From positions 62,001-126,000 of the forward strand of contig WHVA01000094.1 of NCBI GenBank assembly GCA_015179125.1: a DNA stretch of 64,000 nt, written 5' to 3'. A program made the position numbers and the translations under genes. The notes under the pieces are model-generated. The model was not told the origin of the DNA. It made no database searches and worked only from the letters and a program-made list of their open reading frames with translations. Position 1 is the stretch's first letter. Every line of letters begins with the position of its first letter. Source of the stretch: Gautieria morchelliformis. Its lineage: Eukaryota; Basidiomycota; Agaricomycetes; Gomphales; Gomphaceae. Shown here piece after piece: positions 1 through 64,000 of the stretch.

Positions 1-44
1 AAGTAGCAAGAACCCGAGGAGAGGAACTTGGCCAAGGGCATACG

Positions 45-1216
45 TCAGTGGTGTGCGAAAGAGACTGGAAAGCTTGTGTGAGGCTCACAAAGCGACTCTC
101 CAATATCCGTTATATCTGCCATGATCATAGTCGCATTCGAATCTGGGTTTGTATCAAACAGGCCAAACCACGTCACGAGAATGCTTAGAGAAATATCACC
201 GCGCAGTCAGTCCTATTCTTCGAGATATCCGAAGAAAAACATACACGGCGAAAAGCAGTCGAAACGAACAGAACACGGAGAGGCGCACAAGCAGAGAGAG
301 GTTCATGATGCTACCCATATTGACTTGTCGAAACATACGACGATAGCTAACAAACGTGATCACCAAAAGGACTGAAAAAGGAACCATTAATCTCAGCATA
401 GCACGAAAACTGACAACTGACTATCCCAAATGCACGTAAGAACGACCAGCGAAAGAACCACGTAATCCACAGCTTTGAGCCGCAAATTGAGGACTTTTGG
501 GGTGAAGTCAAAAAGCAGGCACTGGCACATACGGGATGGTCAGCGAGCGTGCCGAAAAGAAAGCTCCCAGCACTCACAAGGGGGACTAGTCCCATCAAAT
601 AAGGCGTGATTAGAAGCTTTTATCGTAATTCAATCGAGCTCAATTCTCGATAGAAGGTGTGATATCTCACCGCGAAGGTTCGTAGCTGCGTTGTCCGCGC
701 CTTTGCATCACTGAAAGCACCTCGCATTTGAAACCACAGCTGGATAAGACATTAACGGGACACTTTCATCTACAGATGACGCGTACATGGATGAAAAGGT
801 TCAGGGTGGCCGTCAGCGCGCTGTTAATTCAATATTACCATCAGGAGGACGACGCCAGTGAGTGGTGTTACTGATTAACTCCATGCTCACATGAACCTCA
901 TACAATCGACCACAGTATCGAATATGATGGCCACACCCAAGGTTTGATCAGTTTCAGCGAAAGCCATGAACTGCACCACATCCCTTTTCCCCAGTCGCCT
1001 CAGCAGTTAATTGTGGATTGAGAGGACTTGAAGCACGCACGTGAAGATCATGACTGCCGTATACATGAGGTACGTCGAGACGAAATTAAAGAAAACAGAG
1101 TGGCGGCGCATGCTCTCCGAGTCCGAAAGAACGACGGTGAACAGCAACGCAGACAGCGATACAAAGCCCAGGAGCCGCAGCACAAACATAGCGGCGTTAA
1201 CGGGTGGAAACGCCAT
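45..1216 (-). CDS. multi-pass membrane protein, duplicated family, copy A
   Basis: The gene reads on the minus strand from an ATG at 1216 to a stop near 45-47 and must be spliced. The first exon encodes a hydrophobic segment, then a polar turn with RRHSVFFNF, then a second hydrophobic segment. A middle exon near 350-200 encodes another long hydrophobic stretch (PFSVLLVITFVSYRR then LLVRLSVFCSFRLLF). The last exon contains DTNPDSNATMI. This pattern of several membrane helices with a short polar tail suggests an integral membrane protein, perhaps receptor-like; I do not recognise the exact family. Copies with the same layout lie at 25,385-26,579 and 40,022-41,193. The frame breaks between the first and second hydrophobic exons in ways that differ among copies, so exon limits are uncertain and decay is possible. 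It is divergent from the kinase-like gene that follows. Confidence 0.5.
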
Positions 1217-1751
1217 AGCACCAAGTCGACGTCGGGACGAGGTTCATCTTCGATTTTCTAGCATTGTCGTTTAAATACGCATGCGGAAATCCAGAACTAC
1301 AGTAGCGACTCGTCATAGATGACCGCTACGAATCAAAAGCTGTGCACGGGAAGGTGAAGAACCTAGGTTCGGATCAGGACTCTCCCGGCGCCGTTCAATT
1401 GCTGTGGCCGAACCGACTACTCCATTGAGTTCCTCACGGTGACAGCTTGGAGCGCGAGCGGATAACGGGACGCCGCGGCAAGCGAGGCTGCGGCCGTGAC
1501 GGAAAAAACTATTTGAAGGCTGGACACCGCAGCAACACCGGGCACTTATTGTAAGTACATTATGCACCGGAAAACCGGAGCCCAAGTTGCTGATAATAAG
1601 TAACAGGAGAGACGACCATCATTTTGGGTGTTCCACTCGATTATTGAACTGCACACTGGAACTAGTGATCAATATCCAATTGAGCAACCTAGAACCGCGG
1701 AGAATTCTAACGTGCGACTTGCGATAATCTCTGCAGGTCTCTCAGCACACC
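1217..1751. other. divergent intergenic region, copy A
   Basis: This stretch separates the membrane-protein start (1216, minus) from the kinase-like start (1752, plus), so it should hold both promoters. Parts of it recur in copy B (about 26,640-26,900 and 32,700-32,870) and up to about 41,448 beside copy C. No further gene was recognised. Confidence 0.5.
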
Positions 1752-2950
1752 ATGCCGGCGGGGCGTTCGTCGTAAGCTGCTCATTATTTGGAGAAACTTG
1801 CCTTTGAGCTGCTCTACAGCCATCGAATGCTTTCTCGTCGCTCATCATCGGCGGCCTTATCAAAATCAACGGTGTCCAGGTTCCATTGACGCTATCTAAA
1901 ACCATCTCAAAGCCTGGAAAACCACTTCTAGCCAGCGCAGAATGCTTCGCCAATCCCGGCGGTCTACTACCTGTTCGTCCACCCTCCAAACTCCCGCCTC
2001 CAGGTAACCTCTGTCTCCACGTTTCATTGGAACCGGAACGACTCGGCTATGGCAGAGTGGGTTCGGTGTACCCGCTTAGGATTGACGACAACAATCAGTA
2101 CACTCTTCCATCCCTTGTAATAAAAGTCGCTGCTCGGCGCCGTTCTGACGACCTGGCTCGTGAGGCCTGGTTTTACGAAGAGATGGAGGATATTCAGGGA
2201 GTAGCCATCGCACGCTGCTATGGATTCTTTACCGCTGAAATCGAGCAGAATAGCGAGGTATTGGATTGGGCAGAGTCTGATGCGGATTGCGATGAGGAGG
2301 AGGTAGATGTTCGGGGCGAGGCCAGCCCAAGTGAGGATGACGGCGACACGGACGATACATGGAACCTCTATGCATGGACAGATTCTGATGATCTGGTGAT
2401 GGAAGAATTCAGCTGGGAAGCGGTATTTAAGCGCAATGATGAAAGGCGGAAGTTAAGGGAGAAGTTAAGACAAGAACGTCGAGATAAACGTGCCCGAATC
2501 ATCAAACCAACTCGTGCCGATCCGGCCTCAGTGTGCAACCGCAGCGACAAGACCTTTCTTTCAGTCTTGGTCTTAGAAAGACTCGGGGACGTGATGCCCA
2601 TAGGTGTTCCGTTGGATGCATTCAAGTTCGTCTGGCCAGCCCTAACTATGCATGCTTCTGAACATCGTTTGTTATGCAGACCGGATGTTCGTGAAATATA
2701 CAGCGACATGGGTCGATTTGGTATCGAACACATTGACATCCGATGGAGAAATATCTTGGCGGCACCTGCGATAGACCAGAGTATTGTCTGCCCTTATCAC
2801 GGCCACAAGCATCAATGGCGTGTGGTTGACTTCGATCTCTCGAGAAAGTCAAACCATTTACATTCTGGTATCGAAACCGCTGCGAACGGATGGCTTCAGA
2901 CCATACTGGATGGATTGGAAGAAGGATACGTCGTCGAGCCTTGGGACTAG
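1752..2950 (+). CDS. protein-kinase-like gene, copy A (start exon out of frame)
   Basis: The long second exon (1820-2950) is fully open and encodes a divergent protein-kinase fold. It has a glycine-rich loop GYGRVGSVY, a likely ATP-binding lysine in LVIKVAARRR, an acidic insert, a catalytic-loop-like HIDIRWRN (in place of HRDLKxxN) and VVDFDLSRK in place of DFG. It ends in PWD. By comparison with copies B and C the gene starts with a 7-codon exon followed by a 48-nt intron (GTAAGC...CTACAG, 1772-1819). In copy A that exon is 20 nt instead of 21, which puts the ATG at 1752 out of frame with exon 2. No other upstream in-frame ATG was seen, so this copy may be silenced or may use a later start. 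Catalytic activity is uncertain because the DFG glycine is replaced. Confidence 0.6.
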
Positions 2951-3806
2951 ATGCATTGTTTGTCTCCCAACGTGAAATGCATCGGAAAGATTTTATTCAC
3001 ATTTCACGCGAACTCGATCATTTGTGGGCAACTTGGTATATTCATCGTAGATAAGACACGCCTTTAGGATGTCACAAAAGTCGAAATATCCATGTGCCGC
3101 CTGCCAGATGGTGATGTTACAGCATCCCCACGTTTATCCTCGAGCTACTGGCCCTCCGGCTGTACTCATCATGGACTTGTGAGCGGCACCTATCATGATA
3201 CCTACACATCACAGACTGTGATGCTTCCTGTCCACTCATACTTGTCCTTTATTCACAGTCGTAGAAATGTCCCAACTTCTATGTTTGAGATCGGCGGCCA
3301 ACTGTCATCGTACAGTACAGGTCAGTTAGTACTCATGGTCATAGTTCCGGCCTACTTCTTGGCTGGCTAGGTTGGGTCGATGCCCGACATGGATGAGGAC
3401 TAAGGTCTCTGCAGGCTTCAACTTCAGGCCCGCTCCCACGTCCTCTTCGGACATGAGAATATTTTACCTGGACATGTTCCCCTGAATGCGAAGTGGAATT
3501 TCGATACTGAAATGATGCACGGCATGCTAGATAGGGGTTTGCCCTCTTCTTTCGTCACACCACGGTCCGGCCTGGATACTGTGGGGATTCCTGTTAGGGG
3601 CGCATATAACTTTTCAGACTCTGTTTTGGCTCAGCTTGGCTTCTATGGCCTCATCCACATGCTTATCTTGCGATCGTTGGCGAATGAGGAGTATCTATCG
3701 AGTCATGAAGCCTGAGAGGAGAAAGCAATACCTTTATGACTGCTCGCTGCTTCTAACTAACAGTCACAGGCTATAAGAAATGCTCGAATACTTCGAATTG
3801 CCCTTG
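2951..3806 (+). other. downstream tail of the kinase-like unit, copy A
   Basis: This non-coding tail is shared, with small differences, with 37,222-38,066 and in part with 34,143-34,440. Its last bases read, on the minus strand, into the end of the phosphoesterase relic that is better preserved beside copy C (GQF.EFEHFL then stop). Similarity to copy C stops near 3,806, where the repeat-rich block begins. No convincing gene lies inside. Confidence 0.55.
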
Positions 3807-4776
3807 ATGTCAAGTCTCGCAGAGGTTGAAGCCTTGGCCTGGCCACTTTTGAAAATCGAATTGTTGCGGTAGGTATTCGCTGCCTGCTCAAGCTTTTGCG
3901 CTGACCAGAATCCTCTAGAGTTTTGACCGTACGTCGAACCTAGTACCGTCCTCGCGCCCCTTAACGAATCCTTGTTTCAAGCTGCTAGCATTGTCATTCT
4001 AGCTGGTGAGCATGAGGTCGCCAATGCGCATGTCATGCAAATAACACATTGTGGACCAGATTTATGACTACATCCTCACTATCACATTGGAGGTAGAACT
4101 TGTCTTGGGAACACCATAGGTTATCGGGAAGAATCCTCTACCTGTTAACCCGCTATATTGTGTTGTTTGTCGACTCATTGATGTTGGCGTTTTGTGCGCC
4201 GTCTTCATTTGGCCTAATCGCTCCAGACTGACATTATCGAAGTCCACTTCGCGAGCAGGCAATCTGTGTCGGCAAGAACGGTGAGTAGGTTCAAATGGCT
4301 TTTGAACTTTCGTTGTAGTGAGTGCTGAACCTTCGACCTTACCGTGCTCCCTCGTATCAAATTTCAGGCTGTAAGTCTCTGGGTTCGAGTGCGAAATTCA
4401 CTTTACAACAGTCATTGCAAGGTTTATATTCTGGGGTGGATGTCTGGCAGAAAGTAGGAATTGTCAGGCTTTTATTGCTATTTTAGTTGTTCTGATATTC
4501 AGGTCATGGGCTATCTGAAGCCAGAAACGCAAAATTGCCTTCGCACTTCATAGCGTACTGGTGATCGTTGTCGTCCTATTCCCCTACCTGACCAAACTTG
4601 GACTTCCATCTCATGTCTGACCTGGGTTGTTTCTCTCAAAGATTGTGTCCTAGCTCATAGTGTCATAGTCGCTGATGTTACGACACTCCCAATACCAAAC
4701 CTCCAAAGCTCCTTTATTACTAGGAACAACAATATCACCATTTTGTGGGATTATGTTATCATACTGGGTTTCGAGA
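3807..4776. other. junction segment, no gene recognised
   Basis: The sequence no longer matches the duplicated block and has no long open frame or known motif. It lies between the broken end of duplicated copy A and the first LTR of the Gypsy element. Confidence 0.4.
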
Positions 4777-5105
4777 TGTAAATACGGATATTTACCTGTA
4801 TTGCCCTGAGGCAATACATAATACTTGGTAGCTTACATAGGGCCAGTGGGTCCTCATGGACCCACTGTATAGTTCTTGCGTGGGAACCCTCTGGGATTCC
4901 CCAGCTTAACTCTACTTGTAACTGTCACTACGTTGTACTAGAATCACCACTAATTGGTCGAGTTCTGTTACCTTGTGATAACACAAGTATTAAGCCACCC
5001 ATCTTACACTTTTTTGAACTTCCAACAACTGTGTGCCCAGCAAACAGTTGAAGAGTGGTTCCTGCAGCATCTTAGACAAGATCACTGTGCTGATGATTAG
5101 AAAAT
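4777..5105 (+). repeat. 5' LTR of Gypsy G1 copy 1 (3' limit approximate)
   Basis: The segment matches, in reverse orientation, the region about 54,440-54,785 that precedes the second gag copy. Both include a hairpin built around CCCACTGTATAG. The TG start is clear; the downstream end is only approximate because no 3' LTR is present for comparison. Confidence 0.55.
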
Positions 5106-5156
5106 CATCAGAAAATGAACGTAGTACAGCATACTACATTTGACTGCATGCCTGCG

Positions 5157-7620
5157 ATGTACCCACTCAGTCGAACGACACGATCACATAGTTCGCGCAA
5201 CAAAACCCTGGTGCAGCCTAGTGACACCATGGCTGACGCTAGCTTAGGCTCAGGGCCAAAGGAAGTAGAAGACAGTGAAGTCATAGACCTCACCCCACCT
5301 GTACTTGCACAGACACTATTGACCACGTGTCTCCGAGCCTGGACGAAGTGGACGAACAGGATGGGGACAAGTCATGATCCCCATCCCGCTCACCCCCGCC
5401 TTATGACAAGGGCAAGGGTCAAGCCAAATCGCCTGTCAGCAATGACGAAGGCTCAGCATCGGACCAGACGTCACGACAAGTAAAGAGCTGCAAAGCAGCC
5501 CCCCCAGCTGAAAGACCGTTGTTCCTCCGAAGGAACAGCGTCAAAAAGGACGAGCACCTGATGACAATCAGGACTCGAAATACTTGAGCTCAAGTCAAAA
5601 GAGCTCGAGGACAAACACCGTTGATGAAACAATGGTAGCAGTGTGGCTGAATAACCAGGTGCACGAAGCAACCCAACGCATCGGCCATGCTGTTGCGAGG
5701 AATGAGCAGATAGGCCACAAGCTGGAAAATATGGCAGATGGCATTGCTGGCATAGTCACAATGGCACGTGGACTAGCAAAGTTTCTCGCAGGTCTACGGG
5801 TGTTGCTGACCGATTCCTGCACAGACGTGCGCCAGAGCAATACAGAGATTGCTGGCGTAAGGGTGACACTGCAAGCTCTTGAGGACAAGAACCAGTGCCG
5901 CCACCACCGAGGTTTGCACCCAGCAACAGACAGTGGGCGGGAAAGTGCTGCTGAGGAACAGCGCGAGGCACACGACTGGTGACAAATGCCGCCACAGAAC
6001 ATCCTGTCCGTGCAGGACGTACAGTTCAGAAATGAACCAAGAAACCGTGGGACTGACATGGCCCCAGCGAAGGATGGCAAGACCATCCAGCAGGCTATCC
6101 GCAAGCAGGTGGCCTCAGAGATTGACTGTGAAGACATGGCTGCAAGCCTGGAGCTTGAAGTTGAGCACTGGCAATGGAAGGAGGTGCAAGCCGCCCGTCG
6201 CTATACGCGTGCCCTGGAGCTACACAGACAGCACACCGAAGAGGCGGTGACTCGAGTACAGACCACCCAGCTGCCGAACGAACAGCAGGAGCATGTTGTT
6301 CAGGAGGCCAGACAGGCACGCTCCGCTCTCTTGAGCAGACTATGGGTCCAGAACACAGGATTGACAGGGGATACCTGACATCAATCCCCACGAAGCAGTG
6401 AGTAGGTAGAGGCTGCCACGCCATGCGCAGCTGTGCGGCTGCGTGAAAGGTCCGTTGCCTTGACCTTCAGTCAAGGCATCCCAGACCAGATCAAAGGCCC
6501 GCAGGAGCCATACGATGGCATCACACGAATGATACATGTAGCGCTCACGGATGCCGCAGACACGGACCCAGAAAGTCCATGCTTGCGAAGGCCAGCATAA
6601 AGCTGGCACACCCCGAGCCATATGCTGGAGGTTTGGACCTCCAAGAATTTGAGGGATTTGTAGCTGGCATCTTGAGGTGGCTCAAGATGAACTGCCTATT
6701 AGGGCCAACCACTGTGCAGATGCAGGTGGATTACCTGGGCACTCACCTAACCAGCGAAGCCCAAGAATGGTTTGTTGGAAATGTTGAATGTTTTGATCGT
6801 CAGGTCCGTGAATGGACCTTGGAAATGGCTATGCAAGGGTTGCAGAAGAGATTCATGCACACCCTCACATATCACCATGTGTTGAATAAGTTCGATGCGG
6901 TTGTGCAAGGCACGGAAACCGTTCAGGAAATGCTGAATGAGCTCACGAAATACTCGGCGCAGATGATACAGCCCACCTGATGAGTACACCCTCCAAAGAC
7001 GGTTCATGTCAGCATTGCGCGATACATTGCATGATGAAGTCCTAAAAAAGGGCTACAACACCGAGTCCAGCTTGATCGAGCAGCTCTTTGAAGCTGCCCA
7101 TATGATCAAGGAAGCATCCTGGTACAATCAAGGGATGCACTGGGCAGAAAATGCAGCCACATTGGCCATCACATCATGGCTCGCCACAAGAAAGCCGACT
7201 ACACAGTTGGGCTTTAACAAGCCCACTGCATTCCAGGCAAACAGTGCCTTCCGATGACCTATGGCAACAAAGTTGCCGCAATCAGGTCATCCGCCTGAGG
7301 TGTCGGGGAGCTCGGCGAAGCCGAGCTACCCGCAAAAACCATCTGGATGCCCCCCAGACTGGCTGCAGAATGTGCACAGAAGCGCAAGCTGCTTTGAATG
7401 TGGCCAGACAGGTCACATCAAGGCGAATTGCCCACGCCTGAAGCTGAAAGTACGGACAGCGGCTGTACGGCAAGACGATGATGGGGACCTGGAGGATCCC
7501 ATTGACACCTCTCTTCAACAGATTGAAGAGGGGGAGGGTGACCCTCAGGAAACTGAGGATCAGGATAGGAACGGCGAGCTGACAGAGGCTTGGGAGCTGG
7601 AGCCATCCCAATACTATGGC
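5157..7620 (+). pseudogene. Gypsy G1 gag region (fossil)
   Basis: The region encodes pieces of a Gypsy capsid-type Gag. An N-terminal part starts MYPLSRTTRSHSSR, a helical central part includes an EAQEWFVGN-like capsid motif, and a nucleocapsid zinc knuckle reads CFECGQTGHIKANC near 7,390-7,430 (CX2CX4HX4C). The N-terminal and central parts match the gag copy at 52,795-54,432. The region is broken and is interrupted downstream by the 4-kb insert. Confidence 0.75.
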
Positions 7621-9204
7621 AGGTGCTCGCAACTTTTTATTATATGTAGATTCACCCATTTTATTCTCAGATTATAGAATAGAAGAGGGTGAAAGCACAT
7701 GGCAATCTTATTGTTGGGATATAAATAAATTTACTTTTGTCCCTCCCCGAGTGGCAGCTCCACCAATGAGAACACCTCTTCTTATTTTTATGCCTCTTCT
7801 TATGTTTTCTACCCACTTTTAATATACACTATATCATTATAACTATTCATACTAATACTCCTACTCATACCTATTAGAAGTACAAGCCTCGCCTGCGCTT
7901 CGCTTCGGCAAGTCTTTTGGAAAAGAGGCCTTGACGACTTGTGACGATCACTGATGTCAGGGTGGAACATACACCTGACAATACGCACCAACAGAAACGG
8001 GGAATGAAAGCATCGGTCTTCACGCTCGAAGCACTCCAATTCATCTGCGAGTAGACCAACAGTGTATCCCATGAGAGGAATGTGCAGAACAATGTACACG
8101 ATGTATTGGAAATAGTCGAAGAAAGGATGAGTAAGAAACCCAGCCATGAATGCAGGAAGAATCCCTCCTGTGAAAACGACAGGGTCTGGAGATGACTTGA
8201 AATGGGTGAACATAACAGAGGCGTTGACGACTTGTCAGACAATCGCCGATGTCAAGGGAAGACTATACACATACACTGACACTCTGAGGGTAGGAGGCGA
8301 GAAACAGCAAAGGACACGGCAGCACGATCAGACATGAGGGTCACGCGTTAACAAATCACGACGACCGGAAAATATGGGAGAGGAATGTGACTGTCAGATG
8401 GGATTGGCAGAATGGTGTCAGTGGATCCCATGAGAGGAACGCATGGGTCAATGTACGTGACAAATCAGAAAAACACAAAGAAAGGATGTGTAAGAAGCCC
8501 CCATGATAGAAGACAGAATCTGTAGACATCACAGGACAAAACAGGAAAAGGAAACAACGGAGACCCCAGTTTATGAAGGTGAGACACGATACAAAAAGAC
8601 TGCTAAAGATATCGACATTGTGAAACAATATAACACCGACAGCCATCGGAAGCCGTGAAACAATCGAGACACAGGTCACATGGTACCAAAACACGGATAA
8701 AGATATGCTGCAAACATGTATAGGTCGATTCAGGTTCAACTCTGGACATGCAATGGATTAGACTCACCAGTGGGAATGACATCATAAGCCCAGGTACTAT
8801 GCAACAAATGACGAGATATGATCCAGAAGTATCAAGAAGGATGTATGTCTCGGAACATGTAAAGTCCGAGACACTGCATGACATGGGCACGTAAGCGGTG
8901 ACAACGACAGGCAATGATACGAATGTTTAAACACATACTGCACGTTCTGAGATGCGGTCATATGGGAGTCTGTGAGAGGTGTTCTGTAAGTCGTTTGACG
9001 TATGGTAAGCATACCTTACTGAACCACTGACTTGCCCAAGCCCGTCCATATATCAACGCCAAGAACTGTCCGTGGTAGGTGAGTGATGTTGCCAGTTTTC
9101 ACCGCTGTGATTCCTGAGAAAATTTGCGCTGCTTCTGCAATGGGCCTCCGAGTTGCATGCATCATGGTCGGTGGATCTTCACTGAGTCGAGTACCTCCCA
9201 CCAC

Positions 9205-9335
9205 AGATCTGTTTCCCAGTCACGCTTCGAAGCACACATAACTCCAAGGTAATTCTCTCCTACCACGGATCACTCTCCCAGTCACGCTTCAAAGCACATA
9301 TGACTCCAAGGGAATTCTCTCCTACTGTTATCCCC
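9205..9335. repeat. imperfect tandem duplication
   Basis: A unit of roughly 75 bp containing CCCAGTCACGCTTC, AAGCACA and CTCCAAGG appears twice in a row with small changes. It lies within the unclassified insertion. Confidence 0.6.
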
Positions 9336-10014
9336 TCTTCCACCGCCCCAGAAGCGGCTCCAGTGTCTTCTCTGTCGATATTTACGCCCAGCTGCATCCT
9401 ATCTGCATCACCACGCGCTCCGTACCAGATGTCACGCGCCCTGAGAATGCATCGATGTCCTTTGCAGGGTTCATCCTCCAGCCCCCGATGATGCGCTACG
9501 CGAGCACCTTGTGTGCTTCTCGATACAATGAAATTGCCTCAGCCAGGTGCTCGACCCAGCGTGCACACCTTGCAGTCCAGAATCCCAATAGGAACATCCA
9601 TGTACCCAAATTTCTAGGAAACGGGGGTTGGGGCACTGGATCCTGGCTAGGTGACCTACGTACCCACACCTGATTGTGTCTGTCTGGAGAACCCCTTGAG
9701 CCTGAAGCAGAGTTGTGGGTGGTGTCTGAAACATCAACAATATGAAAGCGTATACCTTCTGTGCGACGCAATGAAGAAGAATGCAAGGAAACCCGGTCCT
9801 CATCTGTCCGGGGAGTTGAACAAACAGTCCGGCGTTAACTCCAGTAAATGTGCTCACCCATAGGAGAATAGTAGGAAGAGGGGTGTTGTGATCCTACTTG
9901 TCTACTCTGGTATCCCAAAGGGATGCTATCTAAATCAAACGGATCAGTATCATCATCCATAGTCCACCAGGATCTCAACCCACGTCTCGGCCAAGCCAGT
10001 TGAGAGTCCGATTC

Positions 10015-11062
10015 TCATTCAGAACCTGACAACCACGAAGATCTCAAACTTGAACCGAAACGTAATGTTGGGTCAAGGAGAGAGCGAGAGCCAGATCGGC
10101 TAGTCGATGAAAAGGATGACGATAGGCCAGCCACAGGCATATAATCACCATCAGTGACACTGGTGAGACGTCTTTGAGACCGCCAGACAGATACATCATC
10201 CCAATTTCTGTCACAGGATAGACCATGGACTGAGCCAACTGGTCTGGGCGCAACATCGTGCTCCAGACCTGGTTGGGGTTGACGACTCTCGCCATGAGCA
10301 TCATGAACAGAAATGGGACTACTGTGTCCACCATGAAAGAGGTTTGAGGTCTTACGGTCTCCTAACATCTCATGACGTTCCGTAAGAGCAGCATGATACG
10401 TGGGATGAATGGGCGGCAAATAAGGACTCCGTGCAGACAGCCTATCGTGTTCAGAATCCGTATGGGGACGAGCAAATGGATTCTGGGGAGTGACATGGAT
10501 AGAGCTTGGGCTTCTGCGTACATCAGCATCTGGGAGTTCTGTGGGAGTCTGATCTGGTGATATATCGTGTTCTGTAACAGCTGCATTGTATTCGGTAAAA
10601 AACAATCGAGACTGAAGATCCTGTCGGGTTGTGCTGTTGCGCTCTCGTTCGCGAAGAAATTCATTACGAGAAGAATTCTGGATAGGACTGGGGTGTCTGC
10701 CACTGTCACCATCTACATGCTCCGAGGTTCCGCGATGTGGTAACAACCCATTCAGTTGGGTATTAGCATTGTGTTCAGGATCGATGGCCCAAGAAGATTG
10801 TGACTGAGCAGTGCTGGTCTGTAGTCCTCCAGATAATGCGATGCGAGATTGAGTATTGGCGGTCCTGCTACTGAGGCCGTTGAGGATCTCCCGAATCTCG
10901 CGAACAGTGTCATCAGATTGTTGCCTCGGAAGTCTTGCAAGAGAGTGCGAGCTGCTAGACAGTAGGTGTCTAGATTGCCTCCCCATATCGCTTCCACTGG
11001 AAATGAATCCGGACCCTGGTCCGCCACTTATACGGGAGGTTGTAATGGCGTCGATGAGCGTG
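10015..11062 (-). CDS. serine-rich hypothetical protein in the insertion
   Basis: A minus-strand open frame of at least 323 codons ends at 10,015, with an ATG at 10,986. The same frame extends upstream (DTLIDAITTSRISGGPGSG) to a good acceptor (CTAAC branch, then CACTCACTCAG) near 11,063, so this is probably the last exon of a spliced gene. The product is rich in Ser, Arg, His and Pro, has no membrane segment and looks disordered; one short helical stretch reads REIREILNGLSSR. I do not recognise the family. The AT-rich, repeat-like sequence upstream did not yield clear exons. Confidence 0.4.
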
Positions 11063-11727
11063 TCTTACTGAGTGAGTGTTAGTTGCAATCAAAGAAACAC
11101 AAACAAAAAAGAAAACGAGAGATTGACCAGCATGTGACATAACAGGTAAGCTGCGACAATGACAGAGAGTGAGACAAACGGACCCATGACACCAGTCTTG
11201 TGACCTATGATGACACTCATCAATGGTCACGAGAAAAAGAAACAAATAAGAGACGATAAGCATGTAAGGGGTGACAACAGAACAACAGAATCATAGCAAG
11301 AAGAAAAAGTAAGACAAAGTGACGTCGCAAGCATGGAGCTGTAAACACATGGAAAGACAGATGGGTGCGATACAAATGTTTGACCGGCAAAAATAAAGAA
11401 CCAACAGTGAGACAAATGGAGACATGGCCCAAAAAGGCCGAGAAAGCCGAGTCAAACAGGGGCAAAGGGACACACACTTTCACACGTCGTATGCTTAATA
11501 GAAGAGTAATCTATCCAAGTATCTGTTATTCTATCTTGTAGTCAGATACTCTCTCATATGTATATATATCTCTGAGATGTTTAAATATATACAGAATATT
11601 CTAATAACATCTATTATTCTCCTTATAAACACTACTATATATTCCTATATGTTGTTATTAATACTCTTATAATATATATTATATACTCATATATGCTGTA
11701 TCACATGACCATTTTGATTATCTTCCT

Positions 11728-12914
11728 ATGATGGATGAGGACATGGCAGACAATCAAACTGCTTACCGATCCAGTGTGATTAGAATTGTGCCGGTAGATG
11801 AGACAGCCAAAGTCATGGCTGCTCAAACAATGGCCCCAGACAAGGCAGCCAAACCAATGTATCACCATCAGGGCAAACACCGCACACGGCCTGCATGGCC
11901 ACATAACAAGAACTGTACCCTGTTGGGGTACTCGGAGATCAATGGTACGAAGGCCCACTGCCTACTAGACACCGGGAGCGAAGGGGTATTATTATCCCCC
12001 AAATTCACCCGTGCCACAGGCATCAAGACATTTGCCTTGGAATGGCCAATTGCCCTGCAATTGGTGTGCATCAGTAGTTGATCAATAATCAACTACAGGA
12101 CGAACAGACCATTAAATTTGGTTGTGAAACAGTCGAAGAATACTTCGACGTGGTGAATGTTGAGTATTACGATGCTATCTTAGGAACTCCATTCCTAAGG
12201 AAACTAGGAGTAACCCTGGACATTTCCAGTCCAGGGATGATCCATGTGGGGAACAAAACCATCCCCACAGCAAAAGTAAGCTTCGATGACGAAAAGTTGT
12301 CAAAGGGAGGCACAGATCCAAAGGTGAGTAGAATCACCTTGGGGCCCACACCCACTCTGGCCAATTGAAGCCAGGAGGACGAGTCCCGAGCAGAGACTCA
12401 TCCCCAACCTCCCTACACATACAGGGAGAGACACTGTCATCTCACAATGAAAGTGCTAGAAAAAAGAAAAAAGCTGCCAAGCGCCGGGGGTCCTAACAGA
12501 TGCACACAGCGCTTGATGGCTGCCCAAACTACGACCATCATCCTCAGAGATGATGACATCCCTCGCTTGCACAAGGAATGGATGGAAAAGATTGCCAACC
12601 TTGTCGGCGATATCCCGTTAGAACTCCCTCCCTTACAGGAGGTGAATCCCGAGATCAATCTTATTGATCCTGACAAACGCATGAGGTATCGACTACCCAA
12701 GTGTCCCGAACACTTCCGCGAGGAATTGTCCCTAAAACTAGAATGGTACACCACTGCAAAGTGGTGGATACCAGCAGTGGCCCATCAAGCTGTGCCGATG
12801 CTGTGTGTGCCAAAGAAAAATGGTACTCTATGTCATAATCCTATTCCAAAACACTACTATCAGTTTACTTTACCCATCCAATCCTTCCCACCTGCAACAC
12901 ATCCGTGCCACTGA
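11728..12914 (+). pseudogene. Gypsy G1 protease and reverse-transcriptase start (fossil)
   Basis: The first part contains a retropepsin signature, HCLLDTGSEGVLLSP, followed by ILGTPFLRKLGV, typical of the protease-RT linker of Gypsy elements. The second part contains the RT-preceding linker and KWWIPAV...VPMLCVPKKNGTL, the start of the RT palm. The rest of pol is absent. The region is broken and truncated. Confidence 0.8.
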
Positions 12915-13649
12915 TCCTCAGCTCACTAGAACCCACACACGTCCGCACAACACACCACGATGTTTCCATTGCCCTGCTGACTCAACCCTGATCCAGTACC
13001 CGCGGATTTGAGACAAAGCCCGAGCCCGAGGCGCATTGATCCACGGAGGAGCTAGAGGCTGAGCCGCATCTTCATATATCTTCCATATGTCTTTCTTTCC
13101 TAAATCGATGTTTCTGATATATATGACTACCTACATCCCTCCCCATTCGATAGACTAGCATCTTAGCCACCGCTGCCTCCGGAACACCGTACCCCCGAGT
13201 CCAGACACTTGAATCGATCCACACGTCCCCCTCCGCTCTTCGCGCCGCAGCACACCTCATAGATAGATAAATAGTTCAATATGTGTATCTACATTCTCCA
13301 GTCAATTAGAACTCACATTCTTGAAGTAACTTGGTACCTTGCGACGCATATATCTGCGTAGTTGTCACTGAAGAGCATACACGCCTTGTGTTTACTCTAT
13401 CTATCTGTTTTTACGACTCCACTCGATTCGACTTCAAACCGAAGTCTGAATCTACATCTAATTCATCATCAGCTACTTTTAATCTTTTACACTCTACATA
13501 CCGTCTTCGATCTGCGACAGCAGAACGAGAATACAGTGAAGGACGTAATGCCCTTCCTGGATCAAGATGTCATCAGGAGCGATGTTGCTCACTGTAAATA
13601 CAGGACAAAACTCAATATGTCTGAGACATATGAGTGGATCTGTATCTCT
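12915..13649. other. no gene recognised between Gypsy and Copia relics
   Basis: The segment contains short, unremarkable open frames and a pyrimidine-rich stretch near 13,200. It matches neither the Gypsy nor the Copia internal parts that I could recognise. Confidence 0.3.
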
Positions 13650-13910
13650 TGTTAGTGTCGAAAGTAATATTGAAAGCAATATGATTTAATCTCTGAATGT
13701 GAGACAAATCGAGTGGAAATCAGAGATAGTAAGAATATCTGCACATATAACCAAGTATATGTGTCTTATGATAAATGCTATCAAGACTTAACTAATGCAA
13801 TATAGAGCAAATAAGATTGGATTTCACTACTGAAATGTAGCGTACAAGTCGTAGTATTTAACTACTGAAGAAAGATCTTGGTGTTCTTGGATGTGATGCA
13901 ACTGGAACAA
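13650..13910 (-). repeat. LTR of Copia-2 (3' side)
   Basis: The segment is clearly related to, but diverged from, the LTR at 15,521-15,761. The outer limit near 13,910 is approximate. Confidence 0.5.
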
Positions 13911-14517
13911 AGGATAGATGAAAAGGGAAACGTCAAGGTTAATGTCGACGTGTACATTTCAGTTAGGGGTTGAATTGTATCGATAAAAGGGGAATGTGGC
14001 ATCGTAATAGGGTTGAACTATGTTGGTAAAAGGGTCATATGGCATATGGGCAGAATAGGGGAAGAGGTTCGAGATTTGTACAGGGCCGATCCATCAAGTC
14101 GCGTCCCTTGATCAGATCACGTGATCATACGACATGTAGGTCTTGGGACCGGGCTCGGCGTGCTTGTGCAGGGCGTATAGGGGAGTTCTGGATTGTGAGA
14201 ACATATGGTATGACTTCCTGCAACATCGGAGTAATCGGGTGTGTGGATTGGGTAGGTTCGAACGCATGTGTTGGAGTTCGGTGATCTCGGTGATGGGTTC
14301 GAGTGAGTGTATGCATGTGCGGGTGTGGGTAGTTGATTCTGTTTGATATTGACGAGTATACTGGTGAGGATGATGGTCTGATATGATGTTTCCTCAATGT
14401 TTCTAACAGATAAGACAATGTTAATGGCCTGGGGGTCCACTTTTTTCTCCTCATGTGCCATCATGATTATGTCCTTCTTAGGTATGTTGGCGAATTGTGC
14501 TGAGTTTGTGTTTGTGG
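13911..14517. other. Copia-2 internal remnant, no clear coding
   Basis: The stretch lies between the 3' side LTR and the gag relic. A minus-strand segment with AHEEKKVDPQAINIVLS may be an extension of the polyprotein; the rest shows no recognised domain. Confidence 0.35.
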
Positions 14518-15490
14518 TCAGCTGACGTTGCTATTCTTCCTGTGTTGATTGTCTCCTCCCTGTGAGTTCCCTCCATATGTATTACTCTGTCTCCTCCATG
14601 GTTCCTGTCCTGCTAGTCTTCCTCCTGTTGTGTGACATCTGGATGCTGAGTGGTTCGGTTTTCCACAGTTATTGCAGAAATAGCCTGGTCCTCCTGGCTG
14701 GTGTTGTGGTGGTCGATACTGCTGTGTGGTGTGGTTGTTGAAGGGGGGGTCTGCCAACTGTGTTGTTGAAATGCCTCAGTTGCCTTGTTTGTGCTATGAA
14801 TGCTGTAGCAGCTTGGGTAGATACTTTGACAGCTCCTAAATCTGCTTCATGAGCCTCCAATTTCTCCTCGATTTCATCAGGATCTCTTGTGATCATTTGT
14901 ATGGTTTGAGTGATTGCTCTCCAGGATTCAGGTACATTTCTGAGAAGTGTAGCACAGTGAGTAGAATCAGCAATGGGGTCACCTATCTTACCCAGTTGGT
15001 TTTGGTATTCCTTCATGATGGTGATGTATTCCAAGACCAATTGTCCTTCTTTCATGTGATAGTTTTCATACCTTGTCCTATTAATACTAATTTTACTCAG
15101 GTTGGTCAATTCGAATTTCCTTATTAGTATGTTCCGTGCCTCAGCGCATTGATCTGTGTCGTCAATGGCTGTCTGCAGCTCTGGTGATATGCATTATAAA
15201 ATTTGACTGTATGCAACATTGTTTCTGTCGTCCCATTTGTCTTGGAGCTGGGTGAGTGGTGTGTTGCCAATAATATTGATTCCAGCTACAACTGTGATGT
15301 GTGGGTCAGTGTCGGTAGGGTAAGTGTCCGTACCAGTAATAGTTTTATAAATTCCTCTGTCCCTTGCTATTGCCAGTAGCTCCCTCTTCCATGACATCCA
15401 ATTGTTCTTGTTTAGTTTCGGTTTGATGTCACTAAACTTGTGTACATCATGTTTCGGCAGTGGTTGAGTCAGTGTTGATGTCTGTGCCAT
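14518..15490 (-). pseudogene. Copia-2 gag region (fossil)
   Basis: Minus-strand pieces of a Copia Gag. The N-terminal part has KLNKNNWMSWKRELL (UBN2/DUF4219-like), the middle has EGQLVLEYITIMKEYQNQL and HCATLLRNVPESWR, and there is a zinc knuckle CNNCGKPNHSASRC near 14,690. It is broken into at least three parts. Confidence 0.75.
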
Positions 15491-16502
15491 AGTGAGTAGA
15501 GGCTGAGACTCTTAATCTCTTGTTAGTTATGGTATCAAGTGTGAAACTAATAGAAATGTGATTTAAACTCCTGGTAGAAGTCAAATTGAGTGAAGTCTGA
15601 TAAAGCTAGATATATGCGCATATAACTAGGTATATGCGTCTTACAATACTACTAATAAGGCTAAGTAGTTCGAAGTGTGGTGAGATGAAATTCACTGTCG
15701 TTCATAGTGTACAACTGTGAGTATTTAACTATCAAGAAAAGAACTTGGCGTTCTTGGTGTGTGTCAAGATTGGTTTTTAGGCGTTAATATCGTGTATTAG
15801 TGAACACAGCGAATGCCCGAATAACTTGTGTGAAGAGATATGCCATTAGGCGAATAAGTGAACCGATAAATGTTCACGAAACGAAGGGGTTGCCCGAACG
15901 GAGCTCGCCCTGTCTACAGTCGTAGTGAAACAGCTCGCAATGCTTGACGACACAATGTGCAAGATATTGCGGAAGGGCTGTCTAAGTTTCGACAGTCCCT
16001 TCGCTGGCGAAGGTGCTCCTTAGGAGCCCTTCGCCAACAGCACAGAAGGTAGTTCGAAGGCTAGGGCAACGGAGATGAAGTATGAGAACTCACCAGTGGT
16101 GCCTAAGTCCTTGGCTTGGTTGAAGATAGGAATCTTCAAGGAGAGACTCAAGGCGATGATCACAGCGAGGTCAAGTTTGCACAAGATGGACGACGTATGA
16201 TAATTGAACTGGGGAATATACATGCGAATGTAAACTACTTATATCGAATGCTCGTACGGTATCAGCGAATAGGAAAGAGGCCGTCACAAGTCAGGGTTGG
16301 ATAGGGGCGTGCAGTCATGATACAGCATAGATGAAATAAACATACAATAGAATGCGAGGAGAGGGGGAACATGAAACGACGGAGACTAAAGGTGGCGAAG
16401 GCACTTATGGACAAAACCATGTCTTGGGACCCGCATACATGCTACCCTGCACGGACTCTTGGTCTACTGGGTCGATTCCGCACGACCTATGGAAGAGATG
16501 CC

Positions 16503-17000
16503 TGTAGGAGACAGGAATTATAGGCAGTAGGTATGGACTTGTTGCTCAAAAGAATAGACTAGAAAACAATTCACTCTCTCAGTGAATTTAGTGGTCACTC
16601 TAAATATATTATACACTACCTAGAAAACAATTCACTACAGAGGATTTCTAGGTTAATGAATCGAAAGAATACTAAACTAATTTACTTGCCTCTCTCAGTG
16701 AATTTAGTGGTCACTGAGAGAGGGGGAAATATGTTCCACTGCGCATGTACTACTACCCGGCCCTTTAGCGCCCAAGAGCTCGCGCGTCGAAGTCATTTCA
16801 GACTCCGCTGGGTGCAGCCGCTTGTGAAAGTAGGAATAACAAGATGAAATGGAGAGATAAGGAGTGAGTGGAAAATTTCGAAAATAACCAGACAAATGGA
16901 TGCATGATGCAAGAACAATGTGAGAAGAAATTGAGAAGCCACACAACAAATTGGATATATTATGCTTGATTTTGGTGCAGGAGCATAAATGCACCCAACA
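16503..17000 (-). repeat. Copia-1 3' LTR
   Basis: 498 bp, TG at one end and CA at the other. In plus orientation it starts TGTAGGAGACAGG and ends GCACCCAACA. A purine-rich tract (GAGGGGGCGTG in element orientation) lies just inside it. Confidence 0.9.
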
Positions 17001-17013
17001 CGCCCCCTCAAGC

Positions 17014-20000
17014 TTAATATATTCCGATTTGCTCGTTGAGGATCTTCACTCTGGGACTAGGAAGTCCTTTAGTGAGGATATCTGCCAACATTTGTTCGGT
17101 TGGCAAATAAACGAGCTTGGCTTGTTGATTTTTGATTATATCTCGAAGGAAATATAATCTGATGTCGAAATGTTTGGTTCTCGTGTGTTGTTGAGTGCCA
17201 TAGGTGATGGCAATGGCTGATTGATTGTCTGAATAAACTTGGATGGGTCTGTTCAGTGGTTGGAATATTTCAGAAATAAAATGGCGCATCCAGAGAGCCT
17301 CTTTGCCCGTATGGGTCAGGGCGACGAATTCAGCTTCAGTTGATGAGAGGGCTACTATCGACTGTTTCTGGCAACTCCATGAAACAGTGCCTCCATCAAT
17401 CTGAAATAAGTATGCCGAATACGAACGCCTATGACTCTGTGAACCCCAATCCGCATCTGAATACCCCATCAAGCCGTCTCGATTTCTTCCAAGTGTGAGC
17501 TTGTAATGCTTTGTGCCTTTCAAATATTTCAAGACACGTTTGACTGCATTCCAATGTGTGCCACCTGGATTTTCAAGGAATTGCGAGAGCAATGACACCG
17601 CAAATGCAATGTCAGGTCGAGTGGCTACAGCTGCCCACATCAGTGATCCTATAGCTTGCCTGTACGGAAACTTCGACATGGCTTTCTTGCCTCTCTCTGT
17701 AGAAGGGCATTGGTCTTTAGATAATTTTACGGCTGGATCAAGAGGCGTAGCATAAGTCTTTGCATCTTCGAGATTGAATTTTTTGATTATCTTCTCGATG
17801 TATGCAGGTTGTGAAATTGCAATGGTTTTCTTCTGCCAGTCTCTTTCGATTTTAAGATTCAATAGCCAATGAATCTCGCCTAGATCTTTCATACTGAAGA
17901 CCTGAGCAAGGTCTCGTTTGACTTCGTCCAGGACTGACTGATTCTCAGCTGTGATGGTAAGGTCGTCTACAGCTGTTGCAATGATCACATGCCCTTTTCC
18001 GCCACGTCTATAAAATACAGCCCCGTCTGTGGCTGACGTAGTGAATCCTAACTTGTGGAATTCACCACTTAGACGTTTGTACCATTCTCTTCCAGATTGT
18101 TTGAGGCCGTAGAGTGCTTTCTTCAAAAGTAGCACTTCGCCTTTGTCTCCTGACTCATATCCATACGGCTGCTTCATGTAAATAGGTTCAAGCAACGTAG
18201 CATTGAGGTATGCATAGTCCACGTCCATTTGATGAATAGGCCAGTCATTCCTAGCAGCAATGGCGCATATGATCCGTAGGGAGGATAACCGAGCAACAGG
18301 TGAGTATGTCTCATCATAGTCGATTCCAAACTTCTGCGTGAAGCCTTGGGCGACCATTCTCGATTTAGGTACTATTGGTTTCCCTTCTGGATTACGCTTC
18401 CAAAGGTAGACCCATTTGTTACCGACAATGTTGGCTCCAGGAGGTGGTTTGGTTCGTTCCCACACTCCCTTGTCGATTAGGGCCTCATACTCTTTGTCCA
18501 TTGATTTCTTCCACATAGGATTATTCAGAGCTTCGTCTGCATTGCTAGGTTCAATTTGACTCAAATCCGGCGCCTTGTTATTGTTTTGACCGTTGGTTAG
18601 AAACGCACTGATGGCACACTCATAGCTACTGATACCATCAATCTTGGAGGATAATTCTTGGTCGAATAAAACTTCTTTATGGTCCTCAACGTCCTCGTAA
18701 GCTAGCGTAGTCATATGTGCGCCAGTTTGTCTCTGAGTTTGAGATCTTGTCACGGGACCTGATGGGGCCGGCTGCACTTGTTGTTGACGGATCCTTTCGC
18801 TTCTCCTTATCGGTTCAGCTTCTCTAGGTCTGTCATCAACTCCCTGAATAGGTTGCAGCTTTTCAAGATATTCCTCCGGTGCACTTTCATCAATTTCTTC
18901 GATCTTTGCCTCTTCACTGACTAAGCGACCGGGCACAGGCACTGATGCCGGAATGGCCTTCTTCTCTGCTTTAGACGTAGGTAGCTTGGATTCCTCAATA
19001 GAAATGATTGGGACCTTTCCCTTCTTCATCTCTGAATCAAACACAACGTTCCGCTCGACAGAAACTTTGTGCGAGTCAGGCCAATAAACATAATGACCAT
19101 GGCTCTGCGCAGAAATTCCTATCCACCGAGCTCTCTTGGCACGAGCTGCCAATTTATCTCCCTGAGTGACTTTAACGTAGATTTCAGTTCCCCACGCGTG
19201 AATGTCTTTGAGATTCGGTTTTTCATGGTGAATCATCTCGTAGGGCGTTTTATCTGGTAGAGCTCTTGTATGCGTCCTGTTCCTAAGATAATTGGCATGC
19301 TGTATCGCATAGCCCCATAATATCTTAGGAAGGCCTGATTCTAACAGCATGGCACGAGTTCTCTCAGTGAGAGTTCGGTTCAGACGTTCCGCAACACCAT
19401 TGGACTCTGGTGTGTCGTGTACCGTCAACTGATGCTTCGTGCCTTGTTTGGCTAGATGCTGTTCAAATTCAGAGCTCATATACTCGCCCCCTCGATCAGA
19501 AACAAGTGCCTTGATGTGCACATTTCTTTGTCGAAGCATTAAAGCCTCGTAGAGCTTGTACTTTGAAAATGCTTCTGATTTGTTCGCCATGAGATAGATG
19601 ACCGATTCTCTTGAGTAGTCATCGATAAAGGAGACATAATATGACTTCTTATCGATTGTGAGGTGTCTTGCAGGTCCCCAGACATCAGAATAAATTCTGT
19701 CACCGAATTTTGATGTTCGGTCTCTGGGTTCTCGAGGAAGAGGTTTGCGTGTAATCTTGGCCTGAATACACGCATCACAGACAATTCTATCGCCTGTGGA
19801 GCTCAGTTCGATGCCCAATATCATGCCATGATTTAATAGATGTTGTAGGGACTTCTGTGAGATGTGCCCCATTTTCTGATGAATTTCCATGGCAGACAGA
19901 CACATATGGGCTTGAGCACTTGGTGACTGGAGGTCTAGTCGATATAAACCATTGACCTTCGGTGCTTGCATCAATACCTTTCCAGCAGCGTTAGATATCG

Positions 20001-21051
20001 TGCATTTCTGGCCACCGAGTCGAATGTCGTAGCCAGCATCATCGCACCGACCGATCGAGACGAGGGTAGCAGCAATTTTTGGAGCATAATATGTATCTTG
20101 CAACGTGACTTCTACTGTTTTATCTCCAACCTTATTGGATAATACAAGCAGTCCTGAACCGAAGGCATCAAAGGTGCCTTTGTTGGCTGCTCGGATAGTC
20201 CTCGGCTGTGAGAATTGACAGTAGTTCCTCAATAAATTTTTGTGAGGAGTCATATGCGATGTCGTTCCGGTGTCGAGTATAACTATAACTCCTGAGGATG
20301 TGCTCAGATTGGAATTAGAGCACTCGTCAAAATTGGTGAAGGCTAGATGCCCATCACCACTTTCCTCAGAAGAGGACTCTTCTTCGGCAACATTCGCTTT
20401 TGCTTTACCCTTCTTCTTCTTCTTGCCTTTGGCTTTTTTCTTCTGACGTGGTCCTTGACCTTCTTTACCACCTCCTTTTGCCCAGCAATTTTCGATGGAA
20501 TGTCCAGGCTTTTTGCAGTTGGTGCATACATGCGCCTTCTGCCCCTTTTGGTCCTTCTTAGTAGATGAACCAATAAACACCTGCTCTTCTTGCGGGAGTG
20601 TTTTCTTCCTGTCATACTGAGCCTTTAGTACCCTAATAATATTGTCAGGAACTAATGGCATCCCGCATTCTTCGAGCGAGGTGGTGAGGGCGTTCATGAC
20701 TGCCTCATAGGATGGTGGAAGTGACGCAAGGATTATGTCCATGAATTCTTCTTCAGAAACTCTAGCTCCCATCTCATTAAGACGAGCATATAGGTCTTGG
20801 GCCTTGTCCAAGTGGTCTCTCAAGTCTCCATCCTCAGGACATCTCATACTGCGGAGTTGTCTCTGCAGGCTGGTGAGGACCATCTTGGGCTTCTTGGTCA
20901 TTTCATTGACCAGTGCATCCCAAGTCTCTTTTGCTGTCTTCTGCTTCTGTAGCATCAGGGCTAATGACTCTGACACTGAGACGATGATTTGGGTCTTGGC
21001 TTGTCCTTCTCTAGCAAGGTATCTCTCCAGCTTCTCCTCAGCCTTATCCAT
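17014..21051 (-). CDS. Copia-1 Gag-Pol polyprotein
   Basis: One frame of 1,345 codons on the minus strand. In order it contains a Gag helical region, a zinc knuckle CTNCKKPGHSIENC (about residues 175-190) followed by a lysine-rich stretch, a protease with DTGTTSHMTP (about 258) and a GAG-pre-integrase HHCC region ending CDACIQAK. The integrase core follows (SDVWGP..., SDRGGEY..., then the E in PESNGVAERLN), then the reverse transcriptase (KSRMVAQGF, DVDYAYLNA, LLKKALYGLKQS, AVDDLTI) and RNase H (YSDADWG, STEAEFVAL, SDNQSAI). This order, with integrase before RT, defines Ty1/Copia. It encodes the proteins that copy and reinsert the element. Confidence 0.92.
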   Translation of the reverse strand: MDKAEEKLERYLAREGQAKTQIIVSVSESLALMLQKQKTAKETWDALVNEMTKKPKMVLTSLQRQLRSMRCPEDGDLRDHLDKAQDLYARLNEMGARVSEEEFMDIILASLPPSYEAVMNALTTSLEECGMPLVPDNIIRVLKAQYDRKKTLPQEEQVFIGSSTKKDQKGQKAHVCTNCKKPGHSIENCWAKGGGKEGQGPRQKKKAKGKKKKKGKAKANVAEEESSSEESGDGHLAFTNFDECSNSNLSTSSGVIVILDTGTTSHMTPHKNLLRNYCQFSQPRTIRAANKGTFDAFGSGLLVLSNKVGDKTVEVTLQDTYYAPKIAATLVSIGRCDDAGYDIRLGGQKCTISNAAGKVLMQAPKVNGLYRLDLQSPSAQAHMCLSAMEIHQKMGHISQKSLQHLLNHGMILGIELSSTGDRIVCDACIQAKITRKPLPREPRDRTSKFGDRIYSDVWGPARHLTIDKKSYYVSFIDDYSRESVIYLMANKSEAFSKYKLYEALMLRQRNVHIKALVSDRGGEYMSSEFEQHLAKQGTKHQLTVHDTPESNGVAERLNRTLTERTRAMLLESGLPKILWGYAIQHANYLRNRTHTRALPDKTPYEMIHHEKPNLKDIHAWGTEIYVKVTQGDKLAARAKRARWIGISAQSHGHYVYWPDSHKVSVERNVVFDSEMKKGKVPIISIEESKLPTSKAEKKAIPASVPVPGRLVSEEAKIEEIDESAPEEYLEKLQPIQGVDDRPREAEPIRRSERIRQQQVQPAPSGPVTRSQTQRQTGAHMTTLAYEDVEDHKEVLFDQELSSKIDGISSYECAISAFLTNGQNNNKAPDLSQIEPSNADEALNNPMWKKSMDKEYEALIDKGVWERTKPPPGANIVGNKWVYLWKRNPEGKPIVPKSRMVAQGFTQKFGIDYDETYSPVARLSSLRIICAIAARNDWPIHQMDVDYAYLNATLLEPIYMKQPYGYESGDKGEVLLLKKALYGLKQSGREWYKRLSGEFHKLGFTTSATDGAVFYRRGGKGHVIIATAVDDLTITAENQSVLDEVKRDLAQVFSMKDLGEIHWLLNLKIERDWQKKTIAISQPAYIEKIIKKFNLEDAKTYATPLDPAVKLSKDQCPSTERGKKAMSKFPYRQAIGSLMWAAVATRPDIAFAVSLLSQFLENPGGTHWNAVKRVLKYLKGTKHYKLTLGRNRDGLMGYSDADWGSQSHRRSYSAYLFQIDGGTVSWSCQKQSIVALSSTEAEFVALTHTGKEALWMRHFISEIFQPLNRPIQVYSDNQSAIAITYGTQQHTRTKHFDIRLYFLRDIIKNQQAKLVYLPTEQMLADILTKGLPSPRVKILNEQIGIY

Positions 21052-21261
21052 CTGAGTTTCCTCAGCTTCTGTAAGAATATGGCCTGGGGATGACTGGAGG
21101 ATCAGGAGGTCGAGTGACTCTCCCTTCTACATGCTTGAGTAGATTCTTGGACTCGAAATAGCTGATGAGAGTGGCTCACCACAATGGCCAATTACTTCCA
21201 TCAGTAGCAAGCTTCTCAACACCCAATAGCTTCTCAGAAGTGTCTCCGGGGCCCATAACCC

Positions 21262-21759
21262 TGTAGGAGACAGGAATTACAGGCAGTAGGTATGGACTTG
21301 TTGCTCAAAAGAATAGACTAGAAAACAATTCACTCTCTCAGTGAATTTAGTGGTCACTCTAAATATATTATACACTACCTAGAAAACAATTCACTACAGA
21401 GGATTTCTAGGTTAATGAATCGAAAGAATACTAAACTAATTTACTTGCCTCTCTCAGTGAATTTAGTGGTCACTGAGAGAGGGGGAAATATGTTCCACTG
21501 CGCATGTACTACTACCCGGCCCTTTAGCGCCCAAGAGCTCGCGCGTCGAAGTCATTTCAGACTCCGCTGGGTGCAGCCACTTGTGAAAGTAGGAATAACA
21601 AGATGAAATGGAGAGATAAGGAGTGAGTGGAAAATTTCGAAAATAACCAGACAAATGGATGCATGATGCAAGAACAATGTGAGAAGAAATTGAGAAGCCA
21701 CACAACAAATTGGATATATTATGCTTGATTTTGGTGCAGGAGCATAAATGCACCCAACA
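21262..21759 (-). repeat. Copia-1 5' LTR
   Basis: 498 bp, nearly identical to the other LTR. Just inside it, in element orientation, GGTTATGGGCCCC could be the primer-binding site. Confidence 0.9.
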
Positions 21760-22311
21760 ATGCCCTGCGAACACATTTTGACCATACAAACACCCAATGG
21801 GGTTGGATTAAGAAGACGATGGGGTTAATGATGAACCATCATGCCGGGTGAATGGCATTGATCGTATTTGATGGTGTACCTGCTGGCGAATGATGCGAGC
21901 AGCGACTAGCCATTCGGCGAAATGCAAGGAAGGGCGAACAGAGGTGGCCTAGTGGAGGGAAGGTCGAGGTAGAGGGCGAAGCCAAGCGAATACCGAGGAG
22001 GAGTAGCGAAAGGGAAAATGGGGATACCAAGGTGTAGGACATACACTGGTCACGGAAATCCAACTTATCGGAACACCATCAGAGGAGGGTCGCACAGCGG
22101 AGGTAGTAGACCCAGTGATGACTTGTCAAGTCGGTCCAAAACCGTTGGTCGTGCGTTTTAACGGCGTGGCGGTGGTAGTGGGCGCGAATCAGCGAATATA
22201 GGTTGCCGAACATGACAATAGCGATCGGAACGAACACGGAGATGGGGTGAGAAATGTCAAGACAGAGCACCTGAGTCATGAGGAATAAACGCGTCATGAC
22301 AGTGTGTTACA

Positions 22312-23300
22312 AGATGAGGACAAAAGAAATAATAAATGGAGTGGCTGGCATGTGTACAAGGGCTTAGGAGTAGATACGACATGTACGTAGAATGTGATGA
22401 AGTGTAAAGAGTTGGCTTTGATTGGTGTCAGATGTTATAATATTGAATATAGCAAGGTGTTTTAGTGTTTTTATAACACTTACCACCTCTATCTGATGCA
22501 GAATGGAATGGGTTTTTAACGCCATATTACCAGGGCGTATACTACTTCATCTCAGGATGGCAGCAGTACGGGACCGAAGATCCGTATCTTCACCGCAACT
22601 GACCACCATGTTCCGGATCTCACTACCTACCGAATTTTCCACAGACATGATAGGACATGGAACATGGCTTATAGATCCAGAGGCTGGTCCTAGACCCGAA
22701 GCGACGATCAGCGACGGCAGCCAGACTGTCAGAGGACACGCTAACAATGGCGCGGCATGATCTACACGATGGCCTCCAGGGTTATTATTTCTGGGTAGAA
22801 AATGTGTGGATGTCAGGGGACACCCTGTTTTCCATTTCCAGTTCCGACACCACACCCAGTTCCGACTCCGCTTCCGGTTCCAATTCCATCTCCACCTCCG
22901 CTTTCGGAAATGATTCCGCTTCTGGGAGAACTTCCACCAGTTCTGTTCGCCTTGCCAGTTCCACACCAATTTCCGACTTCCACTCTCGGAACAGTGTCGG
23001 AAATCAAGCGACTCGCGTAATAGGTGGCATCAAGGGTCGATCAAGGGTCGGGGAGGTGCAGGGTTGATGGCGGGTGCCAAGTGTTGTCCCTGACTGCGCA
23101 GCGTAGTATAATACCGGCTCGCTGACATTGGGGGTCCTTAGACTTTTCTCTTTGGATTTCCCCTTGTCAGGTGAGAATCCCCTCTCTTGTATGCTCTGTT
23201 CATTTATACATACTTTGGATTTCCCCTTGTCAGTTGTGTGGTAGTGTGATCTCCACAACTAGCCAGGGTTGCCCTTACAGTGGACGTGTATATACCCCTC
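22312..23300. other. repeat-block edge; low-complexity TTCC-rich tract, no gene recognised
   Basis: Between about 22,825 and 22,990 the plus strand is built from short TTCC-containing units (CCACTTCCG-like and CAGTTCCGA-like words), giving a glycine/threonine-rich reading on the other strand. A direct repeat with core CTTTGGATTTCCCC occurs near 23,153 and 23,215. No credible gene was found. Similarity to the duplicated block starts again near 23,300. Confidence 0.4.
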
Positions 23301-23304
23301 GGCA

Positions 23305-23590
23305 GGAATAGACTTTGCAAGTATTGGACATAATGGGGTCCCGCAAGATCCTGTCACCATGGTTTTTCATGCACTCGCGGTTCTCGTCGCTCTACCGACC
23401 CTGGTGCTCATCTCGCCGTGGGTCGCAAAGGGCGCGATTGAGCACGAGGGCCAGAATGTTGCGGCGTGGACACGCACACGTCTGTGTGAAGCTGGGGGAC
23501 CTCGACTTCGAGTACCTCATTTTGGGCGCGATGAGGGACACGCCGCAGACGCTTCCTGGGCCAGTGAACTTATGAGGCGGGGAGGTTGTA
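23305..23590 (+). pseudogene. phosphoesterase/phospholipase C-like relic, copy B (C-terminal fragment)
   Basis: The plus strand encodes VLISPWVAKGAIEHEGQN, typical of the C-terminal half of the phosphoesterase family (Pfam 04185 type: acid phosphatases and fungal phospholipases C). Related fragments of the downstream part follow up to the same end sequence seen beside copy C (38,540-38,715). The N-terminal half is missing; the repeat-rich block ends here, which suggests the gene was split by it. The frame is not maintained. Confidence 0.6.
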
Positions 23591-23810
23591 TTCAATTTCT
23601 GTGCATGTGGTTGGATTGGGACAGGGAGAAGCGGCTTCAAGATGGGCTCCGAGTCGTTTTGTGTACTACGTCTACAAACTACGATCAAAACACATGACGT
23701 GAATGTGCTACGAAGCACTCCCTCAGATTGCGCATCCTAGCTCCTCCGCTCCCTCCAAGTGCAAGTCAATACGTCTGTTCTGGACAATCCAGGTGATGGT
23801 GACTAGAAAC

Positions 23811-24468
23811 TAGTGATGGGCATGGCCTGGCCCAGGCCGTGGGCCGAGCCAGGCCGAGCCACCAATAGGCCGGGCCAAGCCAGGCCAAAGCCGTGGCTGC
23901 ATCCGGCTCCATGGCCCGGCTCAGGTTTTGACAGGCCAAAGCCGAGCCAGGAAGCCGTGGCCTGGTGAGCGCCTAAATACAGGACCTTCGGTCAACCAAA
24001 AAGGGTATGTTTGCTCTGATACTGGTGTGTATATAAAATTTTTCAATGAGATGTAGTATAGTTACAGTTGCCTTACGTTATTTTTGGTTTAAAGCATTAA
24101 TTAAGCATTAATTTTTCTGTCATAGCAGACTTGTAAAACGCTTCCCTGTTTCCGGCTAGTACTCGGCTCGATGTTCCGCGACGTTTAGAACGTGAAATTT
24201 AGTAATTTAGCTCTACGGAAAGTCACTCAATGATGTAACTACACTTCGCAGGCATATGCAAGCGTTTCACAAGGTAATAGTATATATATCACAGTTATTA
24301 ACCTTACTAATCTATCCCACCAACAGGCCACGGCCCAAGCCAAGGCCAAGCCCGAGCCGAGCCAGGCCGAGTGCTAACGGCCTGGCTCAGGATTTTTGCA
24401 AGCCAAAGCCGGCGCGAGCCAGGCCAAAGCCACGGCTTTCAGGCCAAGCCAGGCCGTGCCCATCACTA
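23811..24468. mobile_element. hAT-like MITE
   Basis: A 658-bp element with inverted ends (TAGTGATGGGCATGGCCTGG versus, on the other strand, TAGTGATGGGCACGGCCTGG) and a perfect 8-bp duplication CTAGAAAC at 23,803-23,810 and 24,469-24,476, the hAT signature. The ends are long GC-rich tracts of GGCC/AAGCC words and the middle is AT-rich, without coding. The homologous place in copy C (about 38,927-38,940, GACTAGAACGTC) lacks the element, which gives the empty site. Confidence 0.9.
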
Positions 24469-24476
24469 CTAGAAAC

Positions 24477-25384
24477 GTCTTCCCAGCAGCGCACGCGATC
24501 ACGGGAATAGCACGGCCACCCAATCACATAACCTTCTCGCGTGCATGCTGGATACAGTCATGCTTTATATGGCGAGGCATTGGTTGCCCAAGAGCATATG
24601 GTACGCCGGTGGGGTCAAGCGGACGTGCGCGCTGACTCCTGAATGCCTGTCACCGACTCGGACCCCTCATCAGCCGCCCATATGGAATCCTCGATCGTAT
24701 TACATAATTTTCAGCGCCGACTGATTGCCTGATTGCTCTCGCTATGGTATGGAAGCCGTAGCTACAGCGGACAGGCGTGTGGCACGGCAGCGTAGTAGCA
24801 CCGCGAGCGCTGGGCCCACGAGCTTTACGGTAACTACTAGGGACAAAGCCCTCACTATAGTATCAATCAAGTAGCATGCATGACAGACATTGACAGTTGA
24901 TGCAAGTCACTCACTTCCTCTAATATACACGATGCGCTTCTGATGATGTTACCAACCAAACGACGAGGTAACGCATGTTAAAGTACCATTTTATGCAAGG
25001 ATTAGAAACGCCGCAACGAACCGTTGGGCATAACCACAGCCACAGTATGTCCAAGTCTGGGATAGGTAACTGTCACGAAAAGGAATGTCCATACTACATG
25101 TATCAGCGAATGTCCTGCACATAGCGCAATTATTCTGGAGGAGCTACATCTGAGTGAATGGCAAGGACTTCCGTATCGAGAGCCCAATTCGACTCAGCCT
25201 GACTCGGAGTGGAGCGGGGCTGTTTTGAACCGAAATGAATGCAAGGAAACCAAACTTGCAGTATGTCCTACACCCAATCAATAATCATTTCCGCCTCATG
25301 AGCAGGACAGCAATCGAAGTGGACTTACGCGCTGCAGACCAAGTAGCAAGAACCCGAGGAGAGGAACTTGGCCAAGGGCATACG
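24477..25384. other. intergenic part of the duplicated block, copy B
   Basis: The sequence matches 38,940-40,021 beside copy C apart from small indels and one extra internal duplication in copy C. No gene was recognised. It precedes the 3' end of the membrane-protein gene. Confidence 0.5.
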
Positions 25385-26579
25385 TCAGTGGTGTGCGAAA
25401 GAGACTGGAAAGCGTGTGTGAGGCTCACAAAGCGACTCTCCAATATCCATTATATCTTCCATGATCATAGTCGCATTCGAATCTGGGTTCGTATCAAGCA
25501 GGCCAAGCCAGGTCGCGAGAATGCTTAGAGAAACATCACCGCGCAGTCAGTTTCATTCTTTGAGACATCCGAAGAGTAAACATACACGGCAAAGAGCAGT
25601 CGAAACGAGCAGAAAACAGAGAGACGCACAAGCAGAGAGAGGCTCATGACGCTACCCATGTTGACTTGTCGAAATATCCGACGATAGCTAACAAACGTGA
25701 TCACCAAAAGGACTGAAAAAGGAACCATTAATCACAGCCTAGCACGAAAACTGACCGGGGTAACAACTGACTATCCCAAATGCACGTGAGAACGACCAGC
25801 GAAAGATCCACGTAGTCCATGGCTTTCAACCGCGAAACGATGCCCGTCGGGGCGAAGTCAAAAAGCCCGCACTGACACATACGGGATAGTCAGCGAGCGT
25901 GCCGAAAAGAAAGCTCCCAGAAACTCACAAGGGGGACTATTCCCATCAAATAAGGCGTGACTAGAAGCTTTTGTCGTAATTCAATCGACATCCATTCTGG
26001 ATAGAAGGTGTGATATCTCACCGCGAAGGTCCGTAGCTTCGTTGTCCATGCCTTTGCATCACTGAAAGCACCTCGCATTTGAAACCACAGCTGGATGAGA
26101 CATTAGCGGGACACTTTCATCTACAGATGACGCGTACATGGATGACAAGGTTCAGGGTGGCCGTCAGCGCGCTGCCATTCAATATTACCATCAGGAGGAC
26201 GACGCCAGTGAGCATCGAAGTGGCATTATTGATCGACTCGATGCTCACACCAGCCTCATGGAATTGACCAGAGTATTGAGTATCATGTCCACCCCGATGG
26301 TTTCGTCACCGGTTTGAGTGAAAGCCATGTACAGCACCACATTCCTTTTCCGCAGCGCCTCAGCAGTTAACTGTGGATTGAGAGGGTGACTTGAAGCACG
26401 CACGTGAAGATCATGACTGCCGTATACATGAGGTACGTCCACATGAAATTAAAGAAAACAGAGTGGCGGCGCATGTTCTCCGAGTCAGAAAGCACGAAGG
26501 TGAATAGCAAAGCCGACAGAGATATAAGGCCCAGGAGCTGCAGCACAAACAAAACTGCGTTAACGAGTGGAAGCGCCAT
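25385..26579 (-). CDS. multi-pass membrane protein, copy B
   Basis: This is the paralogue of 45-1,216. The ATG is at 26,579 and the stop near 25,385-25,387. The first exon has the same hydrophobic-RRHSVFFNF-hydrophobic pattern and continues into QLTAEALRKRN. A middle exon contains RQKLLVTPYLMGIVPLV, a further one VPFSVLLVITFVSYRR, and the last exon DTNPDSNATMIMEDI. At least six hydrophobic segments are visible. Frame changes between exons leave the exact model open, and this copy may or may not be functional. The divergent kinase-like partner lies 6.3 kb away because a transposon has entered the shared upstream region. Confidence 0.5.
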
Positions 26580-26769
26580 AGAACCAAGTCGAGGTCGGAA
26601 CGAGGTTCATCTTTCTAGCATTGTCGTTTAAATACGCATGGGGTACTATCCAAGCGATGATAGATGATCACTACGAATCATAAGCGGTGGCTGGGGCGCG
26701 TGGAGGGTTCAGAACATACGTACTAGTTCGGGATCAACACTCTCCCGGCGCCGTTGCTGCGGGAATCGA

Positions 26770-27354
26770 CTACATACTACTACATATCAGCTTAGAACGG
26801 CGCGAATGAAGCTGGGTGCCGGCGCCAGGCGAGGCTGCCGTGACGGAAAAAACTATTCGAATCTGGACACTGCAGCAACTCCGGGCACTTATTGTAAGTA
26901 CATTTCCTGTTACATAATTATTACTAGAGGGAGGGCCAGCTTGCGCCCGGCAGGACCCTTGCTCGCGGTAGTATATAAGAATGAATCCGGCGTGATGATG
27001 CATATCTCGAATTTGTGTATAGTGCAGACATGAAAATTTATACGTGTACTCTACTTTGGTGCCGCAGACGGGCGATGCTTCTTCGGTGATGTGGACGAGG
27101 GCCCGGCCATCAGGCTTCTTTTTGACGGACTCTGAGGCATAGCCCGAGGCGAGGTGGCGAGAATAGGAGAGCAAACAACGGTTCGAGGATGGAAAGTGGA
27201 CGAAGATGAGATCATCAACGAAAAGATAACCAGGTCGGTGGGAATGAACAGGCGGCGTTTGCTGGGCAGCACCATCACGCTCAGAGGAACGAGATATCAA
27301 ATGCATGAAGGCGCGAGGTGATATCCTCCTAACATGTACGGTAACCGAGGCCAT
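26770..27354 (-). CDS. hypothetical ORF upstream of the transposon
   Basis: A minus-strand frame open from an ATG at 27,354 (MASVTVHVRRISPRAF) to 26,770, about 195 codons. It contains GYLFVDDLIFVHFPSS. The 3' half overlaps sequence that is intergenic in copy A, so the frame may be accidental or the true gene may be shorter and spliced. Family unknown. Its upstream region and start are partly duplicated at about 27,590-27,654. Confidence 0.25.
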   Translation of the reverse strand: MASVTVHVRRISPRAFMHLISRSSERDGAAQQTPPVHSHRPGYLFVDDLIFVHFPSSNRCLLSYSRHLASGYASESVKKKPDGRALVHITEEASPVCGTKVEYTYKFSCLHYTQIRDMHHHAGFILIYYREQGSCRAQAGPPSSNNYVTGNVLTISARSCCSVQIRIVFSVTAASPGAGTQLHSRRSKLICSSM

Positions 27355-27654
27355 GATCAGTGAGGGTACAAAGAGGGCCAAAAAGCGAAGAAGACGTACA
27401 GGAGCAGTGGCGCAGAGACGAGTGACAGGCAGAAAGAGATCAAACCCGATATTTATACGCGTCAAGAGAGGCTAGAGGGAGGGCCTAGCAAGAGATCAAA
27501 GCTCAGCGGCCCAGCGAAGACTTAGGGCACGTCTCACCACAGAGCAGGCATCACATGGGACCAATCATCGACCGATAATAAGCAGGGTAACGGAGGACAT
27601 GATCAAGGAGGATACAAACAGGTCAACAAGTAAAGAAGACGTACAGGAGCTATG
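27340..27654. repeat. partial tandem duplication that received the transposon
   Basis: About 27,340-27,560 recurs as 27,590-27,654 continued at 32,437-32,600. Both contain GAAGACGTACAGGAGC and GGCGCAGAGAC and later AGATCAAAGCTCAG.GGCCCA. The transposon entered the second copy, so the first copy resembles the empty site. Confidence 0.7.
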
Positions 27655-27842
27655 TAGAGTGCGCGGATTCGTCGCGCTTCAATTTTAGGTGCATAATCTC
27701 GGGCATCACCCGAGGTCACATGACTCGTCAGATTTCGCCACTTGCAACTTACTTATACAAGCATCCCGCTCACTGATTGTCAGTGATAACGAGACAGCGT
27801 AAGTAGTCTGTATACTACCTTCAGGGCCGTCTTCGGTAAAGA
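27655..27842 (+). repeat. left terminal inverted repeat
   Basis: Matches the reverse complement of the right end with only a few differences. It contains an internal palindrome (ATCTCGGGCATCACCCGAGGT) and CACTGATTGTCAGTGATAAC. It lies about 75 bp before the transposase ATG and probably holds its promoter. Confidence 0.88.
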
Positions 27843-27917
27843 AAAGTACTATCGTCTCGACAATCTTGTTATTGGGCGCTAATCCTCGAATTGATCGACC
27901 AGACGTACACGCTCGCT

Positions 27918-29520
27918 ATGCCAAACGTCGAAGGCACAAACCAGTACGGTCCAAAAAACTGTATGTTTTATTTTTGAGTGCGGCGAAGATAACTCACATA
28001 TTTTCTTATCTAGATCCGGAGGATGGCATTCTTACAGCCTCATTTAAACAGTACACCCGCGAGAGGTTGACAGCGCCGCAGCAACTGGAGCGCCTCAAAG
28101 AGGAGTTCAATATAGTTATAGGGTATGTCAACAACTTTTATTTTCCTGTGAAGATTTCAGAACAAGTGCTTTGTAGAGAAACGACCTTATACAAACTTCG
28201 GCGCCGGCTCAATATCCCCACTATGCGGAACAATGCGTTGGCACCTGAAGAGAAGGTGCAAGCTGTTCTCAACATGAAGGAGCATGATGTGGCAGGTCTA
28301 TGGGGAGTAGAACAGACCCGAGGGAGACTTGCAAATGAGGACACGTACTTATCACGGTACGCAAAAGTTGTTTTTGATTATGCTTCGTAGTCTCTAATTC
28401 TGTCAAACAGAGATGAATGTCGCCAGATTCTTCATGATCACTTTGACCCTGAGTTCGAGAAACGTTTTCCGGGAGCTCAAAAAGAGATAACTCGCGCTCC
28501 ACTGCGAACTTTCGGCCCATGGCACAAACTCAATCATGACGGACATGAGAAACTCGGTAGTCAGGCACTTGAAATGGGAGGGGTAGGTTTACCTATCTAT
28601 GGAAGTAAGGATCAATTTTCCAACTATATACTTGGCCTCGTCACAATGCCGAATGTTCGCCTTGAACAAGCAATCACGCACTACAAACTGGATTTGATTG
28701 AGGTGCATGACTGTAAGTAATGTTTAGTTCCTTGGATAGTTATAAACTACAGCAATTGCCATGTAAGACCGCATTGGACTCCAGGATATCACGGACAAGG
28801 GAAGTGAAACGGGGGAAATGTGTCGTATTCAAGAGAGCTTGAGGTGAGTACATAATATATCTATTTCAATGAGTCTATATGGTCATGCATACAAATAGGC
28901 TTCAAGCGGCACCTGAGTATCTACTTGATAAATGGCCACCAGCCATACAGTTGCCCAGCACTCGCAACACACCAATCGAAGGATTCTGGCGCTGGAAACG
29001 GAATGGTGAAGGCCACACTCTTCGCCACGTCCTTTTAGCTGGACGTGACAGTGGATGCTTCAATCCTAATGATGAATTGCAAATGTGAGACAATTAAAAC
29101 ATATCCCGAGCCGTACTTATTTGTGAATTTAGTGAAGTTTTTTATTGGCTCTGGCCGCCCCTTGTTCAAGAGCGGCTTGATCTATATCGTGACTACTGGA
29201 ACTCACATAGGATTCGCAAGCAAAAAGGTAAAAACGGTGCCTCTGGTGTTACACCACGTCAGGCATTCCATATTCCTACGAGTGCACGACCTGATGCACA
29301 TGACTGCTCTGTGCGTGTGGATCCTGGCATGGTGACACGATTCAGGGAGGCACTTGGAGGTGAGGAGGGACGTGAGAGAGCCTTTCATTTTATTTCTTGT
29401 GAGTTTCAGGCAGAGGCAGACCATGCATGGATCAATCTGGGGTCCCCTGAAATCACACTAGCTACAGCATGGGACATGTTTGCAGCAGTGCTAGCACTGA
29501 TCCATCGTCTGCGTATGTGA
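27918..29520 (+). CDS. integrase-core DDE transposase
   Basis: Seven exons fit a single frame: 27,918-27,960, 28,014-28,122, 28,177-28,356, 28,411-28,702, 28,785-28,843, 28,899-29,084 and 29,133-29,520. They encode about 418 aa. The N-terminus has a helix-turn-helix-like TTLYKLRRRLNIPTMR. The catalytic core shows WHKLNHDGHEKL (first Asp), DITDKGSETGEM (second Asp) and NTPIEGFWRWKRN (Glu), followed by the RLDLYRDYWNSHR region. This set is typical of the integrase-core transposases abundant in basidiomycetes. It would cut and rejoin the element ends. An alternative last exon after 29,605 is possible. The start was chosen because MPNVEGTNQYGPKN resembles the family N-terminus and leads in frame into exon 2. 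Confidence 0.8.
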
Positions 29521-29610
29521 GTCACACGGACAAATAAATAAGGTTTTTGAAGCAGTTGGAGTAAGGCATATTGTGTAACAAGTAAAGCTATTTCTGCTTG
29601 CAGACAAAGC

Positions 29611-32097
29611 CTACGCAAGCTTGATGATTGGGGGCCTTTGAAGGCCTTCATCACCTTGAAGGTATTGATCCTCCACAAATTTACCCAGTTCAAGAGGCAT
29701 ATCCAGCTGCGCCACCTCTTCAGCCTGGTTATCTTCAAGGACCCGTGTAAATGTTTCATTCATGTCTTCCACCGGGAGAAGTTGCATCGAGTGGCAGACT
29801 GCTGTGCAGCAATGGCTGTCTATAAAAGCTTGTATACCTTCAGGGCCATGATCACCACTCCCCGATTTGCTGCATAGTTGCCAGTCTGAGTTAGCATTGG
29901 TAAGTACGGTAATGAGTTACTTACCCAGTTACGCTGTGGGACTGAGGATCAAATAATGTTAATGTGGCCACCTGATTCACAACATTGATATTGCCTGTTT
30001 GTGAGGTTAGTCAGTTTTCTTGCAGAGGAGACCATAGCAAAGCTGACCTTGCAGATCTACAAACAAGAATTTGCACCCCGTACGTTCAAGTACCCAATGT
30101 GTAAAGGCACCTACCCCTGCTGCCCGTCTCCCAGATGCCACTCGGTTCGTCAGTGTACCTGAAAACTTAATTGTAGCAGTTGAAGACCGTAAGGGCTCAA
30201 CAAGGTAGGCACGATTGATGTCTTCAGCTGTCTCTTGAACAACTTGGATAATGAAAGCCTCTGTGACGGTAAAAGCTGACAATGATCATGAGCTACTGAA
30301 ATATCAGTTTACTGATATTAATTACCTTCTACTTCGATGCCTTGTCCCCGTACTTCCTCAAAAAACTCCTCAGTGAATGATGCAAGCCTTTGGACACAAG
30401 CCAGCTCAAACAGCAACTCATTATATACAGGGTATTCATGTATGGCATCTTTGGATCCCCTGAACGTTTTGGCAGCGTATGTTTGTTGTCCTATGATAAG
30501 CTGAAACACTGTAAGAAATGAAACAGATTACACTGACCACTACATACCTTGAATACATCTTTAGAGCGCCCTTGATCCGCAGCCGCTAAGATGATTGGAC
30601 TATCGTTCAGAAGGCCACTGAGAATTTCTTCGTGCTCAGTAATATTAGGCCGCTTGGAGGCTGGATCGACTGAGCATGTGGTCTTCTTGAATTTAATTGT
30701 GTGTGCGGCACCTCCTTCTTTCATAGGCAGGATCGCTTTCAAGTCATGATCAATAAAATCACTGCGGTGGATGCTTGACCCTGTCACATGAGGTCAGGAA
30801 AATAAAACAGTAATACATGCCAGCACTCACCCCTAGTGCGCTTGGTAGCTGGAGCAGACACAAAGCGAGTCTTGTAACCACCACCACGTGCCCCACCAGG
30901 GCCTGACTTTTGACCACGCTGAGGCATACTCACTTGCAAGCCGAAGTCTTCATTGCCCCCTTCTCCAGTACGAGCCAGGTACTGATTGCTTTGTACTTAG
31001 TCATAACAAATCATACAAAACAGCACCAACCTTCTGGACATTGATGAATACTTCAAGGCATAGATATGACCCTTTTGGAAGCTTTGCAGTGCCCCGATGA
31101 TCGGTGAGGTAGAAGGCGCGATCGGCGCCCCTTGAATAAAATTCATAGAGCTTTTGGATGCTCAATGTTTCTGTGTCCTTTTTCAAAGTCTTGTTATCCC
31201 GGAATTGAATCTCACAATCATCACTGATGTTCATGAGTACCTAGCCAGGTGATGCAACATTTGGCAGCAAGAATGAACTCACGGGTGAAGTTCATACAGG
31301 TGACCAAGCCGCTTGGTCCATTGCGGCGTTATTTGATACACCAAGGACTCGAGAACCTCTTAAAAACACAATATAAGTATATGAGGATAGACATCATTGA
31401 ACATCTCACCGGGCATAGTTTGATCACCATTAAACGTCAGCGATCCTGATCCTAACTCACGACTGACCGCTTTGGGATTGGTACTTAGCCGTACTTCATA
31501 TGTTACCGTCCACGTGGCCTTCAATGTGTTAGTGCGTATGTTTTCGAGCTCGGACTGAGGTGTGTTCGGGCCTGGAGCGTGGGTTGAAGCCATATTACCC
31601 TGTATGCTCTGTCTATCTTGCCCAACCCGGCTCTGGATCAATGACAGTCGGCGTTCTTTTGCTATGTCTTTCTCAGGATTACTGAGATTGTCTTCTTTCC
31701 AAGCTGTAAGGCAGATCGATAAAAGCAGTCGAACTCCGTAAGAACTTTATAGCACTTACCTTTAGTCTCACAAGTTCCACATGGGTCGGTAATATAGGTG
31801 CCAAAGACGCCACATTGGGCACACTGCTTCATAGCCTCCAGAAATCATTAGTGTAATGCAGGTGAAGGGCTAGTTTTAACAACTCACCAACACACGCTCT
31901 CGATCGATGTCCGACAGTGTCGTCTCTGAAAGCTTTTTGCACTTTCTACAGAGATCAGTGGTAGCACGTGGGAAAGTACGTTGGCAGCCGTCGAGGTCAT
32001 TGTCTGCACCACCGCATGGAACTGCATGAGCTTTAGAGATGTCCTCAACCATTGGAAAACACCGGACTGTGTGATGTGGGCATTCCTTGCAGCGCAT
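29611..32097 (-). CDS. alpha-kinase (MHCK/EF2K type) carried by the transposon
   Basis: A spliced minus-strand gene from the ATG at 32,097 to the stop at 29,611-29,613, with about ten exons. The N-terminus is cysteine-rich (MRCKECPHHTVRC, LCRKCKKLSE, then KQCAQCGVFGTYI and DPCGTCETK), suggesting zinc binding. A long linker follows. The C-terminal third shows alpha-kinase features: FQLIIGQQTYAAKTF with the ATP-site lysine, EDINRAYLVEPL, GCKFLFVDLQG with the catalytic Asp, LTLFDPQSHS, and GPEGIQAFIDSHCCTAVC matching the zinc-binding end of the fold. It should phosphorylate Ser/Thr in helical substrates. It lies inside the transposon, tail to tail with the transposase, so it is a passenger gene. 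Exact exon limits are partly inferred. Confidence 0.75.
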
Positions 32098-32242
32098 TTT
32101 AAACCATACAGAACTGTCAGGGTTGCCTCAGCAGTGACTAGCCAGCTAGAAAGCTTCAGAAGCGGGAAGAAGGTACTTCGGTGTTATAATTGCCGCGATT
32201 GCGTTTGGGGTAGGCCGCAAGCAGTTGAGACCAGTATTTGTC

Positions 32243-32436
32243 TTCACCGAAGACGGCCCTGAAGGTGGTATACAGGACTACTAGCTACTTACATTGTCTC
32301 GTTATCACTGACAATCAGTGAGCGGGATGCTTGTATAAGTAAGTTGCAAGTGGCGAAATCTGACGAGTCATGTGACCTCGGGTGATGCCCGAGATTATGC
32401 GCCTAAAATTGAAGCGCGACGAATCCGCGCACTCTA
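32243..32436 (-). repeat. right terminal inverted repeat
   Basis: Reverse complement of the left end, ending CCGCGCACTCTA. It lies about 145 bp upstream of the alpha-kinase ATG and probably supplies its promoter. Confidence 0.88.
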
Positions 32437-32870
32437 AGCTATGGCGCAGAGACCAGAGAGCGGTAGAAAGACATAGAACCGGATATTTATACACGCCAAG
32501 GGAGAGGTTAGAGGAGCGCCTAGAGAGAGATCAAAGCTCAGAGGCCCAGCGAAGACTTATGTAGGCCATGTCTCACCAAAGAGGCATCACATGCGTTAAT
32601 TCAACGACCGATGCATGATTAGCACGGAGAATAGTCGGCTAAAGTGTCATAATTCCCACGATTTTCGACTTCCCAGAGCCCTTGACGAGCAAGGGGATCA
32701 GCGATTTGGGCTCCGATTTTCCGGAGCTGATTTTGGGGTGTTCGCTCGATTAACTGCACTGGAATCTACTAAGTACTATAGGGATAATCAGTCCAATTCA
32801 GCAACCTAGAAGCGGAGAACCCCAACGTGCGACTTGCGATACTTAATCTCTGCAGGTCTCTCAGTATACC
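32437..32870. other. region upstream of kinase-like copy B
   Basis: The first 160 bases complete the small duplication that received the transposon. From about 32,720 the sequence matches the upstream region of kinase-like copy A (CAGCAACCTAGAA, then GTGCGACTTGCGAT). No gene was seen. Confidence 0.5.
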
Positions 32871-34200
32871 ATGCAGACATGGCCGTTCGTCGTAAGCTGC
32901 TCATTATTCGGAGAAATTTGACTTTGAGCTGCTTCTCTCCTACTACAGCCATTGAATGCTTTCTCGTCGCTCATCATCGGGGGCTTCATCAAAATCAACC
33001 GTGTTCAAGTCCCAATCACGCTATATAAACCATCTCAAAGCCTGCAAAACCAGTTCTAGCCACGGTAGAATGCTTCCTCACTGCCGGCGGTCTACCACCT
33101 GCTCGTCCTCCCTCCAAACTCCCGCCTCCAGGCAACCTCTGTCTCCATGTTTCATTAGAATTGGAACGACTCGGCTATGGCAGAGTGGGTTCGGTGTACG
33201 CGCTTAGGATTGACGACACCGATCAGCACGCTCTTCCATCCCTTGTAATGAAAGTCACTGCTCGGCGCCGTTCTGACGATCTGGCTCGTGAGGCCTGGTT
33301 TTACGAAGAGATGGAGGATATTCAGGGAGTAGCCATCGCACACCGAATTCTCGGAATTCTCGGATGCCGCTTCTATCATCATACGTCCAGCGCCACTGCT
33401 ATGGGTTCTTTACTGCGGAAATCGAGTCGAATAGCGAGGTATTGGATTGGGCAGCGTCTGATGCGGGTTGCGACGAGGAGGAAGTAGACGTTCCGGACGA
33501 GGACAGCCAAGGTGAGGATGGCAACGACTCGGACGAGCCATGGAACCCCCATGCATTGACAGATTACTCTCTCCAGATGATCTGGGGATAAGAGAACCCA
33601 CCTCAGGCTGGGGAATTTTATTCAAGCGCAATGAGGAATGCGAGAAGAGGGAGAAGTTAAGACAAGAACATCGAGATCAACGAGACCGAATCATCAAAGC
33701 AACTCATGCCGAAGTGTGCAACAGCATGCAATGACAAGACATTTATTTCAGTCTTGGTTTTAGAAAGGCTCGGGGACGTGATACCCATAGGTGTTCCGTT
33801 GGAAGCACTCAAGTTCGTCTGGCCAGCTCTAACTATGCATGCTTCTGAACATCGTTTGTTATGCAGACCGCATGTTCACGAAATATACAACGACATGAGT
33901 CGATTCAGTATCGAACACATGGACATCCGATGGAGAAATCTCCTGGCGGCACCCGCAGTACAACAGAGTGCTGTCTGCCCTGATCACGGACACATGCATC
34001 GATGGCGTGTGGTTGACTTCGATCTCTCGAGAAAGTCAAACCCATTCACATTCTCATATCGAATCTACTTCAGGCTCATGGCTTCGGACCATACTGGATG
34101 GATTGGAAGAGAGATACGTCGTCGAGCCTTGGGACTGGATGCATTCTTTGTCTCTCAACGCGAAATGCATTGTAAGGTATTTCTTCTTTTTCACGAGAAC
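32871..34200 (+). pseudogene. protein-kinase-like gene, copy B (decayed)
   Basis: Paralogue of 1,752-2,950. The start exon is intact (ATG at 32,871, seven codons, then an intron 32,892-32,948). A one-base loss near 33,030 (CTATATAAACC against CTCTCTAAAACC) shifts the frame. An extra segment of about 50 bp near 33,340-33,400 interrupts the region after GVAIA, and further shifts follow. Recognisable pieces remain: GYGRVGSVYALRIDD, LVMKVTARRRS, IEHMDIRWRNLLAAP and WRVVDFDLSRK. It is a pseudogene of the same divergent kinase family. Confidence 0.8.
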
Positions 34201-34625
34201 TGAATCGTTTTGTGCGCAACTCTTCGTAGACAGACGCCGCCTTTACGATGTCACAAGAGCCATGTGCCGCCTGCCTTGTGATGTTCCACTATCCCGACCT
34301 TTATCCTCGAGCTACACGCCCTCCTGGTCGGAATTCTTCACGAGGCTGGTTACTCGTCATGGAATTGTGAGCGGCACCTATTACGATACCTATAACCCAC
34401 ATCACAGACTGTGATGCTTCCTATCTACTCAGACTTATCGTCTATTCAAAGCCGCAGAAATGTTCCCAACTTCTTGTATATATGCTTGGCAGCGCCTCGT
34501 TTGTTGCACCACCTTTTTTTCCAAGCTACCAGCCCTACCGATCTATAACGACGTCTTCGCTTTTTCATGATTTATCACACCCTCGTCAGATTTCAGGGAT
34601 CTATAGCATACAAGATAAAAGGCTA
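34201..34625. other. shortened tail of copy B, then junction
   Basis: Up to about 34,440 the sequence resembles the tail behind copies A and C (CATGTGCCGCCTGCC, GAGCGGCACCTAT). It then changes to sequence that belongs to the nuclease-like gene insertion. No other gene was seen. Confidence 0.45.
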
Positions 34626-35876
34626 CTACCACAACGACTCCCTATCCTGAGTGGGACAAACGGAACCTGGGACAAAGTGCAATCCCATTGCCTCATCGAT
34701 AGCTGCGAAGCACATCCCTATAAGTGCCCTGTGTACAGATGCATCGCCATCGAAGTCGTGGATTTCACTTAATGTCAGCTCGTTCCGGCCAGTTCTAACA
34801 AAGATGACAATCTTCCGACCATTTGTGCAAGCCCCCCAATTGGCTTGAAAGAAGTGTAGTTCACCCCATACCTGTTTGAAAGAGAAGAGAAAAGTGAATT
34901 TAATGTATGCTTCACTGTGAGAGTTGCATACCTGTCTAAGCAACCTGGGAGGCGGTTCAGTACCTGTCCAATTAAAGACACCTGAGCCTCTATGTGCTGC
35001 CACAGTACTGAATATGCCCGTAAAGGCATCATCTGGGTAAGCCCACCAAGTCTTGACTTCCATGATAGCCACATTTTGCCTTTGTCCTGGGCTCCGGTAG
35101 AGAAGGAAGTCGGGAAATCCTGCATTGGTCTGGTCACCTGGGTTGCGATGAGCTTTTGGGCAACTTCGGCCCCACTGAGGATAAAATTGGGTCTGTGGAG
35201 GTCCAGCAGTGTTTGCATAGCGTGTCTGACAATAAGCATCAGTTCATGCTATTCTCGTTGCAAAGCACAGAATGAATACCGCTAAGAGCATGTTCAGTGG
35301 CTCAATGATCTGGACATGAACTTCATCCTGAACTGATGGCTCGGACGTCATGGCCACAGGCTTCCTCCGGTTATGTGCAACAAACCAGGCAAAAAGACTG
35401 TCAAGAACCTGGGCTTGCTGCCTCCCACTTGGGAAAGGTGCTGAATTGCCAAAACCCTGACCAGTATGAATGGTTAGGGGAAACCCAGGTACATTAGCTG
35501 GCTTTGCAACACCAACGCCATTCGGCAAAGAGTAGACCACCAGGTTTGGCCACAAGGACCTGCATCGGCGGACATACCGGAGTTGGTCTGTAACAGGCAT
35601 ATTCCCAACTTGGGCGGCAGTTTTAGTAACTGAATGCCCTGTTCTGATCAATGCTGGTTCCAAGCGTTTGCAAACTAAGCGCAATTGAGCTCCCCCCAAT
35701 GGTGCTGGAAAGCCTAATGGCGCTGGAAAGGGAAACTGATGCCACTGCTGTTGAATGAGAGGAGCATCTTGCCATTGAAGGGCATGTGGCAGACCAACAA
35801 CTATCAAGTCAGGCATGTATAGCAAGCGTTGACCTGGCTGACCCATGATGGTTTGGAGGAAGAGCGGGGCTTCCAT
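34626..35876 (-). CDS. PD-(D/E)XK nuclease-like protein
   Basis: Three exons on minus, 35,280-35,876, 34,932-35,225 and 34,626-34,871, give one uninterrupted frame of about 378 aa. The two introns (54 and 60 nt) have GTATTC/GTATGC donors and TGTCAG/AAACAG acceptors and keep phase. The start is MEAPLFLQTIMGQPG. The central exon has GFPDFLL (Asp about 238) followed 17 residues later by AIMEVKTWW (Glu 255, Lys 257), the spacing of a PD-(D/E)XK active site. The last exon has FQANWGACTNGRKIVIF and ALIGMCFAAIDEA, like uncharacterised agaricomycete proteins. Function as a DNase is inferred from the motif only. It lies between two kinase-like copies, ending upstream just before the copy C start. Confidence 0.65.
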
Positions 35877-36014
35877 ACTTAAAACTCGTACTACTATATG
35901 GACGCGAAGGAAACCGTTCGCACGGTCCTCGCACACCGCGAGGACCCCGGAATAGGCATGTTCGATTGGCACGTTCGTCTTACATAAACCACTGACCATC
36001 TCAGTATACTAACC

Positions 36015-37221
36015 ATGCAGGCGGGGCCGTTCATCGTAAGCTGCTCATTATTTGGAGAAACTTGCTTTTGAGCTGCTTCTCTACAGCCATCGAATGCTTT
36101 CTCGTCGCTCATCGTTGGTGGCCTTATCAAAATCAACGATGTCCAGGTTCCATTGACGCTCTCTAAAACCATCTCAAAGCCGGGAAAACCACTTCTGTCC
36201 ACGGTAGAAGCCTTCGCCAATCCCAGCGGTCTACCACCTGTTCGACCACCCTCCAAACTCCCGCCTCCAGGTAACCTCAGTCTCCATGTTTCCTTAGAAT
36301 TGGAACGACTCGGCTATGGCAGAGTGGGTTCGGTGTACCCGCTTAGGATTGACGACACCGATCAGTACGCTCTTCCATCCCTTGTAATGAAAGTCGCTGC
36401 TCGGCGCCGTTCTGACGACCTGGCTCGTGAGGCCTGGTTTTACGAAGAGATGGAGGATATTCAGGGAGTAGCCATCGCACGCTGCTATGGGTTCTTTACT
36501 GCTGAAATCGAGCAGAATGGCGAGGTATTGGATTGGGCAGAGTCTGATGCGGATTACCACGAGGAAGTAGACGTTGGGGACGAGGACATAGACGTTGGGG
36601 ACGAGGACAGCGAAAGTGAGGATGACGGCGACTCGAACGATACATGGAACCGCTATGCATGGAGAGATTCTGATAATCTGGTGATGGAAGAATTCAGCTG
36701 GGAAGTGGTAGTTCAGCGCAATGATGAAAGGGAGAAGTTAAGGGAAGAACGTCGAGATAAACGTGCCCGAATCCTCAAAGCAGCCCGTGCCGATCCGGCC
36801 TCAGTGCGCAACTGCAGCGACAAGACCTTTCTTTCAGTTTTGGTTTTAGAAAGACTCGGGGACGTGATGCCCATAGGCGTTCCGTTGGAAGCACTCAAGT
36901 TCGTTCTGGCCAGCTCTAACTATGCATGCTTCTGAACATCCTTTGTTACGCAGGCCGGATCTTCATGAAATATACAGCGACATGGGTCGATTCGGTATCG
37001 AACATATCGACATCCGATGGAGAAATATCCTGGCGGCACCTGCGACAGACCAGAGCATTGTTTGCCCTTATCACGGACACAGGCATCAATGGCGTGTGGT
37101 TGACTTCGATCGCTCGAGAAAGTCAAACCATTTACATTCTCGTATCGAAACCTCTTCGTGCTTATGGCTTCGCATCATACTAGATGGATTAGAAGAAGGA
37201 TGCGTCATCGAGCCTTGGTAG
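36015..37221 (+). pseudogene. protein-kinase-like gene, copy C (one frameshift)
   Basis: Best-preserved start of the family. Exon 1 is 36,015-36,035 (MQAGPFI), the 51-nt intron is 36,036-36,086 (GTAAGC...CTACAG), and exon 2 opens with PSNAFSSLIVGGLIKIN. The frame holds through GYGRVGSVY, LVMKVAARRRS and an acidic insert (DVGDEDI repeated) to about 36,900. There one extra T (GTTCGTTCTGG against GTTCGTCTGG in copy A) shifts the frame. The remainder, with IEHIDIRWRNILAAP and VVDFDRSRK, continues in the next frame to a TAG at 37,219. Only about 135 bp separate its ATG from the nuclease-like gene start, and its native upstream sequence is missing beyond about 16 bp. Confidence 0.8.
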
Positions 37222-38034
37222 ATGCATTCTTTGTCCCTCAACGTGAAATGCATGGGAAGGATTTTATTCACTTTTCACGAGAACTAGAGCATTTCCGGGC
37301 AACTTGGTATATTCATCGTAGATAAACGCCGCCTTTAGGATGTCACAAGAGTCGAAATATGCATGTGCCGCCTGCCAGATTATGGTGTTACAGCATCCCG
37401 ACCTTTATTCTCGAGCTACTGGCCCTCCGGATGTAGGCTGATTACTCGTCATGGACTTGTGAGCGGCACCTATCATGATACCTATATACCCACATCACAG
37501 ACTGTGATGCTTCCTGTCCACTCATACTTGTCCTTGATTCACAGTCGCAGAAATGTCCCAACTTCTATGTTTGAGATCGGTGGCTAGAGTACAGGTCAGT
37601 TAGTACTCATGGTCATAGTTCCGGCCTACTTCTAGGCTGGCTAGGTTGGGTCGATGCCCGACATGGATGCGGACTAAGGTCTCTGTAGGCTTCAACTTCA
37701 GGCCTGCTCCCACGTCCTCTTCGAACATGAGAGTATTTTACCTGGGCATGTTCCCCTGAATGTCAAGTGGAATGAGATGATCCATGATGCTCGATACGGG
37801 TTTGCCCTCTTCTTCCATAACACTACGGTCCGGCCTGGATACTGTGGGGATTCCTGCTGGGGGCGCATATAACTTTTTAGACTCTGTTTTGGCTTAGTTT
37901 GGCTTCTATGGCCTCATCCACATTCGCCTCTTCCGATCGTTGGCGAATAAGGAGTATCTATCGCATCATGAAGCCTGAGAAGAGAAGAGCAATATCTTTA
38001 TGACTGCTCGCTGCTTTTAACTAACAGTCACAGG
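37222..38034 (+). other. downstream tail of kinase-like unit, copy C
   Basis: Close match to 2,951-3,806 with small indels. No gene was recognised. It runs directly into the phosphoesterase relic. Confidence 0.55.
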
Positions 38035-38720
38035 CTATAAGAAGTGCTCGAATTCTTCGAATTGCCCTAGGTCGTTCTCGTTGTAGAACTGCATGGACTC
38101 GGTGGCGGGAGATGTTGGTGGTCTTGAAGGTGAGCGGCTACCCGCAGAGGAAGCCTGCATGGCCTCCTTGGCGAGGTAGGCTGGTCCTGGGAGGACGGGT
38201 GGAAGGGGCTGAAGAGCTCCATGTTCACGCCGGTGACGCCGTGGTTTGGGCCGTCGGCGTCGACGTTGCGGAGGGTGGGGGACGCGCAGAGGGTGCCGAG
38301 GGTGGGGTCGGAGACGTGGAGCGGGTTGCAGAGCTGGGTATGGAGGAGCGAAATCTTCGTCAAGACCATCTACGAAACACGCATCCCCACAGTGGGACGA
38401 GACCCTCTTCATCCTCACCTTCGACGAGCACGGCGGCTTCGCGGACCATGTCCGCCGCCCGTCGGCGTGTCCACGGGGGACAACCTGACGTCCACCGAGG
38501 TCGCGCTCGATGCGCTGCCGTTCACGCTCGACTTCACACACCTCGGCGTGCGCGTGCCGACCATGCTCATCTCGCCGTAGGTCGCGAAGGGCGCGATTGG
38601 GCACGAGGCCAGAATGCGGCGTGTACACGCACCCGTCTATGCTCGCGTTCCTCGCGAAGCTGGGGGACCTCGACTTCTTCACGCCGCAGACGCTTCCTGC
38701 GCCGGTGAACTTCTGAGGCG
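38035..38720. pseudogene. phosphoesterase/phospholipase C-like relic, copy C, with inverted N-terminal half
   Basis: From about 38,369 down to 38,035 the minus strand encodes N-terminal-type sequence: [45 protein letters not shown] and MQFYNENDLGQFEEF. From about 38,370 to 38,715 the plus strand encodes C-terminal-type sequence: [32 protein letters not shown] and KGAIGHE. The two halves are thus back to back in opposite orientation, with several frame changes. The family (Pfam 04185 type) hydrolyses phosphate or phospholipid esters. This copy cannot make a normal enzyme. Confidence 0.65.
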
Positions 38721-40021
38721 GGGGTTTTGTATTCGATTTCTGTGGTTGGAGTGGGACGAGGAAAAGCGGCTTCAAATTGGGCTGGTTTTGCGTCCTGCGA
38801 TACAATGAAAACACATGACGTGAATGTGCTACGAAGCATTCTCTCGGATCGCGCATCCTAGGTCCTCCGCTCCGCCAAGTGCAAGTCAATACGCCTGGTC
38901 TGGACAATCCAGCTATTTCGATGGCGACTAGAACGTCTTCCCAGCAGCGCACGCGATCACGGGAATAGCATGGCCACCCAATCACATAACCTGCTCGCGT
39001 GCCAACCTTGCCTCGCGTACATGCTGGATACAGTAGCATGCTTTATATATATCCAGGCGCACAGGTTGTGCCACAGCATATGGCTCGTACGCCGGTGGGG
39101 CGTGCGCGCTGAGTGCCTGTCACCGACTCGGACTCACGTAGATGACCCGCCGCGCTCAGTACGGCACATTCGATGCATGTACTTCAGTGCCCGGCCTCCC
39201 ATATGGCATACAGTTTTGCAGATCTCTTGCTACGGTTGGGCATGCACTGGCAGCTGTAGCCTGTGCAGTACACCACACAGGCGGGTGGCACTAGTCGCAC
39301 CGCGAGCGCTGCGCCCACGAGCTTTGCGGTAATCACCAGTGACAAAGCCCTCACTATCAATCAAGTAGCATGCATGACAGACATTGACAGTTGATGCAAG
39401 TCAGTCACTTCCTCTAATATACACGATGAGCTTCTGATGATGCCACCAACCAAACGACAAGGTCGTATTCTTTGATGCAAAGATTAGAAACGTTGATAAT
39501 TGCTAGTGCCAAAGCCCTCACTATAGATCAGGCAGCATGTATGACAGTTGATGCAACTCACTTCCTGCATGTAATATACACGATGAGGTCACCAACCAAA
39601 CGACGAGGTAACGCATGTTATTTTTTTTTATGCAAAGATTAGAAACGCCGCAACGAACGTTGAGCATAACCACAGCCAAAGCATGCCCGAGCCTGGGCTA
39701 GGTAAACTGTCACGAAAAGGAGTGTCCATACTACATGGCTCAGCAGATGTCCTGCACATCGCGCAATGACTCTGGGGGAGCCACATCTGAGTGAATGGCA
39801 AGGACTTCCGTATCGAGAGCCCAATTCGGCTCAGCCTGACTCGGAGGGGGGCGGGTCTGTTTTTCACCGAAATGAATGCAAGGAAACCAAACTTGCAATG
39901 TGTCCTACACCCAATCGATAATCATTTTCGCCTCATGAGCAGGAGAGCAATCGAAGAGGGCTTACGCGCTGCAGACCAAGTAGCAAGAACGCGAGGAGAG
40001 GGACTTGGCCAAGGGCATACG
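38721..40021. other. intergenic part of the duplicated block, copy C
   Basis: Matches 23,600-25,384 without the hAT MITE. It contains an extra internal duplication at about 39,320-39,660. No gene was recognised. Confidence 0.5.
39320..39660. repeat. tandem duplication specific to copy C
   Basis: A segment with AAAGCCCTCACTAT, TGACAGTTGATGCAA, AATATACACGATGAG and ACCAACCAAACGAC appears twice in a row (first about 39,350-39,490, second about 39,510-39,660), while copy B has it once. Confidence 0.7.
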
Positions 40022-41193
40022 TCAGTGGTGTGCGAAAGAGACTGGAAGGCTTGTGTGACGCTCACAAAGTGACTCTCCAATATCCGTCATATCTCTCATG
40101 ATCATAGTCGCATTCGAATCCGGGTTTGTATCAAGCAGGCCAAGCCACGTCACGAGAATGCTTAGAGAAATATCACCGCGCACTCAGTCCTATTCTTAGA
40201 GATATCCGAAGGAAAACATACACGGCGAAAAGGAGTCGAAACGAACAGAACACGGAGAGGCGCACAAGCAGAGAGAGGTTCATGATGCTACCCATATTGA
40301 CTCGCCGAAACATACGACGATAGCTAACAAACGTGGTCACCAAAAAGACTGAAAAAGGAACTATTAATCACAGCCTAGCACGAAAACTGACAACTGACAA
40401 TCCCAAATGCACGTGAGAACGACCAGCGAAAGACCCACGTAGTCCACGGTTTTGAGCCGCAAATTGAGGCCTGTTGGGGTGAAGCCAAAAAGCAGGCACT
40501 GACACATACGGGATAATCAGCGAGCGTGCCGAAAAGAAAGCTCCCAGCACTCACAAGGGGGACTAGTCCCATCAAATAAGGCGTGATTAGAAGCTTTTGT
40601 CGTAATTCAAACCTCAATTCTCGAAAGAAGGTATGATATCTCACCGCGAAGGTTCGTAGCTTTGTTGTCCATGCCTTTGCATAACTGAAAGCAGCTCGCA
40701 TTTCAAACCACAGCTGGACAAGACATTAGCGGGACACTTCCATCTGCAGACAACACGTACATGGATGATAAGGTTCAGGGTGGCGGTCAGCGCGCTGTTA
40801 ATTCAATATTACCAGCAGGAGGACGACGCCAGTGAGCGGCGTTACTGATTAACTCGATGCTCACATGAACCTCATACAATAGACCACAGTAACGATTATG
40901 ATGGTCACACCCAAGGTTCGATCAGTTTTAGCGAAAGCCATGAACTGCACCACATCTCTTTTCCCCAGTCGCCTCAGCAGTTAATTGTGGATCAAGAGGG
41001 CCACTTGAAGCACGCACGTGAAGAGCGCGACTGACGTATACATGAGATACGTCCACATGAAATTAAAGAAAACAGCGTGGCGGCGCATGTTCTCCGAGTC
41101 CGAAAGAACGACGGTGAACAGCAACGCAGACAGCAATACAAAGCCCAGGAGCCGCAGCACAGACATAGCGACGTGAACGGGTGGAAACGCCAT
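40022..41193 (-). CDS. multi-pass membrane protein, copy C
   Basis: Third paralogue of the membrane-protein gene, with the ATG at 41,193 and the stop near 40,022-40,024. Visible segments are the first-exon hydrophobic pair around RRHAVFFNF, a second exon with GKRDVVQFMAF in a shifted frame relative to copy B, and PYLMGLVPLVSAGSFLF. The final exon contains ITDIGESLCEPH-type sequence. It is closer in sequence to copy A than to copy B. Whether the frame survives splicing is not settled. Confidence 0.5.
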
Positions 41194-42029
41194 AGCACCA
41201 AGTCGACGTCGGGACGAGGTTCATCTTCGACTTTCTAGCCTTGTCGTTTAAATACGCACGGGGAAATCCAGAACTACAGTAGCGACTCGTTATAGATGAA
41301 TCATGCTCGCTTCGGATCATAAGCTGTGCGCGGGAAGGTGAAGAACCTACTCTCCAGGCACCGTTCAATTGCTGTGGCCGAACCGACTACTCGACCTCGT
41401 TGAGTTCCTCACGGTGACAGCTCAGAGCGCGAGCGGATAATAGGGCCTATCGGAGTAGCGGTTTTGAGGGGGATTTGAGAAGGTGTTTCGTGTCCGAAAC
41501 CAACCCGAAATCCCAAATTGACTCTGGAGGCGATTTGCAAAAGTCTCGTCGGGGATTTGGATTTCGGCCGGCACACCTCGCGGAGCTCTAAAGGCTGTCG
41601 CCATCGCCTTCTAAGATGCCACATCACCTCCTGAGACTGTGGTATGAGTTCGAAGAAGAAATGTGCTGATCCAGTCACAACAGTTACGGCAGACACCCTT
41701 TCTGTTACACAGCTGGAAGCTCTGCTCCATGCAGCTAAGGTAAAGCTGACTCCTGCGCAAACGAATGGCCTCGTAAACCCAATGCAAAGGCCGCTGCTTT
41801 GACGATGGATGATATCGAAGAACCCGAAGAAAAACCTTCTCTTGTTAAGCCAGGACATAAGGCGGAGGGCAGGAAACTCAAGGGAGAGGAAGCCTCGATT
41901 CCTCCAGTGCCGTGAGTGTGATCTTCTGTAATGGATGCGCTGTTACTAGCGTTGCCACCAGTTGGGCTAAGGAAGAGTTTTCCAGGAAGACACAAGCTGC
42001 AGCAGCTCACTTGTAATGTTAGGTTATAG
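41194..42029. other. end of the duplicated block; possible gene fragment
   Basis: Similarity to copy A ends near 41,448. From an ATG at 41,644 a short frame reads MSSKKKCADPVTTVTADTLS, followed in another frame by a charged segment (TMDDIEEPEEKPSLVKPGHK) to about 41,913. This may be a remnant of a host gene that I do not recognise. Confidence 0.3.
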
Positions 42030-43095
42030 GTGTATTCGAGGTTGGAAGTCATCAGCGGAAGAATTTCAGTATTTGATGGCATGTGAAACATGGCCTCTTG
42101 AATGCGTCACACCTCCTGACTGGTAAGATGACCTCGTTTCGTTATTATTGTGCGCTTGGAACCTTGTCGTCAGGTTATGTATCAGGAGTCGAAGCTCTTA
42201 CCGTGATATCAAAGATTGTTCGATGCCTACACCATCGAAACCCGGAGCTCGTCTATCTCTTGGCTCATATGTAAAATAGCCACACTGAAACCTACCCTAC
42301 AGGAAGATTGATTATTGCGCCTTTTGTCCAGCTGTCGTGGGAGACGCCGGGAAACTTTATGTTTCTGGCGATGTTGTACCCATCTATCGCGAACTTATAT
42401 GTCAAACAAGGATTATAAACTCTTAATTATTTTGAAGTAGAGTTTGTGACTTCTCTCTAGTCGCATTCTAGTCAGAACTGAATATAAGCCTCAGGTTACT
42501 GACACAAATTCAGATCAACTCAGTATCGTCCTTGCAGAAAATATTTCGCATTCTTCCCAAGGAATACAAAGTTCTCCACGTAGTTATCCCCTCCATACCT
42601 CTTAGCGATGCTTTGGCTGGGACGTTTCCGGAGTGGTTGCGAACCGAGACTTCGGACTCCGTTGGCTCGAGAAGCTGGACGCGGGTTTCGGAACCTCTTT
42701 TGTGCGTAACGTCTTCGGCACTGGCAGAAGAGTTGGAAGTACCTTCAGTGGTGTATTCATTGTATATGCCTCGCATACCAGGTTATTTCTCTGGGGTCGG
42801 GGACCTATTTTCTGCACTTGTCCTGGCCCATTTCCATAATTTTTCAAGTGTTAACGATCCTTCCCAATCACCTCTCTCATACGCGATAGCTAAGTCCGGC
42901 CAAACTACACACGTTCTACTTCGGCGAATGCACCGTCATTCGATGTCTTTATTACCAGCAGAGGATCGGACGATCAGTGATCCAGAGCTTGACGCCAGAG
43001 ATATAGACAGGAAAGTGAGAACGATGAAAGGGCGGGAGCTACGGCTTGTTAAGGATCAGGGTCTTATTCTTGGGAAAGACTTAGACATAGAGTGA
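42030..43095 (+). pseudogene. pyridoxal kinase, decayed and lacking its N-terminus
   Basis: Recognisable blocks appear in the right order: HGLLNASHLLTG, GYVSGVEALTVISKIVR, NPELVYLL, VVGDAGKLYVSGDVVPIY (normally DPVMGDAG), NYFEVEFVTSL (NWFEVELLT in active enzymes) and HVVIPSIPL. The catalytic segment reads PGYFSGVGDLFSALVLAHFH, with the GxGD motif, and the typical fungal C-terminus contains TMKGRELRLVKDQ. Between blocks there are stops and frame changes, and the ATP/substrate-binding N-terminus (SIQSHV..GYVG) is missing. The last 180 codons (42,532-43,095) are still open. The active enzyme phosphorylates vitamin B6. Confidence 0.8.
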
Positions 43096-43696
43096 TCGTT
43101 GATTACTATCAGTCCTCCGTGGCTGGGGTGGTACTTATCAACAGAACGAAGTTTTACCATTTCAGCACTGTAGGAAAGATCGGAACTTAAAATACGCGCC
43201 CAATGCACTTGCCCCGAATATCAGTTCCAGTTTGTACTGTTATAGCGTTCCAGATTTTCCGAAAATATAGAACTTATTTTCAGTACCTATTAGAACTCTA
43301 GAAAAGTCCCTTTTTTTTTCTTTTGAGACTGTCGCCGGGAACTTTTTTTAAGTGCAAAAGCGCACTTTTTTGCCTCGATGGTCTATATATACAAGTGCCA
43401 GCCCACGGGGGAAAGTGGAAGGATCAATTCTATGTGTAAGTGCCAAACATAATAAAGTCTAAATAATAATTCTGGAATATACCTGCACTACATACCCCGT
43501 ATGTTCCGTATGACCGCCGTATGACCACCGTACCCGTATCCCCGAGCGTTCCAGCAGCCAACATACGGTGGAATTAAGATACGTTACAGTTGAGACCGTA
43601 ATGTAGCCGTACATGTGCTTACTCTTCAAAAATGATCATCAATATTACTATAATTCCAGCAGATAAGACACACACCTTAAAAGGATATCCCTACGG
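43096..43696. other. no gene recognised
   Basis: 3' flank of the pyridoxal kinase relic, then sequence rich in CGTATG/CCGTAC words near 43,495-43,610. A T-rich tract precedes a TATATATAC box near 43,385. No coding was recognised. Confidence 0.35.
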
Positions 43697-43951
43697 CTAG
43701 TCATCGTCATCCTCCGCATCCACGAACACAGTCCGAGCGAAGTCCCCGCTGTGGTCAATTGTACGCCACTCACGCTCCACCACACATTCCATTGTCCGCA
43801 AGTCGATGATGATCGTTGTCGAGTTCCCATACATTGTGACCTCGCGCGTGGCATCCTTACCTCTGGTCGAACATGGTGTGACCAGGTCCAAAAAACTGGA
43901 TGGTTGCTCAAGGTTGAGCCTGCATGCATGAGAAGGGGAGTACAAGGTCAT
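43697..43951 (-). CDS. hypothetical C-terminal exon
   Basis: A minus-strand frame ends at 43,697 in an acidic tail (FVDAEDDDD). It contains TTIIIDLRTMECVVEREWRT and DHSGDFARTVFV, which look like a real conserved C-terminus rather than chance. The upstream part is unclear. Family not recognised. Confidence 0.35.
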   Translation of the reverse strand: MTLYSPSHACRLNLEQPSSFLDLVTPCSTRGKDATREVTMYGNSTTIIIDLRTMECVVEREWRTIDHSGDFARTVFVDAEDDDD

Positions 43952-45284
43952 AAATTGCTTCTAATCTGCCATAAAATATTTGCCAGACTTGAGGAGGATG
44001 ATCATGGCCGTTGACCCGTGCGTTACCAGATCCTGAAGTCAGTTCAATCTCAGCTCGTCACGTGCTAAACGTCTCTCTTCTTATACCACCACCACCGCAA
44101 CCACTACCGACAACTGCAACCTGTCCCATCGATTTTATTTTGCCATACATACTGACCAATCGCCAAAAAAAACAGGTCCAAGCAGGTTCCTAAACAAGGG
44201 AGGTGTAAGTGTTTTTTCCGGCCGTGTTATAACCGCATCACTGCACCTCACTGCTCCGCAACCCATCCCAGATGTTCTCAACTCTCTCTTTGCTCAGGGT
44301 ATAGACCCAATGATCCTGCTCCCTCCCAATGTCTCTGTAGAGTGACCCTCTTATTTTATTTGAGCACATGTACTGAATTATGCATATATCTTATACAGGG
44401 ACCATGGCCGCAACTCCCCCTGGAATTATTGGAGTCATGCCTAGCACTAAATCTGGATCCCAACACTCTCGCCTTCCCTGAACACCGTCTTTCACCACGG
44501 CAGCATTGTGATACAGGGCGTGAGCGCTCTCGATGACATAGCGGAACGGGTGCTGAGAGCCGGTGTGTGTTATGCTTCAGACTCAGACCATGCCACCAAT
44601 CTATAGTACAGATCCTAGTGACCCTGATGCACGCTATGTTCACTTCCATGAAAAAATACCTTCTGGGTAGGCATTGAATTATATCTTACTTCATGTCTTG
44701 TTGATCTCTAGGTGCCCTTGCAGACAGTTAGCTGAGTCGACCATTATGCACGTCCTGCTCGTTCTTTTGCACATGGGGGATCGTGCGTTGTTTCCGAGAC
44801 GAATACCAATTGGCCACACGTGACTTCACTCGTGCGCTCAAAGAGGCAAGGAACAGCCAAACACTCTCATACGATCGCAACTGACTCAAATCGTGGTATC
44901 AAAACCAAGGAACAAAGCGAAAACTCACAGTCAAGCGCCACCCAATGGCACTGCAGTTGCCAAAGGATGTATATGACTTTATATTTATTCATGCATGCTT
45001 ACCAGCCGCTCGAAGATAATATAGGCCGGACGCGCTCCGACCGCTCTAGTGAGTCATCCTTGTTCTCGTTGTTATTAGCTCACCGTATGGTTCCTTCGTT
45101 AGGAGTGCATCAAGTCAGGGCCGCCTAGGAAACTGGCAAGTAAATCGTTGCTAATCTCATACGCACATTGGTATTGCACTACAGAGCAACAGAATCTCTA
45201 ACCCTTCCAAAAGGGTTCTCGGGTGCATTTGCCCGTGTTCACTTGAGCTTGAGTCTCTATTGTTCTTGCTGCTTATTATCACAC
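43952..45284. other. no gene recognised
   Basis: Several short frames, none with a recognisable motif or convincing splice pattern. Possible remains of host sequence. Confidence 0.3.
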
Positions 45285-45975
45285 TGTTACGTATCGGGAT
45301 TTCCACTAAGTCGGAACTGGAAAGGACGGCGGCTTCAACTTATAGGTTGCGCCCCCGATGAACTATCGTCCTAAGTATTTCGGAACTGAGTTGGAAGTCG
45401 GAAAGTACTGAACCAAAGGTTTGGTCGGAACTTGTGTCCGAACTGAGGCGGAAGGCGGAAGACGGAATGCTGAGAGGGAACTGAGATCTTGCTAGACTCG
45501 CTGTGCTAAGAATAGGAGATGGAGCGAAGGAAATCAAGTATCGAAGGTGATTATCTGATTGCAGAATAACAGACATACATGAGGGGGTTTTATACAAAGC
45601 GCAGAACAACAAGTAATGGTATTGTACTAAGCAAATTCCGGAGGAAGCGGAAGTCGAGTACAATGTGTGGGAACTAACTAATTGGGAACAATGGGACTAC
45701 AAGGGGGGTTCAGGGTAAGGTAGAACAATGGCAAAGAACAAGGGGTCGGGAAAACATATCTGACAACGAACTACAAGGGTGACCGGATATATGGTCTTGA
45801 TGGACGGTGAGGTGGGTCCGGTGGGTCCGAGTAATAGAGTCGAAAGAACAAGAGAAATGTACAAGGGGCGGAATGTCCGAAATGTCGGAGGGGCGGAATG
45901 TGTTGCGGAATATCGTGAGGGCGGAAAGGTGTGGCGGAGCTGATGGTCGGAAGTCGGAAATGTACGGTCGTAACA
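45285..45975. mobile_element. probable solo LTR rich in GGAA/CGG words
   Basis: A 691-bp segment starts TGTTACGTATCGGG and ends ACGGTCGTAACA, giving 7-bp inverted ends TGTTACG/CGTAACA. The flanks CACAC and CACAT form a 5-bp duplication with one mismatch. Inside are many short CGGAA-type words. No coding. Structure fits a solo LTR, family unknown. Confidence 0.55.
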
Positions 45976-46386
45976 CACATGCACCAGATGAATGAGAACC
46001 CACCCTCTGGCTCCAAATCCAAGAATTTATGTATGTCTGGCCACGGCACTCCAATCTTTCTCCGCATTCATTCGTTCCGCTCCCGCATTCGCGATAAATT
46101 TACGTAGGTTCCAGCTCGCACTCACACTAACGCGCAATGGCAATTGATCATGCTCTCGACTTGAAGCACAGCCTCACCCCTCACACGCCAGATATATGGC
46201 TGGCTTCTTGCTCTTGCAAAGCACTTATTAGGCTCTCGACTCGCATCCATACTCGTTCTCATGCAATCTTGGCTCTTGTCAACTCTCACTGGCAACTCTC
46301 ACTGGCTTTCACATTGCACACTCGTTCTTGCTCACTCTCGGCTCTCTTCTGCTCGCACTGGCTTTCGCATCGCGCACTTGTTCTTG
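45976..46386. other. pyrimidine-rich sequence with CTCGCACTGG-like words
   Basis: Short diverged repeats such as CTCACTGGC and TCTTGCTC recur from about 46,200 to 46,390. No gene was recognised. Confidence 0.35.
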
Positions 46387-46544
46387 CATTGCTCAAATCT
46401 CTATAACTATCACACTTCTATCCACTCGACCTCAATCTGTTAATCCAATTAATATTACGTGAGACTCTTAATCTAATATTAATTGGATTAAGAGATTGAG
46501 GTTGAGTGGATAGAAGTGTGATAGTTATAGAGATTTGAGCAATG
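46387..46544. repeat. 71-bp near-perfect inverted repeat with 16-nt loop
   Basis: The left arm 46,387-46,457 and right arm 46,474-46,544 are reverse complements with only two mismatches. The loop is CGTGAGACTCTTAATC. It would form a long hairpin. It may be the junction of two inverted copies of an LTR-like or MITE-like repeat. Confidence 0.9.
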
Positions 46545-46985
46545 TTCTAGTGCAGGATAAGAGCAGTGTTCTAGAGTAAGGAGTAAGCAGTGTTCTTAGT
46601 GTAAGAAGTGAGGAGGAAACAATAATCATCCAGAGATGCTTTTAACTCGAAGCTCTAAGGAAAAAGATTGTAAAGTCGCTGATTTATTCTGGTGTAAAGT
46701 CCAAGTATTTAAGCAGTACTGAACAGGGGGAAATAATCATGTGTGAGGAGTAATAATCATGTGAAATATGATGCTACTAGGGGATAGGAGCATAATGATG
46801 TCAATAATGATGCTGCATGCTCCTATATGCATAATAAATCAGCAGGGCTGAATAGATGATGATGATAATAGGAGTATGTGGCCATAGCTTGTGAAATGAT
46901 AGATAGGAAAATAGTTCATGATTAAATGAATAAGATGATGAATGTCCTGACTGGGAAATGTCCTTCTGCCATATAATAACACCAT
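46545..46985. other. no gene recognised
   Basis: AT-rich sequence with repeated AATAATCATGTG and GATGATGATGATAATAGG words. LTR-like in texture but without identified ends. Confidence 0.3.
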
Positions 46986-47095
46986 CGAATTCCAAGCCTG
47001 GCCCTGAGCCCGAGCCTGACCAGGGCTCGGGCCAGGCTTGGGCTAAAGCCCGGGCCTGCGGGTGTGGGAAGTCGTCGTTGCCCTTGGGGGTGAAT
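46985..47095. repeat. GC-rich GGCC/AGCCC tract
   Basis: Short self-complementary words (CCCGAGCC, GGGCTCGGGC, AGCCCGGGCC) resemble the GC-rich ends of the hAT MITE at 23,811-24,468, but no terminal repeat or target duplication could be found. Confidence 0.35.
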
Positions 47096-48780
47096 GCGAC
47101 ACTGTATACACTGTCCTTGTGCCACACGAGACATTGGAATGAGCTGCCTCGACTGCACGTCACACAAGCGCATAATGGTGTTGAGCGAGTCTGCCACAAC
47201 AAGCTGCATGTCCGAGGAAATCGCTGTCAAGATTGGTTTTTAGGCATTAATATCGTGTATTAGTGAACACAGCGAATGCCCGAATAACTTGTGCGAATAA
47301 GTATGCCGTTCGGCGAATAGATGAACCAATGAATGTTCACAAGGTAAGAGGGTTGCCTGAACAGGGCTCACCCTATCTACAGTCGTAGCGAAATAGCCCG
47401 TGGCACTTGACAATGTAACCTGCAAGGTCTCACGGAAGGGCTGTCTAAGTCTCGACAATCCCTTCGCCGGCGAAGGTGCTCCTTCGGAGCCCTTCGCCAA
47501 CAGCACAGAAAATGGTTTGAAGGCTAAGGTAACGACGATGAAGTATGAGAACTCACCAGTGATGCCTAAGTCCTCTGCTAGTCGAAGATGGAAATCTCCA
47601 AGAGAAGGCTTAAGATGATGACCACAGCGAGGTCAAATTTGCACAAGATGAATGACGTATGATAATTGAACTGGAGAATATACATGCGAATGTAAACTAC
47701 TTATATCGAATGCTCGCAAGGTATTAGCAAATAGGAAAGAGGCCGTCGTGAGTTAGGGCCAGATAGGGATGCGCAGTCATGATACTAAGTAGATGGAATA
47801 AACATACAATAGAGTGAGGGAAGAATGTGAACATGAAACGACGGAGAGTAAAGGGGGCGAAAGCACTTATGGACAAAACCATGTCTTGGGACCCGCATAC
47901 ATGCTACCCTGCACGGACTCTTCGTCTACTGGGTTGATCCCACACGACCTATGGAAGGGACGTCCCGCGAACACACTTTGGCCATATGAACGCCCAATGG
48001 GGTTGGATTAAGAAGATGATGGGGTTAATGATGAACCATCATGCCGGGTGACTGGTATCGATCATATTTGATGGCGTGACTGCTGGTGAAATGCGCGAGG
48101 AGCAAATAGCGGTTCGGAGAATGGGGCGAACAGCGGGTAGAGTAGATGTGGAGGGGGAGTGGTCGGTGGGTGTGGCGAACTCTAGCGAAGATGCTAGGGA
48201 GTGACGAGGGGAACATAGAGGTAGTGCAGTAGGAGAAATAGACCGGTCATGACAATCGCGCCCACTTTGTCCTGTGCCTGCATGGGGTATGCATGAGATG
48301 CAGGTAAAATGCAGAAAACCAAAGGCAAAGGCGGTCAGCACCGAAAGCAAAGTCAGTGCCCAGTGATGCGTCGCACCACTCACCCCCATTTGTTTATCCG
48401 CTGCCACTGTCGCTGTGGTGAGGGGCATCCCGTTGGGGCTGAAGCACAGGCTGCAGATGTACAGGTCCCCGGTGCCATGGTGAAACAGCAGGACCCACGC
48501 ACTCATGGCTGTGGTGCAGTGACGGAGCAACTGAACGCACCCTGGCTCCAAGCCTCAGGAAAGCTGCCATAATTATACTAAACATCCAATGCATGCACCT
48601 CTGCATCAGGCTTGTCCCTGTGGCCTGAAAAGTTAAAACCCCAGGCCTGTAGGACACGCAAGCATTGCAGCAGCATGCCTGCGTGGCCACCAGAAACGCG
48701 GAATTGGTGAACCAGCGTTCAAGCTTCAATATTTGAATCTCTGTGATGCTACTTGCAGCACCCAGAGTCATTCATTGATC
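47096..48780 (-). pseudogene. TUP1-like WD40 fragment, interrupted by a solo LTR
   Basis: On the minus strand, 48,550-48,400 encodes AWVLLFHHGTGDLYICSLCF, continuing with SPNGMPLTT and ADKQ. This corresponds to the TUP1 stretch VCVLVDE..TGDLYIRSVCF followed by SPDGK.LATGAEDKQ. Below the R1 solo LTR (47,225-48,254), 47,224-47,080 encodes AISSDMQLVVADSLNTIMRL and CDVQ, then VWHKDSVYSVAFTPKGN, corresponding to the later WD blade AVSPDG..AAGSLDT.VR.WD and GHKDSVYSVAFTPDG. The order matches TUP1, the fungal general transcriptional co-repressor. Blades between these are missing and the frame changes, so this is a relic. An N-terminal TUP1-like fragment lies at 57,990-58,520. Confidence 0.72.
47225..48254 (+). 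mobile_element. R1 solo LTR copy 2
   Basis: 1,030 bp, from TGTCAAGATTGG to GGTCATGACA, flanked by perfect 5-bp copies ATCGC (47,220-47,224 and 48,255-48,259). It sits inside the TUP1-like relic. Confidence 0.88.
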
Positions 48781-49387
48781 ACGGTATGGGGTTGAGTGCT
48801 TCGATTTCATATTCGGAGCTGTCGATGACCACGTGAGGCATTGGGATTTAGAGTGTGAGGATAGGTGGAGGGATGAAAAAACAGTTGAGAAATTTTTCAG
48901 CTAATTCAAAAGTTTTTTTGTAACTGCAATTCACTCTTTTGGACTTCGCAAACAACAATCCACAATGGCGCCCAAAAGCCCAGGCTGAAGGGCTGGGCTC
49001 AGGGCTTCTGAAAACGAAGCCCAGCCCTCCTCCTAGGGCTTTTGGAAGCCTGTGCCAGGCCGGGCTCGGGCCTTTTAGGGCTGGGCCTGAGCCCAAGCCT
49101 GGAGAACACTACTTGGTCTGTAGCTCCTCTGTTAATACCCTTGACAGGACGAAAAATGAAGAGGCATCAGGGGAATACCGCTACCCCTACCGCTCGCCCT
49201 TCCAGTTCTCTTTAGGAGTCACTACCTCTGAGCCTTTGCTAGCTGGAGTAAAAATGGCCCATGTGCGTGAACAGTGCCTTTAGCTACCTGAACAGAGATC
49301 ACTAATGGCACTCATGACCTGCTAGTGGAAGGTGTACAGGTTGGTGGGAGCACTAGTCAGAGGATTGAAGCTTCATCCCAAGCTCAG
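48781..49387. other. GC-rich repeat and unassigned sequence
   Basis: Between about 48,960 and 49,115 lies a tract of AAGCCC/GGGCTT words with self-complementary ends (for example AGCCCAGGCT and GGGCTGGGCC), ending GGAGAACACTA. It resembles a hAT-type MITE end without a visible partner. No gene was recognised in the remainder. Confidence 0.35.
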
Positions 49388-50698
49388 TGTCAAGATTGGT
49401 TTTTAGGCGTTAATATTGTGTATTAGTGAACACAGCGAATTCCCGAATAGCCTGTGTGAAGAAGTGTGCCGTTCGGCGAATAAGGTGAACCAATAAATGT
49501 TCAGAAGGTAAGAGGGCTGCCCAAACAGAGCTCACCCTATCTACAGTCATAGCGAAGTAGCCCGTGACACTTCATGATGTAACATGCAAGGTGTCACGGA
49601 AAGGTTGTTTAAGCAGCAACAATCCTTTCGCCAGTGAAGGTGCTCCTTTGGAGCCCTTTGCCGACAGCACCACTAATAGTACGAAGGCTAAGGTAATGAA
49701 GGTGAAGTAGGAAAACTCACCAGTGGTGCTTAAGTCTTCCTCTGGTCGAAGATAGGAATCTATAGGAGAGGCCCAAGACAATGGTCACAGTGAGGTCAAG
49801 TTTTGCACAAGATAGATGTATGATAATTGAACTGGGGAATATACATGTGAATGTAGACTACTTATACTGAATGCTCATATGATGCTAGTGAATAGGAAAG
49901 GCCCTCTTGAGTCAGGGTTGGATAGGGGTGTGCAGTCGGGATACAAATAGATGAAACACATATACAATAGAATGAAAGAGGAGTTCAAACATGAAACAAT
50001 GGAGGGAAGAGGATAAAGGTACCCATGTAAGAAAACACGCCTTGAGACCTGCATACATGTTACCCGGCATGAACTCTTCGTCCGCTGGGTTGATCCCATA
50101 TGATTTACGGGTAGGACATCCTGCGAATGCATTCCGGCCATACGAACACCTAAAGGGGTTGAGTCGGGAAGATGATGGGCCAGTGATGAACCATCACCCG
50201 GGTAGAGGATGTCGATCATGTTTGATGGCGTGCCTACTGGTGAATGATGCGAGTAGTGAATGGTTGTTTGATGAATGGGGCAAAGAACGAATGGAGCGAA
50301 CATAGAGGAGGAGTGGTTGAAGGGTAGGGAGAACTCAGGTGAACATACAGGAGGAGGGGTGAAGGGGAAAGTAGGGATAGCTGGGTAAGGGAAATAAACG
50401 GGTCATGACAGGTTGATCCCACACGATCTATGGGTAGGAGGTCCCACAAATGCATTCTGGCCATAGGAACACCCAAAGGGGGTTGAGGGATGATTCGAGA
50501 AGGTGATGGAACAAGTGATGAACCATCAAGCTGGGTAAAGGATGTTGATCGTGTTTGATGGCGTGGCTACTGGTGAATGATCGAGTAGCGAATAACCATT
50601 CGGTGAATTCAGTGAAGAGCGAACGGAGAGAACATAGAACTGGAGTGATGAAAGGGAGAATGGAGTTACTGGGTACAAGAAATAAACAAGTCACGACA
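49388..50698 (+). mobile_element. R1 solo LTR copy 3, with internal duplication
   Basis: 1,311 bp, from TGTCAAGATTGG to GTCACGACA, flanked by perfect 5-bp copies CTCAG (49,383-49,387 and 50,699-50,703). The 3' part is duplicated in tandem: about 50,090-50,411 (ending GTCATGACA) is followed by a diverged second copy 50,412-50,698. This explains its extra length. Confidence 0.88.
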
Positions 50699-52794
50699 CT
50701 CAGCTCAAACTGACTAACGGTGGTACTGCGGCCGGTAGTTTCCAGTCTGGTGTCGTACATTCTTGCATCCATGCAGCAAGATGATGCTGGATAGCACTGA
50801 CAGTGTGACATCGAAGCTGAGAGCTCAGGAATGAGTTTGTCCTGTGTAAGGACATACCTACTTAAACACTGGTGAATTCCTATGTCTGAGGGAGGCCCGC
50901 TCCGAGCAAAGGGTAATGGCTGCCAGTGCCTAGCAAGGTCCCCACAGCAGAAAAAACATTTGGACACTCATATAATGGTAGAAACATGATATGAAGATGT
51001 GGGAAGGAAGAATTAGAAACCCTGCTAATGTTGGGCATCAACAGCATGCCGACTGTGGATGTGGGCCTTTGAATGGCATTGTCTGCGAAGTGGCAGTGCT
51101 GGAACAAATGGGATGGCCACTGACTTCTGGGCCAACTCCAAGAGTGTGCGTTAAAGGTGAAGTAAACCAGAACAACACCATCAGAGGTGAGCCAAATCAC
51201 TGGGTGGAAGGGAAAAGAGAGTGGCAAGAAAGGATGTAGTGATGCATGAAAAGAAGCACCTTGAAGGGGAGCTTCAGGTTTTTGAACGATCATCTTGCTG
51301 CCAAGGCAGAGCACAAAAGAAAAACCGATGAGACACATGCAGAGAAAAATGAAGTGGTCATGGGATGGGACATTAAGGGTAAGAGCTCATTCTTTGAAGG
51401 GAAACAGAGGAGCCATGGTGCTTCTTAATGCCTGATAAAGAGCAGGAAATGAGGGAAGAGGTGTGAGTGGAATCAACATGTAGGTAATAAGGTTTGAGAG
51501 TGTTCCAGATGCCGGAAATGAAAGTGGCTCTGAAGCAGGTGTGATGTGGTGAGGCATGAATACGGGAGCACTGGTCGTTGTTCAAAAGCTAAGAAAAGGT
51601 TAGAGGTGCCAGGTGTAAGTGCAAGGTCCGAAGTGTGATGACTGACTAATGACATCACCCTCAATTCACCGTTATTCATCTATTTCTTCCTATACTGATA
51701 CTTCTCCAAATAAACCGCTGTACTCCTATGTCTTTGACAAGGTTGCGCTGGCGACACCGGCCTCTAGTTGGCTAATCCCACATCACAAGATTACTCACTC
51801 TACAGCTTCTATTTCTTGACCCAACCAGCCTGTGACTAGGACTTGCAACTCTGCGCTGGTCAGGCTGCTTATCTGTCCCCAATCTTTGACGATGACTCTT
51901 TTTCTAGGGAGGTTACATCTCTGGCCGGTCTATAGTTCATCTCAAAGGTGTCATCTAATGTTGTTTCTGCTGCTCTTGTGCATTTGATAACAAATCTATC
52001 TTGGTGTCCATAACAATTCACCTTGCCTTTGTGTGACAAGGGGACGATATGACATAAATGGACCCCCACAGGTTTCATTAAGCAGCACTTGACATACCGA
52101 CGATCCAGTTATGATCTGCAAGTATTTTCGTTCATGCCGTTGTTCATGGCTCTCCAATTTGCAATACGCACCCTCTCACTCATGTGTTGTCCCCAACAAC
52201 CTTCTCCTTCGTCAGTTTAGCCCTGTTTCTCATACACCCGGACCTGTACACTCGACTGTCTTACACTTGACTCACGGCCATACAGGATGAAAACTTCAGG
52301 ATTATCTATGATCAACGACACTATGATTTCTCTTACCCACTGCAGTCTGTGTACGTGTCCGTACATCGTTCTCTTTGATTACCTAACTATCGAATAGGTT
52401 CCATCTTTCCCACCAGGGAGGCAATCCTCTGCGACTCTAGTTGACATTCAAGGTGCATACTTCAATCCCGCATGGTGTACATGGATCAAACCACCATCGC
52501 ACGGGTCGATGGGAAAAGCTATCTTGCATTCGGTATTCGACTGGCCTAACTACTTCAGCTGTTCTACCCGTGTCTGGTGGTGCATGATTAATATGGACTG
52601 GTGGGGTCAGGCCAGCGCCGATCTACGATGGTACTGAGTACTGCACAGCAACTATGAAAATACTGGCCCACTTTGATACTGCTATTATACACTATGGTCG
52701 AGAGGCTCAGGAAACAGGATCATAAGGTCAGTGCCATGTCTGAAAACACACTCACAGAATCATGACTTACCACTGTCTTAGGGTACTGAGTTGG
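50699..52794. other. no gene recognised
   Basis: A minus-strand stretch near 50,960-50,700 (CFFCCGDLARHWQPLPFARS and following) may be a fragment of a coding sequence cut by the R1 insertion, but I cannot assign it. The rest has only short frames. Pyrimidine-rich tracts are common from 51,650 to 52,480. Confidence 0.3.
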
Positions 52795-54432
52795 TCATGT
52801 GCGTGTGATCTTTTGACTGCCAGCAGATCTAGAGCACCCATGCCCGCTTGCGTACGTCGAATGGTATTTGCCGTTCACATAGCCAGTGCCAGGACTGTAG
52901 ATGTACATGGTCTCTGCACCTTCAGGCAAGAGTAGCACAGCAATTGTGCCCATGCACTGCTCGGGGTGAGCCAATTTTACGCCGGCTTTCGCTAGCACAG
53001 ACTTCTCTGGGTCTGTGTCCGTGGCATCTGCTAACGCCACGCAGATCATCCGTGTGATCCCGTCGTATGGCTCTATTGGTACGACATCGGCCTGGTCAGG
53101 GATTCCCTGGCCTTCCGTTGGGGCCATGGATCGCTCGTGTGGTTGTGACGCCACGCGGGGCAGGCTGTTATATGCCCTGATGGGCCCCGGGCCCGGATCG
53201 GGCTCGGGATCGGGAGCATTTTGTGCTCTCGGTTCCGGGGGCATTTTGTGCCTGGTGTCCCCGGTCAGTCCTGCGTTGCGGATCCGCAGCCTGCTGTTGT
53301 AGGCTGCGCGCGCCTGCCGTGCGTCCTGTACTGCTTGCGTGAGCTGCTCGTCGGGCAGCTGAGCGGTGTGGCTGTGGGCCACTGTCTCTTCAGCGTTCTT
53401 CGCTAGTAGCTCGAGTGCCCATGTGTGGCGGCGCCCGGCTGTGGCTTCTTTATGCTGCCAGTTTGCGACTTCAAGCTCTAAGCTCTCAGTCGTCGTTTCA
53501 GAGTCAGGCTCTGAGGCGACCTGATCCCTAACGATCTGTTGGATCGTTTTACTGCTGTCCGTTGGGGCAGCCGGTTGCTCTTGAGGTTCGTTCCCGAACC
53601 TTACGTCCTGTTCGACCGGGACGGCTGGCGGCAGCATTCGCTGCTTGTCCTGCTCCTTTCGGTGTGGGTCTTCCACGTTGCGACTGCGTTCGTTGGCTGC
53701 GGACTGTCGCAAGCTCGGACGAGTTGCCTTGCGTTCCCCGCGTGGGCGGAGGGCTTTCTGGACGTCCTCCAGCGTGGCTGCGTCTTGCAGCCTGATCTCC
53801 TCCTCCTGGTGGAGTTCCTGGCCAATTGCCATTAGGGCGGCGGTGGCATTGTCAAGCTGTGATGCCAGCTGATTGTGCTTGTGGCACATCAGTGTGCTTC
53901 GGTGCAGCGCAGCCTGCACCTGTTTGTTCAGTGCCTCTGCCGTCTCGTGGTCGATGGCGTGAGCCCTCGAGCTCTTGCGACTGGAGCTTGAGTACTCCGA
54001 GTCCTGACCATTGTCTGGGGCTCGTCTTTTTTGCCGTCGTCCCCCTTCAGGGACGATCGTCGTCGCTCTACTTTGTGAGCGTCAGTTTGAGTCGTGGCTT
54101 TGTGCCCGCATCGACGTTGTTGCTCTACCATCTGACGACGGCGAGACTTCTCTGCCCTTTCCTTTGTCTCTGGGCAGAGAGGAATGGGGGGGCGGCGCCG
54201 GCGCGTTGCCCGGCGTCGTCTCTTCCTTGGCCACGCTCGACGAGACGTGGTCAGGGTTTTCCTCGTCCTCTACTGAGGGGACGAGGGCGGTGAGATCTAC
54301 GATCTCTCCGTCTTCTATCGTCCTGGACTCTCGGTCCAGGGTAGTGTCAGCTGTCGTGTCGCTGGGCTGTGCCTGGGGCGTGGACCTCGAGCTCGTCGCT
54401 CGTGTCCGTCTTCGACTGTGTGGAATCATCAT
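52795..54432 (-). pseudogene. Gypsy G1 copy 2 gag region (fossil)
   Basis: A 374-codon open stretch (53,919 to 52,795) and an upstream stretch starting MMIPHSRRRTRATSSR. The content is Gln/Glu/Arg-rich helical Gag sequence; shared words with copy 1 include NAGLTGDT, SKTIQQ and LAKAGVKLAHPEQ. It lacks the zinc-knuckle end. Confidence 0.75.
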
Positions 54433-54785
54433 GCTTGCAGCCGACAGTAGAAGGTCTACTGGAGGGTCTCAACGATGTTTAGTCGGTGACGCAGCGATCT
54501 TTTTCAAGATTGCTTCGAATCCACTATCGGTTGGTCGCGTGGCGATCAACCGCAGGATAGTTCAAAAAGGTGTAAAGGGTGTCGATCTTAGAACCTTGTA
54601 TCACAAGGGCACTACAGAACTTGACCAATGAGTGGTATTCTGAATGCTACGTAGTGACAGGTAAGAGTAAGGTGCGATGGGGACCGCTGGCCAGTTCCCA
54701 TGCATAAACTATACAGTGGGTCACTAAGGGGCCCACTGGGATTATGTAATAACTATTGTACATGTAGATACACAGGTTATTTACA
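52795..54785 (-). mobile_element. Gypsy G1 copy 2 (5' part only, fossil)
   Basis: A minus-strand fragment with an LTR (about 54,440-54,785, TGTAAATAACC at its start) followed by gag sequence down to 52,795. It matches copy 1 at 4,777-7,000 in LTR and gag. The rest of the element is missing. It is broken, with a few breaks in gag, and truncated. Confidence 0.8.
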
Positions 54786-56180
54786 GCCCAAAGTGGGCAC
54801 CGGCGTTCAAAATACACATACCGCACAAGGAGGAGCTGGCTATGGCAGAGATGAGAGGTGACACAGCAGAGATGAGAGGTGACACAGCAGAGATGAGAGG
54901 TGACACAGCAGAGATGAGAGGTGACACAGCACAGATCCAGGTATACACTGATGGATCATGCATCGATGGAGGGGTCGGAGCGGCAGCGGTCCTTTACAAG
55001 GGAGGGGTAGAAGTTCAGGCAGTCAGGCTCCACCTAGGCACCGAGGAGGAGCATACGGTCTTCGAGGCGGAGTTGCTAGGAGCCACCATGGGGGCGAAGC
55101 TATTGTATACGGAGCGCAGCGATAGATACACCATAGGACTGGACAGCCAAGCGGCGATGCTAACAACGAGGAAAGACAAGCAGATCTCGGCACAGTACTT
55201 GGTCAGCGCGCTGCACCGACAGATAGAGGGGTTAGTGCAGAGACGTCAGGGGATGGAAGTAATCATGAGATGGACACCAGGACACAAGGGCATCAAGGGG
55301 AATGAGAGAGCGGATGAAGAAGTGAAGGCGGCGAAAGGCGACAGCAGCGAGGAGAGGCATGTGCCGATAGGGTGCAGGGGCATCTTGCCTTGGAGCAAAG
55401 CCACAGCCCTACAAAGACATCAGAAGGAGCTTAAAAGGAGAGCCAAAGAAATGTTTGTGAAATCGCCGAGGGCTGGAATCGCACACAGGATCGACAAGAC
55501 AATGCCGTCCATAGCATTCACAAGGCTAACAGCGGGCATGGCACGAAGAAAAGCAACACTCCTAATTCAGCTAAGGACAGGACACATCGCACTCAACAAA
55601 CACCTGTTTCGCATAGGAAAAGTAGACTCACCGACATGCGCAGCATGCAGAGGTGCAGATGAGATGGTGCACCACTTCCTTTTCTGATGCCCGGCCTACA
55701 AAACCCAGTGCAGCGAACTCAAGAGAGCACTCCGGAGAGGGGTGACAGCAGCCAACACGCTTCTGACGAAACTGAAAGTGATGAAAGGGCTCTTCAGGTA
55801 CATCCAGAGCACAGGGAGGTTTGAACAAACACAAGGGAACTGGAGCACGAGAGAGGAAGAAGACTGGCAGGGACGGAGCTAAGAGGAAGGCAAACAACCA
55901 GAAGATGGGAGAACAGACAAGAGAGGTGGGGACCAGACCAAGCGGGAAAGGGAGGGAAGAGGAGAGTAAGATAGGGAAGTAGAGGAATGGAACAGGACAC
56001 AACACTCACTCCTCGCCACCGGAGGCACAGACATGCTCAGGGCACAGCCTGAAGAGCACAAGTGGAGACTGAGAAGGAAGGGCTGGATAGAAATCATGTA
56101 GACCGGGGCTGTGTAGATGCATCTTACATAGGGCCGTGCCACAAAAGACGATAAATTGATTTTTTTTTTAAAAAAAAAGA
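54786..56180 (+). mobile_element. Tad-like LINE 3' end with RNase H
   Basis: Coding begins in frame right at the LTR boundary (PKWAPAFKIHIPHKEE) and runs to 55,687. The RNase H domain has YTDGSCIDGGVGAAAVLY, EAELLGA, LDSQAAML and TPGHKGIKGNERAD, with the D-E-D and H...D residues. A C-terminal zinc-binding region follows (CAACRGADEMVHHFLF). A TGA stop at 55,685-55,687 falls just before CPAYKTQC, where family members continue; the original end would be about 65 codons later. The element ends at a T9A10-like run near 56,160-56,180. The upstream endonuclease and RT are absent, cut off at the Gypsy LTR. Confidence 0.8.
54846..54929 (+). repeat. four tandem 21-bp units in the LINE
   Basis: The unit GCAGAGATGAGAGGTGACACA is repeated four times without change and in frame, coding AEMRGDT each time, just before the RNase H domain. 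Confidence 0.95.
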
Positions 56181-56182
56181 AG

Positions 56183-56657
56183 GTAGTTTACATTCACATG
56201 TATATTCCCCAGTTCAATTATCATACATCCATCTTGTGCAAAACTTGACCTCGCTGTGGCTATCATCTTGAGCCCTCTCCTGTAGATTTCTATCTTCAAC
56301 CAGAGGAAGACTTAAGCATCACTGGTGAGTTTTCATACTTCATCTTCATTACCTTAGCCTTCGAACTATTATCTGTGCTGTCAGCGAAGGGCTCCAAAGG
56401 AGCACCTTCGCCGGCAAAAGGATTGTTGCTACTTAGACAACCTTTCCGTGACACCTTGCATGTTACATCATCGAGTGCCACAGGCTATTTCACTACGACT
56501 GTAGATAGGGCGAGCCCCGATCGGGCAGCCCTCTTATCTTCTGAACATTTATTGGTTCACCCTATTCACTGAACAGCATACTTATTTGCACAAGTTATTC
56601 GGGCATTTGCTGTGTTCACTAATACACGATATTAACGCCTAAAAACCAATCTTGACA
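56183..56657 (-). mobile_element. R1 LTR fragment, inverted
   Basis: Reverse complement of the first 475 bp of the R1 LTR, ending CCAATCTTGACA at 56,657. Its other part is missing where the LINE tail abuts, so the LINE probably inserted in an R1 LTR. Confidence 0.85.
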
Positions 56658-56779
56658 ATGACCTCCTTCAGGAATACCCAGGCTATTCCTTTGGCTGTCA
56701 TGCTCATCATTGTCAGGATGAGGCGTACCTGAGACGTGAGTCTATCTATGATTACCATGAGGTAACCTCATGGTAATCA

Positions 56780-57784
56780 CAGTCATTTGATTTGGTGTAC
56801 AGTGATTCTGACTGGGCCTCAGACACTGATAACCACCACTCAACCACCAGCTACACCTTCCTCCTCGCTGGAGGTGCTGTTGCATGGGCCACACAGAAGC
56901 AATGCACTGTTGCACTGTCAACCACCAAAGCTGAGTATATGGCGCTCTGCAAGTGTGCAAAACATGCACAATGGACACTTTCCCTCATAAATCAACTCAA
57001 CTTCACTGTTGACCTTCCACTCAAAGTTTTTTGCTACTCATCTGGTTCCAAAGACATCACAGCTAACAACATTTTTCATAAACGGACCAAGCATATTGAC
57101 ATTGGATACCACTACACATGAGAACTGATCAACAAGCAGGTCATCAACATCTTACCTGTATCATCAACAGAAACCATTGCTGATCTCTTAACAAAGCCCC
57201 GGCGCATGACCAGCACCATTTCTCACAAAGAAATTTGGTCTCATTGGTAGTTCAGTATGGGGGAGTGTTGTAAAATTGGCGATGCTTGACTGATGCCCGA
57301 CCCCCTTTGTGTCTTTGTGTTTTCATGTGACAACCGTCATATGCTACTTGTTCCCTTTGTGTCTCTTTGTCCCTTCATTCTTTTTCTTATAATCATACAC
57401 AAAGGGCTCTGTAGTATGAGTAGCCTACATTTGTACAATGACCTCTCAGCTCCTTCTGAAGTTGTCTTGGCCAGAGGTCTCATCTTAGACCTCTGTGACA
57501 ATAAGCTGAATCAGGTTCTTCCATTCTTTACCAAAATAAATACACGCATGCAGACACATGTCAGAACTGAACTGGAGCCAGGTCCTTTCATTCCTTAAAA
57601 CTATTCCTGGCCAGTCCTCTGCTCCAGGCTTGGACATGCCTGGTGGTTCCTGGCAAGTCCCAAAGGCCCAGACCTGCAGGGTCAACTACAAGCTTTACCA
57701 AGCATATATCCTTTCCTGCCGTACATGCACACAGGCATATGAGTGAAGGTGAACCAAATATTTTGCTTCCTCCTAATTATTACA
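56780..57784 (+). mobile_element. Copia-3 3' end (RNase H and LTR, fossil)
   Basis: About 56,787-57,250 encodes the end of a Copia polyprotein (VYSDSDWASD, STTKAEYMAL, RTKHIDIGYHY, IADLLTKP). A purine tract GGGGGAG follows, then an LTR starting TGTTGTAAAATTGGCG at 57,266 and probably ending ATTATTACA near 57,784. The 5' part is absent. It is broken, with at least one break. Confidence 0.78.
57266..57784 (+). repeat. Copia-3 3' LTR (end approximate)
   Basis: Begins TGTTGTAAAATTGG right after the polypurine tract; TG...CA ends give about 519 bp. No second LTR is present to confirm. Confidence 0.6.
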
Positions 57785-57959
57785 TGCAGACCAGATGACT
57801 AATGAGCCTATCAAAGAATGCCTGTTGGGTCCTCAGATTCACAGGGCTTCTCTTCCCACACCCCCACCACTGCATTTCATCTACAATATACAATGTACAT
57901 CCCTTTCTAAACCTGTGTCTCACACCCAATGTCACTGACAATCCTCCATCCACCGTCCA

Positions 57960-58540
57960 CTGCTGCATCCACCATCCCTCCCCACCATGCCACCATCACC
58001 ACCCACCCGCAGCATCGCACCCTCCAACTGACCGACCGACCCTCTGGGTCCCCAGGCCTGCAGGCCCGCTGTTGGCGTGCCCGTGCCTGTCCCCGCAGTC
58101 CCCATCGGCACGAGTGTAGCTGGCGTCTCTGCCGTCAGTATGGGCATCCCTGGCACCCCCATGCCCATCCACCACCCCAACGCCCACCTCAATGAGTGTC
58201 TCAACACCATCCACCATGAGTTTGAGCTCCTCAGCCAGGACATGAACATCCTCCACAGCCAGTGTGACAACTATGATGGAAAGAGTGGGTCCCACTGAGT
58301 CATCCCTGTCAGTGCCCACCCCTCACCCTGCCATGCCCCCACAGTATCCACCCAGATCACCAAGCTCGATGGGATAAAGACCTACATCTATGAGCTTGAG
58401 GCCTGCCACAATAAGATCAAGAAGGGCTATGAGGACAAGCTCTCCCACCTCTGCCACCCGCACAGGCGAGCTCGCTGCCCCACACACCCCCGACCTCTGC
58501 CCCACCAGTCAGCCCATTTATCTCTTGCCAGCCATGTCCA
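57960..58540 (+). pseudogene. TUP1-like N-terminal domain fragment
   Basis: A plus-strand stretch encodes a proline/valine-rich leader (VPVPAVPIGTSVAG), then HPNAHLNECLNTIHHEFELL and SQDMNILHSQCDNYDGK. After a probable intron (about 58,286-58,341, ending CCCCACAG) it continues with STQITKLDGIKTYIYELEAC and HNKIKKGYEDKLSHL. This is the coiled-coil Tup_N tetramerisation domain of TUP1, which also binds Ssn6/Cyc8. The sequence then loses similarity in a minisatellite. The WD40 part is not downstream; a matching fragment lies on the other strand at 47.1-48.8 kb. No in-frame ATG is evident. Confidence 0.7.
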
Positions 58541-58565
58541 GTGTCTCTGGAAATGATGCCACCAG

Positions 58566-58775
58566 ATGGTGCACGTGCACGTGAACCATAGGTGCAGATG
58601 GTGTATGGTTCATGTGCACCATACGTGGCACTGGGGTACAGTCCACGTGAACCATATGTGAAGACGGCAGACGGTGCACCATACATGCCGAGGGCTGTGT
58701 ATGGTTCATGTGCACCATACGTGCATGCGGCAGATGGTGAACTGTATGGCAGAGGGCCGTGTACAGTTCATGGGC
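58566..58775. repeat. degenerate minisatellite of palindromic words
   Basis: Units of about 25-40 bp around ATGGTTCATGTGCACCATACGT recur four or five times on both strands. Many words are palindromic (GTGCAC, CACGTG, GGTGCACGTGCAC). Confidence 0.7.
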
Positions 58776-60300
58776 ACACTGCGGGCTCCCACACACTGGG
58801 GTGTGTTCCAGATGCGGCAGCAATGTGGCCACACCCAGGCCTGTGAGAGTGGGAGATGATAGCACATTCAGTGCTCCTGCTCCCAGGTGACCCAACCGCC
58901 AACACGTGCATGTGGGGCACATTGCGGCTGTCAGGAGTCATGGGAGCAGTGGGAGTCCAGACGTGCAGAGTCGATCCTTGGGCGCATGGGTGCAGGTGCA
59001 GGTGCAAGCGAGGGGAGTAGGTTAGTATGAAGGATTCAGGGCATGGGTGCAGGGCTTGGGACGGTGGTGGTCTAGCCCCTGCAGTAATAGGCAGACCTCC
59101 AGGAGAGTTGGGGCTAGAGGAAGAAATGTGACCCCCTGTGTCCAAGAGGGACAGATGCCTGTCATCTGTCAAAAACCACATGTCAGTACCCCATCTATGG
59201 AGGAAAGGAGGAGAGGAAAAGAAGGTGATGTGAAGAAGAGGTGACAAATGAGGAGAAGGGGAGGGGGAGGAGGAAGAGAAAATGAACAAGTCAAAACAAG
59301 AACAAGGCTATTTACCTGCTGCACCCACCATCATCACAACTACCCATTGTTAGGAAACCAGACTGTACAGTACCCATTGACCCACTCACCCTTCTCTGTC
59401 CCTCTAGTCACTTACCACTCCTTCCCCTCCACGAGCTTCCACCATCCAGCGAGTCAAACGAATTCACCGAGGCGCGTACGCGCGCACCGAGTCGAGCCGA
59501 GTCGAGTTGAGCCGAGTCGAGGAGCCACGCGATCTCATGGGCTCACAACACCACACACACATCGCGGATCAACCAGACGATCGAGTCCTATGTTTCTCCC
59601 CTTTTCCCCTTCTCCTGTCTCGACCCTGTCCCATTTCGTGATCACACTATGTTGCTCCACAAAATGTACATGTAGGTAGTTCCATTTTCCTGATCTACCC
59701 CACAGACGCTCCACACCCATCTCCAACCCTCGGCCCTCCTCCTTCTGACCTTCCTCTCGCCCATGCCCCCTCAATTTCTCCATTAGTTACCTTGGATACG
59801 TTTGTATAAAAGACTGAACGATGCTCTCAATTAAAGCCACCAATTCTACTGGTCACTATTCCTGCGCTCGAGTTCTAAGCGCATCGAGTCCCCGCCGAAA
59901 TATTCCGGGCCACTCCAGACCCCGATTCCTTAAAGCTACATTTAGTAGCACATCCTATAGTTACCTAGTATTCTTTAGACCCATGACCCTGCTCAACGCT
60001 GCCACCACACGCCTTGTCTGTGCATGAGTGAGTGGATGTTCTCGATAGCCCCTATGCTGACCTATCATTGTTTGTGGTATTTCCTTTTTTCTTCCTTTGA
60101 CACTGGTGGGGAGTAGGTGTACACCTGTAGGTAGGTACTGCATGAGTCAAATGTGGGCAAGTGCCAAATAGCGCTGCAGTGTGACATAATTCTCTCTCTC
60201 ATTATCCAGGGGACAGGAGGTTAAAACTTCCATGTAGTGAAGTCAACATGCAATAAAGTCTCACTATATATGTAAAGGTCATTTGATATGACAGTTTTTA
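58776..60300. other. no gene recognised; short CGAGTCGAGC repeat
   Basis: Purine-rich (59,190-59,290) and pyrimidine-rich (59,390-59,460, 59,690-59,780) tracts. CGAGTCGAG(C/T) words recur at about 59,488-59,522. Short frames show nothing recognisable. Confidence 0.35.
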
Positions 60301-60301
60301 A

Positions 60302-60672
60302 CATGTTATGAAACTCCCAAAAAATCTTTCGAGGGGATTATGGTGGACACAAGGCTTGCCAGGGTTCTTTTTTGAGTTGCAAAGAAACGATTCAGGATCC
60401 TTCGTGAGACAAATGAATATCCAATGTCAACCCAAGAAAAGATTATTCCTGGCTGCTGCGTTGTTCATAAATTCATTCAGACATATGATCCAGATGAGGA
60501 GCTTGAAGCCTCAGAATTATCTGAGTTGATGAATGGGATCGGAGCCACAAGTGTTACGACTGTTGGAGAAAGCATACACCCTGCAGAGATGAGGAGGGCT
60601 ACAGCAAAAAGGGAGAGAATTGTGCAGGGAATGTGGACAGGTTATCAGCAGGAGCTACATCAACACAGGTAA
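60302..60672 (+). pseudogene. PIF/Harbinger-like transposase, C-terminal fragment (plus)
   Basis: The plus strand encodes KKRFRILRETNEYPMSTQEK, then IIPGCCVVHKFIQTYDPDEE and ERIVQGMWTGYQQEL. This is the usual C-terminal end of HARBI1-like DDE transposases in basidiomycetes (KRRFRIL..., CALHNFI, ...MW.GYQ). A stop interrupts the first part. The N-terminal and central parts are on the opposite strand at 61,240-62,285, beyond a solo LTR. Confidence 0.72.
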
Positions 60673-60697
60673 TTCACTATATAGGTCATACCCAATG

Positions 60698-61236
60698 TGT
60701 AGAGGACAGGAATTATGGCAGTAGGACTGGACTTGGTGCTCAAAAGAAGACTAGAAATCAATTCACTCTCTCAGTGAATTTAGTTGTCACTATAAATATA
60801 TTATACACTACCTAGAAATCAATTCACTACAGGATTTCTAGGTCAACAAATCGAAAGCAAACAAGACTAATTTACTTGCCTCTCTCAGTGAATTTAGTTG
60901 TCACTGAGAGAGGAGGGAAATGTGTCTCATGCGCATGTACTACTAGCCGGCGCTTTAGCGCCCGTGATACCACCTTGTGCCGTGCTAAGCGCCCGTAGAA
61001 TGTACCACGGTGGTGAACAGCCGCAGCTCAAAAAGTAAACTTGTCCACAACCACCCACAAAGGGTCGGTTGGACAGAACATGAAAAGAAGTAGAAATACA
61101 GCTTTGAAAAATCAAAGGAAAATTCGACAAATCATAGAATGAATGTCAGCATGGTTTCAAGCCAAAATCAAAAGAAATACGAATGGTGGAATCTATTTGG
61201 CTTGATTTTGGTGCAGGAGCATAAATGCACCCAACA
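60698..61236 (-). mobile_element. solo LTR related to Copia-1
   Basis: 539 bp, diverged relative of the Copia-1 LTR (shared AGACTAGAAA.CAATTCACT, CTCTCTCAGTGAATTTAGT and GCATAAATGCACCCAACA), with a perfect 5-bp duplication CAATG (60,693-60,697 and 61,237-61,241). Older than Copia-1. Confidence 0.88.
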
Positions 61237-61239
61237 CAA

Positions 61240-62290
61240 TGCTACGTATTTGTTGTTACGTGCCTGAGAGTGTCGCAGACTGTAGAGTTCCTTGTAGGTT
61301 TGGGGCCTGAAGGCTACCAGTTAATTGAGTTATTTGGTGAGACTTCATACATTCCTGAGTCCACTACCTTCCCACTCTCAAAGATGGTATTGAACACCTC
61401 GAAATGGGAGAAGCAAGGCATCACATATAGGATATCCTGCATCAGCCAGATAGTACTTTCCATCTGGAATGGCCAGATCATGGACACATACATCCTGATA
61501 CACTTGTCCATCACTGGCACCACCTTTCCAACCACTCAAAACATAGCAGAAATGCATCTTTATAAAGTAATGCCAAGATGTTCTGCATGAGAGTCCCTTT
61601 TCAGTTGTGGTAACGAGACCTGTCCTGTATCGACAGGTGTGCAGTAATATGTGTCCTATCAACTGCTCCAAGGGCATCTTCAAAGTATGAAAAGAATTCC
61701 AGGTTATCAGCAATACTGTATACCCATCAAGTTGTGTTTCCAAATTTGGTAGCTTGACATAGGTATTGTAAAAGGCCAGCAATGTTACCACATCTAGGAT
61801 GTGGTGGAAACATCTGGATAATCTGACATGCATGGAAACTCTCCAAGTGGAGGAGGAGCAAGGTTACGTTGAAATTGTATCCCCACTCCGTTGGAATTGC
61901 TCACTGAGCTTCCTATTTGATAAGTTGGTCACAAGGGCATATGCAAAAATAGCCACCTGCTCATCAAGGTCCACATATCAAGTGTGGTTGGCAGCTGTGC
62001 ATCTGAATAGTTAGTTCCTGGACCAGCTTCCTGAAAACATGCTTTTTAATTCCTAGTTGATCATGGATACAGTGCAGCTTCCCATGAAGTAGCTCTCAAA
62101 CCCATAGTCAACCAGTCAGGATGGAGGTGTGGTAGAGCTCCTCACAATGATATTGGTTTGCATAGTATAACACTACCTCTCTGACAGTCTTGATCATTAG
62201 CAAGGCCACCATCCGCCTTCTCCTCCTGTAGCGTATCCGAGCTTCTATCAGGGCTTGCTCACGATTGACAAGTCGGCCTCGCGCCCACAC
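61240..62290 (-). pseudogene. PIF/Harbinger-like transposase, N-terminal and central part (minus)
   Basis: Minus-strand reading from 62,290 gives WARGRLVNREQALIEARIRY, LYHTSILTG, then later pieces such as SEQFQRSGDTIS (cf. ERFQRS.DTIS). It continues to the catalytic region GWKGGASDGQVYQD, DGKYYLADAGYP and LLPFRGVQYHL. These are HARBI1 signatures, including two of the DDE acids. Several stops and frame changes interrupt it; a stop follows YHL, directly before EWE. The C-terminal part is missing here and is found inverted at 60,302-60,672. The N-terminus is cut by the start of a Gypsy LTR at 62,291. Confidence 0.78.
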
Positions 62291-62584
62291 TGTAAGGAAC
62301 CGGCATAATTACCAGCGGAGACTCAATACGGCTGACCACTTACACATACCAAAAGGTAAGACACGGGCACCTAGGCCCGTGTCTTCTCATATAAGTAGCC
62401 TACCAAATCAATACATATATGATAGAGAGAACTGACCCCGAACATACACTTGGTTACAACTGGTCATCCCGTCTGCTAAGTTATTTCGAAGTCCCCTCTA
62501 ACCCATCTTACATTTTTTGACCCATCTTCACAAATCCAACATCTTCCAAAAACTCTCCGGCCTGATCAACCGGTGAGCATAACA
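62291..62584 (+). repeat. Gypsy G2 5' LTR (end approximate)
   Basis: Begins TGTAAGGAACCGG. It contains a hairpin around ACACGGGCACCTAGGCCCGTGT near 62,363-62,384 and probably ends GAGCATAACA near 62,584. Confidence 0.6.
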
Positions 62585-62614
62585 CACAACTTCCCACAAC
62601 TAACCAGACCCACT

Positions 62615-63940
62615 ATGTCGACTCGAACTGGCCGAACGTACCAACGGGCAACGCGCCCGCAGTGCGCTGCCAGTGTGGATGCGGTACGTACACTCGATAC
62701 CACTCACGGTGAACGCCTGATGGTGTTCCATGAGGCACTGAGTAGACGACAGGGGGACGGACAGGGTACAACGCACCCGCCGTCCCAGGTGTCGCTACAA
62801 GCGACCAGTCGCGAGGGATCTATGCCCTCAGCAGACACCCTCAACGAGGTTAGGGCGGAGGAGGTTCCACTTCCCCCCTCCCTCTCAGACGTGCTCTCGA
62901 CTGCTGAGCACGTCGACGCTCCTTCGGGCCTTCATATGGCCGAGGTGGAAGCCGTGGATGCTCCTGGGAGCGCCGAGCGCAACCCAGTAGGAGCCGCACC
63001 CAGCAGTAAGGCTGGCATTGCCCCTCCCAATGATGGGGAGTATACCCCCATTAGGTGGGAGGACTTCGATGGCTCTGAACACCCGTACGGTCGCATGCCG
63101 ACTGGTTGGGGAGGAACTGAGCCTAATGACGACATGAGACAGCCAACGCGTGCTAGTCGTGAGATATACAAACAGGATGCAGAGACACATAGCTCTTATA
63201 TGGAATTCATGGCGAATATACTGCATGGCCTAGACAACGACGTACAGAATGAGCTATACGCTCGAGCGGAGAGATACAAGCACCTTAAACGCACATCGGA
63301 CATAGACTCCTGCACTACTCGTAGCGCAATCTCTCCCTACGCACACGCCCGGCCGCCCTACGCCGCGAGCACGCCGCCCGTAGCAGAATCCTCCTATACA
63401 AAAGACACACGTCAGAAAGGGAGCGGCGTTACCCCCTCTGAGACAATCGATGAACACACCGACGAGCACGAATCTGTAGAGAATCCTCAGATCTCACTGC
63501 AGTCAATCAAAAGTCTCACCTTGAGCGACACTAGCTCAACAGACGAAGCCACCGTGAACGGCGAAGTACCGTATAAGCGCACTAGATCATCCGAATTGCC
63601 GGACATCATAAGGCTGCGAGGCATAACGCCAGGAGGGAATGTTATGAAGCCCTGCATCCCGCGCGAGATGCATAAGGCGGCGGATCAGGCTCCTCCCATG
63701 AGCTACTTCGCAAAAAACATAGCGCCGGCTGGGCAGCCAGACCCAGACGGATCTGATTTGTCTGACTCAAGCTCGTCCAGGAGTAGCGCAAGAACGCTCC
63801 GCGCTGCTAACTGTCCTGAAAGGAAATATGACGACCGTGAGCAGCGGAGGTCCAAGAAGGACACGGTGACCAGGGTGAAGATTGATACACCCACCGCTTA
63901 TGATGGCACACTGGACTTTGATGCCTTCGAGCGTTGGTAA
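62615..63940 (+). CDS. Gypsy G2 gag region
   Basis: From ATG 62,615 (MSTRTGRTYQRATRPQ) the frame is open for about 440 codons. The sequence is polar, Ser/Thr/Glu-rich and largely disordered. It ends with KIDTPTAYDGTLDFDAFERW, the usual start of the capsid domain in fungal Gypsy Gag (P..YDG..D...F.RW). The capsid domain continues beyond. Treated as part of a fossil or incomplete element. Confidence 0.75.
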   Translation: MSTRTGRTYQRATRPQCAASVDAVRTLDTTHGERLMVFHEALSRRQGDGQGTTHPPSQVSLQATSREGSMPSADTLNEVRAEEVPLPPSLSDVLSTAEHVDAPSGLHMAEVEAVDAPGSAERNPVGAAPSSKAGIAPPNDGEYTPIRWEDFDGSEHPYGRMPTGWGGTEPNDDMRQPTRASREIYKQDAETHSSYMEFMANILHGLDNDVQNELYARAERYKHLKRTSDIDSCTTRSAISPYAHARPPYAASTPPVAESSYTKDTRQKGSGVTPSETIDEHTDEHESVENPQISLQSIKSLTLSDTSSTDEATVNGEVPYKRTRSSELPDIIRLRGITPGGNVMKPCIPREMHKAADQAPPMSYFAKNIAPAGQPDPDGSDLSDSSSSRSSARTLRAANCPERKYDDREQRRSKKDTVTRVKIDTPTAYDGTLDFDAFERW

Positions 63941-64000
63941 TATGCCGTAAACGTTTGGTTTGAGATCACCGGTTTCCCTAAGAAACATCGCGTCAAACAG

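What the first reader, a model, noticed from the sequence alone, without database searches (positions are those of the whole stretch)
27655..32436. DNA transposon that carries its own alpha-kinase gene
Nearly identical 187-bp inverted repeats and a perfect 7-bp target duplication enclose two spliced genes, tail to tail: an integrase-core transposase (D, D, E motifs, seven exons in one frame) and a minus-strand alpha-kinase with a cysteine-rich N-terminus. Each gene starts just inside one inverted repeat, so the repeats likely serve as matched promoters. A Ser/Thr kinase as a constant passenger of a cut-and-paste element would be unusual. It could regulate the transposase or affect the host, and it could explain spread of alpha-kinase genes in this genome. 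Family assignments come from motifs; the functional link is inference.
Basis: partly seen in the sequence, partly recalled or inferred. Interest (0 to 1): 0.85.

Follow-up and report, generated by a model that had tools for sequence, protein, structure and literature searches.

The report
Two-gene jumping element with alpha-kinase
A false-truffle fungus carries a cut-and-paste jumping gene that brings its own protein kinase along; the pairing recurs across several element families, and a related arrangement in other fungi was mentioned in print in 2025, but what the kinase does is not known.

Summary
Window 27655-32436 is a DNA transposon, almost certainly of Gautieria morchelliformis: 196/204-nt inverted repeats, a perfect 7-bp target duplication, and an uninterrupted tandem unit beside it as empty-site control. 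It holds a 7-exon integrase-fold transposase and, tail to tail, an 11-exon alpha-kinase; both frames are open.

It is not a one-off capture. In this genome 36 of 46 alpha-kinase matches lie within 6 kb of a related transposase (0.45 expected), 29 of the 36 tail to tail; but 55 of 93 pooled transposase loci have no kinase match that near. Between subfamilies A and B synonymous sites are saturated while both proteins are conserved, so selection kept both.

The idea is not wholly new: Kojima 2025 (PMC12730594, passages) states that TET-bearing IS3EU transposons of rusts and a truffle have an alpha-kinase opposite the transposase. Ours lacks TET and gives 7-bp, not the usual 6-bp, duplications. 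The kinase has a Cys-rich N-terminus and, predicted on a Galerina homologue, a ubiquitin-like domain. Matched promoters are not supported as a general feature. The kinase's function is inference: probably serving the element.

The parts
27648..27654 (.). target site duplication, left (AGCTATG)
   Evidence: identical to 32437-32443; site interrupted in tandem unit 2, intact in unit 1
27655..27850 (+). left terminal inverted repeat, 196 nt, begins TAGAGTGCGCGG
27675..27686 (+). 12-mer CGCTTCAATTTT at positions 21-32 from the end, same position in subfamily B; candidate transposase-binding site
   Evidence: function is inference
27918..29520 (+). integrase-fold DDE transposase, 427 aa, exons 27918-27960, 28014-28122, 28177-28356, 28411-28712, 28768-28843, 28899-29084, 29133-29520; D154, D221, E264
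   Evidence: fold on the annotated copy P0006
29521..29610 (.). 90-nt gap between the two stop codons; no room for a third gene
29611..32097 (-). alpha-kinase, 654 aa, exons 32097-31888, 31835-31760, 31703-31410, 31358-31283, 31223-31031, 30981-30831, 30780-30548, 30500-30326, 30275-30048, 29994-29925, 29869-29611
31760..32097 (-). Cys-rich N-terminal part of the kinase (exons 1-2; paired CxxC motifs, putative zinc binding)
   Evidence: invariant Cys in A, B, Galerina, Serendipita; similar pattern by eye in family C
31031..31703 (-). middle of the kinase, roughly residues 157-285, corresponding to the predicted ubiquitin-like beta-grasp of the Galerina homologue (exons 3-5)
   Evidence: fold only, transferred by alignment
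29611..30780 (-). alpha-kinase catalytic region (YAAK, VDLQG, DPQSH, HCCTAVC), exons 7-11
32233..32436 (-). right terminal inverted repeat, 204 nt
32405..32416 (-). same 12-mer in the right repeat
   Evidence: read from the sequence
32437..32443 (.). target site duplication, right (AGCTATG)

Best explanation
This is a young, apparently complete copy of an IS3EU-like, two-gene cut-and-paste transposon. SHOWN from sequence: structure, TSD, open frames, the transposase-kinase pair in two subfamilies and in more distant families of the same genome, and conservation of both proteins while synonymous sites saturated. INFERRED FROM KNOWN FAMILIES: the transposase, an integrase-fold DDE enzyme, binds the subterminal TIR sequence, excises the element and joins it to staggered cuts 7 bp apart. 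INFERRED: the alpha-kinase is an element-serving accessory protein, not cargo for the host; its Cys-rich/ubiquitin-like front half gives it a target, and it phosphorylates either host silencing or chromatin machinery (my first choice, about 0.45) or the transposase or its cofactors (about 0.35), so that elements that lose it leave fewer copies.
Against: No expression, kinase activity or transposition data. 55 of 93 pooled transposase loci have no PF02816 match within 6 kb; four of these have kinase sequence by tblastn (C160, C142, C1049 and a distant fragment at C477), C90 runs off its contig and the C898 partner is about 21 kb away, but most (e.g. C278, C337, C482, C802, C892) were not read and may be kinase-less. 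A more distant rva_4 clade showed no kinase at the one locus read (L040). 7 of 36 pairs are not tail to tail. The three other both-ended A copies (C227, C342, C160) show no matching 7-bp flanks. Copies of a transposon are not independent, so the probability overstates. dN/dS of 0.3-0.8 among recent copies mixes selection and decay and says little.
Confidence: 0.85

Rival explanations
1. One-off capture: a host alpha-kinase gene was picked up by this element recently and is passive cargo.
For: 55 of 93 pooled transposase loci have no PF02816 match within 6 kb.
Against: Same pair, orientation and similar exon layout in subfamily B at 58%/48% identity and the pair in families C and D; 36 of 46 kinases paired.
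Confidence: 0.03
2. The kinase is an intrinsic regulator or cofactor of transposition (phosphorylates the transposase or a host DNA-repair/cell-cycle factor to time excision), without a role in silencing.
For: Recurrent pairing with the transposase and mostly the same inward-facing layout; both genes are damaged together in old copies.
Against: No substrate known; some pairs have other orientations; some transposase lineages may do without it.
Confidence: 0.35
3. Alpha-kinases are host genes in regions where these transposons insert, or domesticated TE kinases, and the pairs are coincidence.
For: 8 of 46 kinase matches have neither a transposase within 6 kb nor a subfamily-B TIR about 1.9 kb away; these may be host or domesticated genes.
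Against: In the both-ended A and B copies the kinase sits inside the TIRs with the transposase, and 36 of 46 pair against 0.45 expected.
Confidence: 0.04

Closest known systems
TET-positive IS3EU transposons of Pucciniales and Tuber (Kojima 2025, PMC12730594)
   Same: DDE transposase and alpha-kinase in opposite orientations between TIRs; families B and C here end TACGG..CCGTA, fitting the reported TAYGG..CCRTA.
   Different: No TET/JBP gene in the 90-nt gap; 7-bp (A, B) or 5-bp (C) TSDs instead of 6; subfamily A ends TAGAG..CTCTA; host is a Gomphales fungus. A term search finds the word alpha-kinase in one place of the main text (2 occurrences); seen: abstract, passages, section 34 and the first part of section 24.
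IS3EU/GingerRoot superfamily (Kojima 2023, PMC10045372)
   Same: TA..TA termini, integrase-type DDE transposase without an HHCC N-terminal motif (passages).
   Different: TSD usually 6 bp there; 'kinase' does not occur in its main text (0 hits).
KDZ and other fungal transposons with a TET/JBP passenger (PMC12730594)
   Same: DNA transposons that carry an enzyme proposed to help against host control.
   Different: Different transposases and a different passenger enzyme.
Alpha-kinases eEF2K, Dictyostelium MHCK-A, ALPK1 (and, weakly, TRPM7/ChaK)
   Same: Motifs D(L/I)QG, DPQ and H-x-C-x3-C.
   Different: Carried by a transposon; N-terminal Cys pairs plus a predicted ubiquitin-like domain.

Membership tests
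IS3EU superfamily | TA..TA termini | tested here: met
   A TAGAG..CTCTA, B and C TACGG..CCGTA
IS3EU superfamily | TSD usually 6 bp | tested here: not met
   7 bp in the window copy (3 older both-ended A copies show none) and B (3 perfect, one 6/7, of 4 both-ended copies read); 5 bp in C (2 of 2 both-ended). The source says 'usually', so this lowers rather than excludes membership; I call the element IS3EU-like
IS3EU superfamily | integrase-type DDE transposase without HHCC N-terminal zinc motif | tested here: met
IS3EU superfamily | transposase groups with Repbase IS3EU sequences in a tree | not testable with these tools
   Repbase sequences are not held
TET-positive IS3EU of fungi | alpha-kinase opposite the transposase | tested here: met
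   29 of 36 pairs convergent
TET-positive IS3EU of fungi | TET/JBP gene between the two | tested here: not met
   90 nt between stop codons in the window copy; a genome scan with PF12851 found nothing, but its controls rang nowhere either, so absence genome-wide is not shown
Alpha-kinase family PF02816 | Pfam match above the curated cut-off | tested here: met
   75.2 bits against 21.3
Alpha-kinase family PF02816 | catalytic and zinc-binding motifs | tested here: met
   VDLQG, DPQSH, SHCCTAVC aligned with eEF2K; Lys in YAAK aligned among homologues; which residues are catalytic is recalled
Alpha-kinase family PF02816 | protein kinase activity | not testable with these tools
   needs the protein
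Ginger1 / retroviral integrase group | HHCC zinc domain before the catalytic core | tested here: not met
   no Cys in the first 112 residues

The most novel reading that the evidence does not exclude
Fungal IS3EU-like transposons carry an ancestral, selected alpha-kinase of a distinct architecture (paired Cys motifs, ubiquitin-like domain, alpha-kinase) that acts as an anti-silencing effector: it phosphorylates host DNA-methylation, chromatin or RNAi components so that the element escapes CpG methylation, and rust relatives added a TET demethylase to the same strategy. Most alpha-kinase 'expansions' in these fungi would then be transposon genes.
Probability: 0.3. Interest if true: 0.85.

Novelty: new variant of a known kind. 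Interest (0 to 1): 0.55.

Why it matters
If the pairing is general, alpha-kinase family sizes in fungi are largely a count of transposons. One genome paper calls the alpha-kinase family highly expanded in rusts (PMC4469406, passage), and another lists an alpha-kinase protein among genes under diversifying selection proposed as effector candidates (PMC4150398, passages); such readings would need checking against transposon ends, which I could not do. A kinase kept by a cut-and-paste element for as long as its transposase would also be a testable case of a mobile element encoding its own signalling enzyme.

Tried and rejected
One-off capture and coincidence with host genes: rejected. TIRs as matched promoters: not general. 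TET/JBP third gene: none in the window copy; the 2.5-kb kinase-to-transposase gap in the C222 copy (L038) gave no Pfam match in the 4 open frames scanned. Protein searches for the kinase outside this genome found little: Galerina marginata (37%, 94% coverage), Serendipita vermifera (N-terminal part) and Mycena polygramma; only the roughly 8,000 candidates sharing most words were scored, so this is no evidence of rarity, and I could not read the DNA around them. AlphaFold of the Galerina kinase had mean pLDDT 43; only about residues 147-275 were confident, with a dip near 240-255, so nothing is claimed for the kinase lobe from that model beyond weak ChaK hits (E 3.7e-3). A profile search of the transposase against PDB sequences found nothing. 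I did not resolve the divergent and same-strand pairs (C194, C559, C654, C270; C147, C415, C453), though pieces of L042, L043 and L039 were read.
Full report
IDENTITY OF THE GENOME. The window lies in an unnamed 122-Mb genome. Eight contig lengths (484,833; 520,168; 368,974; 245,061; 243,649; 231,244; 140,524; 19,563) equal those of contigs that encode annotated Gautieria morchelliformis proteins. Gautieria belongs to the Gomphales. The organism is an inference, but a strong one.

THE ELEMENT. The inverted repeats begin at 27655 and 32436, align over 196/204 nt with 7 mismatches and two gaps, and are flanked by the 7-bp duplication AGCTATG. The insertion splits the second unit of a tandem repeat of about 245 bp whose first unit is intact, so the boundaries are confirmed by an empty site next door. 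The plus-strand gene has seven exons and encodes 427 aa; the minus-strand gene has eleven exons and encodes 654 aa. All 16 predicted introns are GT-AG and 47-59 nt long. The stop codons are 90 nt apart. The first kinase model had wrong splice choices, mended after comparison with an annotated copy.

RECURRENCE IN THE GENOME. Subfamily A: nine places with coding sequence, counting the window and leaving out a 69-nt piece (C1048, C227, C342, C160, C1049, C142, C477, C776, C159); seven hold pieces of both genes and two, C776 and C159, kinase only in the stretch read. Subfamily B (transposase 58-59%, kinase 47-48% identical): eight gene-bearing copies with both TIRs, all eight with both genes; two TIR pairs of 583 and 668 bp are gene-less miniature elements; C90 and C276 have a TIR and transposase but no kinase match; other single TIR matches were not examined. 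Families C and D also pair the genes. Overall 36 of 46 PF02816 matches lie within 6 kb of one of 93 pooled transposase loci, 0.45 expected; 29 convergent, 4 divergent, 3 same strand. Two of the ten unpaired kinases lie about 1.9 kb inside a subfamily-B TIR, the same distance as in the paired B copies (C898, C200). Conversely 38 of the 93 transposase loci have a PF02816 match within 6 kb and 55 do not; four of the 55 have kinase sequence by tblastn, and most of the rest were not read and may include kinase-less lineages. A second, distant rva_4 clade is abundant and showed no kinase at the one locus read (L040). The genome search scores only its best candidates, so all totals are lower bounds, and copies are not independent observations.

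SELECTION AND DECAY. Between A and B synonymous differences are saturated (pS 0.78-0.80) while nonsynonymous differences are 0.26-0.27 (transposase) and 0.36 (kinase): both genes were under purifying selection over that time. Of 13 other copies read by spliced alignment against the window proteins none reads as full length and undisrupted in both genes (the B readings depend on an alignment to a 48-58% identical query), so the window copy is the only intact one among those read. Five decayed A copies compared with the window show C>T at CpG at 0.07-0.36 per site against 0.003-0.05 elsewhere, 7 to 21 times more, the mark of CpG methylation.

TARGET DUPLICATIONS AND ENDS. A: 7 bp in the window copy; three older both-ended copies (C227, C342, C160) show no matching flanks. 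B: 7 bp perfect in three and 6/7 in one of four both-ended copies read. C: 5 bp in 2 of 2 both-ended copies. A and B share CGCTTCAATTTT at positions 21-32 from the end. The matched-promoter idea fails as a general rule: TIRs shrink to 74-90 nt in B and 25-32 nt in C.

LITERATURE. Kojima 2025, PMC12730594 (abstract, passages, section 34, first part of section 24), states that all TET-positive IS3EU families carry a TET/JBP gene between transposase and alpha-kinase, which are in opposite orientations; the rust ones have 6-bp duplications and TAYGG..CCRTA ends; one family is from a truffle. Kojima 2023, PMC10045372 (passages), gives TA..TA ends and usually 6-bp duplications for IS3EU. The listings of ten full-text searches (one search showed 20 of 354) named no other paper on a transposon alpha-kinase; the library lacks most subscription papers and Repbase, so earlier notes may exist. 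A smut genome paper calls the alpha-kinase family highly expanded in rusts (PMC4469406 passage); PMC5295586 has PF02816 in a table of protein domains that I saw only in part; PMC4150398 lists one alpha-kinase among genes under diversifying selection (passages). Whether those are transposon genes I could not test.

HOW IT PROBABLY WORKS. The transposase acts on the TIRs and joins the element at cuts 7 bp apart (from the fold, TSD and DDE residues). The kinase, kept alongside the transposase, most likely serves the element. Two targets are plausible: host silencing, which has left its mark on this family (CpG decay) and which rust relatives may oppose with a TET enzyme; or the transposition machinery itself. 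I lean slightly to the first; nothing here decides it.

VERDICT. A real two-gene transposon lineage, old enough for A-B saturation at synonymous sites. The pairing was already stated in print for TET-bearing relatives, so this is a new variant: TET-less, 7-bp duplications, long TIRs, with evidence of selection and of a dominating share of the alpha-kinase matches in this genome.

Noticed in passing
window 17014-21051 (-): A 1,345-aa open frame that reads like a copia-type retrotransposon polyprotein (named from its motifs by eye; no profile run).
   Followed up: no
window 1886-2950 (+) and 36153-36935 (+): Two paralogous open frames, 34 kb apart, with a kinase-like look by eye; no Pfam match at E 0.001.
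   Followed up: partly
window 54842-55687 (+): RNase H domain open frame beginning with a 21-bp tandem repeat; looks like a retroelement piece.
   Followed up: partly
window 27376-32700: Tandem repeat of about 245 bp into which the element inserted.
   Followed up: yes
L042 (C194) 3700-4260 and 6600-7100: Arrays of GGTGCACCTGCACCGTAC-like inverted motifs on both sides of an alpha-kinase whose neighbouring transposase points away; a different element architecture. Similar motifs by eye at window 58563-58777.
   Followed up: partly
L037 (C332): Two family-C elements in inverted orientation, 99-100% identical over about 4 kb in three blocks, with about 1 kb between them: recent duplication, or an assembly effect.
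   Followed up: no
C201:129517-130184 and C1015:262045-262627: Short gene-less pairs of subfamily-B TIRs, MITE-like.
   Followed up: no
decayed subfamily-A copies C227, C342, C160, C142, C159: C>T change concentrated at CpG, 7 to 21 times the rate elsewhere, in a subphylum for which PMC12730594 (section 24, first part) says hypermutation is not detected.
   Followed up: partly
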